NCBI GenBank assembly: GCA_013297885.1
Contig: JAAFIR010000029.1
Span: 1 to 64,000 of the forward strand
Origin: Leptospirales bacterium
Lineage (GTDB): Bacteria > Spirochaetota > Leptospiria > Leptospirales > Leptospiraceae
Length of the DNA stretch: 64,000 bases
Direction of reading: 5' to 3'
Part shown: positions 1-64,000 of the stretch, in pieces
How the letters are laid out: every line of letters starts with the position of its first letter
Numbering within the stretch: position 1 is the stretch's first letter
Made by a program: the position numbers and the translations under genes
Notes under the pieces: model-generated
Seen by the model: the letters and a program-made list of their open reading frames with translations, nothing else
What the model was told of the DNA's origin: nothing
Database searches by the model: none

Positions 1-124
1 AGCCCGGTTTTTCCCTTTTGAATTAAAAATGTTGAACTAAGAATTAAAAATGTAAAATTTTTTAATTTACTTAGAGCATTCTTAATTCAACATTCCATAA
101 CCGAGCTGTGGGAAAAATTCGCCC
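1..124 (-). repeat. Structured two-arm repeat, copy R1 (partial, cut by window start)
   Basis: Read on the minus strand it starts with the box GGGCGAATTTTT (rc of about 113-124), has a long P2 arm of roughly 100 nt closed by TTTTTCCC/GGGAAAAA, and enters box B (ACCGGGCT) at positions 1-9, where the window begins. The arm holds a second inverted repeat (gttgaactaag / cttaattcaac). A box-B-like word, accgagct, lies near 99-106 in the opposite orientation inside the arm. The P3 arm and box C lie outside the window, so pairing cannot be tested for this copy. Confidence 0.75.
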
Positions 125-174
125 AATTCATAATTTATAATTCTAAATTTAACATTCCAAATCTTTGATTTTGA

Positions 175-816
175 CTACGCCATCATTTGGTCATTTTCCC
201 AATCAGGGTCTGAAACATATTCACCCTCAGATTCATAATTTTCTTCTATGATAGTTGGTTTACAAAGTTTCCAAATTAAAATTCCGAAAACTAAAATGGT
301 ATTTAGCAAAACAAATAAAAAAGAAATTTGCTGAAAAACACCATACACTGCAAAATTCATTGCAAGCAGGGAAAGTCCAGATGAAAGAATGATACTTGAT
401 TCTTGAGAAATTAATTGTCTTATGAGTGAATGATTGTTGTATTCTAGGTCAGGAAAAATGGCGGAAACAAAAAATGGATAACCAAAAGTAAATGCTAAAA
501 AAAGAACAGGGAATAAGAAAAAATAATTTCCAATTTCAGAAGTGTAGTGGGGGCTTCCGACAATTCCACCCATTAAACAAAAAAGATAGGTGATTAAAGA
601 AATTACTAAATATACTATAAAAGAATTTTGAAGACTTCCATTCATTTCAAAAATATCTAAAATACTTTTTGGAATTAATTTTTGAAAATCAATCAATTCA
701 TCTCTTGAATAAGAATCTTTATGCTCTTCTTTAAAAAGCAAAACATAATATCTTATTAAAGAAAAAATAGTTATCAAAACTAAATTACAAATTAAAAAAA
801 CAATAAATTCTATCAA
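175..816 (-). CDS. Hypothetical multi-spanning membrane protein
   Basis: A 213-aa protein with about five hydrophobic segments (near residues 2-25, 65-88, 97-120, 142-162 and 163-183). The C-terminal tail of about 30 residues is acidic and probably cytoplasmic. I recognise no family. The start overlaps the purH stop by 4 nt, so it is probably the last gene of a purN-purH operon and translationally coupled. That position does not by itself imply a purine role. No catalytic motif is visible. Confidence 0.7.
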
Positions 817-2351
817 TGTCTAAAATGCCTCATTCCAGTAAATACCATAATTAAACCATGCTCATCAGCTGCTGCAATCACTTCTTCATCTCGAATTGAA
901 CCACCTGGTTGAACAATTGCTTTTGCTCCCACTTTTGCAACAGCATCTATTCCATCTCTAAATGGAAAAAATGCATCTGAGCCTACATAAGATCCCACAA
1001 CAGATAACATTGATTTTTGAGCTTTGGCTGCCCCTAGTTCAACTGAATCCACTCTAGACATTTGACCAGCACCAATTCCCAAAGTAGAATTCAAATCTGT
1101 GTACACAATTGCATTGGACTTGATAAACTTCACCACATTCCAAGCAAATAATAAACCTTCCAAATCTTCATCAGATGGTTTTTTCTTAGTTACTACTTTA
1201 AAATTTTCTTTTCCTAAAATATCATAATCTCTATCTTGAATTAAAATTCCATGATGAATTGGTCTGAGGTCTAGTTCACCTAATGCTTCTTTAAAACTTT
1301 CAATTTCAATTAAACGAATATTTTGTTTTTTAGATAAAATTTCTTTTGCTTCACTAGTAAACTTCTGTGCAATAATTCCTTCTACAAAATTTTCAGTGAT
1401 TTTTTTTGCTAGCTCCACTCCAACTTCTCCACTTACACCAATCACAGAACCAAATGCAGAAATTGGATCTGTTTTTAATGCAAGATTGTATGATTCTAAA
1501 GTTGTTTCAGCAGAAGCAACACCACATGGATTGAGATGTTTTACAATTGAAACAGTGTTTTCTTTTAAAAGGGCAGCAATATGAAATGCAGCATCAAAGT
1601 CTAACATATTGTTAAACGAAAGTTCTTTTCCTTGAAATGCTGCAAATTCATTTTTTACAAACACAGGCTCATAAAACGCAGCAGCTTGGTGTGGGTTTTC
1701 ACCATAACGAAGTTTTTGTTTTTTATTAAATGCAAATGTAATTTTGTCTGGAAATTTTTCATTTAGTGTAGAATAAAAATAATTTGAAATTGTTGAATCA
1801 TACATTGCTGTTGAAGAAAAAACTTTTACTGCTAGTTTAAAAGATAATTCTTCTGAGATACCAGAATTTTTTTCCAATTCCTCTTCGATTAATTTGTAAT
1901 CAGATACATCTGTTACTACAACAGTATGTTTGTAATTTTTTGCACCAGAGCGAAGCATAGAAGGTCCACCGATGTCTATGTTTTCAATTGCATCTTCCAA
2001 ACTTACATTTGGTTTTTTGATTGTTTCAGCAAATGGATATAAATTTACAACAACAAGATCAATAGAAGGAATTCCATTTTTTTCTAATTCGTCTTTATGT
2101 CCCGGCATGTCTGGATTTCCGAGAAGTCCACCGTGAATTTTTGGGTGAAGGGTTTTTACACGTCCAGAAAGAATTTCAGGAAAGCCAGTATATTCACCAA
2201 CAGAAACTGCATTTACAGAATTTTGTTTTAGAGTAGAAAGAGTTCCACCAGTTGATAGAATTTCAATACCTTTGCTTGATAAAAATTTACAAAATTCAAC
2301 TAAATTTGTTTTATCACTAACTGAGACTAACGCTCTTTTAATTTTAATCAT
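813..2351 (-). CDS. purH: Bifunctional AICAR formyltransferase / IMP cyclohydrolase
   Basis: This enzyme catalyses the last two steps of de novo IMP synthesis in the cytoplasm. At 512 aa it has the usual length. The N-terminal MGS-like cyclohydrolase domain (about residues 1-195) begins [11 protein letters not shown] and contains STGGT and [13 protein letters not shown]. The AICAR transformylase domain follows, with the catalytic VKHLNPCG motif near residue 270 and a C-terminal [16 protein letters not shown] segment. It overlaps purN by 8 nt, so the two purine genes form one minus-strand operon. No frameshift or missing motif was seen. Confidence 0.97.
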
Positions 2352-2943
2352 GAATGATACTAACCTTTCTGCCTTCTATTAATAACCTATCTTTGCAAAA
2401 ATATTCAATTGCAAGTGGTAATATTTTATGTTCTTCTTGATGTATAATTTCCGTCAATTCAGTTATATTCATTTTCGGCAAGATTTCCACAACTGATTGT
2501 AAAATTATTGCACCAGAATCAATTTCTTCTTCTACAAAATGCACAGTGCAACCTGTAAATTTTACCCCATAATCAAATGCTTTTTCGATGGATTTAATTC
2601 CTTGAAACGAAGGCAATAAAGATGGATGAATATTGATAATTTTATTTTTAATACCAAAAATAAATTCTCCAGATAAAATTTTCATGTACCCTGCTAGAAC
2701 GATTAAATCAGGATTTAACTTCATTACTAAATTTTTAAGCTCTAAATCGTAATTTGGATTTTCTTTTGATTCAATAAGAAAAATTTTAATTCCAAAATTT
2801 TTAGCTTTTTCTAAAACTTTTGCTTCTTTTTTATTACAAATTAAACCAAGAATTTCTACATCTAGTTTTATTTTTTGGATATATTCTATTGAAGCAGAAA
2901 AATTGGATCCAGTTCCAGAAGCTAAAAAAAGAATTTTTTTCAT
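2344..2943 (-). CDS. purN: Phosphoribosylglycinamide formyltransferase
   Basis: GAR transformylase, the third step of purine synthesis, using 10-formyl-THF. The 199-aa protein has the N-terminal ASGTGSNF phosphate-binding loop, then [12 protein letters not shown] with the catalytic Asn-x-His pair near residue 105, and the conserved Asp in [10 protein letters not shown] near residue 143. It lies directly upstream of purH with an 8-nt overlap. The start ATG lies at the edge of the 230-nt divergent gap that holds repeat R2. The missing start SD is not unusual for this AT-rich genome. Confidence 0.95.
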
Positions 2944-3009
2944 TTTAGGAAATGATTTTAAGTTAGTTTTAAAAGTAAATATTTTTAGTTAGTCTTTTAT
3001 TGATTCTTT

Positions 3010-3114
3010 GGGGGAATTTTTTTTGCTATCGCAAAAAAAAACCGGGCTTTTCGCTACTTCTGAATCCTCGGACTAAAGTCCGAGGCTATTCAGAAACGCT
3101 ACAATCCCTTTCCC
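3010..3114 (+). repeat. Structured two-arm repeat, copy R2
   Basis: Box A reads GGGGGAA and the 3' end reads TTCCC, so the outer helix P1 is GGGAA/TTCCC instead of the common GCGAA/TTCGC: both strands changed together. P2 arm: TTTTTTTGC/GCAAAAAAA around 3014-3040. Box B triplet GGG at 3044-3046 pairs with box C CCC at 3106-3108 (P4). P3 arm: TCTGAAT..CCTCGGACT / AGTCCGAGG..ATTCAGA (about 3059-3094), nearly the same arm as copy R7 on the other strand. It lies in the divergent gap between purN and the Uma2 gene. Confidence 0.9.
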
Positions 3115-3173
3115 TAGTAAATTCAAATTTTTTTGCTTTACTAAAAATTCTATTTTTATAATTTATTGAAGGA

Positions 3174-3741
3174 ATGGAAAACTTAGCACATAAATTTATT
3201 ACTGAAGAAGAATATTTTGTTTTTAGAAGAAAATTCTGAAATTAAACATGAATATTTTAATGGTGAAATTTTTGCTATGGCTGGAGCAAAAAAAAATCAT
3301 CACATTGTAGTCATGAATTTGAGTATTACTTTAGGAACTTATTTCAAATCAAAACCTTGTAACGTTTATCCTTCAGATATGAGAGTGAGTGTTGAAAAAG
3401 GAAAATACTACACATATCCTGATCTCAGTATTGTTTGTGGAAAAAGTGAATTTTTGGATAATTCTGAAACTACACTTACAAATCCAAATTTAATTATAGA
3501 AGTATTATCAGACTTAATAGAAAAATATGATAGAAGTAAAAAGTTTCAATCTTACCGTTCGATTCCTTCCTTAAATACTTATATTCTGGTTTCTACTGAA
3601 TACAAACAAATTGAAGTTTATTCAAAAACCTGGAACAATTCGTGGACACTCACTGATCTAGATAAAAACGAAAAAATTTATATTCCTGCTATTGATTTTA
3701 CTTTGGATTTAAAAGAAGTTTATGAAAAAGTTGAATTTTAA
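3174..3741 (+). pseudogene. Uma2-family PD-(D/E)XK endonuclease-like gene, frameshifted near the 5' end
   Basis: The main frame (3217-3741, 174 aa) matches the Uma2/DUF820 layout: EIKHEYFNGEIFAMAGA near the start, then VYPSDMRV, YTYPDLSIVCG and NLIIEVLSDLIEKYDRSKKFQSYR, the usual D..E-x-[IV]-L-S core. An ATG at 3174 preceded by AAGGA opens a different frame encoding MENLAHKFITEEEYF, which fits the family's normal N-terminus. That frame shifts by one base at about 3210 (tattttgttttta) into the main frame. Removing one T would join them as EEEYLFLEEN. Either the gene is broken, or it starts at a weak TTG at 3217, or there is a base-calling error. Uma2 genes are typically mobile accessory genes. 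Confidence 0.7.
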
Positions 3742-3806
3742 TTTTTTCTGTGATTTCTTCACTTCACCCAATTTTTCTTAATGCGAAGAATTTGTTTTCT
3801 AAAATT

Positions 3807-3921
3807 CCCTCTCCATTTCTAACGAAACGGAGAAGGCAAATTCGTTCTCCCCTCTTTAAGTTGTAAAACTTGGAGAAGGGACTTTAAAATAAATCACCCC
3901 AACTCAAAACAAGTCGGGGTG
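3807..3921 (+). repeat. Run of three intergenic hairpins
   Basis: Three successive imperfect hairpins lie between the Uma2 and coiled-coil genes: 3807-3836 (CCCTCTCC...GGAGAAGG), 3845-3880 (TTCTCC..AAGTT/AACTT..GGAGAA) and 3895-3921 (CACCCCAACT/AGTCGGGGTG). They are clearly richer in G+C than the surroundings. The third could end transcription from either side, since both genes converge here. They do not share the boxes of the R1-R12 family. An imported intergenic segment is possible. Confidence 0.55.
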
Positions 3922-3930
3922 AGGTCTCCA

Positions 3931-3960
3931 GCAAATCCAACAGTGAGTCTAGAACCACTG
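3931..3960. repeat. Palindromic direct repeat, left copy
   Basis: About 30 nt, near-identical to 4873-4903 (about 27 of 30 positions). Each copy contains the palindrome CAGTG-NN-TCTAGA-NN-CACTG (right copy ends TACTG). The two copies bracket the coiled-coil nuclease gene at 3988-4743. This could be an attachment-type duplication, a pair of regulatory sites, or a small dispersed repeat. Confidence 0.6.
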
Positions 3961-3987
3961 CATTTTTTATATGCAATTTATTTCAAA

Positions 3988-4743
3988 TTATAATTTTTTT
4001 GTGTTACTAAATATCATGTATCCACCAAGTGAGTCGATTAATTCTCGAACTTCACGATAAGCTCTATATCCAAAAAACACAACTTTGAGATCAGCATCAG
4101 CATAAATGGGTTTAACTTTTTCTACAAGTTTATAAAATTTGAGGACTTCTTCTTTGGTGATATGAGATTTTACTTCACCAAGGACAATAGTTTTTTTTTC
4201 TTTAATAAAGCCTTCTATGTAAAGATCAAATTCGATTGATTTATTTTCATAATTAATTTCTTCTCTAGAACAAGAAATAATTTTTAAATTCCAATATTTT
4301 TCTAAAAGTTCAGGAACCAAATCTAAAGCAAATTCTTCTAAACTTCCACCAAATGCTTCAGATAAACCACCAACTTGTTTAGCTAAATTTCGAACTTCTT
4401 TCTGGGTTTCAGCAAGTGAAATTGAAAGTTCTTTCTGAGATATTGAAAGTTCTTTCTGAGATATTGAAAGTTCTTTCTGAGATATTGAAAGTTCTTCAAC
4501 TTTTAGTTCAGTTCTTTTTTGTGCTTCGGATAATTCGCCAACTTTTTTTGCTAAATTACGAAGTTCTATTTGAGTTTCTGTTTGAGCGACAGCTAGCTCA
4601 GAAACCACAGATGTCAAATGTTTAAAATCAGATGATTTAACTAAGTCATTATGACTAGAATGAAAAACTTCAGCAAGAACTGTCGCTTGCTCATCAGTAA
4701 AGACATAAGAAAATTGTTGTTTTAATTCAGAAATCCTACTCAT
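3988..4743 (-). CDS. Coiled-coil protein with C-terminal PD-(D/E)XK nuclease-like domain (DUF3782-like)
   Basis: A 251-aa protein. Residues about 40-130 are a long coiled coil with heptads, including four near-identical ELSISQK units encoded by a 21-bp tandem repeat at 4418-4500. Residues about 150-251 carry IEFDLYIEG...IVLGEVKS, i.e. D then E-x-K of a PD-(D/E)XK fold, resembling DUF3782-type proteins. It is probably a DNA-acting accessory nuclease, but no activity can be inferred with certainty. The gene lies between two palindromic 30-nt direct repeats and converges with the broken Uma2 nuclease gene, so the patch looks horizontally acquired. Confidence 0.75.
   Translation of the reverse strand: MSRISELKQQFSYVFTDEQATVLAEVFHSSHNDLVKSSDFKHLTSVVSELAVAQTETQIELRNLAKKVGELSEAQKRTELKVEELSISQKELSISQKELSISQKELSISLAETQKEVRNLAKQVGGLSEAFGGSLEEFALDLVPELLEKYWNLKIISCSREEINYENKSIEFDLYIEGFIKEKKTIVLGEVKSHITKEEVLKFYKLVEKVKPIYADADLKVVFFGYRAYREVRELIDSLGGYMIFSNTKKL
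4418..4500 (-). repeat. 21-bp in-frame tandem repeat (four units)
   Basis: Units at 4418-4438, 4439-4459, 4460-4480 and 4481-4500 (the last diverges at its end) read gatattgaaagttctttct(ga) with almost no change. The unit length is seven codons, so gain or loss of a unit lengthens or shortens the coiled coil by one heptad pair without breaking the frame. Near identity between units suggests recent expansion. Confidence 0.85.
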
Positions 4744-4872
4744 AAAATAATTTTATATTTTTAGAAATAAAAGTCAAGTTCATTATTGAGTTGTATAAAT
4801 ATAAATTTTTTGACTTAGTTTCAATATTATACCTCTCGCATAGAAATAATTTTACTGAAGGTCATAACCTCT

Positions 4873-4903
4873 GCCAAATCCAACAGTGTGTCTAGACCTA
4901 CTG
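4873..4903. repeat. Palindromic direct repeat, right copy
   Basis: Second copy of the 3931-3960 repeat, in the same orientation, with a one-base insertion and a few substitutions. The palindrome is CAGTG-TG-TCTAGA-CC-TACTG. It lies in the 182-nt gap upstream of the coiled-coil nuclease gene and downstream of the small lipoprotein gene. No other feature was seen in that gap. Confidence 0.6.
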
Positions 4904-4925
4904 AATTATCCTAAAAAACTAGTTT

Positions 4926-5255
4926 CTAATTACAACTAACTGAAGAATCTACTGCAATTGCATATTTATTTCTTAAATAACATAAAACAGCTGATGTTTT
5001 TCTATAAATTCTGTAAGAAGTTGCACCAGTTTGAGCTGACCAGGAAAGTGAAATTAAATTTGGTCCACCATTTGCTTGAATTGGAAATGTTGGAGTCGCT
5101 GTTCCAGTTTGAGTTCCAGTTCCTGTTGTTACTTGATTGGGTCTGATTAAATTTGGAATAAAATAACCAAGTGGATTACAAGTAGAATCTAAAACTGAAC
5201 AAGGTGGATTGATTTCGCAATTAACAAGAATTAATAAAATAAAAAAATGTTTCAT
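4926..5255 (-). CDS. Small lipoprotein with a fibronectin-III-like segment
   Basis: I place the start at 5255 (MKHFFILLILVNC) rather than at an upstream in-frame start, because this gives a normal lipoprotein signal peptide with lipobox ILVNC. Mature length is about 97 aa. A Thr/Gly-rich linker (GTGTQTGTATPT) precedes LISLSWSAQTGATSYRIYRKT, a typical Fn3 strand pattern, but the protein ends soon after, so the domain is truncated compared with a full Fn3 module (about 90 aa). It may be the stump of a longer surface protein. No function assigned. Confidence 0.65.
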   Translation of the reverse strand: MKHFFILLILVNCEINPPCSVLDSTCNPLGYFIPNLIRPNQVTTGTGTQTGTATPTFPIQANGGPNLISLSWSAQTGATSYRIYRKTSAVLCYLRNKYAIAVDSSVSCN

Positions 5256-5385
5256 AAGAATTATTATATTTATTATTATAAATGTCAAATATTTATTCGA
5301 TATTGGATTTATTGTATATGAAAATAATCTTAGGTAGGATTTTTTTAAAAAGGTTGTTTTGAAAAAAAAGATTTCTCAATACTAC

Positions 5386-5559
5386 GCGAAAAGGGATTGA
5401 AGCGGAAATCCTTTTGCTTTTAGTAAAAAGTTTTACTATGAAATTTTTGTTGCAAAAGATTGCTGCATAGCTTGGCTATGTGCTCCGTAGGAGCAGGGGG
5501 GTCATAGCACGGTTTTTTTTGTGATTGAGTAGATTCGAAATCACAAAAAAAATTCGCCC
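5386..5559 (-). repeat. Structured two-arm repeat, copy R3 (atypical)
   Basis: On the minus strand: box A GGGCGAA, P2 arm TTTTTTTTGTGATT/AATCACAAAAAAAA, box B ACCGTGCT, then two additional small hairpins (GCTCC/GGAGC and CATAGC/GCTATG), P3 arm AATCTTTTGC/GCAAAAGGATT and box C CAATCCC ending TTCGC. P1 is intact, but the P4 triplets are GTG (plus 5508-5510) and CCC (plus 5393-5395), which do not pair in the middle. This is the only complete copy that fails, and it also has a run of C and extra hairpins, so it may be a composite of two copies. Confidence 0.8.
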
Positions 5560-5635
5560 TGAGAAAAGCTTAAGGGACTACAAAAAAACTATAAAAAAAT
5601 TCTCTATTTCTTTGATTAAAAACTAAAAAAGATTC

Positions 5636-5663
5636 TTGCAATTTAATGTTTTTTGAATATACT
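5636..5663 (+). promoter_or_regulatory. Candidate sigma-70-type promoter of fliS
   Basis: TTGCAA (5636-5641) and TATACT (5658-5663) are separated by 16 nt, about 45 nt before the fliS start. A weaker sigma-28-like reading also exists: TAAA about 15 nt before GTCGAAGA. The sequence cannot decide between them. Confidence 0.45.
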
Positions 5664-5708
5664 AGGTAAAGATATTTATTTTACTGTCGAAGATAATACT
5701 GAGGGCAT

Positions 5709-6146
5709 ATGTCATTACTGAATAAAGGTTACAATTCTACAATCAACGATTCTTATAAATCAAATGAAATTTCAACAATGAGTCAAGGAAAATTAATTGT
5801 GATGCTTTATGATGGCGCAATACGTTTTTTAAATATTGCAGTTGAAAGTATGACTCCTAGAAAATACGAAATTGTAAATAAAAATATTTTAAAAACCCAA
5901 GACATAATTACTGAACTAATGACATCTCTCAATTTAGATGAAGGTGGAAAAATTGCTCAAGATTTACTTGCACTTTATATTTATATCAAAACCAGGCTCA
6001 TTGAAGCAAATGTAAAAAAAGATGCAAGTATTTTAAATGAAGTTATAAAACATTTATCTGAATTAAAACAAGCTTGGGAAGAAATCCAAAACAAAGAAGT
6101 TTCAAAACCAAAATCAACTTTAACTGGAATTTCTATTCAAGGATAA
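5709..6146 (+). CDS. fliS: Flagellin chaperone FliS
   Basis: FliS binds the C-terminus of unassembled flagellin in the cytoplasm and keeps it export-ready. The 145-aa protein shows the family signature: a short N-terminal Y-containing cap, then GKLIVMLYDGAIRFL (residues about 27-41) and repeated amphipathic helices ending with a LKQAWEEI segment. It starts with ATG after gaggg. The next gene begins 2 nt after its stop. No other flagellar gene is in the window, so it is a separate late-flagellar unit here. Confidence 0.9.
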   Translation: MSLLNKGYNSTINDSYKSNEISTMSQGKLIVMLYDGAIRFLNIAVESMTPRKYEIVNKNILKTQDIITELMTSLNLDEGGKIAQDLLALYIYIKTRLIEANVKKDASILNEVIKHLSELKQAWEEIQNKEVSKPKSTLTGISIQG

Positions 6147-6147
6147 T

Positions 6148-6492
6148 TTGAATTTTGAACAAAAAATTTTTTCTTATTTAGAAAAAAATTTTAAAACACA
6201 ACTAAATTATTTAGATATAAGAAATCCAGACAAAGCTCTTGAGCTAGTTAAAAATTCAGAAAGAGCAATTCTTGTATTAAACAAACTTAAAAACCCAATT
6301 CAAAATACAAAAAAATTAGATGAATTAATTTCTATTTACGAACAAGTTCAAAAAAAATTAGAATATGAATTATTAGAATTAAAAAAAGATTATTATTCTC
6401 TCAAAGTTAAAAAAGATTTAAAGAAAATTTATGGGACAAATTCTCTTGATTCACTCTCAATCAACTTTTCAAAAAAATCTATTTCGAATTGA
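6148..6492 (+). CDS. Small helical protein, possible FliT-like flagellar chaperone
   Basis: 114 aa, starting at a TTG two bases after the fliS stop, with aagga placed correctly upstream inside the fliS end. It is predicted almost wholly helical and charged, with no signal or membrane segment. Position directly after fliS and size suggest a FliT-like export chaperone, but the sequence similarity is too weak for me to assert it. Its 3' end overlaps the convergent gene 6429-7424 by 64 nt, an unusually long tail-to-tail overlap. Confidence 0.65.
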   Translation: MNFEQKIFSYLEKNFKTQLNYLDIRNPDKALELVKNSERAILVLNKLKNPIQNTKKLDELISIYEQVQKKLEYELLELKKDYYSLKVKKDLKKIYGTNSLDSLSINFSKKSISN

Positions 6493-7424
6493 TTTTTGGT
6501 AATTAAATTTTCCATTTGGAAAATGATTTGGTCTTGTTTATAAATTTTTAGAGTCCATGGTTTTTTTTCTAATACAACATGAACATAAGAAACAAAGCCT
6601 TCAGCAAAATGATCTCCAGCATTTGTGGCAGCGTACAAAGTTGAAAAAGGTGAGCCAAAAAGTTTTGGATAAATTTTATCCCAGTTGTCTTCGAGTGAAA
6701 TTTTTTTGTTAGAATAAAAATGCACTTTATCAATTAAATTATATTCTTCTTTTAAATTGGTTAATTCTTTGTCCTTTTTCCAAACACCTCTATAAAAATT
6801 AGCTGAAATATCAGGATTCTCTAAAAAAATACCATCAGTGATTTCAGTAACAGTTGACAGGATATGTCCGAATTCATGAAATAAAATATAACGAATTGCG
6901 TTTTCAATAGTATTATTTTTTTCATCTTCAATTTCAATTACTAGGTTTAATTCTTTTGAATTAAAAACAGTGTTCTCTTTGTAAGTAATCCAGTCGTTTG
7001 CAGTTTTATTTAATGCATTTGAATCTAAAATAATAATACCACCAACAACTTTTCCGTTTTCAGAAACATAATGTGTAAGGCCTGAACTACCTAAATTTTC
7101 ACAAAAATAAATTCCAATAATGTATTTATCAAATAGAGTAGAAATTTTTTTTGGTAGTGTTTTTGAAATTGCAAGAATTTTTTTTCTATCTAGTTCAATA
7201 TTTTTTGATGGAGTTGGGATATTTTTATATCCATCAATTTTATTTAAGTTTAAAATTAAATTTTTTCTTAAATCATCTAAATTATAAACTCTATGTTGAA
7301 AATATTTATGGACGTTTGCATAATTTTTAAATTTGGATGCTTCATGAAAGCGATAAACTTCTTTATAAGTTTTAAATTCTTCTTTACAAGAAAAAAAAAA
7401 TAGAATGAAAAATAAAAATTTCAT
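6429..7424 (-). CDS. Lipoprotein with HExxH zinc-protease motif
   Basis: 331 aa. The N-terminus MKFLFFILFFFSC is a very short lipoprotein signal (lipobox FFSC). Near residue 185 RYILFHEFGHIL gives the HExxH motif of zinc metallopeptidases. A downstream acidic residue in DHFAEGFVSY (about residue 270) could be the third zinc ligand. Substrate and family are unknown. It overlaps the next upstream gene by 4 nt and is the last gene of a minus-strand envelope operon (9275 to 6429). Confidence 0.75.
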   Translation of the reverse strand: MKFLFFILFFFSCKEEFKTYKEVYRFHEASKFKNYANVHKYFQHRVYNLDDLRKNLILNLNKIDGYKNIPTPSKNIELDRKKILAISKTLPKKISTLFDKYIIGIYFCENLGSSGLTHYVSENGKVVGGIIILDSNALNKTANDWITYKENTVFNSKELNLVIEIEDEKNNTIENAIRYILFHEFGHILSTVTEITDGIFLENPDISANFYRGVWKKDKELTNLKEEYNLIDKVHFYSNKKISLEDNWDKIYPKLFGSPFSTLYAATNAGDHFAEGFVSYVHVVLEKKPWTLKIYKQDQIIFQMENLITKNQFEIDFFEKLIESESREFVP

Positions 7425-8188
7425 TCCAAATATTTAATAATATTTCGATCAGGCGAAATCCAGTTTTTATTATGAGAATTTGAATTAAGTGAAATAAAGT
7501 TTTGTTTTTGTCTGATTAATCTTTTATTTCTAAAATACAGAGTTAATTTACCTAAATCTTGTTCTTTTGGACAATCAATTAAATACATATTTTTTTTTGT
7601 AAAACTAAAATTGGAAGTTTTAGCAGATTCCAAAAAAAAATAAGTTGGTTTTTCTGGAGAAAAAGAATTTAAATAATCTAAATTTCCAAATTGGGGAAAT
7701 ACTAATTCAAAATCTAAATTTTTATCTTCAATATCAGAAAGTAAATGTGAGACTTGAAATTCTAAATTTTCTGATTTAAATTTTTTTGATAAATTGTATT
7801 TATTAGTATTTTCTCGATGTGCTAAAATTGGAAGACTTAGATTTTTCTTGTTTGGATTTTCTTCTAAATATTGTAGTTCTTTTTCAGATACAAAACTAGC
7901 ATCAAAACCAGCCAGTGCTATTAATTCAAATAATCCTCTAAACTTTTCTTTATATTCTGAAAATTGTCCAGAAGAAAATAAAAATACTCCACCACGATGG
8001 TCTTTCTGATTTTCTTCTTCAATTTTTTTTATTGCTGAAATGGTTGCAAGTCCTGCTCTTCCTTCTGAATCAAAAGCATATTCACCATGAATATTACATT
8101 TATAAAATATAATAATTTCTTTATCTTTTTTAGAAATTGGTTCAGAATGAATTAGAAATAAGGTAGATAGAAAAAGTAAAATCCTCAT
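7421..8188 (-). CDS. Exported, degenerate 5'-nucleotidase/metallophosphatase-like protein
   Basis: 255 aa with a signal peptide (LLFLSTLFLIHS). The start of the mature protein, IIIFYKCNIHGEYAFDSEGRAGLAT, follows the pattern of the UshA/5'-nucleotidase metallophosphatase domain (h-h-h-x-x-x-D-h-H-G ... G-R-x-G-h-A), but the first metal Asp (normally in N-D-x-H) is Asn-Ile-His here and the other metal motifs are not visible. It is probably a non-catalytic relative or strongly diverged. It overlaps the protease-like lipoprotein gene by 4 nt, so the two are likely made together. Confidence 0.6.
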   Translation of the reverse strand: MRILLFLSTLFLIHSEPISKKDKEIIIFYKCNIHGEYAFDSEGRAGLATISAIKKIEEENQKDHRGGVFLFSSGQFSEYKEKFRGLFELIALAGFDASFVSEKELQYLEENPNKKNLSLPILAHRENTNKYNLSKKFKSENLEFQVSHLLSDIEDKNLDFELVFPQFGNLDYLNSFSPEKPTYFFLESAKTSNFSFTKKNMYLIDCPKEQDLGKLTLYFRNKRLIRQKQNFISLNSNSHNKNWISPDRNIIKYLE

Positions 8189-8195
8189 AATTAAA

Positions 8196-9275
8196 TTATC
8201 GTCTTAGCACAAAATTTTCTCCATTCTTTTCACCACTAGAACGAATAAATAATCTTTTTTGTGCTTCTACACCAAGAATTACTTGGTATAGATCTGTAAT
8301 AATTGCTCTTGATGAATAATATCCATGTCCAAGACCTGCAATTCCCATTACGGGTGCATCAACTGGATTTACATTGATCATATCAATTCCTTCAAATTTT
8401 TCACAAGAACCAACTCTTCCTCCAGAGTTTACTTTGCTAGAAGCAACCAGTGCATTGTCACCTGGTGAACAATAGATTGTTACCCTTTCAGCAGAGTTAG
8501 AAATGTTTTGGTATAGCTTAGCAAACGATTTAGAATCATAATCAGGTGCATTAAAAATAACCTGGCTTAAAAATTTTGTTCTATTAGTTTCATGTAATTG
8601 GTTAATTGCAGGTATTGCCATTTGGTGTCCCATTGAGTGAACAATTAAATGAACTTTTTTTCCAGTTTTTGAAATTTTATCTAAGAAAATTTTAAAATGA
8701 TTAATTGAATTTTCTGCGTTTTGTTTATTTTCAAGGTAAGTTGATTTAATCATTAAAGCATTCAAAATTCCATCTTCAGCTCCGGCAGGCCAAGTATAGA
8801 GAATTAACTCGCCTGAAAATTTTAAATCAAATTTAATTTGAGCAGCACGTAAAATTGCTTCTTCAAATTTAACATTAAATCCATGAACAAATACAATAAC
8901 TTCTTCAAAAGAATTTTTATTTACTTCACCAATCAGTGAATCTAGGTCAGGAATATTTTGATGAGATTGAATTTGAAAATAATCATCTTTACTGCCTTTA
9001 ATGTCTTGGTCAAGTGTACCTATTTCATGATTTTGTGGCACTGAAATTGTACAACTACCGAATTTTTCTTTTTCGATTTGGTTTGTATAATAAGAATTTG
9101 TACAAGATGGATTAAATCCATTTGTTTTTCTCATTGTAGCAAAATTAATTTTTACTAAATCAGTTTTGTCATAAGTATTTTTTACTCTATTATTTAAGGA
9201 TTCTTTTAGAGTGGGTAATGTTTGTGTGCAGTTATAAAACTGAATTAAGATTAAGAGCGTAAATAATTTATTCAT
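8196..9275 (-). CDS. Lipoprotein alpha/beta hydrolase (DUF900-type)
   Basis: 359 aa with lipobox FYNC near residue 16. The central part VIVFVHGFNVKFEEA (oxyanion loop), LILYTWPAG and VHLIVHSMGHQMAI (nucleophile elbow H-S-M-G) match the DUF900 alpha/beta-hydrolase family. The later FNAPDYD region supplies a candidate acid and GLGHGYY a candidate catalytic His. Likely an esterase or lipase at the envelope, substrate unknown. It ends 7 nt before the nucleotidase-like gene and begins 1 nt after the M23 gene stop, so it belongs to that operon. Confidence 0.8.
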   Translation of the reverse strand: MNKLFTLLILIQFYNCTQTLPTLKESLNNRVKNTYDKTDLVKINFATMRKTNGFNPSCTNSYYTNQIEKEKFGSCTISVPQNHEIGTLDQDIKGSKDDYFQIQSHQNIPDLDSLIGEVNKNSFEEVIVFVHGFNVKFEEAILRAAQIKFDLKFSGELILYTWPAGAEDGILNALMIKSTYLENKQNAENSINHFKIFLDKISKTGKKVHLIVHSMGHQMAIPAINQLHETNRTKFLSQVIFNAPDYDSKSFAKLYQNISNSAERVTIYCSPGDNALVASSKVNSGGRVGSCEKFEGIDMINVNPVDAPVMGIAGLGHGYYSSRAIITDLYQVILGVEAQKRLFIRSSGEKNGENFVLRR

Positions 9276-9276
9276 A

Positions 9277-10374
9277 TTAGTAAGTAAATCCTTTTATTAT
9301 GTTGCTTGGGTTAATTGATTTTCCGCTTTTAATAATTTCAAAATGTAAATGGGGACCAAAACAATATCCCGTGCAACCCGATCTAGAAATAATAGTTCCA
9401 CCTTGTACATAATCTCCTTCAAAAACATATAATTTTGAATTATGTGCATACAAAGTTTTAATTTCACCAGAGTGTTCTAAAATTAAAACATTCCCATACC
9501 CACCCATCCAACCAGAATAAATTACTCTTCCAGAACGTGCAGCTTTTACAGGTTCATAATTTGCTTTTAAATCAAGTGCATCATGAAATTGATAACGAGG
9601 ATATGACCTCCAGCCAAAACCGGAAGTAATAATTTTTGATGCTACTGGTAGATACCATGTTGGCACTGGATCTGGAATTACTGCACCTGGTAAAAAGATT
9701 CTTTGTCCTAGTAAAAAAATATCAGCTTCGTCAATGTGGTTTTCATCTAAAATATCATCCAGAGAAACTTTGTAAGTAGTAGCAACTTTTGCAAGAGTAT
9801 CTCCATTTTTAAATTTATAATACAATCCTCTTTTTTTTGGAATACTGAGTAGTATTCCTGAAATAAATGGATCAGTAGTTTTTAAATTACTTGCTTCTAA
9901 AATTTCTTCTTTTGGTACATGGAAAGATTCAGAAATTGAATCTAAAGTATCATTATCTTTTACTCTATAAGAAATATTTTTTATTTTTTTTTGTGGCTCA
10001 GATGATGTTAAAATTTTTAGTTTTTGTTCTTCTGTTTGTTTTAAAAAATCTTCATCACCTGATTTAGCAAGTTTATCTCTAACATCTTCATCAGTTAAAT
10101 TTGTTGCATCTTGGTTATAACTTAATTCTTCTTTTTCTATTTCAGCTGTTGTTGGATTTGTACTAAATACAAAAAATAAAGTTGTTAAAAAAGAAATAGA
10201 AATTAAAGGAATTATTTTAAATTGTTTTTTGCTAAAATCAATATCACCGTAAACTAAATTTTTATCTGATTTATAAGAATAATGAAAATTTCCTTTTCCT
10301 AAATAAATTAAAACAAATTTATTTGTTCTTAATAAGATTTTTCCACTTTGTTGATCTTTATTTTTTCCAAACAT
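9277..10374 (-). CDS. LysM-M23 peptidoglycan endopeptidase-like membrane protein
   Basis: 365 aa. A single membrane segment near residues 54-72 is followed by an acidic linker, two LysM domains (about residues 136-180 and 185-230, each with a D-T-L start) and a C-terminal M23 domain (about 245-360). The zinc ligands appear present: HDALD (H-x-x-x-D) and HLHFE (H-x-H). It should cleave or bind peptide cross-links in the periplasm. It sits directly downstream of the PBP1A gene, so wall synthesis and hydrolysis enzymes are next to each other, and 1 nt before the DUF900 lipoprotein gene. Confidence 0.88.
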   Translation of the reverse strand: MFGKNKDQQSGKILLRTNKFVLIYLGKGNFHYSYKSDKNLVYGDIDFSKKQFKIIPLISISFLTTLFFVFSTNPTTAEIEKEELSYNQDATNLTDEDVRDKLAKSGDEDFLKQTEEQKLKILTSSEPQKKIKNISYRVKDNDTLDSISESFHVPKEEILEASNLKTTDPFISGILLSIPKKRGLYYKFKNGDTLAKVATTYKVSLDDILDENHIDEADIFLLGQRIFLPGAVIPDPVPTWYLPVASKIITSGFGWRSYPRYQFHDALDLKANYEPVKAARSGRVIYSGWMGGYGNVLILEHSGEIKTLYAHNSKLYVFEGDYVQGGTIISRSGCTGYCFGPHLHFEIIKSGKSINPSNIIKGFTY

Positions 10375-10434
10375 ATTATAGGATTTACATTAATTTCTAA
10401 AAATTGATTCAGGATAGATTAGACAATCCAATTT

Positions 10435-13020
10435 TTAGTCAATTTTATCATCTCCTTGAAATAGATTTTTTTTTGGTCTTTTTTTTGTTTTTGGTTTTTC
10501 TTCAATTTTTTCTTCTTTAATTAATTTTTTTTTCTTTGGTTTGGAAACTTGAGTTTTATCATCCTCAATTTTTTGTTCTTTTTTAATTTTTGGTTGAGAA
10601 TATTCTGATTGGTTACTTCCTATTCCAGAATCAAAACCCTCAAGTCCATCATTACAATATGTTTTTGGCTCAGTGCCTTTTATAAAATATTCAGTGTATA
10701 CATCTGAATTACTTGAAGTTGCTAGTTTACCTGTTTTAGCACATACATTTCTAGTTATAATATTCAAATTATTTTTAAAATTATATTCTAATACTGCTTC
10801 ATTTTTTAATGCAAGCCCCATGTATTTTCCCCAAATAGGAGTTGCAACAACTCCGCCAGCCATTCCTCTGCCTAATGAAACAGTTCCAGAATCATAACCA
10901 AGCCAAACAGAAGTAACAAGTTCAGGGGTATAACCAACAAACCATGCATCTCTAAAATTATTTGTTGTCCCTGTTTTACCAGCAGCAGTTCTTCCTAGTC
11001 CGTAACTTAACACTGCTTTGCCAGTCCCTTTTTTTATTACATCTTCCATCATATTGGTAATTAAAAAAGCAGATTCTCTTGAAATAATTTGTTTACGTTC
11101 TTTTTTTTCATGTTCAGTTCTAAAATCTTTGAATAAATTTCCTTTATTATCTTCAATATATAAAACTGAAATTGGATGAACTTCTTTACCACCAGATGCA
11201 AGAGTTGCATAAGCTCTTGTCATTTCATAAGGGGAAACTTCAAAAGTTCCAAGAGCTACAGAAAAATTTCTAGGAATAGGTCTATTTAATTTTAGAAGAT
11301 TTGTTATTGTGGGAAAAATTTTTGAAATTCCGGTTTGTTCTACAACTCTCACTGCAACTGAATTTCTTGATGTTTCAAGTGCTGCTCGAAGCCTAATAAA
11401 TCCAGAATATTCTTCTGAATAATTTTCTGGTGACCACTCATCTCCGTCTTCCATCAAAAATTGTAATGGAGAATCCAAAAATAAAGTAGAAGGTGTAATA
11501 TTTTTTTCAGAAATTTTTTCTGGGTTTGCTCCATAATAATCTAAAACAGAAGCATATACTAATGGTTTAAATGAAGACCCTGGTTGGCGAAATGCCTGAA
11601 TATTTCTAATTTGTTGGTTTGCAGATTTGAAACCTGTTCCACCCACCAGAGCAGTGATATAACCTGAATTTGGTCTGATACTCATCAAAGAACCTTCTAC
11701 AGGAAGTAAAACATCTGAAGTTTGTTGCCTGATATAATTTTCATCTATACTAGTTCCAACTGTATCTGAACCAGATAGCAAATTCAAAAAAGATAATGAA
11801 TCCCTTAATTCCTCTTGGTAGGCGTATCTAAATGTTCTTTCTGATTTTGTAATTTTAGAACGAAATTCATTAGTATCATTGACCAAACTTAACATTTGAA
11901 AAATATCTCCATATTTATCATCAAATGCGTCAACATTTCTAAAAATTCTTTGATTAGAAACTAGTGTTTGGTTTTTTAATCCTTCTGTTAAAACTTTTTC
12001 TGCAACTATTTGGTGTTCAATATTTAAAGTAGAATAAACTTTTAGACCACCATTATAAAGCTCTTCATCGGGAATCACTTTTTTAAAATTTCTTCTGACA
12101 TATTCAGTAAAATAAGGGAACCGATTTAATCTATCAGAATAAGCTGAATCATTTGGAGAACGATTTAAGTTTTGGTAAAATAATGCAAACTTTTTGTATT
12201 CTTCTTCAGCTTTTTTAATTTCTAATTTTCCGTTTTCAACTAGTTTCATAAATATAACTCTTACTTTTGCTGAAGAAACATTTGGATTTACTATAGGAGA
12301 AAATTCTTTTGGTCTAGTTGTGAGACTTGCGAGTAATGCAGCTTCACCCCAAGTTAATGAATTAATTTCTTTTCTGAAATAAAATTTTGCAGCAGCTCCT
12401 ACTCCAAGCGTTCCATGACCAAGTGGAATTTCATTCATGTACATTTCTAAAATCGAATCTTTGGAAAATTTTGATTCTAATAATAATGACAGCCAAGCTT
12501 CTCTAGCTTTACGGATAAATGATCTATCAATACTTAGAAATTTTAAACGTGCAACTTGTTGAGTTATAGTTGAAGCACCTTCTTTAACTTTACCAGCTAA
12601 AATATTTACTGCCATTGCTCGAAAAATTCCACGAATATCAATTCCAAAATGGGAATAAAAATTATTATCTTCTGTTGAAATAAAACATTGTAAAACTTTA
12701 TTAGTTTTATCTTTTAAATCTTTTTCTAAATTAAAATCTTTAAGTTTTAGTGCTTGTCTCGAAAATTGGTAAAATTCAGCTATTGGTTCATATTCACCTT
12801 TTTTATTTACACCATAAAGTGTAGTAGGTGTTTCATATTCTTCAGCTTGTTTAATTAATGAAAAATCTTTAAAACTAGAAACTAATAAAAAAAAATTTAA
12901 ACCAAGTAAAAAAAATATTAAAGCAAACAACTTTAAAAAAACTTTTTTACCACTTAATATAAAATTGATTATATAGGAATAAACTGAAACAAAAAATTCA
13001 CTTAGTCTATTATACTTCAT
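10435..13020 (-). CDS. Penicillin-binding protein 1A (bifunctional transglycosylase/transpeptidase)
   Basis: 861 aa. TM anchor near residues 25-50. GT51 transglycosylase motifs: STEDNNFYSHFGID, GASTITQQVARL and KEINSLTWGEAALLASL. Transpeptidase motifs in order: PGSSFK (SxxK, catalytic Ser), SRNSVA (SxN) and AAGKTGTT (KTG). The C-terminal 60 residues are a Lys/Glu-rich tail without domain. It overlaps the zinc-PLC-like gene by 11 nt. Functionally mrcA/ponA-like, but I do not claim a specific symbol. Confidence 0.93.
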   Translation of the reverse strand: MKYNRLSEFFVSVYSYIINFILSGKKVFLKLFALIFFLLGLNFFLLVSSFKDFSLIKQAEEYETPTTLYGVNKKGEYEPIAEFYQFSRQALKLKDFNLEKDLKDKTNKVLQCFISTEDNNFYSHFGIDIRGIFRAMAVNILAGKVKEGASTITQQVARLKFLSIDRSFIRKAREAWLSLLLESKFSKDSILEMYMNEIPLGHGTLGVGAAAKFYFRKEINSLTWGEAALLASLTTRPKEFSPIVNPNVSSAKVRVIFMKLVENGKLEIKKAEEEYKKFALFYQNLNRSPNDSAYSDRLNRFPYFTEYVRRNFKKVIPDEELYNGGLKVYSTLNIEHQIVAEKVLTEGLKNQTLVSNQRIFRNVDAFDDKYGDIFQMLSLVNDTNEFRSKITKSERTFRYAYQEELRDSLSFLNLLSGSDTVGTSIDENYIRQQTSDVLLPVEGSLMSIRPNSGYITALVGGTGFKSANQQIRNIQAFRQPGSSFKPLVYASVLDYYGANPEKISEKNITPSTLFLDSPLQFLMEDGDEWSPENYSEEYSGFIRLRAALETSRNSVAVRVVEQTGISKIFPTITNLLKLNRPIPRNFSVALGTFEVSPYEMTRAYATLASGGKEVHPISVLYIEDNKGNLFKDFRTEHEKKERKQIISRESAFLITNMMEDVIKKGTGKAVLSYGLGRTAAGKTGTTNNFRDAWFVGYTPELVTSVWLGYDSGTVSLGRGMAGGVVATPIWGKYMGLALKNEAVLEYNFKNNLNIITRNVCAKTGKLATSSNSDVYTEYFIKGTEPKTYCNDGLEGFDSGIGSNQSEYSQPKIKKEQKIEDDKTQVSKPKKKKLIKEEKIEEKPKTKKRPKKNLFQGDDKID

Positions 13021-14086
13021 TTGGTTTAAACTCTTTCATTTCACCAATGCCTAAATTTCTAAGTCCAGTATCTAAATTATATCCTGAATATTCTTTTAAA
13101 ATTGAGTCTCTTTTAGATTTACCTTGGATATAATCCCAAGCCATTGTAATTGCTTTTTTTGCTTCAAAAGTAGCATTATTTACTAAAGAGAAAAAAGAAT
13201 GATTTCTTTTTCTTTCTTTATCAGCTGGATAAAACCATTCTTTTTCTTCGAGGTTTAATACTTTATGATCAATTGTATCTTTGTATGGAAGTAGTAAAGT
13301 AGTTGCTTTTTTTTTGGAAAATGAAACAAAATCAAAAGTTTTTAAAATTCCTCTAACAAAAGAGTTTCTAGAATCAAGTATTTCATTAAATTTTATGTAA
13401 CCTAAATATGAATCATTTAAAATATCACCTGGAATAATTTTTTTTCTAGAGCCCAAATAATTTTCTTTAAACTCAATTGGAAAAACTTTTTCAATTGCTT
13501 CAAGCCAAAATTTCCAAATCAAAGGATCCATCTTTTTTAATCCAGAAATTCCTCTTCGCCTAATATCGATTATGTGTGTGAAGTCATAATCATTTGGAGA
13601 CATTCCCCAACGTTGATCTAAAAGTAAAGAGTCTAGTTCAAATTCAACCCTCATATGGTTGTATTGTGCCATAGAAGAAATTTGAGGATCTTTTGAATAA
13701 TAATCTCCAGATATAAAAAAAATATAAGGATGAGTAACAATATCAACAGCACAATGACAAATATATCCTAGAACAAAAGCTATTAATTTATTTTGATCTA
13801 AACCTTCTTCTGTTTCTAAAATCGAATCTAAAAATTCCAAAATTAATTCTACAACATTCTTATGATGATGAATGTCTCCAAAAATTTGTGCTCGTGAAGT
13901 TATTTTTGATGGGCTTAAAATATGATAATAATAAAAAATATCTGGTGCAATTGCACCAAGGTTTGCATATTTTTTTAATTCAGAATTAGTTAAAAGTTCA
14001 GCAATTTTTTTTTGTTCAGGGTTACCATGTTCGAGGTGTTTAATAGTTTGAATTAAAACTTCAATATGAGTGATTTTTCCAGCCAC
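13010..14086 (-). CDS. Zinc-dependent phospholipase C-like protein
   Basis: 358 aa without signal peptide. The N-terminal part has the zinc-dependent PLC/S1-P1-like pattern: ITHIEVLIQTI near the start, LGAIAPDIFYYY with the metal Asp, FGDIHHHKN, and GYICHCAVDIVTHPYIFF with the His-x-x-x-Asp and His-Pro metal ligands. Many such proteins are cytoplasmic and of unknown substrate, so enzyme activity is not assured. It lies 15 nt after the STAS gene and overlaps the PBP1A start by 11 nt, probably one transcription unit. Confidence 0.8.
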   Translation of the reverse strand: MAGKITHIEVLIQTIKHLEHGNPEQKKIAELLTNSELKKYANLGAIAPDIFYYYHILSPSKITSRAQIFGDIHHHKNVVELILEFLDSILETEEGLDQNKLIAFVLGYICHCAVDIVTHPYIFFISGDYYSKDPQISSMAQYNHMRVEFELDSLLLDQRWGMSPNDYDFTHIIDIRRRGISGLKKMDPLIWKFWLEAIEKVFPIEFKENYLGSRKKIIPGDILNDSYLGYIKFNEILDSRNSFVRGILKTFDFVSFSKKKATTLLLPYKDTIDHKVLNLEEKEWFYPADKERKRNHSFFSLVNNATFEAKKAITMAWDYIQGKSKRDSILKEYSGYNLDTGLRNLGIGEMKEFKPNEV

Positions 14087-14101
14087 AAAGAACCTAAAAA
14101 A

Positions 14102-14443
14102 TTATTTTAGAGCTTGTTCAATATTATCGTGTATTAATACAAAATCAGTGAGACCAACAATATCCATAACTTTTCTAAAATGAGAGTTTAAACCAGAAAA
14201 TTCTATCTTACCTTGGTTTTCAGATGCTTTAGAAATCAAACTGATAAGAGTTGCGATTCCTGCTGAGTTGATATATGCTGTTTTGGTAAAGTCAATTAAA
14301 ACACGTTCTTTTTTATTTGTTGGAATGGAAGTATAGCAATTTACGATTTCTTCGTCAGCTTCAGAAGTGATTTCGCCTTCAATGTGAATAATTGGAATTG
14401 GGCTTTTATCGTAATCTACAAAAATTTTAAATTCATCTACCAT
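14102..14443 (-). CDS. STAS-domain anti-sigma factor antagonist
   Basis: 113 aa, the whole of which is one STAS domain. The segment VLIDFTKTAYINSAGIATLISL contains the Ser of the N-S-A-G loop that is phosphorylated in SpoIIAA/RsbV proteins. It should bind an HPK-type anti-sigma kinase in a partner-switching pathway, with a PP2C phosphatase to reset it. A PP2C candidate is encoded at 44699-46105, but no anti-sigma kinase was seen in the window. Confidence 0.9.
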   Translation of the reverse strand: MVDEFKIFVDYDKSPIPIIHIEGEITSEADEEIVNCYTSIPTNKKERVLIDFTKTAYINSAGIATLISLISKASENQGKIEFSGLNSHFRKVMDIVGLTDFVLIHDNIEQALK

Positions 14444-14519
14444 AAACTCTATCTTAATTTTCTAAAAGTAGAGTCAAGGATTTTTTCCCTTTATACAAGT
14501 TACTAAAGTTGAAATATTT

Positions 14520-14747
14520 GGGCGAATTTTTTCTCAATATATCACCTGAAAGAAGAATTTAAAATTCAAATTTTTAAGCGAATGAAATTGTTGATTACAA
14601 ATTTTTAATTCTTCAAAGGATTTTTGTTTAATTAAGAAAAAACGGGCTTTCCTTTATTGTCAATTTTTTAAAATTAAAATCTAATTTCTTAGTTTTACTT
14701 TCTAAAAAATTAATTTAAAAAATTGACACCAAGTCAATCCCTTTCGC
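14520..14747 (+). repeat. Structured two-arm repeat, copy R4 (longest)
   Basis: Box A GGGCGAATTTTTTC, a long P2 arm (TTTTTTCTcAA/TTAAGAAAAAA with an inner GAAGAATT../..AATTCTTC), box B ACGGGCTTTCC with GGG at 14644-14646, P3 arm TGTCAATTTTTTAAAATTAA/TTAATTTAAAAAATTGACA, and box C AAGTCAATCCCTTTCGC with CCC at 14739-14741. P1 is GCGAA/TTCGC. It belongs with R11 and R12 to the subfamily whose boxes read TCC-TTT...GTC and AAGTC. It occupies most of the 439-nt gap between the STAS and DUF1564-like genes. Nothing else was seen there. Confidence 0.88.
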
Positions 14748-14792
14748 ATTGAATACTGAAATTTTTTCGTATTTGATAAACTAGTATTTAAA

Positions 14793-15458
14793 AATTTTTT
14801 TATGAACTGGCAAAGCTGTATTGAAGGATTTATTTGTTAAAAAGGATTTGTTTTGTTGGGAAATTGTTATGCTTAGAAAAATCTATCCGAACTTGAAAAT
14901 TCTTTCGTATTGGTGGATTTTATTGTTTTGGAAAAATCCCCCGTATTGGAAAACCCACTCTTTACCCGTTGGAACGGGGAAGTCGAGGTTTATGGAAGAT
15001 TCCACAATTTCAGCAAAATCCAACAAATCGAGGCGAAGCAGCAATACAAAGAGTTTATTGATCGAAAAATTAAATGCTGCTCTATACAGCTTCATTACAA
15101 ACCAATCTCTCTTATATGGCTCAAAATCTTTTCTGATCAAATTTTGCCCTTTAGGTTGGTATTCAGTTTTTAGCCCAATAGAATATGGCACAACACCGCT
15201 TTTTAAATAAATTTCATATTTTTTTAGTAAATGAGCAAAATAATTTTTTAGGTTTCCATGTGACTCAATTTTTAGGAGCAGCTCTTCCCAATATTCTTCA
15301 GGAATTAAAAGGGTGCAAGAAGTTCCAACTGTTTCATCCATTTCTCTGAGTTCTACAATTTGTTTTTTTGTAAAAATAAATTTTGATTTCATAGATATTA
15401 AACTAATTTTATTTTAGAAAAGTTTTCAGAAAAACGAACTTTATTGATTTTTTTAAAA
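14793..15458 (-). repeat. 0.67-kb inverted repeat with DUF1564-like gene, copy 1
   Basis: This segment is repeated in opposite orientation at 30668-31335. Similarity covers about 65 nt before the start codon, the whole gene, and about 85 nt after the stop, ending at GCCAGTTCAT-poly(A). The last 45 codons and the first 3' flank are nearly identical in DNA, while the 5' two thirds are more diverged. Homologous recombination between the copies would invert the 15 kb between them. Confidence 0.85.
14883..15392 (-). CDS. DUF1564-like protein (copy 1)
   Basis: 169 aa. The core CTLLIPEEYW, then KYEIYLKSGVVP, LKTEYQPKGQNLIRKDFEPYKRDWFVMKLYRAAFN and KLFVLLLRLDL matches the DUF1564 pattern that I know as a multicopy, Leptospira-restricted family of unknown function. 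The C-terminal 45 residues (through FPVPTGKEW, GGFFQNNK) are identical in the second copy at 30734-31243. Overall identity between copies is about 87%, all 22 differences lying in the first 124 residues. The N-terminus KKQ.. .ELREMDE is helical. No signal peptide. Confidence 0.75.
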   Translation of the reverse strand: MKSKFIFTKKQIVELREMDETVGTSCTLLIPEEYWEELLLKIESHGNLKNYFAHLLKKYEIYLKSGVVPYSIGLKTEYQPKGQNLIRKDFEPYKRDWFVMKLYRAAFNFSINKLFVLLLRLDLLDFAEIVESSINLDFPVPTGKEWVFQYGGFFQNNKIHQYERIFKFG

Positions 15459-15583
15459 AATTAAAAAATTATTTCTTAAAAGTTAAGAACTACTCTGCAC
15501 AACTATTTGATTAAAAAAATGTGTTATAAAAAAATTTATTTCAATAGTAATAGTTTGCAAAAAGATAATTTCCATTAAAAAAA

Positions 15584-16783
15584 TTATTTATTTATTACCT
15601 CGGACAAAACCCCTTTTTTATATTTGTAGAACTTTTTTTTATTTTCTTCGCTTAAAATAATTATACCATTTGATGTGATTTCTATATACTGACAATAAGA
15701 AATTCCTAAAGGGATGCTTATTTCTTGATATCTTCCACCTACAAATCCAAAAAATCTACAAGTGTCTGCTTCTCCTATTCCATGACTTTCAGCAATAATT
15801 TCAGGAAACTCATCTTTGTCTAAATCATAAGTTTTTATTTTATCAGCATCAAAACTTTCAAGGCGTTTAAATCCATTTTTAAACTTTTTAATAAAATAAT
15901 TATTTGTATAATAATTCCCATAACCTTTTATAGTTTTGTAACCGGATGCTATTTTTAATAAATAGATTTTACTTTCTTTCTTTTTTGGAACATTAAGCGG
16001 AATGAATTTTGTATCTAAATAATTGATAAACCAATTTGTACCTTCATCTCCTGATGAATTTTCAATTGTCACATCATCAATAAATGCTTTTTCTATTTTT
16101 GTAAATTTTCTAATACCTGCTTTCTCAAGATAATTTACAAATTGATTGATGCTTATTACAATTCCGTATTCTTCAGAAATCCAACCTTTCAGATTTCCCA
16201 TATTAAAATGCAAAAAAAGTTTTCCATTAATATTCTTTTGTTTATCAACTTCCAGAAATTCTCCAGAATTTGGATATTCAGTAATGTCTTTAATTTTTTT
16301 TCCTGATGGATTTTCTAAATAGATTGGTTTTTTTTGAATTAAAAAGAACCGATTTTCTGGATGAGATATTTTTGCAATATAGTCTAAGTCAGTTTCAGTG
16401 AAACCAGAAAAAATCCAACCTTGATTTGCTTTAAATTGAATTTCATACCAGTGAGCTTCAATGCCATCAATTTTTTCTTTAAATTTGGTTTGACCAATTA
16501 CAAATCCAATTTCAGCATCAGGCAATATTGCCAACTTTTTGGAATTTTGATTTGGTTTTTCTCTTAAAATCAAACCTCTTTTAGAATTAACCACAAAATA
16601 CAAAGGTGAGTTTTCATAATCAATATCAATTTCTTTTGTGGAATTTTTTTGAGCGGAAATTTGAAAACAAATTAATAATAGAAGAATAGTTTTTAAGTAA
16701 AATTTCATAATTGAATTGAACTTATATAATTTTTCACAGCTGATAAAAAAGATTAATATTAAATAAAAAAAATTTGCATTCAT
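15584..16783 (-). CDS. Exported protein with SH3b-like domain
   Basis: Up to 399 aa. The start at 16783 has a good GAGGA Shine-Dalgarno and follows the upstream gene by 12 nt. It yields a first hydrophobic segment with a lipobox-like FFISC and then a second signal-like segment (MKFYLKTILLLLICFQISAQ, possible start at 16708 without a clear SD). Which start is used is uncertain. The mature protein begins with an SH3b fold (GLILREKPNQNSKKLAILP ... HWYEIQF.. GWIFSGF) and a second weaker copy (LFLHFNMGNLKGWISEEYG). The C-terminal part resembles FG-GAP-like DKDEFPEIIAESHG. It is related in layout to the next gene upstream. Confidence 0.72.
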   Translation of the reverse strand: MNANFFYLILIFFISCEKLYKFNSIMKFYLKTILLLLICFQISAQKNSTKEIDIDYENSPLYFVVNSKRGLILREKPNQNSKKLAILPDAEIGFVIGQTKFKEKIDGIEAHWYEIQFKANQGWIFSGFTETDLDYIAKISHPENRFFLIQKKPIYLENPSGKKIKDITEYPNSGEFLEVDKQKNINGKLFLHFNMGNLKGWISEEYGIVISINQFVNYLEKAGIRKFTKIEKAFIDDVTIENSSGDEGTNWFINYLDTKFIPLNVPKKKESKIYLLKIASGYKTIKGYGNYYTNNYFIKKFKNGFKRLESFDADKIKTYDLDKDEFPEIIAESHGIGEADTCRFFGFVGGRYQEISIPLGISYCQYIEITSNGIIILSEENKKKFYKYKKGVLSEVINK

Positions 16784-16795
16784 TTATTCCTCGGT

Positions 16796-17521
16796 CTATT
16801 CACAAGAAATTCTATCCTTAAATTCTGGAACAAATTTTTTATTAGTATTTTTTAAAGTTTTTAAAATTATATTTTGATTCTTAACGGAAAATTCTAGTTT
16901 TAGTTTTGAATGAAAATTAACAGCACCAAATTTTTCAATACTTTCTTTATCACATTTTTTACCGCATTTATCCAAAAATTCTTTTTGAGAAATTTTGTCT
17001 TGGTCATCTCTATTTGCTTCGACTTCAGCACAACCTGCATAACATTCCATTGAATAAGTTGAATTTGTTTCTAAGGAAATCAAAATTTTATTATTTTTCC
17101 TATACCATTTACCATAAAAGAATGGAATTAAGCTCCCAAGTTCACCACCGTTCAAAGTAGTTAAATGATTATCAAATAGTTGAATTTTGTAAATATCAGA
17201 AAATTCAAATTCTCTACTATCTTTAAAATTTTGAAAATCATTACAATTTAATTTTTTTAATTTAAATTTCAAATAATCTCCATCAACCCAACCAATTTTA
17301 TTTTTATAACTTAGTTTATACCAAATCCCAAAATCAGATTTTTCTTTTATATGTTTAATTTCTAAAACTTTAACTTTTGAATGAATCCTAAAATAGAATT
17401 TTATTTTTGAAGTAAGACTAGGTTTTGTTCTTAAAGGAATTTTTTCTTCAGGGAAATAATCTATTTCATCTAAACTAAAAATTTTAAAAGCTATTAAAAA
17501 AAGTAATAGAATTTTTTTTAT
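16796..17521 (-). CDS. Exported SH3b-like protein with non-canonical or shifted start
   Basis: The frame is open well beyond the first internal TTG start at 17272: it continues upstream to 17521 through GIWYKLSYKNKIGWVDGDYLK (SH3b-like; with LRTKPSLTSK before it) and a clear signal peptide KKILLLFLIAFKIFSL. The first codon of that reading is ATA at 17521-17519 with AAAGGA 7 nt upstream. Alternatively an ATG 16 nt upstream is one base out of frame, and removing one A from the A8 run after it would give MKGKFYKKILLLF. Full length is about 241 aa, with six cysteines in the middle-to-end part. Possible phase-variable gene, rare start or sequence error. Confidence 0.7.
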   Translation of the reverse strand: MKKILLLFLIAFKIFSLDEIDYFPEEKIPLRTKPSLTSKIKFYFRIHSKVKVLEIKHIKEKSDFGIWYKLSYKNKIGWVDGDYLKFKLKKLNCNDFQNFKDSREFEFSDIYKIQLFDNHLTTLNGGELGSLIPFFYGKWYRKNNKILISLETNSTYSMECYAGCAEVEANRDDQDKISQKEFLDKCGKKCDKESIEKFGAVNFHSKLKLEFSVKNQNIILKTLKNTNKKFVPEFKDRISCE

Positions 17522-17560
17522 AAAATTTTCCTTTCATTAGAATAAATTAATCCTATACGA

Positions 17561-17642
17561 GCGATAGAGATTGAAGCGAAAATCCTTTTTGAAAAAAAGA
17601 TTGGAGCGAAAAGCTCGGTCAACGCGAAGCGTTGAATCGCCC
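17561..17642 (-). repeat. Structured two-arm repeat, copy R5 (shortest)
   Basis: Minus strand: box A GGGCGAT, P2 arm TCAACGC-TTC-GCGTTGA, box B ACCGAGCTTTTCGCTCC, P3 arm AATCTTTTT..AAAAAGGATT, box C GCTTCAATCTCTATCGC. P1 is GCGAT/ATCGC and P4 is GAG/CTC (plus strand 17614-17616 and 17567-17569). Both helices differ from the most common form, each by matched changes on both strands. It lies between the SH3-like gene and lpxK, on the same strand as both. Confidence 0.88.
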
Positions 17643-17659
17643 TTCAAACATTTAAAAAC

Positions 17660-18826
17660 TTATTTCTTAAAAAATTCATTTATAATTTTTTCAAGATCAG
17701 ATTTTAATTCAGACTGTTTATTGATAAATACTTCAATGGGTAAATTATAAATTTTTGAAAGAGTTTCTTCATTTAGATTTAAAGATTTAATTTTGATATA
17801 ATCTTTTTCAGTGCAAAGTAAAATTTCTTCTTTTTCCAAATTTTTTTCTAGTGTAAGAATTGTTTCAGTAGTATAAGAAAAATGATCTGGAAATCTTTTT
17901 TTGGTTAGCTTCAGAGGTTTTAATTCTTCAATCGAATTTTCAAATGAAAAGGGGTTTCCAAGTGCAGAAAACAAAGTAATTTTTTTGTGATTAAGATTTT
18001 GTAATAAAATTTTTTCTTTCTGATTTTGAATAAATTCAAGTTTATATGCTAAATGAAAAAATTTTAATTCTGGATTTATTTTTAAAAATTTCATCTTAAA
18101 TATTTCTACATTATAAGAATTTTCTTTTGAATAACGTGTAAAAAAAATATACTTTACCCGTTTAACAGCGGTTATGCTCTCTCGAAGATTTCCAAGAGGA
18201 ATTGTAAACCCATTTCCAATTGGGGAATCCGAATCAACAAGCAATAAATCTAAATTTCTTAAAATGGCATGATGTTGAAATCCATCGTCTAAAATGATAA
18301 TTTTGTCTAAGTCTTCTTTTTTAATTTCTTTTTTTTCGAGAATTGGAATAAAAAATTTTTCTCTAAATTTAGTTCTAAACCTTGGTGAAAAACGAGCATT
18401 GATATCTTTTAAAGAAAGTGAAAATTTTGTAATAGGTTTAAGACTCGGATAAAATTTATAAAATGAAGCGTATCTTTTTTTACCAATAATTACTTCAACT
18501 TCAGGAACTTGAGTTTTAATTAATAAAGGTTCATCACCTGTTTCAATTGGAGAAGAATTTAATTCTACAATCATTCCTTCAACTGTTTTTGTCCCTCTGT
18601 ATCCTCTGCTCAAAATAATAATTTCTTTTTCGCGAAAAATTCCTGATAAAAGTTTACTTAAATAAATTGTGAGTGGGGTTTTTCCAGTTCCCCCAGTTGT
18701 TAAATTTCCAACTGAAATTACAAAACTATCCTGAAATTTATTTTTTTTCTTAAATCTTCTGTCTAGATAAAATAAAAATTGGTAGAGAAGAGAAAATGGA
18801 TAAAGCAAATATAAAAAAAATTTCAT
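17660..18826 (-). CDS. lpxK: Tetraacyldisaccharide 4'-kinase
   Basis: LpxK phosphorylates the lipid A disaccharide at the inner membrane. 388 aa, with a membrane-anchoring N-terminus (FFLYLLYPFSLLYQFLFYL), a Walker A-like SVGNLTTGGTGKTP loop (about residues 40-53), ILSRGYRG, DEP and the ILDDGFQHHAI motif, followed by PLGNLRE. The stop-side partner msbA overlaps its start by 4 nt, so lipid A synthesis and LPS flipping are translationally coupled. This shows the cell makes LPS. Confidence 0.95.
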   Translation of the reverse strand: MKFFLYLLYPFSLLYQFLFYLDRRFKKKNKFQDSFVISVGNLTTGGTGKTPLTIYLSKLLSGIFREKEIIILSRGYRGTKTVEGMIVELNSSPIETGDEPLLIKTQVPEVEVIIGKKRYASFYKFYPSLKPITKFSLSLKDINARFSPRFRTKFREKFFIPILEKKEIKKEDLDKIIILDDGFQHHAILRNLDLLLVDSDSPIGNGFTIPLGNLRESITAVKRVKYIFFTRYSKENSYNVEIFKMKFLKINPELKFFHLAYKLEFIQNQKEKILLQNLNHKKITLFSALGNPFSFENSIEELKPLKLTKKRFPDHFSYTTETILTLEKNLEKEEILLCTEKDYIKIKSLNLNEETLSKIYNLPIEVFINKQSELKSDLEKIINEFFKK

Positions 18827-20706
18827 TTTGGTTTTTCATCAAACTGCATTTCAAATAATTTTTTATATTTTCCATTTAATTGAATTAATTCTTCATGAGT
18901 CCCATGTTCTAAAATTTCACCATCTTCCAAATAATAAATTCTATTTGCAATTGAAATTGTAGAAAGCCTATGAGCAATTATGATCGTTGTTTTCTTTTTA
19001 TAAATTGTTTCAAGTGTGTTCTGAAAAATTCTTTCTGATTCTGTGTCAAGAGCAGATGTAGCTTCGTCTAAAATTAGTATATCTGGATTCGAAAGTAATG
19101 CCCTTGCGATGGAAATTCTTTGTCTTTGTCCACCTGAAAGCATCACACCTTGTTCACCAATAAATGTGTTTAATCCTTCTTTACATCCTAGAACAAATTC
19201 TAATGCTGAAGCCTCTTCACAGGCTTTTAAAATTTCTTCATCTGTTGCACCAAAACTTCCATAAGAAATATTTTCACGAATTGAACCATTAAACAAAAAA
19301 ACATCTTGAGAAACAATTCCAATTTTTTTTCTTAACGAACCTAGTTCAATTTCTTTAAGATTTATACCGTCTAACAACACTTCACCGCTTGAAGGATCAA
19401 TTAGTCGAGGTAAAAAATCTTTTAAAGTTGATTTTCCAGCACCACTAAATCCAACAAAAGCAATAGTTTCACCTTTTTTTAGAGTGAAGTTAATATTTTT
19501 TAAGGCATATTTTTCTTGATGCGGATATTTATAAGAAACATTTTGAAACTTTACTTCAGACCGAAATTTATCAATTTGTTTTGGATTTTCAATATTATAA
19601 ATTTCAAGCTTAGTATCTAGAATTTCAAAAACTCTTTCACCTGCCGAAATAGAACTTTGAATATAATTATAAGTAAGACTTAATTGTTTTATTGGACGAA
19701 TGACAAATACTAATGTAAAGAAAAATGCCATAAATGTGCCACGAGAAAAATCTTCATTAGAGATCAAATAAGCTCCGAATGCTAAAAAAATTGCAGCAGT
19801 AATTGATCCAAATAGTTCAATAATCGAAGGACCAAGTTGGTGATAAAAATGTCCCTTAAAAGTTTTGTTGGAAAGTTCATTATTAATTTGGTAAAATCTT
19901 CCTGCTTCTCTTTTTTCCATTGAAAAAGCACGAATCACTCTAATTCCTGCAATCACTTCTTGAAGTAAACCGTTAAGTGAAGATAATCTCTCTTGTTGGT
20001 TTTTTGTTGCTTTTCTTATTTTTTCTGAGAATGCAGTTATGGGTCCCATGATTAGCGGCACAATAACAAAAACTACAAGGAACAATTTCCAACTTAAAAA
20101 GAATAATAAAAAAAGATGAGTTATAATATAAAAAAAATCATTGATCGAGTCTTTTAAATCTTGAGAAATAATTTTAGCAAGAATATCCACATCGTTAATT
20201 ATTCTACTCATAACAATTCCTGTTTTTTCGCTAATAAAATAATCAAGTGGAAGTGTTTGAACTTTTTTATAAATTTCTTCTCTTAAATCTCTAATTGCAA
20301 AATAGCCAGTAGAGTTTATAAAATAGGTTGTTCCTGCGAGAAAAATTAATTTTAAAAAATAAACTGGAAAAGTAATCATTACAAATAACATTACAATTTC
20401 GTTTGGGGTATAATTTTCTAATTTTGAGTTAATCATTTTTTTAAATTTAATTAATCTAAAATGAAGTTTATCGAGATTTGAAATTTCTTCTTTGGATTCA
20501 ATTTTTTTTATGAGTGCTTGGTCTTTTTTTGTTATTGAAATTTGGAATTTATAATTTTTATTTCCTCCCATAGAGTCAAAAATTGGTATCATGCTTGTAA
20601 GTGAAATTCCATTGAATACTGAAACAAAAATGGATAGCACTAGACCAAAAATCAATCTATATTTGTATTTTAATGAATATCCAAGTAATCTTTTAAAAAT
20701 CTTCAA
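18823..20706 (-). CDS. msbA: Lipid A/multidrug ABC exporter MsbA
   Basis: 627 aa full ABC half-transporter. Six membrane helices occupy about residues 14-330, with a large inserted charged loop between helices 1 and 2. The ATPase domain has Walker A GFSGAGKST, Q-loop VSQDVFLFNGS, signature LSGGQRQRISIARALL and Walker B ILILDEATSALD, then H-loop AHRLST. The 4-nt overlap with lpxK supports the MsbA role of flipping core-lipid A rather than a generic drug exporter. The gene is the first of the pair and is divergent from the symporter gene. Confidence 0.92.
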   Translation of the reverse strand: MKIFKRLLGYSLKYKYRLIFGLVLSIFVSVFNGISLTSMIPIFDSMGGNKNYKFQISITKKDQALIKKIESKEEISNLDKLHFRLIKFKKMINSKLENYTPNEIVMLFVMITFPVYFLKLIFLAGTTYFINSTGYFAIRDLREEIYKKVQTLPLDYFISEKTGIVMSRIINDVDILAKIISQDLKDSINDFFYIITHLFLLFFLSWKLFLVVFVIVPLIMGPITAFSEKIRKATKNQQERLSSLNGLLQEVIAGIRVIRAFSMEKREAGRFYQINNELSNKTFKGHFYHQLGPSIIELFGSITAAIFLAFGAYLISNEDFSRGTFMAFFFTLVFVIRPIKQLSLTYNYIQSSISAGERVFEILDTKLEIYNIENPKQIDKFRSEVKFQNVSYKYPHQEKYALKNINFTLKKGETIAFVGFSGAGKSTLKDFLPRLIDPSSGEVLLDGINLKEIELGSLRKKIGIVSQDVFLFNGSIRENISYGSFGATDEEILKACEEASALEFVLGCKEGLNTFIGEQGVMLSGGQRQRISIARALLSNPDILILDEATSALDTESERIFQNTLETIYKKKTTIIIAHRLSTISIANRIYYLEDGEILEHGTHEELIQLNGKYKKLFEMQFDEKPK

Positions 20707-21068
20707 ACTAAATGAATCTTTTTTGAGTAAAAGTATAGAACAAGTAAAATTTTTTCAATAAGAATCATCTTTAAGTTTTTTAAGACAATAATTTTTGAAA
20801 TACTATTGAATAAGTGCTAGAATTAATTCTTTTTACATCTTAAACATTCATTATAGAATATTAAATCATAAAAAATCTTAAATTAGAAGTGAAGCATACT
20901 ATTATTTTACTAAAAAATTTTTTAAATGTTAAAATTTTAACCTCTAGTTTATTAATTTTGATTTTATTTTAAGAATTAGTTCTTAAATTAAAATAACTAA
21001 AGTATCATTGTTTTAAAAAGAAAATTTAAACTTCTTGAAAAAAACTACTTCTATTTAGTATTTGAATT
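20707..21068. other. Divergent AT-rich intergenic region
   Basis: 362 nt between msbA and the symporter gene. It must hold both promoters. It is extremely AT-rich and I see no convincing hexamer pair, no structured repeat of the R family and no small gene. Confidence 0.4.
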
Positions 21069-22352
21069 ATGAGATTTTCTTTACAAACTAAAATTTTAAT
21101 TTCCATGTTATTTGGAATCATTTTAGGATTTATTTGCATTCATTTTCGTTTACAAAGTTTTACTAATAATTGGGTAAAGCCATTTGGTACAATTTTTATT
21201 ACTTTATTAAAATCTATTGCAGTTCCTTTGGTATTTGTTTCTTTACTCAAAGGAATTTCTTCTTTAAATGATATTTCGAAACTTTCAAGATTGAGTTTTA
21301 GAACAATATCACTTTATCTTTCAACAACAATAATTGCAATTTCACTTGGTTTAGTTTTAGGAAATGTCTTTAAACCGGGAAACACTCTAAGTAACGAAAA
21401 AAAAGAAATTTTAAAAACTAAATTTATAGATCAAGCAACAAAAAAAATATCTGACTCAAAGGCAAACGACAAAAAACCTCCGTTACAATTTTTTGTTGAT
21501 ATGTTTCCTGAAAATATTTTAAAAGCCTTTACAGAAAATTCAAAAATGCTTCAAGTGATTTTATTCACTATGTTTCTTGGAATTGCAATTATTTCTATTG
21601 ATAGACAAAAAGTTTTACCTTTTACAAACTTTATTGATTCCTTAAATGAAATTTTATTAAAGCTTATTGAAATCATTATGTTTTTTGCACCATTAGGTGT
21701 ATTTAGCTTAGTATCTTCTTTGCTTGTTGAATTTGGTGGTGACTCTATTTCTGAAGCATTAGATTTATTTTTGGCTCTTGGTTATTATTCTATTGTAGTG
21801 TTGTTTGGACTTTTTTTAATGAGCTATTTAGTATATCCATTTATTTTAAAACTATTTACCAATTTCAGTATTTTAGAATTTTATAAAAAAATGATTCCAA
21901 TTCAATTAGTTGCTTTTACGACCAGTTCAAGTTCTGCAACTCTTCCTGTAACTATGGACAATGCAGAAAAAAATTTAAACATCTCCAAAGAAGTTTCTAG
22001 TTTTGTTCTTCCATTAGGTGCAACAATTAATATGGATGGAACTGCAATTTATCAATCTATTTCTGTTTTATTTATTGCACAAGTATTTGGTTATGAATTA
22101 GATTTTTCAGCACAATTAAATATAATTCTTTCAGCAACTCTTGCTTCAATTGGAACTGCAGGAGTACCAGGAGCAGGAATTGTGATGCTGGTAATTGTTT
22201 TAAATTCTGTTGGAATTCCGTTAGAAGGAATTGCACTCATTTTTGCAGTTGAAAGAATTTTAGATATGTTTAGAACAGTGGTGAATGTATGTGGTGATAT
22301 TGCTGTTGCAATAGTAGTGAATGAAAAAGAAAAAAAGAATATACAAAATTAA
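21069..22352 (+). CDS. Dicarboxylate/amino acid:cation symporter (DAACS family)
   Basis: 427 aa secondary transporter of the GltP/DctA type, about eight membrane helices and two re-entrant hairpins. HP1 SSSSATLPVTM (about residue 285) is the serine-rich tip, helix 7 NMDGTAIYQS carries the cation-binding NMDGT motif, HP2 IGTAGVPGAG follows, and helix 8 has RILDMFRTVVNVCGD with the substrate-binding D..R/N..D residues. It probably takes up glutamate/aspartate or C4-dicarboxylates with Na+ or H+. The 110-130 loop is unusually long and Lys-rich. Followed by a lipoprotein gene after 58 nt. Confidence 0.93.
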   Translation: MRFSLQTKILISMLFGIILGFICIHFRLQSFTNNWVKPFGTIFITLLKSIAVPLVFVSLLKGISSLNDISKLSRLSFRTISLYLSTTIIAISLGLVLGNVFKPGNTLSNEKKEILKTKFIDQATKKISDSKANDKKPPLQFFVDMFPENILKAFTENSKMLQVILFTMFLGIAIISIDRQKVLPFTNFIDSLNEILLKLIEIIMFFAPLGVFSLVSSLLVEFGGDSISEALDLFLALGYYSIVVLFGLFLMSYLVYPFILKLFTNFSILEFYKKMIPIQLVAFTTSSSSATLPVTMDNAEKNLNISKEVSSFVLPLGATINMDGTAIYQSISVLFIAQVFGYELDFSAQLNIILSATLASIGTAGVPGAGIVMLVIVLNSVGIPLEGIALIFAVERILDMFRTVVNVCGDIAVAIVVNEKEKKNIQN

Positions 22353-22410
22353 ATTTTATTAAACTTTAAAAAAAGTAAATTTAATTTACAAAAAAATAAG
22401 GATAATTTTA

Positions 22411-22977
22411 ATGAAAAAAATTTTATTAATTATTTCTCTGGTTGCATTTGCAACTGCTTGTAGTTCTCAAAGAAGAACGGTTAAAGAAGCTTCTGATAAA
22501 GCCTATGACTATACTTTACCAGGTTGTGGTTTAAAAATCACTATTCCAGCTGGTTTTAAAATTGAAGCTCCATTAATACCAACTGGTGCTGAATTATTTG
22601 TTGTAAAAGATAAAATTGATATTATTGCAGATGTAATGTTAACAGAATCAAATGCTGAAAAAGTTTGGAGTAAAATTGAACCTGAAGCAGAAAAAAGAGA
22701 AGCTGGTTACAATATGAAACTTTCACGTCCAATGGAAAAGAAAAAAATCAATGGAATTGATGCTGTAACTTTTTATGGAACAGCAAAAGGTGGAGCAGAT
22801 AGCATCGATGTAGACGCATTTAATTGCCCAACTGGAACTTCTTCTGTAGCATTTTATACATATAGCCCTGTTGCTACTTATAAAACAGACAGACCAGCTG
22901 TATTAGCATTAGTAAACTCAGTTAAAATTGCTGAAGGTTATTCTTTTTCAAAAATATTACCAAAAAAAGGAAAATAA
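22411..22977 (+). CDS. Lipoprotein of unknown function
   Basis: 188 aa with a lipobox FATAC near residue 17 and a strong SD (aagga). The mature part begins with SSQRRT and holds YDYTLPGCGLKITIPAGFKIE and a mixed beta pattern resembling proteins that guard or bind lipids, but I recognise no family. Its codon use and G+C look somewhat higher than the neighbours, which often marks a well-expressed lipoprotein in this group. A hairpin 18 nt downstream probably ends the transcript. Confidence 0.8.
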   Translation: MKKILLIISLVAFATACSSQRRTVKEASDKAYDYTLPGCGLKITIPAGFKIEAPLIPTGAELFVVKDKIDIIADVMLTESNAEKVWSKIEPEAEKREAGYNMKLSRPMEKKKINGIDAVTFYGTAKGGADSIDVDAFNCPTGTSSVAFYTYSPVATYKTDRPAVLALVNSVKIAEGYSFSKILPKKGK

Positions 22978-22994
22978 TAAATTTTATTTTTTTA

Positions 22995-23017
22995 TGAGTA
23001 GGAAATTCTCCTACTCA
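22995..23017 (+). terminator. Hairpin after the lipoprotein gene
   Basis: TGAGTAGGA and TCCTACTCA form a perfect 9-bp stem with loop AATTC. A U-rich run follows after about 10 nt (cattttttagc), so it is a moderate terminator. Confidence 0.6.
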
Positions 23018-23075
23018 ATACTATTCATTTTTTAGCTTGCCAAATTTTTTTATTTCATAAACATATTCAACTCAT

Positions 23076-24779
23076 ATGATTTCCCAAATTTTTTCAACTG
23101 AGTTTCTTCAAGACACTGACGTAAAAGATTTTCAAAATAATGAAATTATTATGAAAGAAAACGATGAATCCAATGAAACTATGTATTTCATTTTAGCGGG
23201 AAATTGTAAAGTATATAAAACCCAAGGTGAACAAGAAATACTGATTAATGAACTCTCACAAGGTGAGTTTTTTGGTGAAATTGCACTAATTTCAAATCAA
23301 AATCGAACTGCTACAGTAAAAGTGTCCTCACAGTCAGCAAAAATATTATTATTTAGTAAAAAAAAATTTATCAACCAAACTATTTCAAATCCTGTTTTGA
23401 TGTTTTCAATATTAAAAGCAACAATTGTTAGATTTTTAAAAGCAGATTATAATTTTGAATCAATTGTTTCAACAATACCAAATTTAAATTTAGATATTTA
23501 TCAAAAACTTTCTCAAAACCCATTAAAACTTATTCATATAAAAGCATTAAATTATATTCATTCTTTACCAATATTAAATTTTTCTAACAAATTTAAAGTA
23601 TTTTCAGAAGGGAAAGAAGCTAATCAGTATATGTATTTTATTTTAAAAGGATCTATAAGTTTATTTAAAGAAGTCAAAAACAAAAAAATAGAAATTTCTA
23701 AATTAGAACTTGGAAATTTTTTTGGTGAAGTTTCTTTTATATCTGATACTCCTTATTCTTATTCAGCTATTACGACATCAGATGATGTGAGAATTGTTCC
23801 AATTGATAAAGTTGCTTTTTTAAAAATTGTAAATTTACATCCAGAATTTTTATTTAATAATTTAAAAAATGTAATCTGGAAATTAATTAATACTGAAAAA
23901 GCTGGATTTAATTTAAAATCAAAATTCCAAAAAACTGAAAGCACTTCAGACATAAAAGAATACAAAGAAGATGAATTTGTAATTCGAGAAGGTGATGAAA
24001 ATAACGAAACAATGTATTTCATTTTGGAAGGTAATTTTTCAGTTTGTAAAAATCGTGGTGATGGACTTGAAGAAGTAAATGTTTTGAAACAAGGGGACTT
24101 TTTTGGTGAATTATCATTAATTTCAAATCAACCAAGAACCGCTTCGATTCAAGTAAAGTCACATCATGCAAAACTTCTTCTAATTAGCAAAGAAAAGTTT
24201 TTACAAAAAACAAAAGAAAATCCAAATTTAGTTTACTCTATATTAAAAGCTACAATTGCCCGTTTAATAAGAGCTGAAAATAAAATTGATAAAATTATTA
24301 AATCTCTCCCAGAAATAGATCCAAGTTTAGCTGTAAGACTTCATGAATCAAGATTAGATAATTTAAATGTATTTAATTATGTTCATAATCTTCATACAAA
24401 ACTTGGTTTTAAAGGTGATCGCATTTTTACTGAAGGCGAAAAATCAGACTCTGCATTATATTTTATTTTAGAAGGATCTGTTGCTGTTATCAAAAGATAT
24501 AATAAAAGAAATTTAAAAATTGCTAATTTTGAAAAAGGTGATTTTTTTGGAGAAACAGCACTTGTCAGTGATGCAAATAGATCTCAATCAATTATGGTGT
24601 CTTCTGAGAGAGGCAAAATTGTTAAAATTGATAAATACATTTTTGATAAAATAATCCACATTAATCCAGGATTTTTATTTAGTTTGCTACGAAATGTAAT
24701 TTGGAAATTAATATTTTCTGAAAAAGCACTTTATAAATTAAATATGACAGTGGATGATATTTACGAAAGAAAGTATTAA
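23076..24779 (+). CDS. Protein with four cyclic-nucleotide-binding domains
   Basis: 567 aa made of four CNB domains and no visible effector domain. Phosphate-binding cassettes: FFGEIALISNQNRTA (65-79), FFGEVSFISDTPYSYSA (215-231), FFGELSLISNQPRTA (342-356) and FFGETALVSDANRSQS (490-505). Domains 1 and 3 have the canonical F-G-E...R-T-A that binds cyclic-phosphate. Domain 2 lacks the Arg. Domain 4 keeps Arg but has S-Q after it. The pattern 1-2 and 3-4, with a matching linker (FLKADYNFESIVSTIP / LIRAENKIDKIIKSLP), shows duplication of a two-domain module. Probably a cAMP/cGMP sensor that acts through protein contact. Its 3' end overlaps the next gene by 26 nt. Confidence 0.88.
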   Translation: MISQIFSTEFLQDTDVKDFQNNEIIMKENDESNETMYFILAGNCKVYKTQGEQEILINELSQGEFFGEIALISNQNRTATVKVSSQSAKILLFSKKKFINQTISNPVLMFSILKATIVRFLKADYNFESIVSTIPNLNLDIYQKLSQNPLKLIHIKALNYIHSLPILNFSNKFKVFSEGKEANQYMYFILKGSISLFKEVKNKKIEISKLELGNFFGEVSFISDTPYSYSAITTSDDVRIVPIDKVAFLKIVNLHPEFLFNNLKNVIWKLINTEKAGFNLKSKFQKTESTSDIKEYKEDEFVIREGDENNETMYFILEGNFSVCKNRGDGLEEVNVLKQGDFFGELSLISNQPRTASIQVKSHHAKLLLISKEKFLQKTKENPNLVYSILKATIARLIRAENKIDKIIKSLPEIDPSLAVRLHESRLDNLNVFNYVHNLHTKLGFKGDRIFTEGEKSDSALYFILEGSVAVIKRYNKRNLKIANFEKGDFFGETALVSDANRSQSIMVSSERGKIVKIDKYIFDKIIHINPGFLFSLLRNVIWKLIFSEKALYKLNMTVDDIYERKY

Positions 24780-25887
24780 ATATATTTTTATAATCTTTTT
24801 TTTGCAAATTAATTTTCTTCCTGCAAAAGATATATTAAAAGAAATTGATGAAAAAATTAAATCAAAAGTACAAAGTATTAGTTATAATTTAAATGAAATC
24901 TCAAAAAAAACTTCCAAAGAACATTTTTATCCAAATTGTAGGTTTATTTTAGGATTAACACTTCTATCAGGTAAGCCCTATCAAGATTCATTTCTAGAAA
25001 CTAGAAACAATAAAGAATATTATTACAATTTATATGGAAATAATTATAAATCCTATTCGCAAAATTGGAATGGGACTTCAGATTCAAGCATATATTCAAT
25101 TGAGTATCGACTTTATGAAAGAATTCGATTCTATTATTCTTATAGGTCTTTAGAAAATGGTTTAGGTGATAGTTCCCATAATATTACAGCGAATCAATTT
25201 GAAAGTGAAAGTTATGGATATTATTTTCAGATTTTTCATAATGAAAAAATAACAAAAAAATCAATTTCTTACTACCACCCAGTTTTTGATTTTTTGAATT
25301 TAGGAATATCAAATTCTTATATTAATATTCAAAGTATTAGAGATTTAAATCAATTTCCTCTTGGCGGATCGAATAGCGGATTCTCAATTGGAAGAATAAA
25401 TTCAAATTATTTTGGAAATGCTCCTGGTTTAGGTATTGAATTCAAACCAATAATACTTCTGGAAAAATTTTCAATACAAGTACCTAATATTGATAAAAAA
25501 AATTCGTTTAAATACACTGAATTTTTTTATTATGAAGATAGGATGAAAGGTTTTGGGAAAACAAATTTTATTCAAGCAGACAATTCATCAGAGTTTTATA
25601 GCTCAAATGATAATTATTTTAGAATTTTTCAGAATTATGGAATTCTGTTTAGAATTATCCCATTTTTAGGAATCAGAGTAGGGCAAAGTGTTGAAAATTT
25701 TCAAGTTATCAATAGAGATATAATCAGATTTTATTCAGGTTTAGGACCAAAAAATCCACTTGGAATAAATTACAATGAACCTGAAAAAATAATGCAACAA
25801 TTTATATACTTCAATTTATTTCAAAAAAAATCTAATGGATATTATCGTGATGATTTTGTAAAATTTGAATTTAGTATTAATATCTAA
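24754..25887 (+). CDS. Exported, probably outer-membrane beta-barrel protein
   Basis: 377 aa. A signal peptide (YIFIIFFLQINFLPAKD) is followed by a short helix and a long run of alternating aromatic/polar strands (YSIEYRLYERIRFYYSYRS, FKYTEFFYYEDRM, FRIIPFLGIRVGQ) that ends DFVKFEFSINI with a terminal aromatic-poor strand. The layout fits a small outer-membrane barrel. No family recognised. The start lies within the end of the CNB gene (26-nt overlap), so the two are co-translated and may function together. It converges with 25884-26231, stops overlapping. Confidence 0.6.
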   Translation: MIFTKESIKYIFIIFFLQINFLPAKDILKEIDEKIKSKVQSISYNLNEISKKTSKEHFYPNCRFILGLTLLSGKPYQDSFLETRNNKEYYYNLYGNNYKSYSQNWNGTSDSSIYSIEYRLYERIRFYYSYRSLENGLGDSSHNITANQFESESYGYYFQIFHNEKITKKSISYYHPVFDFLNLGISNSYINIQSIRDLNQFPLGGSNSGFSIGRINSNYFGNAPGLGIEFKPIILLEKFSIQVPNIDKKNSFKYTEFFYYEDRMKGFGKTNFIQADNSSEFYSSNDNYFRIFQNYGILFRIIPFLGIRVGQSVENFQVINRDIIRFYSGLGPKNPLGINYNEPEKIMQQFIYFNLFQKKSNGYYRDDFVKFEFSINI

Positions 25888-26231
25888 AACATTCTCTCGA
25901 TTTCTTTCCAACCTTTTTCTTTTGCTAAGGCTTTATATTCATCAACTAATTTTTTACATTGCATAGCCACTTCAAACATATTAAAATTTTCTTTTGAAAT
26001 AGACTTTAATTTTAAAAATCTTTTTTTGATTCTTTCTTGAAGTAATTCTGATTGTTCTCCTTTTAAAATTTCGTCAGAGGTAGCATTTATTAATTTTGTA
26101 ATTTCTGATTCAGAAAAGGTAGCAGTATCTAAACCTGAATATTTTTTTTGTTCGAGTGTTTTTTCTAAATTTTTATCTGATGCTCCGTTGATGATTTCAA
26201 TAATTCTTTCTGTGGTATATTCATGGTTCAT
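25884..26231 (-). CDS. Small helical protein paired with cyclase gene
   Basis: 115 aa from MNHEYTTERI. This start at 26231 has GGGAG 7 nt upstream inside the end of the cyclase gene, which is better supported than in-frame starts further up. Charged and fully helical, with no membrane segment or motif I recognise. It begins one base after the cyclase stop, so it is co-translated. It might regulate or stabilise the cyclase, but only the position suggests this. Confidence 0.65.
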   Translation of the reverse strand: MNHEYTTERIIEIINGASDKNLEKTLEQKKYSGLDTATFSESEITKLINATSDEILKGEQSELLQERIKKRFLKLKSISKENFNMFEVAMQCKKLVDEYKALAKEKGWKEIERMF

Positions 26232-26232
26232 A

Positions 26233-28404
26233 TCATGCTCCCGAAATTTCTTTAAAAACTTTTTCAACTTCATTTGGTACAGATGTAAAATTTACTCTAA
26301 ATAAAACAGGGTTTTCAGAAATGTTTTTTGTAATTTTTGCATAAAGATCATTAGCTAACTCTTTTCCATTTTCATCAACTAGACTAACTTTTACATTATT
26401 TAATTTTTCAACTGAAATTGGGGCTTCGATTTCAGCTTCTTTTCCTGTCATTTTTAAAATTCTTCCAATATGTGTATCAGTGCTCGCGTGTTTCCCTGCT
26501 AAGATTATAAAATGGAAAAAAACTTTTTTGCTTAAAGGTTTTAGCTCAACTTCTTTTTTTTCAGGTAAAAAGATATTGTATTCACCACCAATCCCTCCAA
26601 TTTCAGAAATGATAATAGGGTTTTTTACACCTTTAGGCATCACTTCAAGTTGGTCATCAACTCTAACTAGTCCTTCACAAGCTTCAAGAGTTCTTTCAGA
26701 TACAAAAGTCTGTCCACCAACTGTATAGGATTCTATTCTAGATGTTAAATTTACATTGCTACCAACAACCCCATATTTTGTTCTTTTTTTTGAACCAATA
26801 TTACCAACAACAATTTCACCAGTGTTCAGTCCAATTCCCATTACTACTTCAGGAAGTCCGTCACGTTTGTTTCTTTCATTTACTTCTTTCATAGCAAGTT
26901 GCATTTCAATTGCACACGCAACTGCTCTTTTTGCATCATCTTCACGAATTATTGGTGCCCCAAAAATTACTAAAATTGCATCCCCAATAAATTCATCAAT
27001 TGTTCCTTGGTATTTTAAAATTACTTCAGTCATTACATCCAAATAATTATTAATCATATGTACACATTGTTCAGCAGGAAGTCTTTCTGAAATTGAAGTA
27101 AATCCTCTGAGGTCAGTCATCATGATTGTAACTTCTCTTTTTTCGCCTCCAAGAGAAAGACCTTTAGGTGTTTCTAAAATCGTGCTAACAATTTCGTCTG
27201 ATAAATATCTACCAAAAGTATCTTTAATAAATTGGTTTCTAAGATTTAATGCTTTTTTGATTCTATTTAAAATAAATGCAAGTCCCATTGCAATCATCAA
27301 GATCACTGTTGAAATTGTAAGCATGAGCTTATTGGTTTCTTTAATTGCTCCAATATAATCGTCTTCAGGAACAACTAGACCAATTGTCCAATCTTTCCCA
27401 AAAGTATCCGGAAATTTTTTATAGGATGCAATGTACTTTTTACCTAAAACTTCAAAGTTAAACTTCGGATCATCATTATTTGCTTTGTGGAATTTATAAG
27501 ATTCTTTTACAATTGGAGCTTGTTCTTCTAATTCATCAATTTTACGGGAACGATATTCATTTCCAATTTTAATCATTGGCTGGGTTACATCTGGATAAGC
27601 TACAATATCTCCTTTTGAATTGATGATAAATGCAATTGCTGTTTTTCCAGTGGCAGATTTACCATGTTTTTTTTCTTGAATTTCTTTTTGTAAATCTACT
27701 AAGAAGTTTGAAATTTCTATTAATGGAATATCTAAACCAAATATTCCTATTAGTTTTCCATTTGAAATAACAGGTGAAGATGCTGTTATTCCAGGAATTT
27801 TACCAGTGTTAAATATATAAACATCTGACCAAAATAGTGCATTTTTTTCTTTTGCACCTTTATACCAAGGCCTTTCCCTTGGATCATAATTTTCTAAAAC
27901 ATCAACTTCAGTTTTAATTGTTTTTCCAGATTGATCTCGATATATCCATGTTGTTTTTGGGATTTCTTTTTTTTGACGATCTATATTTTTTGTTGCTATT
28001 GTTCCATCTTCCATTCTTTTCTGCATAACAAAATCGCCTGATTCATTTCCAATATTGAACATAGTGAGTTGCTTATGTAATCGTAAAACGTTTATCATTA
28101 AGGAATCTAATCCTTGATTACTTAATATACTTTCAGCTCCCTCACCAGCGACTTTTGAAGATAATTCTGTCATGTCTACAGCAGTGAACAAATAGTTTGT
28201 TGTAGTTTGAATTACTCTTTTATTAATTTGTTCAATCAAATCTTCAGTTAGTTCCAATATTGCATTTGAATTTTTGTAATAGGAATAAGCAGTAACCCCA
28301 AGAACAGCAGTTACTAAAAATGTTAAGCTGAAAAAAATAATTTCAAAACTAAACTCGTTAAACTTTTTGATGACTTTTCTTAAAAAACTTTCTTTCTCTT
28401 TCAT
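26233..28404 (-). CDS. Membrane class III nucleotide cyclase with dCache sensor
   Basis: 723 aa. TM1 about 20-43, periplasmic dCache-type sensor 45-355 (contains ..YDPRERPWYKGA and GIFGLDIPL), TM2 about 360-380, cyclase domain 424-585. Metal Asp residues D431 (TDLRGFT) and D475 (IGDA) and the transition-state N552/R556 are present, so it should be active. The two base-selecting positions are unusual: E471 (DEFIGD) where adenylate cyclases have Lys, and S549 (VVGSNVN) where they have Asp. In the guanylate cyclases E occurs at the first position, so cGMP is possible. A C-terminal 100-residue PilZ-like segment (KEVELKPLSKKVFFHFIILAG... ) is of unknown function. Confidence 0.88.
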   Translation of the reverse strand: MKEKESFLRKVIKKFNEFSFEIIFFSLTFLVTAVLGVTAYSYYKNSNAILELTEDLIEQINKRVIQTTTNYLFTAVDMTELSSKVAGEGAESILSNQGLDSLMINVLRLHKQLTMFNIGNESGDFVMQKRMEDGTIATKNIDRQKKEIPKTTWIYRDQSGKTIKTEVDVLENYDPRERPWYKGAKEKNALFWSDVYIFNTGKIPGITASSPVISNGKLIGIFGLDIPLIEISNFLVDLQKEIQEKKHGKSATGKTAIAFIINSKGDIVAYPDVTQPMIKIGNEYRSRKIDELEEQAPIVKESYKFHKANNDDPKFNFEVLGKKYIASYKKFPDTFGKDWTIGLVVPEDDYIGAIKETNKLMLTISTVILMIAMGLAFILNRIKKALNLRNQFIKDTFGRYLSDEIVSTILETPKGLSLGGEKREVTIMMTDLRGFTSISERLPAEQCVHMINNYLDVMTEVILKYQGTIDEFIGDAILVIFGAPIIREDDAKRAVACAIEMQLAMKEVNERNKRDGLPEVVMGIGLNTGEIVVGNIGSKKRTKYGVVGSNVNLTSRIESYTVGGQTFVSERTLEACEGLVRVDDQLEVMPKGVKNPIIISEIGGIGGEYNIFLPEKKEVELKPLSKKVFFHFIILAGKHASTDTHIGRILKMTGKEAEIEAPISVEKLNNVKVSLVDENGKELANDLYAKITKNISENPVLFRVNFTSVPNEVEKVFKEISGA

Positions 28405-28502
28405 AACTAAAAACCGTATGTAATGATATTTATTATGTTTTCTTAGACAAGTAGGAAATTTATTTTTTTTGATAATTTAAATATTATTTTAAGCCTTTTT
28501 TT

Positions 28503-28603
28503 GGGCGAATTTTTCCAAAACAAGATTTTGGAAAAACCGTGCTTTCAGCTCCTATCAAAAAATTGTTTTTACAATTTTTTGATAACGCTTCAATCACTTT
28601 CGC
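28503..28603 (+). repeat. Structured two-arm repeat, copy R6
   Basis: Box A GGGCGAATTTTTCC, P2 arm TTTTTCCAAAA/TTTTGGAAAAA, box B ACCGTGCTTTCAGCTCC with GTG at 28539-28541, P3 arm TATCAAAAAATTG/CAATTTTTTGATA, box C ACGCTTCAATCACTTTCGC with CAC at 28595-28597. P4 is GTG/CAC, a variant shared only with R8. P1 is GCGAA/TTCGC. It lies in the divergent gap between the cyclase and the SRPBCC operon, ahead of the operon promoter. Confidence 0.9.
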
Positions 28604-28624
28604 TTGTATTGTAAAATTAATAAG

Positions 28625-28653
28625 TTGACATATAATAAGTGTGCTTATAATAT
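28625..28653 (+). promoter_or_regulatory. Promoter with overlapping palindromic operator (candidate MarR site)
   Basis: TTGACA at 28625-28630 with TAATAT at 28648-28653 (17-nt spacer), or TATAAT at 28646-28651. A 24-nt palindrome, ATATAATAAG-TGTG-CTTATAATAT (28630-28653), has arms matching at 9 of 10 positions and covers the spacer and -10. The operon it drives ends with a MarR gene, so autorepression is likely. Confidence 0.6.
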
Positions 28654-28674
28654 GGTTTTAAAAAAGGAGACTAT

Positions 28675-29088
28675 ATGTGGGTCAAAGAATTTAAAATAAA
28701 AACTAATGCAAGTGCTGAAAAAATTTGGGAAGTTTACAAAGATGTTAAGAATTGGAAAAAATGGGATGATGGAATAGAATATTCATTTTTAGATGGAGAG
28801 TTTCTTCTCGGTGGAACAGGGGTATTAAAACCAGTAGGTGGACCAAAAACAAAATTTAAAATTATTGAACTTGTTGAAAATGAAAAATTTATAGATATAA
28901 CCAAATTACCATTTTGTACTTTAAAATTTACACATAGAATTTTGAAAGAAGGAAAACAAAATATAATTCATCATCAAGTTGAGTTTAGAGGTTTTTTAAG
29001 CTTTTTATTTAGTAAAATAATTGGCTCTGATATTGAAAAGAATATGGAAAATCTTTTGAAAAAATTTGTGGAGATTGCAGAAAAATGA
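28675..29088 (+). CDS. SRPBCC-fold (polyketide cyclase-like) protein
   Basis: 137 aa. The N-terminal VKEFKIKTNASAEKIWEVYKDVKNWKKWDDGIEY followed by GGTGVLKPVG and TKLPFCTLKFTHRILKE is the START/SRPBCC pattern, giving a hydrophobic ligand cavity. Substrate unknown. First gene of a three-gene operon (SRPBCC-EVE-MarR) with aaggaga before its ATG. It overlaps the EVE gene by 4 nt. Confidence 0.85.
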   Translation: MWVKEFKIKTNASAEKIWEVYKDVKNWKKWDDGIEYSFLDGEFLLGGTGVLKPVGGPKTKFKIIELVENEKFIDITKLPFCTLKFTHRILKEGKQNIIHHQVEFRGFLSFLFSKIIGSDIEKNMENLLKKFVEIAEK

Positions 29089-29498
29089 AATATTTTATTG
29101 CATCAATTTCAAAAGAACATGCTGATATTGGAATTAAAAATGGTTTTATTCAGGTTTGTCATGGAAAAGAAACTCCATTAAAAAAAATGAAAAAAAATGA
29201 TAAAATTTTAATCTATTCTGCGAAATTAAAAATGGATACAAAAGAAAAATATCAAAAATTTGTGGGTCTTGGTGAAATTTTTGATAATGAAATCTTTCAT
29301 TTTCAAATGAATGAAGTTTTTTGTCCTTTCAGAAGAAAAGTAAATTTTATAAAATCAAAAGAAGTTTCCATTTTACCATTAATTGAAAAATTAGATTTTA
29401 TACCTAATAAAAAGTTTTGGGGTTATCCATTTAGATTTGGTTTTTTGGAAATACCTGAAAAGGATTTTTTATTTATTAGAGGAGAAATGATTGAGTAA
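29085..29498 (+). CDS. EVE-domain protein
   Basis: 137 aa. YFIASISKEHADIGIKNGFIQVCHGKETPLKKMKKNDKILIYSAK at the N-terminus and WGYPFRFGFLEIPEKDF near the end match the EVE (PUA-like) domain, which in known members binds modified bases in DNA or small ligands. Whether it reads a DNA modification here is unknown. Overlaps the SRPBCC stop and the MarR start, so all three are co-translated. Confidence 0.8.
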   Translation: MKYFIASISKEHADIGIKNGFIQVCHGKETPLKKMKKNDKILIYSAKLKMDTKEKYQKFVGLGEIFDNEIFHFQMNEVFCPFRRKVNFIKSKEVSILPLIEKLDFIPNKKFWGYPFRFGFLEIPEKDFLFIRGEMIE

Positions 29499-29928
29499 AG
29501 TTTTTAGAAATGAAAATGCAGATGATAGCTCAGGACTTTTACTTTGGCAAGTATCCAATCTATGGCAAAGAAAACTAAAAGAATGTTTGATTAGTTTCAA
29601 TTTAACTCATTCTCAATTTGTTTTGCTAGCTTCCATGTATTATTTTGAAGAAAAAAGTATAGAACTAAATCAAATTCGACTTTCAGAACATACTAAAATT
29701 GATCCAATGAACACATCTTCAATTTTAGAAAATCTTTTAAAAAGAAAATTGATTAAAAAAAAAGTTTCTAAACTAGATTCAAGAGCCAAAAGCATTTATT
29801 TAACGGATGAAGGAAAAAAATTAGCTATTGAAACAATCCCAATAGTTGAAGATTTTGATTCTAAATTTTTTGGTAGGGTTTCAAAAAAAAATCTTAATCA
29901 AATTTTAATTAAGTTAAGAGAGTTTTAA
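29491..29928 (+). CDS. MarR-family transcriptional regulator
   Basis: 145 aa with TTG start at 29491 and GAGGAG 8 nt upstream. Winged-helix layout: LTHSQFVLLASMYYFE, then the recognition helix region LSEHTKIDPMNTSSILENLLKRKLI and the wing KLDSRAKSIYLTDEGKKLA. Overlaps the EVE gene by 8 nt. A near-palindromic 24-nt site over the promoter 1 kb of operon upstream is its likely operator. Ligand unknown. Confidence 0.9.
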   Translation: MSKVFRNENADDSSGLLLWQVSNLWQRKLKECLISFNLTHSQFVLLASMYYFEEKSIELNQIRLSEHTKIDPMNTSSILENLLKRKLIKKKVSKLDSRAKSIYLTDEGKKLAIETIPIVEDFDSKFFGRVSKKNLNQILIKLREF

Positions 29929-29933
29929 TATTT

Positions 29934-30032
29934 TTATTTTATGCATTTCGAATGATCGATTTGAACCACTTTAGCTTCATTTTTGGAAAATACTATCATA
30001 CGACGGTGGTATTGTGAAGCAGGAGTAGTCAT
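29934..30032 (-). CDS. Candidate 32-aa small protein
   Basis: ATG at 30032 encodes MTTPASQYHRRM then IVFSKNEAKVVQIDHSKCIK and stops at 29934. The SD-like GAGAGGA lies about 9 nt upstream, and ATG overlaps the stop of the decayed lipoprotein gene (ATGA), a translational coupling. The codon use is regular, with no broken frame although the upstream gene has decayed. It may be a genuine small protein or the downstream fragment of a once-coupled operon. Evidence is limited to this arrangement. Confidence 0.4.
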   Translation of the reverse strand: MTTPASQYHRRMIVFSKNEAKVVQIDHSKCIK

Positions 30033-30590
30033 TTTGATTGTTCCTCTCTAAAATAATATTTAACACTATAAAGATATTCACAAAGGTGTACTGCATTTTT
30101 TTCATTATGTAAGTTTGAATAAAGTATAAAATCTTTAATTGGACTTTTTGTTTTACAGATTCCAGATACTCCTTCTTTATTGCAAGTTCCAATTGAATTA
30201 TGAATACCTAGTGCTTCTTTACAAGAATTTTTATGATTTATATTATTTCTTTTAAAAAGCCAAAATTCAGCATATAATGGAATATCGCAAAATAATCAAT
30301 ATTTATAAAACTATCCAAGCCCTTTGTTGAACTATAATATCTTTGTTTATAAATCCCTCTACCACCAACATAATAACCCACAAACGATCCTTATCTTAAA
30401 CCATAACCTTCAACATTTTTTCAAATACAATCCCCAAAGAATCAAATGGAAATCCATAAGTCCCAATACCTTAAATTTTTCGTTCAACTCTTAAATTAAA
30501 AATATCTAAAAAATCATTTTTTGGATTAATGAAATAATTTTTAGTCGAAGTGCAATTTAAGATTCAAATTAGAAATATTAAAACTTTTTT
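30029..30590 (-). pseudogene. Decayed lipoprotein gene
   Basis: Reading the minus strand through several frames gives a coherent protein: a leader VLIFLI-stop-ILNCTSTKNYF (lipobox-like ILNC), FINPKNDFLDIFNLRVERKI-stop-GIGTYGFPFDSLGIVFEKM, then a frameshift to GYGLR-stop-GSFVGYYVGGRGIY and LDSFINIDYF, a second frameshift to DIPLYAEFWLFKRNN and finally HKNSCKEALGIHNS...LCEYLYS...REEQSK-stop. At least three in-frame stops and two frameshifts, and no good start codon. The NDFLDIF pattern reminds me of a Leptospira lipoprotein family but this is from memory only. Confidence 0.75.
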
Positions 30591-30667
30591 TTTTGATATT
30601 AAATTTATTGAATTTACTTAAAACTATTGTTAATCAAAATATTTTTTAAAAAATAATCTTTTAAAAT

Positions 30668-31335
30668 TTAAAAAAAATTCAATTAAGTTCGTTTTTTGGA
30701 AAACTTTTCAAAAACAAAATTAGTTTAATAGATATGAAATCAAAATTTATTTTTACAAAAAAACAAACTGCAGAACTCAGAGAAATGGATGAAGTAGTGG
30801 AGACTTCTTGTACAGTTTTAATTCCAGAAATTTATTGGGTAGAACTACATAAAAAAATTGAATCTTTTGGAAGTCTAAAAATTTATTTTGCATATCTACT
30901 GAAAAAATATGAAATTTTTTTGAAAAGTGGAATTATTCCCTATTCGAGTCGGCTAAAAACAGAATACCAAGCTAAAGGTCAAAATTTGATTCGTAAAGAT
31001 TTTGAGCCGTGGAAAAAGGATTGGTTTGTGATGAAGTTGTATCGAGCAGCATTTAATTTTTCGATCAATAAACTTTTTGTATTATTGCTTCGCCTCGATT
31101 TGATGGATTTTGCTGAAATTGTGGAATCTTCCATAAACCTCGACTTCCCCGTTCCAACGGGTAAAGAGTGGGTTTTCCAATACGGGGGATTTTTCCAAAA
31201 CAATAAAATCCACCAATACGAAAGAATTTTCAAGTTCGGATAGATTTTTCTAAGCATAACAATTTCCCTATGTAAACAAATCCCTTTTAACAAATAAATC
31301 CTTTAATAAAGCTTTGCCAGTTCATAAAAAAAATT
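30668..31335 (+). repeat. 0.67-kb inverted repeat with DUF1564-like gene, copy 2
   Basis: Counterpart of 14793-15458, opposite orientation. Conserved flanks on both sides of the gene (AAGTTCGTTTTT..GAAAACTTTTC upstream, TAGATTTTTCTAAGCATAAC and GCCAGTTCAT downstream). The near-identical segment is the 3' third of the gene plus the first part of the 3' flank. Confidence 0.85.
30734..31243 (+). CDS. DUF1564-like protein (copy 2)
   Basis: 169 aa, about 87% identical to copy 1. The N-terminal 124 residues hold all 22 differences (for example TSCTVLIPEIYW versus TSCTLLIPEEYW), and the last 45 residues are identical. This mosaic suggests gene conversion or recent recombination across the 3' part. 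The gene is intact, with ATG after an AT-rich leader and no obvious SD. Unknown function. Confidence 0.75.
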   Translation: MKSKFIFTKKQTAELREMDEVVETSCTVLIPEIYWVELHKKIESFGSLKIYFAYLLKKYEIFLKSGIIPYSSRLKTEYQAKGQNLIRKDFEPWKKDWFVMKLYRAAFNFSINKLFVLLLRLDLMDFAEIVESSINLDFPVPTGKEWVFQYGGFFQNNKIHQYERIFKFG

Positions 31336-31466
31336 TTTACTTCAAACTGTGTTTTTCAATTTAGTAATTTAATCATGAAATTGTTAAATATAAAAAACTC
31401 TTCTTAACAAATTTTTATTATATACGAAATAATTTTCTATTTAAAAAATAAATTTGCTATTCACAA

Positions 31467-31572
31467 GAGAAAGGGATTGAAGCGTTTCTGAATAGCCTCG
31501 GACTTTAGTCCGAGGATTCAGAAGTAGCGAAAAGCCCGGTTTTTCTCGAACTTGTTCGAGAAAAATTCTCCC
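31467..31572 (-). repeat. Structured two-arm repeat, copy R7
   Basis: Minus strand: box A GGGAGAA and 3' end TTCTC, so P1 is GAGAA/TTCTC: again both strands changed together. P2 arm TTTTTCTCGAAC/GTTCGAGAAAAA, box B CCGGGCTTTTCGCTACTTC, P3 arm nearly identical to that of R2 (CTGAATCCTCGGACT..AGTCCGAGG..ATTCAG), box C ACGCTTCAATCCCTTT. P4 is GGG/CCC (plus 31535-31537 and 31473-31475). It sits in the 445-nt gap upstream of the adenylate cyclase gene. Nothing else but a leader motif was seen there. Confidence 0.9.
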
Positions 31573-31688
31573 AAAAAAAATACTAAAACATCCTTAGGAA
31601 ATTTATTTCTTTTAAATCTCAGAAAAAATTCTTGTCTAGAGAATCTCATGAAAAATCATCTTAGGCAGAATTTTTTTCAGGGGTGTTT

Positions 31689-33827
31689 ATGTCAGCAGTC
31701 AAAATGAGCGTAAGATTCAGTATCGTAGGTTTTTCAACTTTAGCTGTACTTATGTTTGGTGGAATTATTAGTATAGTTTCCTACATCGGTGGAAAAAATT
31801 CAGTTCAATCTTTGGTGAATAACATAATGACTAAAGCCACTGAACACACAATTGATAAAACAAAAGATTATCTAAACTCAGCTATTGTAGTGAGTCAAAT
31901 GAATGAACAATTTTTGGGTAGTGGACTTTTAAAAACTGAAAAAGGAAAAGTAATCGAAAAATACTTTGAAGGAATCTTACGTGTTAATCCTGAATTAATT
32001 GGAATGTTTTATGGTGATACAAACGGAGATTTTGTAATGGTTAAAGAAATGACTGACAAATCCTACTCAGTTAATAAAATTATTCGCAAAGGTAAACTTA
32101 CTGAAGTAAATTGGGAACACGAAAAAAACTCTTGGTATGATGATAAACGCTTTGATGATGAAATTATTGAAACTGAAAAAGCATATGACCCAAGAACAAG
32201 ACCTTGGTACAAAGAAGCCATTACAAAAAAAACTTATTCATGGACTGATGTGTATGTTTTTTTTACAGATCGAAAACCAGGGATCACATGTAGCAAAGCA
32301 GTGTATGATAAAAAAGGAAATTTGATAGGTGTTATTGGAATTGATATTAGCATCAAAGAATTTTCCGAATTTTTATCTGGAATAAAAATTGGTGAAACTG
32401 GAAAAGTTTTTTTATTAGATGCAAAACAAAAAGTTGTTGCAATTCCTTCACCTGATCAAGCTACTCACGATAAACTATTAAAAGAAGAAACAGATGCTAA
32501 TGGAAAAAAATCGCTTACCTTAATTAAAGCTGATGTGTTAGAAGATAAAGAAATTTCTAGTGCATTTATCAATTTTGAAAAACAAAAAGAAGAACTTACA
32601 AAAGAAAATAAAACTTTTTTTGAATTTAAAAATGATGGAATAAGTTATTTTGCAAAATTTGTCCCTTTTAAAATGGATGATATTGAATGGACAATTGGAA
32701 TCGTTGTGCCTGAAAATGAATTTATGAAAACCGTTCATAGAAATAACCAAATCATTATGGCATTATCTATAATAATTATCATCATTGCAGTTTTATTTGA
32801 ATATAGTTTTTCAAAAAAAATATCTAAACCACTTACCCAGCTTTCTGAAGAAATGAAAAAAATTCAAAATTTTGATTTATCATCCAATGTTGAAGTTCAT
32901 TCTTTTTTGATAGAAGTAAACAATATGACTCATTCCTTTAATAAAATGAGAACTGGTCTTCGCTCATTTAAAAAATATGTTCCTGATGAATTAGTTCGTG
33001 AATTGATTTCATTAAATAAAGAAGCAGTTTTAGAAGGAGAACGTAGAGAACTAACTATGTATTTTTCGGATATTAAAGGATTTACAACTATTTCAGAAGA
33101 GCTTAATCCTGAGGAATTGGTAGAACAACTTTCTGAATATTTAGGTGAAGCTTCTAAAACTGTTGTTGACCATCATGGCACATTAGATAAATATATTGGA
33201 GATGCAGTAATGGCTTTTTGGGGAGCACCAAAACCTCTAGAAGATCATGCACTGATGGCTTGTAAAGCCGCATTAGAACATAAAAAAAATTTAAAGAAAA
33301 AAAATGCTGAACTAGTAGCAAAAGGTAAAACTCCATTTTATGATAGAATTGGAATTCACACAGGTGAAGTAATTGTAGGAAATATGGGATCTGAGAACCG
33401 TTTAAACTATACTGTAATTGGTGATTCTGTAAATCTTGCAAGTCGCCTCGAAGCAATTAATAAATTTTATGGTTCTGATATAATTATTTCTGAAACAACT
33501 TACAATTATGTGGAAGATAAATTTCTAGTGAAAATGCTTGACTTAGTTGCTGTTAAAGGTAAATCCAAAGCGATTGAAATTTATGAATTAATTTCTGATA
33601 TTGATGAAGCAAGTCTTGAAGAAAAAAAATACATTTCCAATTTTAATGAAGCAGTTTTTGAATATCGAAAAAAAGGTTTTGTAGCTGCAATTAAACTTTT
33701 TGAATCTTGTTTAAGATTAAATCCAAATGACTACACAGCAAAACTATATTTAGAACGATGTAATCATTATTTGACATATCCTCCAAGTGAAAATTGGACA
33801 GGGGTGCATGAATCAAAAGAAAAATGA
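31689..33827 (+). CDS. Membrane adenylate cyclase with dCache sensor and C-terminal helical repeat
   Basis: 712 aa from the ATG at 31689 (AGGGG 5 nt upstream, better placed than the GTG at 31683). TM1 about 15-35, periplasmic dCache domain to about 350 (YDPRTRPWYKEA, GVIGIDISIK), TM2 about 355-375, HAMP-like linker, cyclase domain from about 455. FSDIKGFT supplies the metal Asp, DKYIGDAVMAFWG has the adenine-selecting Lys and second metal Asp, and YTVIGDSVNLASR has the adenine-selecting Asp and the N/R pair: a complete adenylate cyclase. The end (IKLFESCLRLNPNDYTAKLYLERC) is a TPR-like motif. A conserved leader motif is present about 40 nt upstream. Confidence 0.9.
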   Translation: MSAVKMSVRFSIVGFSTLAVLMFGGIISIVSYIGGKNSVQSLVNNIMTKATEHTIDKTKDYLNSAIVVSQMNEQFLGSGLLKTEKGKVIEKYFEGILRVNPELIGMFYGDTNGDFVMVKEMTDKSYSVNKIIRKGKLTEVNWEHEKNSWYDDKRFDDEIIETEKAYDPRTRPWYKEAITKKTYSWTDVYVFFTDRKPGITCSKAVYDKKGNLIGVIGIDISIKEFSEFLSGIKIGETGKVFLLDAKQKVVAIPSPDQATHDKLLKEETDANGKKSLTLIKADVLEDKEISSAFINFEKQKEELTKENKTFFEFKNDGISYFAKFVPFKMDDIEWTIGIVVPENEFMKTVHRNNQIIMALSIIIIIIAVLFEYSFSKKISKPLTQLSEEMKKIQNFDLSSNVEVHSFLIEVNNMTHSFNKMRTGLRSFKKYVPDELVRELISLNKEAVLEGERRELTMYFSDIKGFTTISEELNPEELVEQLSEYLGEASKTVVDHHGTLDKYIGDAVMAFWGAPKPLEDHALMACKAALEHKKNLKKKNAELVAKGKTPFYDRIGIHTGEVIVGNMGSENRLNYTVIGDSVNLASRLEAINKFYGSDIIISETTYNYVEDKFLVKMLDLVAVKGKSKAIEIYELISDIDEASLEEKKYISNFNEAVFEYRKKGFVAAIKLFESCLRLNPNDYTAKLYLERCNHYLTYPPSENWTGVHESKEK

Positions 33828-34048
33828 TTCTTCATTTACTTACCAATCTTAATTATTTCTTAAAGCTAGTATTTTTTTTATTTTTTTAAAAAAATAATTT
33901 CAGAACATTTATTGGAAGATAAATTTAAAAGCTATTTTAAATACTCTCAGTAAGTAGGAATTTTATAAAGAAAAAATACTATTCTCTATTTAGTCTTTTA
34001 AATCAAAAATCATTTGACCAAATTTAAACTTATTAAATCTATCTCAAT

Positions 34049-35080
34049 ATGAAATTTTTTAGAAAAATGTTCAACTGGAAATTTATTTTAATTCTTTTAC
34101 TTGGAATTTTTTTGATTCCAAAAAAAGCAAAAGCAGTTGATCAAAATAGATTTAATTCTCTTTCAAAAACAAAATCTGGAATGCCGTTTAATAAAAATGG
34201 TAGATTTAAGTCTCCATTTGCAAATCCAAATTTTGGTGAGCCTTGTAACGTAAAAGTTGGTTTTTTATTAAAAAGTATAACTTCTTACTCTGTAAAAGAA
34301 GGAAAATTTGAAGCAGATTTTTATATTTCCTATACATCTGATAAACCAATGCCTGGTGAAATTAGTCCACATTTTACAAATGGGATTTTAGATGATGACG
34401 ACCATGTTACTTTAATTTCAGATACACCAACATTTAAACTTTGGAAATACCATGCAGTTTTTTTTCATGAAGCAGATTTAAGAGCTTATCCTTTTGATAC
34501 ACAAGAGTTAGAAATTGGTGTGGAAGAATCAGATGTGGGAATTGATCAAATTAATTTTATAGCTGATCCTGAGCATACAAAAATTGATTCTGATTTTTTA
34601 ATGCCTGGTTGGGAAGTGTCTTATGTGGAATCTCGTGTGCTGACTCATTATTATCCAGATAGATTTGAACATGACGATTTGTATTATCCAAGATATATTT
34701 TTAGACTTGGCATTCAAAGATTTTCAAACAATGCACTCTTTACAGTTTTTTTACCAGCATTTGTAATTGTGTTAGTTTCACTTTCAGGAATTTGGCTTTC
34801 TGGAAAAGAAGTGGAAACAAGAATTAATTCTTCAGCTCCAATGCTTGCTGCAGCAGTATTGTTTCATTATACTCTTTCCCAAGAGATTCCTGCAACTGCT
34901 TATCTCACAAGAGCAGATAAATTGATGATGGGAGTTTATCTTGGACTAATGATGAATTTATTTGCGACTTGGGCGTTTTTCTTTTTTGATCCTAAACATG
35001 AAGAATTGATTTTTAAACTTGGGAAATACATTGTTCCTCCTTTAAATTTAATTTTATTTGTTGGAGGTTCTGTATTATGA
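34049..35080 (+). CDS. Pentameric ligand-gated ion channel homologue (Cys-loop receptor family)
   Basis: 343 aa. Signal peptide (FILILLLGIFLIPKKAKA), extracellular beta-sandwich about 50-235 with AYPFDTQELEIGVE (the family's F/Y-P-F-D-x-Q motif), then four helices: M1 ALFTVFLPAFVIVLVSLSGIW (about 232-255), M2 INSSAPMLAAAVLFHYTL (pore-lining), M3 LTRADKLMMGVYLGLMMNLFATWAFFFF and M4 YIVPPLNLILFVGGSVL. The Cys-loop disulphide is not visible, as in prokaryotic members such as GLIC/ELIC. Ligand unknown. Its end overlaps the next lipoprotein gene by 4 nt. Confidence 0.85.
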   Translation: MKFFRKMFNWKFILILLLGIFLIPKKAKAVDQNRFNSLSKTKSGMPFNKNGRFKSPFANPNFGEPCNVKVGFLLKSITSYSVKEGKFEADFYISYTSDKPMPGEISPHFTNGILDDDDHVTLISDTPTFKLWKYHAVFFHEADLRAYPFDTQELEIGVEESDVGIDQINFIADPEHTKIDSDFLMPGWEVSYVESRVLTHYYPDRFEHDDLYYPRYIFRLGIQRFSNNALFTVFLPAFVIVLVSLSGIWLSGKEVETRINSSAPMLAAAVLFHYTLSQEIPATAYLTRADKLMMGVYLGLMMNLFATWAFFFFDPKHEELIFKLGKYIVPPLNLILFVGGSVL

Positions 35081-35535
35081 AATTTATTTTACTTCTTTTA
35101 ATTTTATTTTGCAGAGAGAATAAAGATTTTGTTTCCAATGTGGAAATTGTGAGAATAGAAAAAGTAAAATCTGAAAAAGATGGAAAACCAATTATTTCAG
35201 ACATAGAAATTTCTTATAAAGATTGTCCGGGAAGACAATTTGAAATTATACGTGGTGGAAAAGAATTTTCTGAATGTATATTTTCAAAATACAAAGTTGG
35301 AAATTTTGTAAATGTAGATATCAATTGGAAATGGGATAGCTTTGGATATTACAAATGGTCTGTAAAAAAAATTGGAGATTGTGATAGAATTTTTGACGCA
35401 CTTGATGAAGTGTCATATGATTTAGTTGAAGAATGTGAAGACTATAATATTTATGGTGAAAAAGTTGGTTTTACTTGTAGAAGAATTCCCACTTCCAATT
35501 TAATCGCAAAATGTCCTTGGTTTAGAAAAAAGTAA
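35077..35535 (+). CDS. Cysteine-rich lipoprotein coupled to the channel gene
   Basis: 152 aa. The N-terminus MKFILLLLILFC looks like a short lipoprotein signal (lipobox ILFC). Mature part has six or more cysteines (DCPG, SEC, GDCD, EEC, TCRR, AKCPW), so disulphide-bonded periplasmic or surface fold. Overlap of 4 nt with the channel gene (ATGA) suggests co-translation and a possible accessory role. No family recognised. Confidence 0.7.
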   Translation: MKFILLLLILFCRENKDFVSNVEIVRIEKVKSEKDGKPIISDIEISYKDCPGRQFEIIRGGKEFSECIFSKYKVGNFVNVDINWKWDSFGYYKWSVKKIGDCDRIFDALDEVSYDLVEECEDYNIYGEKVGFTCRRIPTSNLIAKCPWFRKK

Positions 35536-35567
35536 GTTCTTATAGAATAGATTTTTTAAACACAGTT

Positions 35568-35703
35568 GCGAAAGTGATAGAAACGTCATCAAAAAATTTC
35601 TATTGAAATTTTTTGATGGGAGTTGAAAGCACGGTTTTTTAAGTAAGAATAGTAAGGACTTAATTAATTAAGTCCTTACTATTCTTACTTAAAAAATTCG
35701 CCC
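35568..35703 (-). repeat. Structured two-arm repeat, copy R8 with perfect 62-nt palindromic arm
   Basis: Minus strand: box A GGGCGAA, P2 arm is an uninterrupted palindrome at 35635-35696, box B ACCGTGCTTTCAACTCC, P3 arm CATCAAAAAATTTC/GAAATTTTTTGATG, box C CGTTTCTATCACTTTCGC. P4 is GTG/CAC (plus 35630-35632 and 35574-35576). P1 is GCGAA/TTCGC. The palindromic arm has no unpaired loop, so extruded it is a 31-bp arm with a tight turn. Confidence 0.9.
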
Positions 35704-35830
35704 CCAATCATTTTAAAAAATAGTCCATAATTATAATTCTAGCCTTTTTTTTTTATACTAAATTATAAGACTTGTCGATTTGAAAACAAATTTAGTCTAT
35801 AATGAAATTAGTTTTATAAGGAGAACAAGA

Positions 35831-36682
35831 ATGAATTCTATTAAAGTTAGGCATGTCGATTTTGCAAAAGAAGAAGAAACACCAAGAAACTGGTTATGGG
35901 GAAATTATCTAACTACCAATTTTGTAAATAGTTTACATTTAATTTTTCCAGATGGTGAAAAGTATTTTATTCGATCTGTAAAAAATCATGAAGAGTTTGT
36001 TAAAGACCCTGAGCTTAAAAAAAGAGTGAAATCATTTATTGCACAAGAAGTGATTCATGGTTCAGAACATAAAAAATTTTGGAACACACTTCAAAAACAA
36101 GGATATGATATTGATACTTTTTTAAAATTTTATAATGAATCTTGTTATGAGAATTTAGAAGTTTGGATGAACAATTTCAGAGGAACAAAACATGGTCTTG
36201 CAGTAACAGTTGCATTAGAACATTTAACAGCAAGTTTAGCAGAATATGTTTTTGTAAATAAAAAAGAATTAGAAGGAACACATGAAAATTTGAGAACAAT
36301 GTTGTTATGGCATGCTGCAGAAGAAATTGAACACAAATCAGTTGCATTTGATGTTTTAAAAGAAGTTGATCCATCATACAAGACAAGAATGATTGGAATG
36401 ATTCATGCAATTTGTACTTTAAGTTTTTTTACATTAGTTGGATTTTTCTTATTTATGAAACAAGAAATTTTAGATAAAGGAACAAAAATTTCTTTATCAG
36501 AAATTTGGGAATTTATTCTACAAGTAACTGAACTAGTAAGTTCAATGGCAAAAGAAATTGCGATTTTTCTAAAACCAGATTTTCATCCAGACCAAGTTCC
36601 AAATGATCATTTAGCAGTTTATTTTTTTCAAAAGTACAAAGTTGAAAAAGAAAAATTAGAGGTAATTCAAAATGTCGCTTAG
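35831..36682 (+). CDS. Metal-dependent hydrolase (PF10118-like)
   Basis: 283 aa from the ATG at 35831 with aaggag 8 nt upstream (an in-frame start further up lacks an SD). Motifs FIAQEVIHGSEHKKFW, VALEHLTASLAEY and WHAAEEIEHKSVAFDV supply E/H metal ligands in ferritin-like or hydrolase-type helices. A membrane segment lies near residues 200-220. It overlaps the flavin monooxygenase gene by 11 nt. PF10118 proteins are often next to such oxidoreductases. A TATAAT lies 28 nt before the start. Confidence 0.8.
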   Translation: MNSIKVRHVDFAKEEETPRNWLWGNYLTTNFVNSLHLIFPDGEKYFIRSVKNHEEFVKDPELKKRVKSFIAQEVIHGSEHKKFWNTLQKQGYDIDTFLKFYNESCYENLEVWMNNFRGTKHGLAVTVALEHLTASLAEYVFVNKKELEGTHENLRTMLLWHAAEEIEHKSVAFDVLKEVDPSYKTRMIGMIHAICTLSFFTLVGFFLFMKQEILDKGTKISLSEIWEFILQVTELVSSMAKEIAIFLKPDFHPDQVPNDHLAVYFFQKYKVEKEKLEVIQNVA

Positions 36683-38234
36683 AGAAGTTGAAAATTCTTC
36701 TTGGACAAAACCAGATAAAATTTATGATTGTATTGTTTCTGGAACTGGTTTTGCAGGAATATGTATGGCTAAAAAACTTCTTGATTCCAAAATAGAAAAT
36801 TTTTTAGTTTTGGAAAAAGAAAATTCTGTTGGCGGAACTTGGAGAGACAACACATATCCTGGGGCTGCTTGTGATGTTCAGTCACATCTATATTCTTTTT
36901 CCTTTGAACCAAATCCAAATTGGTCTAGAATGTTTGGGCTTCAAAAAGAAATTTTGGAATACCTAAATCATTGCACAGATAAATTTCAAATTCGAGAAAA
37001 AATTAAATTTAACACAACTGTTCTTGGGATTTATTTTAATGAATCTGAAGGATATTACAAAGTAGTCACAGGTGATAAAATTTATTTTTCCAAAACATTT
37101 GTTTCTGCAACAGGAGGTTTATCTAGACCAAAACTTCCTGAAATCAAAGGAATAGAAAATTTTAAAGGAAAACTTTTTCATTCAGCAAAATGGGATCATT
37201 CTTATGATTTTAAAGGAAAAAAAGTTGCTTTAATTGGAACTGGTGCAAGCTCTATTCAAATTTTACCAGAGCTAGCAAAATTAAATTCCAATGTAAAATT
37301 ATTTCAAAGAACTGCTCCGTGGATCATTCCAAAACCAGATCGCGAAATTACTGAACAAGAAAAATCCATTTATAGAGCTTTTCCATTAGCACAACAAGCT
37401 GTTCGTGAATCCATTTATTGGTCACTTGAATATAGAGTTACAGGCCTTGTAATAAATCCAAGTTTAATGAAAATATTTCAAAAAAATGGAGAAGATTATA
37501 TAAACGAAACTATTTCTGATCCAATAATTAGAAAAAAAGTTACTCCAAATTATACAATTGGTTGTAAAAGAATTTTAATGTCCAATGAATACTACCAGAG
37601 CTTACAAAAACAAAATGTAAATTTAATTACAGAAAAAATTTCTGAGATCAAAGAAAAATCTATTATGACTGAAGATGGCATAGAACATGAAGTGGATTTG
37701 ATTATTCCTGCAACAGGTTTTGAAACATCAGAAGCATTATCTCCATTTGAAGTAGTTGGTGAACACGGAAAAAGTTTAAATGAGATTTGGTTAAAAAATG
37801 GAGCTGAAGCATATCTTGGTTCAGTTGTAAATGGATTTCCAAATTTCTTTTTAATTGTTGGACCAAATACTGGACTTGGGCATAGTTCAATGGTTTTAAT
37901 GATTGAAGCTCAAGTTAAGTATGCTACTCAATGTATCAAATCTATTTTATCCAAAAATTGGAAATCCATGAATATAAAATTGGAATCTCAGTTTAGATAC
38001 AATTTAGAAATTAGTAAAAAACTTTCTACTTCTATATGGGCTGAAAGTTGTAATTCTTGGTACATTCATCGAAATGGAAAAAACACAACCCTTTGGCCTG
38101 GTTTCACCTTTGAATTTGCAAATAAAACCAAAACATTTGACTATGATGATTTTGAAATCAAAACTGGGAATGGTGAGATTTATAAATCAAATGTATTTGA
38201 TAATATAGGAAATTTAGTCGGTTCAATTTTTTAA
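36672..38234 (+). CDS. Flavin-containing monooxygenase, Baeyer-Villiger type
   Basis: 520 aa. N-terminal FAD site GTGFAGICMAKKL, GGTWRDNTYPGAACDV and the NADP site VALIGTGASSIQ. The BVMO-type fingerprint F-x-G-x-x-x-H-x-x-x-W is present as FKGKLFHSAKW (with D where P/D normally follows). Likely inserts oxygen into a ketone or hydroxylates a lipid/steroid-like substrate, not determined. Coupled to the PF10118 gene upstream (11-nt overlap), and both end at the terminator at 38242-38305. Confidence 0.88.
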   Translation: MSLREVENSSWTKPDKIYDCIVSGTGFAGICMAKKLLDSKIENFLVLEKENSVGGTWRDNTYPGAACDVQSHLYSFSFEPNPNWSRMFGLQKEILEYLNHCTDKFQIREKIKFNTTVLGIYFNESEGYYKVVTGDKIYFSKTFVSATGGLSRPKLPEIKGIENFKGKLFHSAKWDHSYDFKGKKVALIGTGASSIQILPELAKLNSNVKLFQRTAPWIIPKPDREITEQEKSIYRAFPLAQQAVRESIYWSLEYRVTGLVINPSLMKIFQKNGEDYINETISDPIIRKKVTPNYTIGCKRILMSNEYYQSLQKQNVNLITEKISEIKEKSIMTEDGIEHEVDLIIPATGFETSEALSPFEVVGEHGKSLNEIWLKNGAEAYLGSVVNGFPNFFLIVGPNTGLGHSSMVLMIEAQVKYATQCIKSILSKNWKSMNIKLESQFRYNLEISKKLSTSIWAESCNSWYIHRNGKNTTLWPGFTFEFANKTKTFDYDDFEIKTGNGEIYKSNVFDNIGNLVGSIF

Positions 38235-38241
38235 ATTGAGT

Positions 38242-38305
38242 ATACTCCCGTTTAATGATAGTATTGTTAAACGAGAGTATTTAGAAAATAGAAAAAAATT
38301 TTCTA
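38242..38305 (+). terminator. Double-hairpin terminator after the monooxygenase gene
   Basis: ATACTCCCGTTTAA/TTAAACGAGAGTAT (38242-38280, one mismatch on each arm) is followed by a second hairpin AGAAAAT/ATTTTCT (about 38283-38305) and a T-rich tract (attattttttacttttttg). Also fits bidirectional termination with the convergent nucleosidase gene at 38350. Confidence 0.7.
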
Positions 38306-38349
38306 TTATTTTTTACTTTTTTGTTTTTGAAAAATTTAATTCTATAATT

Positions 38350-38973
38350 TTACATAATCAATTTTAACATTTCTTCTTGAAGAACATTTGAACCATATCT
38401 CCAATTTGCATTCCAATCTTCACTTCCTTTGCTACCTACAAAATTGGTAACATAAAAAAAACCAATAAATGGTAATGAAAGTCGATTGGCAACATAGGCT
38501 ATTGGAAAAGCTTCCATGTTTTCTAAATCAACTTCAAATAAAGAATCAAATAATTCTTCTTGATCAAGATCTATTAGAGTAATGTAATTTGTAGAATTAA
38601 TAATTCCTTCTTTAAATTTTGAGCGAGGTAAAATCCTTTCAAATCTTGAATCAAAACTAGACAAAATATGTTTATTTATAACTGAAGGAACTTTCACCAT
38701 ATTTTTTACTTCAGCAATATCTTTATAAACAAATTTATTAGAATAAACTAAATCACCAATTTTTTTTTGAGAATGGATATATGCTCCAGCAGAACCTAAA
38801 AAAGTTATTAATTTAATACTTGGATTTTTTGATAAATATCTTTGCAAATTAAAAACTGAATCTAAAAAACCAACACCTGAGTTGTAAACTTTTAAGTTTG
38901 CAAATTTTGCTAGCCTATCTGTTTCACCATCAAAAGAACCACAAAACAAAATATTTTCAATATCATCAATCAT
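38350..38973 (-). CDS. Nucleoside phosphorylase-superfamily protein (MTAN/futalosine hydrolase-like)
   Basis: 207 aa. NILFCGSFDGE at the start, LITFLGSAGAY with the phosphate/sugar-site Gly loop, and VDLENMEAFPIAYVANRLSLPFIGF with the D/E-N-M-E substrate motif of MTA/SAH nucleosidases and futalosine hydrolase. Length is short but complete. It overlaps mutS by 8 nt at the end of the mutS unit. Substrate not decided. The missing standard final D in ISD makes MTAN uncertain. Confidence 0.7.
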   Translation of the reverse strand: MIDDIENILFCGSFDGETDRLAKFANLKVYNSGVGFLDSVFNLQRYLSKNPSIKLITFLGSAGAYIHSQKKIGDLVYSNKFVYKDIAEVKNMVKVPSVINKHILSSFDSRFERILPRSKFKEGIINSTNYITLIDLDQEELFDSLFEVDLENMEAFPIAYVANRLSLPFIGFFYVTNFVGSKGSEDWNANWRYGSNVLQEEMLKLIM

Positions 38974-41485
38974 TTTTATCTAAAATTCTCTTTAACTCTT
39001 CTAATATTTTTAACGATTCAATTGGTGTAATCAAATTCAAATTAATTTGTTTTAATTTTTCCATGATAGAATTCTCTTTTGTGTCGACTAAATTTACTAA
39101 AGGTAGTAATAATTGTGAATCTTTCTTTTTTTTCGACTCTTTTTTTCCTGTTTCAAGTTCTTTTAATAAATTTTTTGCTCTTTCAATTACTTTGAAAGGA
39201 ATTCCGGCAAGTTTAGCTACATATATTCCAAAAGATTTTTTAGCTATTCCTCTTTTAACTTTTTTTAAAAATAAAATTTCTTCTTTTTCTTCTAAAGTAT
39301 CTAAATAAAGATTAAATACTCCTGTAAGGGAGTCTAGTTCAGTAAGTTCATGATAGTGTGTAGCAAAAATTGTTTTTGGTCTATCAGATTTTTCTGATAA
39401 ATATTCAATAATTGCCCATGCAATGCTCATCCCGTCATAAGTTGAAGTTCCTCTACCTATTTCATCAAACAAAATAAGTGAATCTTTTGTGCAATTATTT
39501 AGAATATTCGCTGTTTCTTTCATTTCTACAAAAAAAGTAGATTGTCCAGTAGTAATATCATCACCTGAACCAATTCTTGTAAAAATTTTATCTACAACTG
39601 AAAATGATGATTCTTTTGCTGGAACATAAGAACCCATCTGAAATAGAATTTGGCTTAGAGCAATTTGTCGCATAAAAGTTGACTTACCAGCCATATTCGG
39701 TCCAGTTAGAATTGCAATAGATTCGTTTGATGAATTTAAACTCACATCGTTTGCTACAAATCTTTCACCAAAACGTAAAAATTTTTCAATAACAGGATGT
39801 CTCGAATCTATAAGTTTTAATTCTGAATTTAAATTAATTTTTGGTTTTGACCAATTATATTCTTCAATACTATCGATAAGCGATAGTATATAGTCTAATT
39901 CTCCAATTTGATTTGCTAAATTATAAAATGATTTGTATTCTTTTAAAACAACTTGAACCATTTTTTCAAATTCCAATTTTTCTATTTCAAAAATAATTTC
40001 ATCTGCTTGAAGAATTGTTCTTTCGATTTCTTCAAGCTCTGGAAAAGTAAATCTTTCGGATGTGACTAATGTTTGTTTTTTAAAATAAGTTTTTGGTGCA
40101 AATTCAGCTTCTTTACGTGATAGTTCAATATAATATCCAACTACTTTATTAAAACGGATTTTATAAGTATTTAAACCTAAGCTCTTTTTTTCTTTTTCTT
40201 CTAAGTCTAAAATCCAATCTTTACCATTTGTTTTTGCTTCTCTTGATCTGTCTAATTTTTCATCAAAACCTTTTTTGATAAATTGACCCTCAGTTCCAAT
40301 TTGAATTGGTAATTCACCATCATGAAGTCTTTCTTCAATAAATGATTTTACTTGATTTAAATTTTCCTCATCTAAAATAAATTCAAAATTTAACAAATTT
40401 AAAATTTTTTGTATTTCAAAACTGATTTCTATATTTTTCAAAATAGTTTTAAAATCTCTTGGGTTTGGTTTATTTGCTCTAAATCTAGAAATAATTCTTT
40501 CAATATCCCCAAATTCTTGGAGTTTTTTTTCTATTTCTAATTTATTTTTTTTATCTTTTTTTAAAATTTCAATTTTTTCCCAAATAGATTCAATAGAATA
40601 TTGATTTTTAAAAGGAAATAAAATCCGATTTTTTAAATATCTTTTACCTGAACTAGTTCTACAAAAATTTAGAACAGTAAACAATGAATGATTTTTGGAG
40701 TTAGAATTTTGGTTTTCAATTAAGTCCAAATTTTTAATGCTATCTTCGTCTATTTCTAGAAATTCTGACTCTTCTAAAATTTTTGGTTCTTTGAAGAAAA
40801 ATTCTTTGGATTGAAAGTTTTTTTCAATATAAGATTCAATCATTTTTTCTAATTTTTTAAATTTTGAATTTGATTTTTTAAATTCTAAATTTTCTAAAAT
40901 TGTAAGTATTGCATATTTATCTAATTCCAAACTTGTATAATAAAATTCTTCGTTTTTATTGAGCAAAATTTCTTTGGGAGAAAATTTTTTTAAATAAGTA
41001 AAAATTTTATGAATAGAATCAACTTCAATATAAAATAAATCAGATGTAGAAACATCTGCAAAACTCATTCTGATTTTTTGATTTTCAAATTCTATACAAG
41101 AAAAATAATTATTTTCAAAACTACTTAGTAAATTTTCTTCGACAAGAGTTCCTGGAGTAATAACTCTAACTACTTCACGAGACATTAATTTGATATTTGG
41201 ATTCTCTGATTTTTTTTGTTCGCAGATTACTACTTTTTTTCCTGCATGAATGAGTCTGGAAATATAAGACTCAGTTGAATGAAATGGAATTCCACACATT
41301 GGGATGCTGTTTTGTCTTTTTGTTAGAGTAATATCTAAAATTTTAGAAGCTTCAATTGCATCGTCTAAAAACATTTCATAAAAATCACCCATTCTAAAAA
41401 ATAAAATTCCTTCTGGATAATTTTTTTTAATTTCAGCAAATTGTTTCATTGCGGGTGAATTTAATGAATCAGTTTCTTTTTGCAT
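38966..41485 (-). CDS. mutS: DNA mismatch repair ATPase MutS
   Basis: 839 aa. N-terminal mismatch-recognition FFRMGDFYEMF (F-x-E near residue 33), middle connector/lever, clamp and ATPase: Walker A LTGPNMAGKSTFMRQ, ST(D/E) loop, Walker B LILFDEIGRGTSTYDG, and AT HYHELTEL. It binds mismatches and starts repair. Overlaps trpF by 17 nt upstream and the nucleosidase by 8 nt downstream, so it is in a mixed operon. Confidence 0.97.
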   Translation of the reverse strand: MQKETDSLNSPAMKQFAEIKKNYPEGILFFRMGDFYEMFLDDAIEASKILDITLTKRQNSIPMCGIPFHSTESYISRLIHAGKKVVICEQKKSENPNIKLMSREVVRVITPGTLVEENLLSSFENNYFSCIEFENQKIRMSFADVSTSDLFYIEVDSIHKIFTYLKKFSPKEILLNKNEEFYYTSLELDKYAILTILENLEFKKSNSKFKKLEKMIESYIEKNFQSKEFFFKEPKILEESEFLEIDEDSIKNLDLIENQNSNSKNHSLFTVLNFCRTSSGKRYLKNRILFPFKNQYSIESIWEKIEILKKDKKNKLEIEKKLQEFGDIERIISRFRANKPNPRDFKTILKNIEISFEIQKILNLLNFEFILDEENLNQVKSFIEERLHDGELPIQIGTEGQFIKKGFDEKLDRSREAKTNGKDWILDLEEKEKKSLGLNTYKIRFNKVVGYYIELSRKEAEFAPKTYFKKQTLVTSERFTFPELEEIERTILQADEIIFEIEKLEFEKMVQVVLKEYKSFYNLANQIGELDYILSLIDSIEEYNWSKPKINLNSELKLIDSRHPVIEKFLRFGERFVANDVSLNSSNESIAILTGPNMAGKSTFMRQIALSQILFQMGSYVPAKESSFSVVDKIFTRIGSGDDITTGQSTFFVEMKETANILNNCTKDSLILFDEIGRGTSTYDGMSIAWAIIEYLSEKSDRPKTIFATHYHELTELDSLTGVFNLYLDTLEEKEEILFLKKVKRGIAKKSFGIYVAKLAGIPFKVIERAKNLLKELETGKKESKKKKDSQLLLPLVNLVDTKENSIMEKLKQINLNLITPIESLKILEELKRILDKND

Positions 41486-42080
41486 TTAATAAAAATTCCT
41501 TAATTAAGTTTTTATCTTTTACACCTTTTTTGATTTCAACACCTGATGCCACATCCACTCCATAAGGATTTAATTTATTCTTTGCAAGTAAAACGTTTTT
41601 TGGGTTTAATCCACCGGCTAAATAAAAATTTCTTTTTATATTTTTTACAAAATCCCAGTTAAATGTTTCACCAGTTCCACCACCTAAATTTTTAGAATTA
41701 GAATCTAGGATTAACAAATCATTTTCAAATTCTTTTAAATCTGAATCAATTAATTCATCTTGAACAGAATATTGAATGATTTTATTTTTTTTAAAATCCA
41801 TTTTATCAATTATTGAATCTGAATGAATGATTTGAATATATTCAAACTGGAAAATAGATAAAATTTGATTTATGAATTTTTTTTCGGTCTTAAAAAACAA
41901 TGCTACTAATTTTTTTTCTTCATTTATTTTTGAAAGTCCAGAAAAAATTACTTCGGCTGTTTTTAAATCAATTTGCCTTGGACTAATTGGTGAAAAATTT
42001 AAACCAAGTAAATCAGCTCCATGTTCAATCGAAAATTTAGCTATATCCAAAGACTTGATTCCACAAATTTTAACTTTCAT
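41469..42080 (-). CDS. trpF: Phosphoribosylanthranilate isomerase
   Basis: 203 aa TIM barrel for the third step of tryptophan synthesis. Catalytic Cys in VKICGIKS (residue 6-7) and the Asp in LLILDSN (near residue 128), with GGGTGETFNW and YLAGGLNPKNV phosphate-binding loops and YGVDVASGVE near the end. Overlaps mutS by 17 nt. Copy R9 lies between it and panB. The other trp genes are not here. Confidence 0.95.
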   Translation of the reverse strand: MKVKICGIKSLDIAKFSIEHGADLLGLNFSPISPRQIDLKTAEVIFSGLSKINEEKKLVALFFKTEKKFINQILSIFQFEYIQIIHSDSIIDKMDFKKNKIIQYSVQDELIDSDLKEFENDLLILDSNSKNLGGGTGETFNWDFVKNIKRNFYLAGGLNPKNVLLAKNKLNPYGVDVASGVEIKKGVKDKNLIKEFLLNAKRN

Positions 42081-42145
42081 ATTTCAAACTTGATAGCTAA
42101 AAACATTTTTTTGGAAGGATTATTTTTCAATTCTATACGATTGCT

Positions 42146-42266
42146 GCGAAAAGGATAGTAGCGTTTCCATAGGCAGTGGGTCTTGACCCACTGATATGGA
42201 AGTAGCGGATAGCCTGTTTTTTTTGTGATGGCTGAGGTTCTCGAAGCCAAACAAAAAAATTCGCCC
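42146..42266 (-). repeat. Structured two-arm repeat, copy R9
   Basis: Minus strand: box A GGGCGAATTTTTTT, P2 arm TTTTTTTGT..GGCT/AGCC..ACAAAAAAA, box B ACAGGCTATCCGCTAC, P3 arm TTCCATA..CAGTGGGTC/GACCCACTG..TATGGAA, box C ACGCTACTATCCTTTTCGC. P4 is AGG/CCT (plus 42213-42215 and 42152-42154). P1 is GCGAA/TTCGC. It lies between panB and trpF, on the same strand, so it is probably inside or at the end of a transcript. P3 is unusually G+C-rich. Confidence 0.9.
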
Positions 42267-42310
42267 AAATTTTTTTTAATAAACAGTAAAAGATAAATTT
42301 GTTTCATACT

Positions 42311-43111
42311 TTAAAATGAATTTTCTCGGGATGGAAAAGTTTTTTCTTTCACTTCTTTATTGTACTCATTAATTGCATTTTTTGTAATTTGGTTCAAGTT
42401 TGCAAATTTTTTTAAAAACTTTGGAGTGAAACTTTCATTCATTCCAAGTAAATCTTGTAATACCAAAACTTGTCCATCAGTGTTTAAACCAGCTCCAATT
42501 CCAATAGTTGGAATTTTTAATTCTTTTGAAATTTTTTCACCAAGGCTAGCTGGTAACATTTCTAATACAATTGAATATACTCCAGCTTGTTCTAATTTTT
42601 TTGCATCTGATAAAATTTCATTTGCTTGATTTTCATCTTTTCCTTGGACTTTATATCCTCCAAGAACTTGAAATGACTGAGGTGTGAGACCAAGATGACC
42701 CATTACTGGAACTCCCATTTTTTGAAGTTTAAAAATTGCTTCTAAAATTTCGTCTGTTGCACCTTCCACTTTAACAGCATCAGCATCTGTTTCTTTTAAA
42801 ATTCTTCCAGATGATAAAATACATTGTTCAGTTGAAATTTGATAAGACAAAAAAGGTAAATCAGCTATAATGAATTTATTAGAAGCACCACGTTTGACAG
42901 CTTTTGTATGATAGATTATATCTTCAAGGGTTACAGGTAGCGTTGAAGAATGACCTTGAATCACCATTCCAAGAGAGTCACCAACTAAAATAGAATCAAT
43001 ATTAGTTTCAGAAATAATTTTTGCAAATGAATAATCATAACAAGTTACAACAGAAATTTTTTTTTCAGTTTGTTTTGCTTCTTTAAAAAATTGAATAATT
43101 GTTTTCATCAT
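42311..43111 (-). CDS. panB: 3-methyl-2-oxobutanoate hydroxymethyltransferase
   Basis: 266 aa TIM-barrel enzyme of the pantothenate pathway. Conserved SVVTCYDYSFAKI near the N-terminus, VGDSLGMVIQGH, metal Asp in IADLPF, VKVEGA, GHLGLTPQS, and GIGAG near residue 200. The gene begins 4 nt inside the end of the WG-repeat gene (ATGATG). It is the last of the long upstream series and the R9 copy follows it. Confidence 0.95.
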   Translation of the reverse strand: MMKTIIQFFKEAKQTEKKISVVTCYDYSFAKIISETNIDSILVGDSLGMVIQGHSSTLPVTLEDIIYHTKAVKRGASNKFIIADLPFLSYQISTEQCILSSGRILKETDADAVKVEGATDEILEAIFKLQKMGVPVMGHLGLTPQSFQVLGGYKVQGKDENQANEILSDAKKLEQAGVYSIVLEMLPASLGEKISKELKIPTIGIGAGLNTDGQVLVLQDLLGMNESFTPKFLKKFANLNQITKNAINEYNKEVKEKTFPSRENSF

Positions 43112-44706
43112 CTAGACCAGTAAACTTCTTTTCCTTTCTTATCAATATAACACCAATTTCCACCAAAAATTTGACCCACTGCAAAATTACCGTCAAATTC
43201 TTTGGTATATAAAAATTTTCTTTCAGTTAATTCTTTTCCTTTCCCATCAATTAAAACTTTGTATAGGATATGAGAATTATTTTTTTTTGTGCCATATTTT
43301 GAAACCCAAGAAAGTCCAAAATGAAATTCAGATGGTTCATGAGATTCAACAAAAAAATCTTTTCCCTCTTTAAAATATCCATATATAGATTTTACCATAT
43401 TAAATTCTCGATTCTCTTTTTTAAACCAATAAAAATTTTCTGAATCTTTATAAATGATTTCAAAACCTTCTTTGAAAAAAAAACTTCCATCTCTAGAAAG
43501 AATTCCTTTACTCTGACCAATTTCTAATGAAAAATCTTGTTTTATTTTTCTGACAGAATCAAATTCTAAATTGGAAATTTCAGTTTCATCAAAAAAATAA
43601 ATTTTATACTTTTTATTTTTTTCTTGAAGTATTAAAATTTTTTCATTTCCAAAAAAAATTTCTTTTTCAGTTTCAAAAACTTGATTCAAATTGGGATCGT
43701 ATAAATATTTTTTATTTTCTTTATTTAAAACTGCAAATTCATTGTCCAAATATTCAATTCTATCAAATTCAATTTCTTCATTAATAATTCCATTTTTATC
43801 AATTTGATTAATTTTTGATTTGAAACTATTTTTTGAAATTAGATTTTTAACCCAAGATTTAGTTTCATTTGTAAATGGAAAAATTTTTCTTACTGAATCA
43901 ATTTCGATTTCATCTAGACTGGAATTTAAAAATACTTGTTTATTTTTTTTATTTTCTCGATACATTGCAAAATAAACTGGATTCTCTGAATTTTTTGTTA
44001 AATCTTCAACTGAAATATATTCTCTTTTTGAAATTAGATTTCCATTTAAGTCTAAAATCCCAGAACTTAGCCCTTTAAAATCTATACTTTTTAAAAAACT
44101 AATTTTACCAGCTTGAACAATACCTAAATTTTTATATTCAGTGGGAAGAATTTCTTTACCTTCCCTTGAAACTAAACCTATTTTTCTATTTTTAAAAAGT
44201 CCCATACTTTCATTAATTGGTCTTAAATACCCATCTTCTGATATGAATTTTTCTTCAGTTAATAAAACTCCATTTACTTTGTTAAATAGTGTTTTGTTAG
44301 TATAATTTTCAATTCCTAAAAAATTTGAATAGGTTGGCTCTAATAAAATTTTTCCAGTTATGTCGATAAGACCAAATTTTCCATTTTCACAGGAGAACAC
44401 AACAAAGCGATAACAGGGTTTTACAACTACAGAAATTCCACCCTCCAATTCTCTCACATCATCAAATTGAAAATCTAAAACTTTTTTTCCGTTTAACTTA
44501 ATTAATCCCCATTTAGAGTTTTTTCTTACCCAAACGACATTTTCATAAACTGAACCAATTGCATCATAATCTTTGTTTAAAACTAAACTTCCATTTTTAT
44601 TAATTAAGCCATATCTAAAATTATTAAAACCAATTACTTTTTGAATGAGATAAAAATTTTCAGCAAATAATGGAATTGATATGATAAATAAAAAAAACTT
44701 AAGCAT
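43108..44706 (-). CDS. WG-repeat exported protein
   Basis: 532 aa with a signal peptide (FFLFIISIPLFAE). Successive repeats of about 35-60 residues of the WG type: YGLINKNGSLVL, KWGLIKLNGKKVL, KFGLIDITGKILLEP, KIGLVSREGKEILP and a last one near the C-terminus. WG-repeat proteins are periplasmic or surface proteins of unknown role. No cysteine pattern or enzyme motif. It overlaps the phosphatase gene by 8 nt and panB by 4 nt, so is co-translated with both. Confidence 0.85.
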   Translation of the reverse strand: MLKFFLFIISIPLFAENFYLIQKVIGFNNFRYGLINKNGSLVLNKDYDAIGSVYENVVWVRKNSKWGLIKLNGKKVLDFQFDDVRELEGGISVVVKPCYRFVVFSCENGKFGLIDITGKILLEPTYSNFLGIENYTNKTLFNKVNGVLLTEEKFISEDGYLRPINESMGLFKNRKIGLVSREGKEILPTEYKNLGIVQAGKISFLKSIDFKGLSSGILDLNGNLISKREYISVEDLTKNSENPVYFAMYRENKKNKQVFLNSSLDEIEIDSVRKIFPFTNETKSWVKNLISKNSFKSKINQIDKNGIINEEIEFDRIEYLDNEFAVLNKENKKYLYDPNLNQVFETEKEIFFGNEKILILQEKNKKYKIYFFDETEISNLEFDSVRKIKQDFSLEIGQSKGILSRDGSFFFKEGFEIIYKDSENFYWFKKENREFNMVKSIYGYFKEGKDFFVESHEPSEFHFGLSWVSKYGTKKNNSHILYKVLIDGKGKELTERKFLYTKEFDGNFAVGQIFGGNWCYIDKKGKEVYWSR

Positions 44707-46105
44707 GTTCTACACCAATAAAACTAATATCATCCTGTAAATTTTCTCTACCTGCAAATTGTTCTAAGTCTTTCATAATTTCTGAAAATACTTCTTTAAT
44801 TTCTTTATCTGAATAGGCTTTTATAGCACTAATAATTTTTTCTTCACCAAATTCTACTTTTTCTTTATTAAATACTTCAAATAAACCATCAGTGAATAAA
44901 AATAATTTATCATTTTGCTCAAATGAAATTTCCACTTCTTCATATTCAGAATCTTTACTAACTCCAACTAATTTTCCTGTACGTTGTAATGTTTGAATTT
45001 CCCAATTTTTTTTCTGTAAAATTTGATCTGGGTGACCAGCTGAAGCAAAAATAAGTTTATCTTTTAAAGGAAAAATATCTACGATAACACATGAAAAAAA
45101 ACTATTTAGAGAAGAATATTTTGTACTAAAATTATGATTTAATTCTTTTAATAATTTTTTTGGGTGAGAGTGTTCATGTTTTAAACTTTCATATTCTGAT
45201 TTAATAAGCATAGTAATTAATGCAGCTTGAATACCATGCCCTGTAGCATCAGCCAAAAATATTCTTATCTGTTTTTTATTTAATTCATAAATATCATAAA
45301 TGTCACCACCAATTTCTTCGAGCGGAAAATATCCTATTTCAAAAATACAATTTTGGGAGCAATCAAAACTTTTTTGAACTAAATTTGATTGAATTTTTTT
45401 TGCAACAGAAATGTCTTTTTTGATTAAATTTAAAGTTTTATTTTGCTCAAAAGTTGTTGATTCTAATTTTTTTGATTTAATAAAATCCTGAAGTTTATAA
45501 TGAAACAAAACAAGATTCAAAGTATAAGCTAAAAAAATACATAAGATAGAATTAAGGGAATTTAATATAAATGTTTCATTATCTTTTTGAATAAAATACA
45601 TTAAAGTCACAAAAAATATTAAAAATAAGGGGTAAAAAACTGTACTATATCTTTTGAAAGTAACAAATAGTGATGCAAGTAATACTGAACCTGTGCTAAA
45701 AAAAACAATGTTACCATTATTGTATTGAGAAGAAAGTGAAGATGAAGCAAATAAAATAAAATAAATAAGAATAAAAAGTAAAATTAATGGAGAAGGTAAC
45801 AATTTATTTTTTAAAATAATTTTATTTAGTATTAATAATAAAAATGAAAATCCAATACCTAAATGGTGAGAAGTGAATAATAATCCACAGTATTTTAAAT
45901 TATTTTCACAATATCCATTTTTATAAATTAAATAATGAGCTAAAAAAGCAAATGGAGAAAGTGAAATAATGATTAAAGCAAAAGCATTTAATCTACTTAA
46001 ATTTTCTTTGTCTAATTTTTCTCTAAATTCATTTCTTAATTGATTTGGTATACCAATATAAATTTTTTTATATAAATCTCTTAAAATTAATATCAATTTA
46101 AGCAT
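44699..46105 (-). CDS. Membrane PP2C-type (SpoIIE/RsbU) phosphatase
   Basis: 468 aa. Seven or so membrane helices in the first 200 residues, a short coiled-coil linker (KLESTFEQNKTLNLIKKDISVAKKIQ) and a PP2C domain about 225-468. VAKKIQSNL, GGDIYDIYEL (metal Asp), FLADATGHGIQAAL (metal Asp) and LFLFTDGLFEV (D-G) match the SpoIIE/RsbU family. It should dephosphorylate a STAS-type antagonist such as the one at 14102-14443, but no direct evidence links them. Overlaps the MORN gene by 13 nt and the WG gene by 8 nt. Confidence 0.9.
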   Translation of the reverse strand: MLKLILILRDLYKKIYIGIPNQLRNEFREKLDKENLSRLNAFALIIISLSPFAFLAHYLIYKNGYCENNLKYCGLLFTSHHLGIGFSFLLLILNKIILKNKLLPSPLILLFILIYFILFASSSLSSQYNNGNIVFFSTGSVLLASLFVTFKRYSTVFYPLFLIFFVTLMYFIQKDNETFILNSLNSILCIFLAYTLNLVLFHYKLQDFIKSKKLESTTFEQNKTLNLIKKDISVAKKIQSNLVQKSFDCSQNCIFEIGYFPLEEIGGDIYDIYELNKKQIRIFLADATGHGIQAALITMLIKSEYESLKHEHSHPKKLLKELNHNFSTKYSSLNSFFSCVIVDIFPLKDKLIFASAGHPDQILQKKNWEIQTLQRTGKLVGVSKDSEYEEVEISFEQNDKLFLFTDGLFEVFNKEKVEFGEEKIISAIKAYSDKEIKEVFSEIMKDLEQFAGRENLQDDISFIGVEHA

Positions 46106-46773
46106 TTTGCTTCTTCAGTTTTAGTTTTTATACAATTTAATTTTCCATCTGAAAAATAAGTTTCTCTAATTATTAAATTTGATTTTTGATCAAAAATTTC
46201 TTTTGATTCTAATTTTCCATTAGGATAATAATATTCCCATTTTCCAATTTTATTTTCTTTTTTATAACTTCCTAAATATTCCAATTTACTATTTTGATAA
46301 TACTTTTTAAATTCCCCATTTTTATATCCAGTATGAAAATTTCCTTCCTCTTCTAATTTTCCATTTGGATAATAACGAGAAACTTTTCCATGTTCAGTTC
46401 CGATTTGACAGGTATCAACAATAAAATCTTGTCTTCGATTCGCTGCAGAAAATTCTTGCTTATAATAAATATTTCCATTTGGAAAATACCAATACCAAAG
46501 CCCATCTTTTAAACAATTCTTGTAAAATCCTTTACTGATAATATTTCCATTTTTTTCCGAATAAGAAATATATTCTCCTTCAAAAAGACCAGTGGTAGGA
46601 TTTAAGAAAGCTTTTGAATAAATTTTTCCAGAATCATACCAAACTTGTTCAAATTCTTTTGTTCTTAAAACATAAATATTTTTTTTTCTATCAAATTTAG
46701 CTTCCGTTGGAATTCCGTTAGGATTTGAGCGTTCTTTGCAAAAAATTAAAAAGAATAAAAATAAAAATTTCAT
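46093..46773 (-). CDS. MORN_2-repeat lipoprotein
   Basis: 226 aa. Short lipoprotein signal (FLFLFFLIFC, lipobox LIFC). At least four 22-residue MORN_2-type repeats: KNCLKDGLWYWYFPNGNIYYK, GTEHGKVSRYYPNGKLEEEG, GYKNGEFKKYYQNSKLEYLG and KENKIGKWEYYYPNGKLESKE. These beta-hairpin repeats are usually surface or membrane-binding. Overlaps the phosphatase gene by 13 nt. Confidence 0.88.
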   Translation of the reverse strand: MKFLFLFFLIFCKERSNPNGIPTEAKFDRKKNIYVLRTKEFEQVWYDSGKIYSKAFLNPTTGLFEGEYISYSEKNGNIISKGFYKNCLKDGLWYWYFPNGNIYYKQEFSAANRRQDFIVDTCQIGTEHGKVSRYYPNGKLEEEGNFHTGYKNGEFKKYYQNSKLEYLGSYKKENKIGKWEYYYPNGKLESKEIFDQKSNLIIRETYFSDGKLNCIKTKTEEAKCLN

Positions 46774-46814
46774 AATTATATCTTTTTTAATTCTAAATTA
46801 TATACAAGGAAATT

Positions 46815-48173
46815 TTAGAATAGGATTTGATAACCGAATAAAAATGAATTTTTTTGGTTTGATAAATAATTAAAATTAAAAATCATTCCTGAACTGGGAT
46901 ATTCAGTTTTTCGATTAGAATAAATATCAAATAAATTATATGACCATAGCCCAATTAAGCCATATAATGCTAAATTTTGTTTAGATTCAAAATCTTCTGC
47001 TTTTTCATAAAAATTATTTGATTGGGAATAAAATGCCAAACCCAAGGGTAAAGTATTTTGGTTGGAAGGTAAAAAGTAAAGTCTATTATTAATTTCATTC
47101 GAGCGATTCAAATTTGAATTTTTCTCTTCTTGAAAGTAATAGATTAAGCCAAGTAAAAATATTGTGCTACCAGCAAAAATATAAGCTTTTTTATTCTCAC
47201 CTTTGTAGAATTGTCCCCAACCAGGAAAAATTGCTGATCTCCAAAGTGGAGGATACAAATCATATCTTTTTGTTTTTGCGATTTCTTTGGAGTCTTTAAT
47301 ATCTTTTGAATATTCAAAATCACTTACACCAGAAGCTAATTGATTAGAGTACCTTAAAATTATAAAACTTTCCTTTTCTGAAATTTTCCCTAACGGGTTT
47401 TCTAAAATAAGTTTTAATTTTTTTGGAGTTTGATTTTCAAAATTAAATTTAAAACTAACTTCTTTATCATTTAATATTTTTGAATCTTTAATTTCTATTT
47501 TATTATCCCCATCCATTAAAAATAATTTCATATCCTCTGTAAAATTTTCACCTTTAAGAAAAAATTCTTTTTCTGTTTTAGGTAGAATAATTTCTTCAGA
47601 ATTTGAATGGACTATTGGTTGTAATGATTTTTTTAAAACAATAAAATTTTCTATTTCTGTTTTCTTTTCTAATGGATTAATTAAAACTAAGTTTAATTTT
47701 TCTTCTTTTTCTTCTGATAAATTCAAGTTAAAATTTATTTCAGTATCAGAGACTCTTTCAAAGTTTTTAATCTCTTTTTTTTCTTTTCCATGAAGAAGAA
47801 TTTTCATTTCTTCAAGAAAAAATTTTCCTTTTAAATTAATGATTTTTTCTTTATCAGGAGTATAAAATTTGTAATTTTTTGTTTCTACAATTGCCTCTGT
47901 TGTATAAATAATTTCTAATTTTTCCCATTTAGAAAAATTTTTTACTTTTCCAAATTTGTTGATTATACCCACTCGATATTCATAAATTCCTGGACTTAAA
48001 TTTATTTTTAAATCAGTTTGTTCAGTTTCAAACTTTTTAAAAAATCCTTTTTTGTTTTGAATTTCAACTTTGTATTCTTTAGCATTTTGAATTTTTTTCC
48101 ATTTTAAAATTGCTTTTTCTAATTCCTCAGAATGAATTTGAAATAAAAATAAGAATAAAAAAATTAGTTTCAT
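46815..48173 (-). CDS. Exported protein with IPT-like domains and DUF5683-like C-terminus
   Basis: 452 aa. Signal peptide (FLFLFLFQIHS), an Fn3-like start (AILKWKKIQNAKEYKVEIQ), two related IPT/TIG-like domains (about 115-185 and 200-275: each with FFLxxxxM and xLxLxNPLxK) and a C-terminal segment PPLWRSAIFPGWGQFYKGENKKAYI typical of DUF5683, followed by a membrane helix. The first codon overlaps the FecR gene stop by 4 nt. Role unknown, likely envelope stability or assembly. Confidence 0.78.
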   Translation of the reverse strand: MKLIFLFLFLFQIHSEELEKAILKWKKIQNAKEYKVEIQNKKGFFKKFETEQTDLKINLSPGIYEYRVGIINKFGKVKNFSKWEKLEIIYTTEAIVETKNYKFYTPDKEKIINLKGKFFLEEMKILLHGKEKKEIKNFERVSDTEINFNLNLSEEKEEKLNLVLINPLEKKTEIENFIVLKKSLQPIVHSNSEEIILPKTEKEFFLKGENFTEDMKLFLMDGDNKIEIKDSKILNDKEVSFKFNFENQTPKKLKLILENPLGKISEKESFIILRYSNQLASGVSDFEYSKDIKDSKEIAKTKRYDLYPPLWRSAIFPGWGQFYKGENKKAYIFAGSTIFLLGLIYYFQEEKNSNLNRSNEINNRLYFLPSNQNTLPLGLAFYSQSNNFYEKAEDFESKQNLALYGLIGLWSYNLFDIYSNRKTEYPSSGMIFNFNYLSNQKNSFLFGYQILF

Positions 48174-50281
48174 TTTTTTCTCTGGATATGTTGTTTAGTT
48201 GGATTAATTGGGGTTGGAACATCATTTGTTTCTTTAAGAGAAATAGAAAAAAAATTATTTGAAGAAGGAGTGAAAAATTCTTTTCCATTTTGTTCTAGTT
48301 TAGCTTTGACTTGCCATTGAAATTTACCTTCATCTAAAATTTTTAAATCTTTTATTTCTAGATAATTATCTTTTGTTGTTTCTTTAAAAATTAATTTTTC
48401 TCCTGAATCTGTTTTTTGAAATAATTCAAATATATAATTTTTACATTCCATTTTTTCCCAATCAAATCTTAAACTATTTTCATTTGTTAAATCTATAATT
48501 TCTAAATTTTTTGGTTTTATTAAATTTACAGGTTTTAAAATTTTTAGAACTTTAAAACTAATTGTTTCTGTTCTTATTATTTCAGAATTTGATTCATCAC
48601 TCGAAATTAATTTTACTCTAGAATGAAAATTACCTGGAATAAAGTCTTTTATAGAAACAAAATTCTGAGTAGAACTCATTTTTTTATAAATAGTTTTAAA
48701 TTCTGGATCAGTTGAAATTTCTAAATTTGAGTTTGATAAAAAATCAGCTTTGGTCCATTTAAATAAAATTTCAGAATTATCATTTAAATAAAATTCTTCT
48801 CCATTTTTTGGAGAAATAAAATTAATTTTAGTATCTTCTTTTACTGTAAATTGAAGACTCGAAAATTCAGAATATTCTTTTGAGCCAGTTATTCCTCTCA
48901 CTTTTACAAAATATTCACCAAGTGAATTAAATGCTGGTGTAAAAAAATTTATATTTGTTAAACTTTTTTTGGAATTAGAAAAATCAGATTTATCAGAAAT
49001 TTCCACTTCATAATTTTTATATTCAGGATTTTGTTTCCAAGAAACCAAAAAAGATTTTTTTTCAAGTGCAAGTTTTGTGGTTTTAGTTTTATTTTCTGTT
49101 AAGAATTTTATTTTTTCTAATTCTTTATTTTTAATAACACTAAAAGAAAGAATTTCTGATTTTTGTGGTTCAATGTAACTAGTTACGGGAATGGAAGTTA
49201 GTTTTGCAAAATAATTTCCTTCAGAAAATAAATCTAAACTAATTCGATTTTTTAAAATGTCTTGTTTGTAAACGATATCTGAAAAATTTTTGTCTTTTGC
49301 AATTTCAAGCTGATAAGCTTTTTCATTTTCTGATTCTCTCCATGAAAAAGAAATTAATGGATTTTTTTCTGTATAATAAAATTTCTGTGAATTTTCTGGT
49401 GAACTAAATTTTAATTTTTCATCTTTAATAATAGTAAATTTAGAAATATTGGAAATTAATTTTTCTTTAGGGATTTTTACTCTATAAAAATACATGAGTG
49501 GTTTTAAGCTTATGGATATATTTTTAGCTGATTCCATATTTGCAGATTTTAAAATTTTTTTAAAACTTGGTTCATTAGATATTTCTAATATAGAATCTTC
49601 TTTGGATTTAGTCTGGATTAAAAAACTCACAGTTTGAAGTTCAGCTGTGGAAATCAAAATGGATTTATCTTTTGGACTAAATAATTTTATAGTTTGTTTT
49701 GTAACATCAAGTTTAGATTCAGAAATAAAAGCTTGTTCATCTTGACCAAGTTTTCTTTCACCATTTTTTGTTTTTACTAAAGCTGTTCCTTTTTCTACAT
49801 TTAAGTTTAAATCTTTATCAGAAGTTTTAGTAATAGTTGCATTTCCATCTCCTAGTTCAATAGATTTGTCCCCTGATTTAATATTTAATTTTGAATTTTC
49901 AGCAATTTCATTATTTGCTTTTAAACTTCCATATAGAAAATCCAAATCAATTTTATCATTTGAAAAATCTAACACTATCATGGAATTTTCATCCATACTA
50001 ATTTCAGTTTTATCATTTAATCTAATTTCTACAACAGAATCATCATCTGTACGAATTGAATCACGATTGGTTACAGGTGTATCTTTTGTAATTTTTTCCC
50101 AAACCACATCACCATCAAATTTTCTTTGGATTGTTTTTTGTTTATAGATGATAGTTCCAATAATTTTTCTGTCACCAATATCTTTTCTTCTTCTTAAATC
50201 CCAAAACAAAATTAATGAAAAAAGAAAAATCAATAAAAGTAAAACAGCAATAATTGTTCTATTTTTATTCCAAGATTTCAT
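48170..50281 (-). CDS. FecR-domain membrane protein with Fn3-like repeats
   Basis: 703 aa. One membrane helix (about 10-27), FecR domain (about 45-190: VWEKITKDTPVTNRDSIRTDDDSVVEIRL, YGSLKAN, KNGERKLGQDEQAFIS), then about five Fn3-like modules, each with a W and an EIS-D/KD-FS core (ISFSWRESENEKAYQLEIAKDKNFSD, FLVSWKQNPEYKNYEVEISD, ILFKWTKADFLSNSNLEIS). A Lys/Arg-rich end. FecR domains read periplasmic signals and usually control sigma factors, but here it is adjacent to a cyclase, so a different output is possible. Overlaps the cyclase gene by 17 nt. Confidence 0.88.
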   Translation of the reverse strand: MKSWNKNRTIIAVLLLLIFLFSLILFWDLRRRKDIGDRKIIGTIIYKQKTIQRKFDGDVVWEKITKDTPVTNRDSIRTDDDSVVEIRLNDKTEISMDENSMIVLDFSNDKIDLDFLYGSLKANNEIAENSKLNIKSGDKSIELGDGNATITKTSDKDLNLNVEKGTALVKTKNGERKLGQDEQAFISESKLDVTKQTIKLFSPKDKSILISTAELQTVSFLIQTKSKEDSILEISNEPSFKKILKSANMESAKNISISLKPLMYFYRVKIPKEKLISNISKFTIIKDEKLKFSSPENSQKFYYTEKNPLISFSWRESENEKAYQLEIAKDKNFSDIVYKQDILKNRISLDLFSEGNYFAKLTSIPVTSYIEPQKSEILSFSVIKNKELEKIKFLTENKTKTTKLALEKKSFLVSWKQNPEYKNYEVEISDKSDFSNSKKSLTNINFFTPAFNSLGEYFVKVRGITGSKEYSEFSSLQFTVKEDTKINFISPKNGEEFYLNDNSEILFKWTKADFLSNSNLEISTDPEFKTIYKKMSSTQNFVSIKDFIPGNFHSRVKLISSDESNSEIIRTETISFKVLKILKPVNLIKPKNLEIIDLTNENSLRFDWEKMECKNYIFELFQKTDSGEKLIFKETTKDNYLEIKDLKILDEGKFQWQVKAKLEQNGKEFFTPSSNNFFSISLKETNDVPTPINPTKQHIQRKK

Positions 50282-52136
50282 ACTTTACTTCTTTCTCTTC
50301 ATCACCGTCTTTAGATTCTTTTGGCTCTTCAATACCTACTAATTTTCTAACTGCTTTTAAATCTTTTGGACAATCTGGATCATCAAATCTACCAAGTACT
50401 GCATAAATAATTTGAGGAGCTTCTTTTCCTTTTACTTTGATGGCTTTCATTTTTTCTACTTTAAAAATATCTTTTACTTGTTCATAAAGATCAGCTGAAA
50501 TTAAAATATCTGTACCAAATGGTTTGTTTAAAGATTCCACCCTAGAAGCTAAATTAACTGCATCTCCAATCACAGTATATTCCATTTTATCTGATGAGCC
50601 AATTTGACCAGCAATCACAGGACCAAAATTTAAACCAGAACCGATTTTAATAATTGGTTTTTTGTCTCCACCACGACCAATATTAAATTGAAGTAAAATT
50701 TTTCTCATTGCAAGTGCACCATTTACTGCATTTTCAGCATCATTTCCACGAGAAAAAGCAGCACCCCAAGTTGCCATTACAGCATCTCCAATAAATTTAT
50801 CCACAGTGCCATGAGAATCATTTACACATTTTACCATTTCTGTCATATAAGCGTTTAAAAATTCGACAACTTCTTCTGGTTCTAATTTTTCTGAAATTGC
50901 TGTAAAACTTCTGATGTCAGAAAAAAAGATTGCACAGTTTTTTCTTTCTCCACCTAACTTCAATTCACCTTTTAAAACCATTTCAGCAACTTCTTTGTTT
51001 ACAAATCTACCAAGTGCATCCTTAACTTTTTCTCTTTCAGCAAGACCTTTTCCCATACTAACAAATGAATTCGTTAATAAGCCAACTTCATCTTTGTTTT
51101 TTGGTTTTAATTCAACATTGTAATTTCCTTTTTCGATTTCTTCAGTGCCTTTTACTAAATTTAAAATATTCTCGGTGAAACTTGTAGCAAAAATAAAAAT
51201 AATTAAAATTGCAGAGAGTAGGGTGATAATTAAAATATAAGTATTTCTTCTTTGGATATTATAAACTTCTCTAAAAGCAACATCTTCATCAGCAGCCGAA
51301 ATTACACCAGCCCCTGCAAAACCAATTTGTTTAAATGAACCAATAAATTTTTTTCCTTCTTTACCAATTTCTTCATAATGAGTTTTTAAACCATTATCAA
51401 GTGTACTTGTAAGCATTGCTTTCACAATTGGAGATTCACTCAAATTTGTTCCAGCTAAAACAATTTTCCCATCGGGATGAGCAAGAACCAAACCTTTCCC
51501 ATTTATAAAATATGTGCTAGTAAAACCAGTTGTTTTAAATGCGTTAATTATTTTTTCCAATTTAAAGATACAAATTAAAACACTTTTTTCATCATAATTA
51601 TTTTTATGAGGAATTGAAATTGCTATTACTGGAGATTTTAAGCCGACTGATAAATTTGTAATTACAGATTCAGAATTAAAACTTGGAAAAAATTCTTCTT
51701 TATTTTTTTGAATCAAATTTAAAATATTTTGATCTTCTGTAAAATTTTCTTTTATAAAATTTTTATTGGAAAGAAAAAATTTTTGTTTAATTTCATTTTC
51801 AGATTTAATAAAAATTCCAAATAGAACTAGATTTTCATCTGCATTAAAAAATTGTTCACTCAAATTTGATTTTGACGATTTGTCTTTTTCTGATGAACTA
51901 GCTAGAATTTTCATTTTATCAATTGTAGAATCAATATCTGTTCGAACTTTAATTCCAATGATTTCGGAGAGTTTATTATTGTATTCTTCTACACGAAGCT
52001 CAGTATCGTTTTTAAAAAAATAAGTTGCAATAAAAATAATTCCTATTACTGAAAGAAGTAAAATTCCAGAAATAATCGAAATTAGTTTTAATCGAATAGT
52101 GAAAAAAGAAAGCTGAAATTTAGCAGTGTTACTCAT
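50265..52136 (-). CDS. Membrane adenylate cyclase with dCache-like sensor and HAMP
   Basis: 623 aa. TM1 about 16-35, periplasmic sensor about 40-300, TM2 about 290-320, HAMP-like linker (KGTEEIEKGNYNVELKPKNKDEVG) and cyclase domain 370-560. FFSDIRSFT has the metal Asp, DKFIGDAVMATWG has the adenine-selecting Lys, YTVIGDAVNLASR has the selecting Asp and the N/R pair, so a full adenylate cyclase. It heads the long minus-strand operon (FecR, DUF5683-like, MORN, phosphatase, WG). The FecR gene start overlaps its 3' end by 17 nt. Confidence 0.9.
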   Translation of the reverse strand: MSNTAKFQLSFFTIRLKLISIISGILLLSVIGIIFIATYFFKNDTELRVEEYNNKLSEIIGIKVRTDIDSTIDKMKILASSSEKDKSSKSNLSEQFFNADENLVLFGIFIKSENEIKQKFFLSNKNFIKENFTEDQNILNLIQKNKEEFFPSFNSESVITNLSVGLKSPVIAISIPHKNNYDEKSVLICIFKLEKIINAFKTTGFTSTYFINGKGLVLAHPDGKIVLAGTNLSESPIVKAMLTSTLDNGLKTHYEEIGKEGKKFIGSFKQIGFAGAGVISAADEDVAFREVYNIQRRNTYILIITLLSAILIIFIFATSFTENILNLVKGTEEIEKGNYNVELKPKNKDEVGLLTNSFVSMGKGLAEREKVKDALGRFVNKEVAEMVLKGELKLGGERKNCAIFFSDIRSFTAISEKLEPEEVVEFLNAYMTEMVKCVNDSHGTVDKFIGDAVMATWGAAFSRGNDAENAVNGALAMRKILLQFNIGRGGDKKPIIKIGSGLNFGPVIAGQIGSSDKMEYTVIGDAVNLASRVESLNKPFGTDILISADLYEQVKDIFKVEKMKAIKVKGKEAPQIIYAVLGRFDDPDCPKDLKAVRKLVGIEEPKESKDGDEEKEVKYEILE

Positions 52137-52257
52137 AAAGTATCACAAGTGTGAATTTGATTTGGAATATGTAAAGGAATTTTTTCTCAGTAAAATAAAC
52201 TGTAAAAATCGTTTTTAATAAAGTAATTTAAAGGTTTTTCTAAGAAAACATATCGCT

Positions 52258-52400
52258 TGGCAAATTTTTTTTGGACGGAATTATTTTATAATTTTTTAAA
52301 AAAGTTCTAAAACGACCCCAAAAAAAACCGAGCTTTTCGCTACTTCTTGAATCCTATAATTAAATTATGAGGATTTAAGAAACGCTACAATCTCTTTTGC
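52258..52400 (+). repeat. Structured two-arm repeat, copy R10
   Basis: Box A is degenerate (TGGCAAATTTTTTTT), and the 3' end is TTTGC, so P1 is GCAAA/TTTGC: both strands again changed together. P2 arm TTTTTTTTGG/CCCCAAAAAAAA with a loose centre, box B ACCGAGCTTTTCGCTACTTC with GAG at 52330-52332, P3 arm TTGAATCCTATAATT../..AATTATGAGGATTTAA, box C GAAACGCTACAATCTCTTTTGC with CTC at 52392-52394. It occupies much of the 337-nt gap downstream of the Cys-rich genes and upstream of the cyclase gene, on the other strand. Confidence 0.85.
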
Positions 52401-52473
52401 TAAGTATTGGAAAACTTTTTTTTTGAACTAAATCAAAAAAGTTTTTTTGATTTTATAACTTTTCTTTTTTTAA

Positions 52474-52905
52474 TTAATTTTGTGTTTCACTAAAACTTCC
52501 TGTTAAATCTCTACAATCAGTTTTTGCATTTTCAAGTCCAAAACTAGAATAATAAACTTTTCCAGTTTCTAATTTTTGCAAATTGCATTTGCCAATTAAA
52601 TTTTGTCTATTACATTTTTCTGTGATTGTAAATATTCCACCTTGAAGTTTACAAAAAGAATTTTGTGCATCTTGTTCTGAATAATTGATAAATTCAATAC
52701 AATAATTTTTAGAACTTATTTGGCAATTTCCAGAAAATTTTGTTGGGCTTCTTCCTGAAGCTAAGTATATTAACAGCATCGTACTAGTTTTTGATCTTGA
52801 ACAACTACATGCACCAATAGGAGTAACCATAAAAAATGTTAAGCTTACAAAAATTATTGAAGCAACTAAAGTTAAAAAGAATATTGTCTTAAAATAAAAT
52901 TTCAT
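52474..52905 (-). CDS. Cysteine-rich small lipoprotein/exported protein (paralogue B)
   Basis: 143 aa from the ATG at 52905, which overlaps the upstream stop (ATGA) and has GGAAAG before it. Long hydrophobic signal (FFLTLVASIIFVSLTFFMVTPIGAC) and cysteine pattern similar to paralogue A: NCQISSKNYCIEF, FCKLQGG, KCNRQNLIGKCN, and TDCRDLTGSF. The two proteins are about 30-40% similar in this region. Function unknown; the disulphide-rich, duplicated layout suggests a surface or periplasmic role. Confidence 0.7.
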   Translation of the reverse strand: MKFYFKTIFFLTLVASIIFVSLTFFMVTPIGACSCSRSKTSTMLLIYLASGRSPTKFSGNCQISSKNYCIEFINYSEQDAQNSFCKLQGGIFTITEKCNRQNLIGKCNLQKLETGKVYYSSFGLENAKTDCRDLTGSFSETQN

Positions 52906-53339
52906 TCTTTCCAAACACCTTTTAAATTAGTACAATCAGTTTGGCTAAGAGTTTTATTCCAAATTGGAGAATAATATATTTTTTGTAAATTTGCATTCTC
53001 CGGAAATGAACAAGTTCCAAGTTTGTTTTCTGAGACACAAGTTTTTTCACTTAAACTTCCATTTATTAATTTACAAAATGTGTCATCAGTAGTTAGTTTT
53101 AGTTGATTTCTAAATTCATAACAATTATTTTCACTTGAGATAAAACAAGAATAGTTTGAAGTTTGGCTTCTGGTTCTATCATCTGAAGCCTTTAATAAAA
53201 TTAGTGACTCAGACAAACGATTATCCTTTTTAGTATTTATCTTTGGACAATCACAAGGAATAAGAAAACAAGAATTAAAACTACACAGAATTAATAAAAT
53301 AATTTTTTTTGTAATTTTTTTTTCATAATAGAGTAACAA
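52902..53339 (-). CDS. Cysteine-rich small lipoprotein (paralogue A), start uncertain
   Basis: 145 aa from a TTG at 53339 without SD. The frame carries a lipoprotein signal (KKIILLILCSFNSC or ..FLIPC) and the cysteine pattern YSCFISSENNCYEF, FCKLINGS, TCVSENKLGTCSF and TDCTNLKGVW. An ATG at 53326 opens A9 and is one base out of frame; A10 would give MKKKITKKIILLILC, a far better start. So the gene may be off by a poly(A) slip, be phase-variable, or carry a sequencing error. It overlaps paralogue B by 4 nt. Confidence 0.65.
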   Translation of the reverse strand: MLLYYEKKITKKIILLILCSFNSCFLIPCDCPKINTKKDNRLSESLILLKASDDRTRSQTSNYSCFISSENNCYEFRNQLKLTTDDTFCKLINGSLSEKTCVSENKLGTCSFPENANLQKIYYSPIWNKTLSQTDCTNLKGVWKE

Positions 53340-53340
53340 T

Positions 53341-54165
53341 TTAAATAGGTTCTAAAATTCCCATTTCATTATTTGCAAACCTTCTTTTAGTTTCAGTCAT
53401 TTGTTCTTTTGTGGTCATTACAAATGGACCACCAACAACAAATGGTTCGTTAATAGGAGTTCCTGATGCAAAAATAAAATTGGAAGGTTGGCTACTTGAG
53501 TTGATAAGAAGTTTATCTCCAGATTTTTCAAAATTTATAATTGAAGGTGTACTGATTTTTTTTTCATCAATAATAATTTCACCTTTCATAAGAAATATAA
53601 AAGCCATTTCATAGGAATCAAGCTCAATACTTGAATTTGGCTCTAATTGAATATCAAACAAAAAAGTTTTTGTAACCAATTCAATTGGAGAGATTAAATT
53701 TTTAAACTTTCCTTGAAGAACTCTTAGTTTAATAGTTTCAGTAATATATTCTGGAACATCTTTTGCAAATGCATGAAATGATTTTGGTGAAATTAATCTA
53801 TCTTTATATGAATGATTAATCCAAATTTGAAAGCCATGACAGTCCACACCATGTATTGTTGGAGTTTCTTCATGTTTTACTCCAATTCCAGCTTGAGTTA
53901 CATGTATTCCTCCTGGTTCAATAATACTATAATCTCCAAGACTATCTCGATTTAAAAAAGATCCTTTGCTATTTGGCATCATATAAGTCATAACAGATAT
54001 TCCTGCATGTGGATGAGGAGGAAAAGTGGCTTTGTCCATACGGAATTCAGTAAAAACTAAAAATGGTTCAATTTCAAATTCTTCATGAAATATATCTGCA
54101 GATTTAAAACCCATTTGGTTAAGCATTGGTATTTTTGGTGTAATTTTTTTTAATTTTTTATTCAT
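53341..54165 (-). CDS. Pirin-family bicupin
   Basis: 274 aa. N-terminal cupin with the metal-binding motif PPHPHAGI (about residues 54-61) and GIHVTQAGIGVKHEE with the third His and Glu near residue 103. C-terminal cupin domain less conserved. Pirin-like proteins bind Fe and some are quercetinases, others nuclear-type regulators; activity cannot be fixed. Good SD (aagga 7 nt before ATG). Divergent from the soluble cyclase gene. Confidence 0.9.
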   Translation of the reverse strand: MNKKLKKITPKIPMLNQMGFKSADIFHEEFEIEPFLVFTEFRMDKATFPPHPHAGISVMTYMMPNSKGSFLNRDSLGDYSIIEPGGIHVTQAGIGVKHEETPTIHGVDCHGFQIWINHSYKDRLISPKSFHAFAKDVPEYITETIKLRVLQGKFKNLISPIELVTKTFLFDIQLEPNSSIELDSYEMAFIFLMKGEIIIDEKKISTPSIINFEKSGDKLLINSSSQPSNFIFASGTPINEPFVVGGPFVMTTKEQMTETKRRFANNEMGILEPI

Positions 54166-54402
54166 ATTTTATCCTTGTTACAATTTTATAAATGTGTACA
54201 ATTTTGCAAGAAATCAAAATTAAAAAAAACTTATAAATCTTATTTAATTGTCAAATTCTAAAATATTTTTTTTGATCAGTTCTTTTTTTTTATTTAAATT
54301 GAAAATACACTTAATTCATTCATTTTAAAAAAACTTTTTTTATTCAATTTGCTAATTATATTCTATTTGCTAATAAATTTGAAACAAAAATAATGAATTA
54401 AT

Positions 54403-55767
54403 ATGAATGAAACTTTATTCTCTGAAAGAATTAATAAAATTTTAAATGATAAATCAAAATGGACAAAAGAAATTTCTACAATTTCAAATTGGTTAAAAAA
54501 ATCTGATACATTTAGTAAACATAGAATTAACTTAAAAAAATTAAGTATTGAACTTGGAATTGATTTCAAAATTCTTTGTGGAATTTTTTTAAAAGGTGTC
54601 AAAGAATCAGTATTTCAATTACTCTGGGATATTCATTGCCCGCATTGTAATATGATTACATCTGAACATAATCATCTTTCTGAAATAAGTTCCAATTCAA
54701 ATTGTAAAATGTGTGATATTGAATTTACTCCTGATTTTGTTATGAGAGTTGAATCTAGTTTTACTATGCATCCTGAAATTGAATTAATTGATATTCCACC
54801 ATTTTGTATTCCTCCAAAGAAAATTCCAATTTTGGCAAACTTAGTAACAGAACATGGTCAAACCAAAGAAGTAGAATTTGAATTTACTAAACCAGGAAAT
54901 TATCGATATTTTTGTCCAATTACAAATACAATTGGAAAGCTCTCCGTTATTGATAATGAAGAAAGTTCAACTCAAAAGATGAATATTGAGCAATTAGAAC
55001 ACTCTAAATTTAATTTAAGCAATATGAATTTTAATTTAGGCAAAGTTCTTTTAACACTAACAAATTCATCAGTTCCGTTAAGTGGAATATTTGTGACTCC
55101 TGATGAATTAAATGAACCACTTAGTTTTGAAGATATGGACATTCGAGTTTCAGGATTAGAACTAACTCATATTCCAGAATTTGTAGAAATTTTTGGATCA
55201 GAAACAATTAGCCTCAAAGAAAAAATGACAATTTCTACAATTTCAATATTGTTTACAGATATAACTGGTTCAACAAAAATGTATGAAGAGCTTGGAGATA
55301 TAACTGCTTATAATAATGTTAGAGATCATTTTGAAATTTTAAGTAAAATAATTTCCAAATATGGTGGGAAGTTAGTAAAAACAATTGGTGATTCCGTTAT
55401 GGCATCTTTTTTAGAAGCAGACTTAGCTGTTAAAACTGTTTTTGAATCATTAAAAGAGTTTCATTTGTACAATGAATCCAAAAAAGATAAAGAAAAAATT
55501 AAATTAAAAATGGGTATTCACACAGGAAATTCCATATTGGTAAATTTAAACAATCAATTAGATTATTTTGGAACAACTATTAATACAGCAGCAAGAATTC
55601 AAAATCTATCCAATGAAGAAAACTTTTGTTTATCAGAAAATACCCTAAATTCAAAAAACGTAAAAGAAACTTTAAAAGAAAATGGAATTAAAAAAATTAC
55701 AAAAAAAAATGTTGAACTTAGAGGACTTGCAAATAAACAAACAGTATATTTTGTTCCAACAAATTAA
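54403..55767 (+). CDS. Soluble class III nucleotide cyclase with zinc-ribbon-like N-terminal domain
   Basis: 454 aa, no membrane segment. N-terminal part resembles DUF5939-type cyclase partners, with two Cys pairs CPHC..CKMC (near 84-108) that could bind zinc, and a beta domain to about 280. Cyclase domain about 285-450: ILFTDITGST (metal Asp), LVKTIGDSVMASF (Lys and second Asp), YFGTTINTAARIQ (Thr where membrane ACs have Asp, then N/R). Probably makes cAMP but the base-selecting Asp is replaced. Followed by R11. Confidence 0.85.
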   Translation: MNETLFSERINKILNDKSKWTKEISTISNWLKKSDTFSKHRINLKKLSIELGIDFKILCGIFLKGVKESVFQLLWDIHCPHCNMITSEHNHLSEISSNSNCKMCDIEFTPDFVMRVESSFTMHPEIELIDIPPFCIPPKKIPILANLVTEHGQTKEVEFEFTKPGNYRYFCPITNTIGKLSVIDNEESSTQKMNIEQLEHSKFNLSNMNFNLGKVLLTLTNSSVPLSGIFVTPDELNEPLSFEDMDIRVSGLELTHIPEFVEIFGSETISLKEKMTISTISILFTDITGSTKMYEELGDITAYNNVRDHFEILSKIISKYGGKLVKTIGDSVMASFLEADLAVKTVFESLKEFHLYNESKKDKEKIKLKMGIHTGNSILVNLNNQLDYFGTTINTAARIQNLSNEENFCLSENTLNSKNVKETLKENGIKKITKKNVELRGLANKQTVYFVPTN

Positions 55768-55795
55768 AAGTAAAAATGTATTTAGATTATTTTTT

Positions 55796-55926
55796 GGGCG
55801 AGTTTTTGCCTCGCTAGCTTAAGCAAAAAACAGGCTCTCCTTTTTAGTCAACTTTTTGTTCAATTTAGATTATCCAAAAAACAATCTTAATTTGCAAAAA
55901 GTTGACTTCAAGTCGATCCTTCTCGC
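55796..55926 (+). repeat. Structured two-arm repeat, copy R11
   Basis: Box A GGGCGAG and 3' end CTCGC, so P1 is GCGAG/CTCGC. P2 arm TTTTTGC/GCAAAAA around 55803-55829, box B ACAGGCTCTCC with AGG at 55832-55834, P3 arm AGTCAACTTTTTG/CAAAAAGTTGACT (interior loosely paired), box C CAAGTCGATCCTTCTCGC with CCT at 55918-55920. P4 is AGG/CCT as in R9. It lies between the soluble cyclase and sucB, 28 nt after the cyclase stop. Confidence 0.9.
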
Positions 55927-56030
55927 GGGGCTTTGAAGTATTGAAAAAAGTGATTTACGAAAAAAGGAAATTCTTATTTTGTTATTTTAAGGTAATTTTT
56001 AATACATAAATTAATTCTAGGAAAAATTTA

Positions 56031-57227
56031 ATGGCAGTAGAAATCAAAGTCCCTGAGATGGGAGAATCAATTACAGAAGCAACATTACTCACTTGGTCAA
56101 AAAAAGTTGGCGAAGCTGTTAAAGCAGATGAAGTTCTTGCTGAACTCGAAACAGATAAAGTTACTATGGAAGTTAGAGCAGCAAGCTCTGGAGTAATTTC
56201 TGAGTTAAAGAAAAAAGCTGGAGAAACAGTTAAAGTTCATGAAATAATTGGACTAATTGAAGCTGGAGCAACTGCAACTGTTTCATCAACTCCAACACCA
56301 AAAACAGAAACTCCTGTTGTTGCTCAAAAATCTGACACAAAAAATGAAACTCCATTACCTTCTGCAAGAAAAATGGCTGCTGAAAATAATGTTGACACTG
56401 CAAACATTGCTGGAACTGGAAAACATGGTCAAGTTACAAAAGGTGATGTAATTTCTCATTTAGAATCTAAACCAGTTGTTTCAGCTGAACCTCCAGTTGC
56501 TGTTAGAAAAGCTGTTACCAATTCAGGTGAAAGAGAAACAATTGTTCCAATGTCTAGATTAAGACAAGCCGTTGCAAATAGACTTGTAACTGCTCAGCAC
56601 ACTGCTGCAATTCTAACTACATTTAACGAAATAGATATGAGCGGAGTAATGGAATTACGTGCTAAATACAAAGATAAATTTAAAGACACTCACCAAATTG
56701 GCTTAGGATTTATGAGCTTTTTTACTAAAGCTACAATTTCAGCTCTCAAAGCCTATCCTGCAGTAAATGCTGAAATTCGTGAAAACGATATTGTATACAA
56801 AAATTATTATGATATTGGAATTGCAGTTGGTGGACCAAAAGGCTTAGTTGTGCCAATTGTTCGTGGTGCTGATGAACTTAGTTTTGCTGGTGTTGAATCT
56901 GAAATTATCAGACTTGCAAATCGTGTAAAAGACGGAAAAATTGCACTAGATGAAATGCAAAATGGAACATTTACCATTTCAAATGGTGGAACATATGGTT
57001 CAATGATGTCCACTCCAATTTTAAATTATCCTCAAGTTGGTATATTAGGACTTCATAATATAGTTAAACGTCCAGTTGTGGTAAATGACCAAATCGTCAT
57101 TCGCCCAATGATGTATGTTGCTCTTTCATATGACCATAGAATCATTGATGGAAAAGAAGCTGTATTGTTTCTTGTCAAAATCAAAGAAATGATAGAAGAT
57201 CCTTCTAGACTTTTGATTGAGGTATAA
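56031..57227 (+). CDS. sucB: Dihydrolipoyllysine succinyltransferase (E2 of 2-oxoglutarate dehydrogenase)
   Basis: 398 aa. Lipoyl domain 1-80 with [11 protein letters not shown] (lipoyl Lys), hinge rich in Pro/Thr/Val, E3-binding domain about 108-145 ([15 protein letters not shown].. GQVTKGDV) and catalytic domain with [12 protein letters not shown] (catalytic His/Asp) near the C-terminus. Catalyses the succinyl transfer of the TCA cycle. Its stop overlaps the lpd start (TAATG). Start is an ATG after agga. Uses the sucB-lpd-sucA order rather than sucA first. Confidence 0.95.
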
Positions 57228-58630
57228 TGATGAAAGAATTTGATTATACTGTAATTGGTGCGGGTCCTGGTGGATATGTTTCTGCAATTAGAGCAGCTCA
57301 ACTTGGATTAAAAGTTGCTATCATCGAAAAAAGAAAAACTCTTGGTGGAACTTGTCTCAATGTTGGCTGTATTCCTTCAAAAGCACTTCTAGATTCTTCA
57401 GAAGAATACCACAAAGCAAAACACAAACTTGCAGATCATGGAATTTTAGCTAAAGATGTTAAGCTAGACCTCAAAACTTTACTCGCAAGAAAAGATAAAG
57501 TTGTAAAAGAAGTTTGTGATGGTGTAGATTATTTGATGAACAAAAATAAAATACAAAGATTTCTTGGTCATGGAAAATTAATTTCAAACACTGAAATTGA
57601 AATCACTTCTGAATCTGGAACTGAAGTGATCAAATCCAAACATATCATTTTAGCAACTGGTTCTGTTCCAATTTCAATTTCTGGTTTTGAAGTTGATGGA
57701 AAACAAATTGTAACATCTGATCATGCAATTAATTTACCAGAAGTTCCAAAACATTTAGTGATTATTGGAGCTGGTGTAATTGGTTTAGAGCTTGGTTCTG
57801 TTTGGTCTAGGCTTGGTGCAAAAGTTACAGTTGTGGAACTTCAGGCAAAACTTTTTGGTTCTGCTGATAAACAAATGTCTGCATACGCTCAAAGACTTCT
57901 TGAAGGACAAGGAATCAATTTTTTATTTGAACATAAAGTTACTAGCTTAGATAAAAAGAAAGACAAAGTAGTTGTAAAAGTAAATGACCCAACTGGAAAA
58001 CCTTTAGATGTAGAAGGGGATGTGGTTCTTGTTGCTGTAGGTAGAAAACCATACACAGAAAGTCTTGGACTAAAAGAAGTTGGTGTGGAACTCACTGAAA
58101 GAGGAAGAATCAAAGTTGATACTCATACTTTCAAAACTGCAGTTCCAAATATTTATGCAATTGGTGATGTAATTGATGGACCAATGCTTGCTCACAAAGC
58201 AGAAGATGAAGGCATTGCACTTGCTGAAATGATTGCTGGTCAATCTGGTCATGTTAATTATAATGCTATTCCTTGGATTGTGTACACTTGGCCTGAAGTA
58301 GCATGGGTGGGATATGGGGAAGAAGAGCTTCAAGCACAAGGAATTGAATACAAAGTTGGAAAATCTATGTTCAAATCAAATGCTCGTTCAAAAGCAATGA
58401 ATGAAACTGAGGGACAAGTAAAAGTTTTAGCAGATAAAAAAACAGATAAACTTCTTGGACTATACATAATTGGACCAAGAGCATCTGATATGATAATTGA
58501 AGCTGGAGTTGCTTTTGAATTTGGAGCATCAGCTGAAGATTTAGCAAGAACTGTTCATCCACATCCAACACTTTCAGAAGTAGTTAGAGAAGCAGCAATG
58601 GCAGTTGACAAATGGTCTATACATAGTTAA
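57227..58630 (+). CDS. lpd: Dihydrolipoyl dehydrogenase (E3)
   Basis: 467 aa FAD disulphide reductase. [20 protein letters not shown] loop, redox-active [31 protein letters not shown] loop, and C-terminal HPHPTLSE with the catalytic His-Pro. ATGATG start, overlapping the sucB stop. Supplies E3 to the 2-oxoglutarate dehydrogenase complex and perhaps to others. Second gene of the sucB-lpd-sucA operon. Confidence 0.96.
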
Positions 58631-58639
58631 GGAGTGAAC

Positions 58640-61378
58640 ATGAATTTACAAGCAATGGAATTATACGCAGATAATATTTCTCTTTTGGAAGATTTGTATG
58701 AGCAATACAAATCCAATCCAAACTCAGTTGATAAAGAATGGAAAGATTTTTTTATTTCCCTAGATTCAAATTCGTTAAATGGAAAAAACGGACACCATTC
58801 CCAAGCTCCATTTAAAGATACAGATGCTTCCAATTTTAAAGAAATGGGAGTTATCAATTTGCTTAATGCATATAGAAGACAAGGGCATTTGGCTGCAAAC
58901 CTAGATCCACTTGGAATGCTAAAACCAGATAGAAAATTTATCGAATCCAAATTAAAAAATTTGAGAACCGAAGATTTAGAATCTGAAATTGAATCTGGAA
59001 TTTCATCATTAGGAAAAACAAAACTCAAAAATATAATTGCTTGGTATGAAAAAACTTATTGTGGTTCAATTGGCTCTGAACAATATTATATAGTAAATGA
59101 TGAAGAAAGAGAATGGATTCAAAACAAAATGGAATCCACTGCAAATTCTTATCCACTTGATAAAAAAACAAAACTCAGATTATTTAAAAAAATGTTTGAA
59201 GCAGATTTTTTTGAAGAGTTTCTTGCAAAAAAATTTGTGGGTAAAAAAAGATTTTCACTTGAAGGTGGAGATTCTTTAATTCCAATTTTAGATACAATTG
59301 TGGAAGAAGCTGGGTCTTATAAAATGGACGGGCTTGTAATTGGAATGGCGCATCGTGGTAGATTAAATGTTCTAGTAAACATCATCGAAAAACCAGCTAG
59401 TTTAATTTTTGCTGAATTTGAAGAAAAAATCAACCTAGAAGCAGGAAGTTATGCAGATGTAAAATACCATCTTGGATATTCCAGTGCAATTAAAACTACA
59501 TCTGGCAAAGAAGTAAAACTTTCACTCGCATTTAATCCTTCTCATTTAGAAGCAGTGAATCCTGTTGTGGAAGGTTCAGTTCGTGCAAGACAAGATTTGA
59601 TTAGCGACACAACCAGAGAAAAAATTATGCCAATAGTAATTCATGGTGATGCTGCTTTTGCTGGTCAAGGTGTTGTTGCTGAAACACTAAATCTCATGAA
59701 TCTTGAAGGCTATACAACTGGTGGAACATTTCATATTGTAGTTAATAACCAAATTGGTTTTACAACTCTTCCTGAAGAATCTCGTTCCACTTTATACGCA
59801 ACTGATTTAGCAAAAGGTTTTCAAATTCCAATTTTTCATGTGAATGGAGATGATCCAGAAGCTTGTTATCGTGTAGTAAAAATTGCACACGAATACAGAC
59901 AAAAATTTCATAAAGATGTAATCATTGACCAAATTTGTTATAGAAGACTTGGGCATAATGAAATGGATGAGCCTGCATTTACCCAACCAAATATGTACGG
60001 AATTATTAAAAACCATCCAATTGCTTACAAACTTTATGAAGAAAGTTTAATCAAAGAAGCTTTGGTAACAAAAGCAGAAATAGATGCAATCAAAAAAGAA
60101 GTAGAGTCTAGCCTTGAAGATTCATTTAACGAATCAAAAGCAAAAGATGTAAAAATCAAAGTTGATACAATGCAAGGAACTTGGTCCAAGTTTTCAGCTG
60201 AATCTCTCGACTCTGAGCCAGCAACTAAACTTTTAAAATCTCAACTTAGTTCTATTTTAAAAGCAATGACAACTCTTCCATCAGACTTCACAGGAAATCC
60301 AAAATTAGTAAAACTTCTTGATACCAGAAAAAAAATGGGTGAAGGTGATCAAGCAATTGATTGGGGTTGTGCTGAACATTTATCTTTTGGTTCAATCCTT
60401 GAATCAGGTTTTAAAGTTAGAATTTCAGGACAAGATGCCCAGCGTGGAACATTTACTCATCGTCATGCAGTTCTAGTTGACACAAACACTGGAAAACGTT
60501 TTGCACCACTTTCCAATATTTCAAAAAACCAAGGTGAGTTTGAAGTAATCAATTCATCACTTTCAGAATATTCTGTGCTTGGTTTTGAATATGGTTATTC
60601 ACTTGCAAACCCATCAGCACTTGTAATTTGGGAAGCTCAATTTGGAGATTTTGCAAATACAGCTCAAGTAATTTTTGACCAATTTATCTCTAGCTCAGAA
60701 GTAAAATGGAAAAGAATGAGCGGACTAGTTGTGTTACTACCTCATGGTTATGAAGGACAAGGTCCAGAGCATTCATCTGCAAGACTTGAAAGAATGCTTC
60801 AACTATGTGCAGACAACAACATCCAAGTGGCTAACCTCACAACACCTGCACAATACTTTCATATATTACGTCGTCAAATGCTTCGTAATTACAGAAAGCC
60901 ATTGATTATTATGACTCCAAAAAGTTTGCTTCGTTTGCCAGCTGCAATTTCTTCAATTGACGAACTCACAACTGGTGCTTTTAAAGAAATTCTTTTTGAT
61001 AAAGAAGAGATCAAAAACACCAATCTTAGAAAAATAATTTTTTGTAGTGGAAAAGTGTATTATGATATTTTAGATCAAAGAGAAAAAGCTGGAATCAAAG
61101 ACATCGCAATTTGTAGAGTAGAACAAATTTATCCTTTCCAACATGTTCTTCTAAAAGAAGCTTTGAAAAAATATGACTCTGCAAAAGAAGTTGCATGGTT
61201 ACAAGAAGAGCCACAAAACCAAGGAGCTTGGAGTTTTGTTCGTGACGAAATTGAATCTGAACTAGGTGATAAAAGACTAAAATACTACGGTAGAAAAAAA
61301 TCTTCGAGCCCTGCTGCAGGTCATGTAAAAGTTCACCAAAAAGAACAAGAAGCTTTTATTAAAGAAGCACTTTCGTAA
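58640..61378 (+). CDS. sucA: 2-oxoglutarate dehydrogenase E1
   Basis: 912 aa from the ATG at 58640 with aaggag 6 nt upstream. N-terminal [22 protein letters not shown] docking region, [11 protein letters not shown], ThDP-binding [35 protein letters not shown], and C-terminal [20 protein letters not shown]. Decarboxylates 2-oxoglutarate with thiamine diphosphate and feeds E2. Last gene of the operon, followed by R12 after 6 nt. Confidence 0.96.
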
Positions 61379-61384
61379 GTTTCT

Positions 61385-61475
61385 GGGCGACTCATCGCTT
61401 CGCGATGACCGAGCTCTCCTTTCTGGTCAAAAAATTGCATAAGCAATTTTTTGACCTCAAGTCGATCTCTGTCGC
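61385..61475 (+). repeat. Structured two-arm repeat, copy R12
   Basis: Box A GGGCGAC and 3' end GTCGC, so P1 is GCGAC/GTCGC. P2 arm TCATCGC-TTC-GCGATGA, box B ACCGAGCTCTCC with GAG at 61411-61413, P3 arm GGTCAAAAAATTGC/GCAATTTTTTGACC, box C CAAGTCGATCTCTGTCGC with CTC at 61467-61469. P4 is GAG/CTC. It starts 6 nt after the sucA stop, so it is a clear candidate for a 3' element of the operon. Confidence 0.92.
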
Positions 61476-61713
61476 TTCGCTGCTTTTGCAATGAAAAATT
61501 TAGAATGTAGAATGAAGAATTTTTGAAACAATCACTACAATAATCCAAATCAATTTTTTCAAAAAATTCTACTCTTCTCAAAAAATTAAAAAAAGAACAT
61601 CCAAAAAGATTATTTAGTTGGAAAAATTTGATTTAAGTTATAAAACTAAATTATATATTTTTAATTTGACCAGAAATTTAAATTCAATTGATTTGAAATC
61701 AGGTAGGTAAATT

Positions 61714-62505
61714 ATGAAAATTCTTTTTTTAACAATATCTTTTTTAATTATTTCTTGTGCATCAGGTCCAACTTATGCGATAAAACATGATCCTAAAGAG
61801 CCAGTATCACAAAGCGAATTAAATCCAAAAAGTAATATAGCAGTATTAAGTTATGTTTCTCTAAAAACCTTTAGCATAGAATATGAAATTCTTTTTGTTA
61901 AAAAAAATTATTTAGCTGAAATATTAGATCCAAAATACTACCAAAAATTATTGCTTGATTCATTAAAAACTAATGCTAATGTAAAAGTTTTGCCATATGA
62001 AGTATTACAAAATTCAGCTAGTTTTAAAGCGCTTCCCCCAGAAGATAAAAACAATCAAGCTGTACATATTTATAATAATGGAATTATTTATTATAAAGAA
62101 GATCAATTTAAACTATTTCCAAAATTTGCTGAAGAAACTAAGAGCGATGCACTATTGTTATTAGAATTTAGCTATGCTTTTACCAATAATCCAAACTCAA
62201 CTATTAGTGAACCAGTTGAAGGGTTAATAACCTATTTAACAATTAATGTTTTTAATAAATCTGGGAAGTTAATTTATTCTAATTTGCATTCTAAAACTAT
62301 TGAAATAGGAAAACCACAAGAAGATCCAGTTGATACAACAATTTCTTCAGTTGCTGATAAAGCTGTAAGTATTTATGCTTTAAATTTTGGGAGTAAAGTT
62401 TCAAAATATTTAGAACCTCATTTAAAAGAACAAAGTAAATTAGTTCTAGAAACAGGATTACAAGCAATGTCTGAAAAATTGAACTTAAAACCTAAGAAAA
62501 AATAA
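61714..62505 (+). CDS. Lipoprotein of unknown function
   Basis: 263 aa with lipobox FLIISC near residue 15. The region DALLLLEFSYAFTNN..YLTINVFNKSGKLIYSNLHSKT has the shape of lipoproteins that form a beta layer, and the C-terminus is helical and Lys-rich. No family is recognised. SD gtagg before the ATG. Followed by a hairpin at 62522. Confidence 0.7.
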   Translation: MKILFLTISFLIISCASGPTYAIKHDPKEPVSQSELNPKSNIAVLSYVSLKTFSIEYEILFVKKNYLAEILDPKYYQKLLLDSLKTNANVKVLPYEVLQNSASFKALPPEDKNNQAVHIYNNGIIYYKEDQFKLFPKFAEETKSDALLLLEFSYAFTNNPNSTISEPVEGLITYLTINVFNKSGKLIYSNLHSKTIEIGKPQEDPVDTTISSVADKAVSIYALNFGSKVSKYLEPHLKEQSKLVLETGLQAMSEKLNLKPKKK

Positions 62506-62521
62506 TTATCTATTTAAAAAG

Positions 62522-62548
62522 TGTTTTGTAAAAAGTAATTACAAAACA
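62522..62548 (+). terminator. Hairpin after the lipoprotein gene; rest of the 378-nt gap empty
   Basis: TGTTTTGTAA and TTACAAAACA form a 10-bp stem with a 7-nt loop, then ttttaaaaatta. Moderate terminator. In the remaining 62549-62883 I see only AT-rich sequence and no gene or repeat. Confidence 0.6.
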
Positions 62549-62883
62549 TTTTAAAAATTAATTAAGTACATTTTTATTGTTAAAATTTTTATTCAAATAT
62601 ATTCTAAAACTTTATTCCAATTACTGTAATACTTTTATATACTGTTTATTAATCTTATACCGATTGACAATAATTATGACCTCTTATAAACAATAAAATT
62701 CAATCAATACACAAAACTAGCCGAAACTAATGGGTAATTATTTTTGGCAGCTGTTATATTTCTTAATTTTACTAAATATTAATTAAAAAATGAAAGATCC
62801 GCACAAATCTTAAGAAAAAATCTTTAGTTTTTAAAATTGAAAATCTATTTGCAGAAATCAAATTTCTAAAATCAAAGTAAAAC

Positions 62884-63849
62884 ATGAATCAAATCAAAAT
62901 TTTTCTTGGAGTAATTTTTGGATTACTCGTTATTTCTATTTTATTAATTTTAGTTTCTATTTCCTCAGCTGCAAAATCCAAAGGTGAAAATTTTTCAAAA
63001 GAATTATTTTTGAAAAAAAGTTTTAATCAAGCTCTTCTTTTAAAAGTTGAAGGAGAAATTCATTCTGGAGATTCAGGAGCTAGCTCAACTGGTGCTGATA
63101 CAATTCTTTCATCTCTTCGTGAAATTGAAGATGAAGAATCTATCAAAGCCATTTTAATTGAAATCAATTCTCCCGGTGGAACTGTTGGGGCTTCTCAAGA
63201 AATTTATGATGAAATCATGTATCTCCGAAAAGAAAAAAATAAAAAAGTTGTAGTCTCCATGAAAGACTTAGCCGCATCTGGTGGATATTATATTGCATCT
63301 GCTGCCGATTATATTTTCACAGAAGCAGGAACCATCACTGGTTCAATTGGTGTAATTATGATGAGTCCAAATATTTCTGGACTTCTAAAAAAATATTCTG
63401 TTGAGATGAGAGTATTTAAAGCTGGAAAGTATAAAGACACTTTATCCATGTTTAAACCTGTCTCAAAAGAAGAAGATGAAATTATTCGTGGACTCTTAAA
63501 TGATACATACAACAGATTTGTTTCTGATGTTGCAAATGGTAGAAAAATGGAAAAATCTATAATTGCAAAACTTGCAGAAGGAAAAATATATTCTGGAGAA
63601 GGTGCTGTTAAAGTAAAACTTGCAGATGCTATCGGTGGAAGAAGAGAAGCAATTTTAAAAATGGAAGAATTGGCTGGTGGAAAATTAGATTTAATTGAAG
63701 ATAAAAAAAATCCATTTGGAAGAATTTTTGATCAATTATCTGGAAAATTTTATTCTCAACTCAAACCAAGTATTTATTTTGACATTAAAAAATTTCCTGT
63801 TCTAGTAATTTTACCATCAGCAATTCAATTTAATTTGGTGAATGAATAA
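62884..63849 (+). CDS. sppA: Signal peptide peptidase SppA (S49 family)
   Basis: 321 aa with one N-terminal membrane segment (about 7-30). EINSPGGTVGASQEI, DLAASGGYYIASAADYIF with the catalytic Ser, and FKAGKYKDTLSMFK with the catalytic Lys of the S49 Ser-Lys dyad. Cleaves remnant signal peptides in the membrane. The stop overlaps the start of the next gene by one base (TAATG). The length fits the short SppA36-type form. Confidence 0.92.
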   Translation: MNQIKIFLGVIFGLLVISILLILVSISSAAKSKGENFSKELFLKKSFNQALLLKVEGEIHSGDSGASSTGADTILSSLREIEDEESIKAILIEINSPGGTVGASQEIYDEIMYLRKEKNKKVVVSMKDLAASGGYYIASAADYIFTEAGTITGSIGVIMMSPNISGLLKKYSVEMRVFKAGKYKDTLSMFKPVSKEEDEIIRGLLNDTYNRFVSDVANGRKMEKSIIAKLAEGKIYSGEGAVKVKLADAIGGRREAILKMEELAGGKLDLIEDKKNPFGRIFDQLSGKFYSQLKPSIYFDIKKFPVLVILPSAIQFNLVNE

Positions 63850-64000
63850 TGAATGAATATTTAAACAGAATTTTTTGTTTATTTTCTGAAAAAGAAAATT
63901 ATAAAGAACATTTGATTTATTTTGAATCTGAAAATTTATTTTTTAGACTTGGAAGAGATTTATTTTTTTCATTTTGTATTTCTATTTCATTTTATTATTT
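63849..64000 (+). CDS. Partial hypothetical protein, cut by the window end
   Basis: ATG at 63849 shares one base with the sppA stop (TAATG) and opens a frame to the window end: MNEYLNRIFCLFSEKEN... DLFFSFCISISFYY. About 50 codons are visible. It looks like a membrane protein from the last hydrophobic segment. Nothing can be said about function. Confidence 0.6.
   Translation, partial: MNEYLNRIFCLFSEKENYKEHLIYFESENLFFRLGRDLFFSFCISISFYY

Follow-up and report, generated by a model that had tools for sequence, protein, structure and literature searches.

Bacterial pentameric ligand-gated ion channels (pLGICs) serve as structural models for nerve receptors, though, to our knowledge, their natural ligands and physiological roles are largely unknown. 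The stretch of Leptospirales DNA analyzed here (the window, 64,000 nucleotides) encodes a homologue of such a channel followed by a small cysteine-rich predicted lipoprotein. Does a bacterial pLGIC have a dedicated lipoprotein partner, as the initial annotation proposed from this arrangement, or do the two genes merely lie side by side? Both open reading frames lie where they had been placed, and the channel stop codon (TGA) and lipoprotein start codon (ATG) share 4 nt in an ATGA overlap (35077..35080, + strand).

The channel gene (34049..35080, + strand) encodes a 343-aa protein of the Pro-loop type with a signal-like N terminus, a periplasmic beta-sandwich, and four transmembrane (TM) helices. 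The protein had no Pfam match, and the NCBIfam models LIC (5e-7) and LGIC_1 (2e-6) matched below their curated cut-offs. A phmmer comparison connected it to GLIC at 1e-9, and a profile built from its clade did so at 4e-17. An AlphaFold2 model (pLDDT 77) comprised a beta-rich extracellular domain and four predicted TM helices, the number given in the initial annotation, and Foldseek matched this model to GLIC and GABA-A receptors (E about 1e-19). The predicted helices are M1 (residues 229-248, 34733..34792), the pore helix M2 (residues 252-279, 34802..34885), M3 (residues 288-312, 34910..34984), and M4 (residues 315-342, 34991..35074), all on the + strand. By homology, Pro-loop motif, and predicted fold, the protein is a prokaryotic pLGIC homologue, i.e., a Pro-loop receptor.

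Several sequence features define the clade to which this channel belongs. The Pro-loop, initially read as F-P-F-D-Q, is in fact Y-P-F-D-T-Q (residues 147-152, 34487..34504, + strand); its Y, P, F, D, and Q are invariant across the clade and fit the pattern [FYW]PFDxQ. The two cysteines that flank this loop in animal Cys-loop receptors are absent from the window channel and from every other clade channel aligned. Directly ahead of the first beta-strand lies an S-P-F-A motif (residues 55-58, 34211..34222, + strand) that is invariant in 14 clade channels and missing from 11 outgroup pLGICs. M2 follows the clade pattern R-x-N-x-x-x-P-M-L-A, in which the Pro and Met are clade specific in the alignment. 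The usual 9' gate position is Ala when counted back from the conserved M2-M3 proline, an assignment that rests on the GLIC alignment.

The second gene (35077..35535, + strand) encodes a predicted lipoprotein of 152 aa that begins with a short, signal-like segment running up to Cys12. The initial annotation counted at least six cysteines; there are seven, namely the lipobox Cys12 (35110..35112, + strand) and Cys50, 67, 102, 120, 134, and 146 (codons starting at 35224, 35275, 35380, 35434, 35476, and 35512, within 35224..35514, + strand). Every one of the 57 copies compared retains all seven. The protein had no sequence match in Pfam, NCBIfam, or the PDB, and at a relaxed Pfam threshold (E of 0.1) none of 18 family members matched any domain, PBP and Cache domains included. 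We found no description of this previously unnamed family in the literature searched, a body that excluded most subscription journals. The AlphaFold2 model (pLDDT 90, pTM 0.79) is a beta-barrel with a helix, and its nearest PDB folds in Foldseek were OB folds, with those of SSB best, all as weak matches (E of 0.03 at best). As the six cysteines beside the lipidated one are even in number, they likely form three disulfides, in a presumed pairing.

The lipobox of the window protein (LILF/CREN, slash marking the predicted cleavage site ahead of Cys12) has Phe at position -1, as do the Leptospiraceae copies. Textbook lipobox patterns exclude Phe at this position. Among 349 open reading frames from the same genome (taken from the window and about 0.36 Mb of further genomic sequence), 4 of 39 lipoprotein-like N termini had Phe at -1, and the myxobacterial homologues described below carry ordinary lipoboxes (LLGC, LASC) at the cysteine aligned with Cys12. 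Both observations make acylation at Cys12 likely, judged from sequence. Further predicted lipoproteins with Phe ahead of the lipobox cysteine (LIF/C, ILF/C) were seen at 46093-46773 of the window and at L103:14643-15300, and these sequences suggest a relaxed lipobox in the window's lineage.

Within 61 related genomes, the lipoprotein was found in three, the window genome (G000) and two other Leptospiraceae (G005 and G007), in each case as the next gene after the channel and with the identical ATGA overlap. The channels of G005 and G007 are 63 to 66% identical to that of the window. When 218 Spirochaetota genomes were searched with a profile, no lipoprotein beyond those three was recovered. Other pLGICs (about 22 to 30% identity) in further related genomes had no lipoprotein within 1.5 kb, which ties the lipoprotein to one channel clade rather than to bacterial pLGICs generally. 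The window genome itself encodes one more pLGIC, which is only distantly related (about 30% identity; G000:C4:18481-19206, minus strand, L017) and has no lipoprotein alongside it.

The pair also occurs in Myxococcota, where relatives were recovered by searching public genomes with the channel alignment. A Myxococcales MAG (L022) encodes a channel of about 50% identity with three lipoprotein copies around it. Of 379 Myxococcota genomes surveyed, 9 carried the clade channel (E below 1e-130); all of these also had the lipoprotein, as did one further genome (9/9 channel-bearing genomes versus 1/370 others). Within the order of L022 (184 genomes), the channel was found in 39, the lipoprotein in 38, and both in 37, so that the lipoprotein was present in 37/39 genomes with the channel versus 1/145 without it. 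The Fisher P values for these surveys (2e-17 and 3e-35, respectively) are inflated by phylogenetic non-independence; the pattern is nevertheless patchy and repeated. In the two channel-only genomes of the order, the channel match is located at the start of a contig or close to it. One genome (G382) contains the lipoprotein, and no channel was found in it. Three channel loci in contigs longer than 10 kb had no lipoprotein nearby (G123, G094, and G635), nor did one channel copy in the closed genome G672, and of 58 lipoprotein matches, 13 were additional copies, either separated from every channel by more than 10 kb or located on a different contig. At G123, the gene after the clade channel encodes another kind of predicted lipoprotein (264 aa, LAGC lipobox; L071:3824-4618, minus strand).

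Co-occurrence and a conserved neighborhood in relatives, which the initial annotation had named as the check on its proposal, were thus found in both Leptospiraceae and Myxococcota. Channels lacking the lipoprotein, which it had taken to argue against coupling, were found among the distant pLGICs outside the clade; inside the clade they amount to the two contig-start genomes and a few unlinked copies.

In a phylogenetic tree, the clade channels are monophyletic (support 100/100), and those of the three Leptospiraceae genomes group together inside the wider clade. This position, together with the restriction of the lipoprotein to 3 of 218 Spirochaetota genomes, makes horizontal acquisition likely, its direction being presumed. 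Plasmids contained no relative of the lipoprotein and only distant pLGICs, on two plasmids, and viral contigs yielded no relative with queries other than the lipoprotein alignment. The branching of the lipoprotein tree largely mirrors that of the channel tree, and the distance matrices of 11 adjacent pairs are correlated (Mantel r = 0.86, P = 5e-5). Mirror-tree agreement is expected for any co-inherited genes. G339 contains two pairs, and each groups with its own partner lineage.

A functional link between channel and lipoprotein is well supported by these data. The two genes are encoded together, persist as a pair in two phyla, are inherited jointly, and have diversified in parallel, and an adjacent pair conserved in this way suggests that the channels operate with a dedicated, hitherto undescribed helper protein. 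We propose that the lipoprotein is a dedicated lipid-anchored periplasmic accessory of the inner-membrane Pro-loop channel, with which it would physically associate, and we assign this reading a probability of roughly 0.6. It is also the most economical explanation, requiring one small anchored protein per channel clade.

An alternative, which we consider unlikely, is that the lipoprotein is the primary binding protein for a ligand or metal and passes the ligand to the channel, in the manner of stand-alone PBP-II and Cache proteins. The published PBP-II and Cache neighborhoods of bacterial pLGICs (PMC549065) provide a precedent, and the OB-like fold of the model and the invariant cysteines would suit a binding function. 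Genomic context adds to this in one branch. Sixteen myxobacterial channels form a single subclade (support 100/98), and at 15 of its loci a gene for a 190-aa protein comes after the channel gene, often with the lipoprotein gene next in line. The 190-aa protein (L072:8597-9163, L073:15109-15693, and 13 further loci) is predicted to be held in the membrane by a single N-terminal TM segment and contains two invariant cysteines; the one copy tested matched nothing in Pfam. This membrane-anchored, periplasmic protein may be a further accessory of the channel. An RND pump is encoded close by, on the strand opposite to the channel, at 14 of these 15 loci (L072, L073, L160, L173, L174, L176-L182, L184, and L185). 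The pumps are 59 to 68% identical to the L072 pump (or are that pump itself), which scored 1,122 bits against a CusA/CzcA model with a cut-off of 701. The type-B lipoproteins of G382 and G094 also adjoin a CusA/CzcA-type pump.

A CusA/CzcA-type pump beside the channel indicates a metal-related role for that branch only, and under the accessory reading, too, the pump-linked subclade probably responds to a metal ion or to metal stress. Neither the 190-aa protein nor the RND pump extends beyond this one subclade; no pump lies near the window pair or beside the Leptospiraceae pair, which speaks against the binding-protein alternative. The lipoprotein furthermore resembles neither PBP nor Cache nor any other known binding domain, and its cysteine spacing fits disulfides, not a metal cluster.

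A second alternative, distinctly improbable in our judgment, holds that channel and lipoprotein serve the same pathway, e.g., an envelope-stress or metal response, at neighboring places without ever touching, and that their adjacency reflects co-regulation only. The arrangement of the genes bears on this from both sides. Among 46 channel loci in the Myxococcota order (184 genomes), with distances taken between profile matches, the lipoprotein lies within 110 bp at 22 (13 downstream on the same strand and 9 convergent), within 1.3 kb at 33, and within 10 kb at 39; six of the remaining loci have no lipoprotein on the contig, and one has it at a distance. Retention of adjacency in both orientations implies that local inversions occurred without parting the genes. 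The convergent order at many loci rules out a single operon there, yet the genes stay adjacent, which a shared pathway could explain, as it could the unlinked extra lipoprotein copies.

In contrast, an accessory protein is favored over co-regulation by the ATGA overlap, which recurs in both phyla (G289 and G339 in Myxococcota, in addition to the Leptospiraceae), and by near-perfect co-occurrence of two genes that share no other neighbors outside the pump-linked subclade. No third gene family surrounds most pairs; only the channel and the lipoprotein are common to them. The Cache/cyclase gene upstream of the window pair and the hydrolase and FMO genes downstream are not kept beside the pair elsewhere. 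Chance adjacency of a channel gene and an ordinary lipoprotein gene might be entertained since ATGA overlaps are common in bacteria and lipoproteins abundant in Leptospiraceae, but it is refuted by co-occurrence (P = 3e-35 in the Myxococcota order) and by synteny conserved in two phyla.

The surroundings of the pair in the window have features of their own. Three class III adenylate/guanylate cyclases are encoded (31683-33827, 26233-28404, and 54403-55767), two with dCache sensor domains, and one of the three ends about 220 bp ahead of the channel gene. Positions 23076-24779 encode a protein that has four cyclic-nucleotide-binding domains. The interval that follows the lipoprotein gene, ahead of the next gene, contains a perfect 62-bp palindrome (35635-35696; 31-nt arms, no spacer). 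Relatives of it, about 72 to 100% identical, are scattered through the genome (63 matches, many representing the two strands of one place), and the palindrome resembles a dispersed repeat or a mobile palindromic element more than an operon-specific terminator.

If the lipoprotein is a channel accessory, a mechanism can be outlined. The protein would be acylated at Cys12 and, once in the periplasm, would adopt a small OB-like barrel stabilized by three disulfides. It would then sit beside the periplasmic domain of the channel, perhaps touching the clade-specific N-terminal SPFA segment, a candidate docking site, and could tune channel assembly, gating, or ligand access, as Ly6/Lynx proteins do for nicotinic receptors. 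In some genomes, synthesis of the two proteins may be translationally coupled. A counter-reading is that the lipoprotein may act in the outer membrane and not beside the channel. A broader formulation, which we advance tentatively and at somewhat less than even odds, is that these lipoproteins constitute the first family of dedicated auxiliary subunits for a bacterial pLGIC, each a lipid-anchored, three-disulfide periplasmic protein that gates or tunes its channel in parallel to Lynx, with one branch linked to metal-efflux pumps and hence to metal sensing. If this holds, members of this receptor superfamily come under auxiliary control in organisms other than animals as well. A conserved, separate partner and, in one branch, a constant metal-efflux neighbor provide a concrete handle on channel roles.

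The pair can be compared with four known systems. GLIC and other prokaryotic Pro-loop receptors share with the window channel a periplasmic beta-sandwich, a YPFD-Q Pro-loop, four TM helices, and the lack of Cys-loop cysteines. The window channel differs in belonging to a separate clade (at least 44% identity to it among 11 aligned members, about 22 to 30% for other pLGICs of related genomes) with the SPFA segment, the R-N-P-M-L-A pore pattern, and the co-encoded lipoprotein. Tasneem et al. described PBP-II, Cache, and Na+/H+ symporter proteins as operon partners of bacterial pLGICs (PMC549065). The PBP-II and Cache cases likewise combine a pLGIC with a separate periplasmic protein in a predicted operon, whereas the partner here is a small seven-cysteine predicted lipoprotein, unrelated to PBP or Cache and retained in two phyla. 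That paper does not use the word "lipoprotein", and an inventory of Pro-loop receptors (PMC4795631) does not mention operons; the lipoprotein is not among the published operon partners of bacterial pLGICs. DeCLIC also carries an extra periplasmic module, which binds calcium, but this module is fused to the N terminus of the channel (PMC12664993), while the module described here is predicted to be a separate, lipid-anchored protein. Finally, the GPI-anchored Lynx1/Ly6 modulators of nicotinic receptors (PMC6502960) have a three-finger fold, unlike the OB-like lipoprotein model, and no sequence relation to it; the analogy is one of arrangement, in which a small, cysteine-rich, lipid-anchored extracytoplasmic protein acts, or here would act, on a pLGIC.
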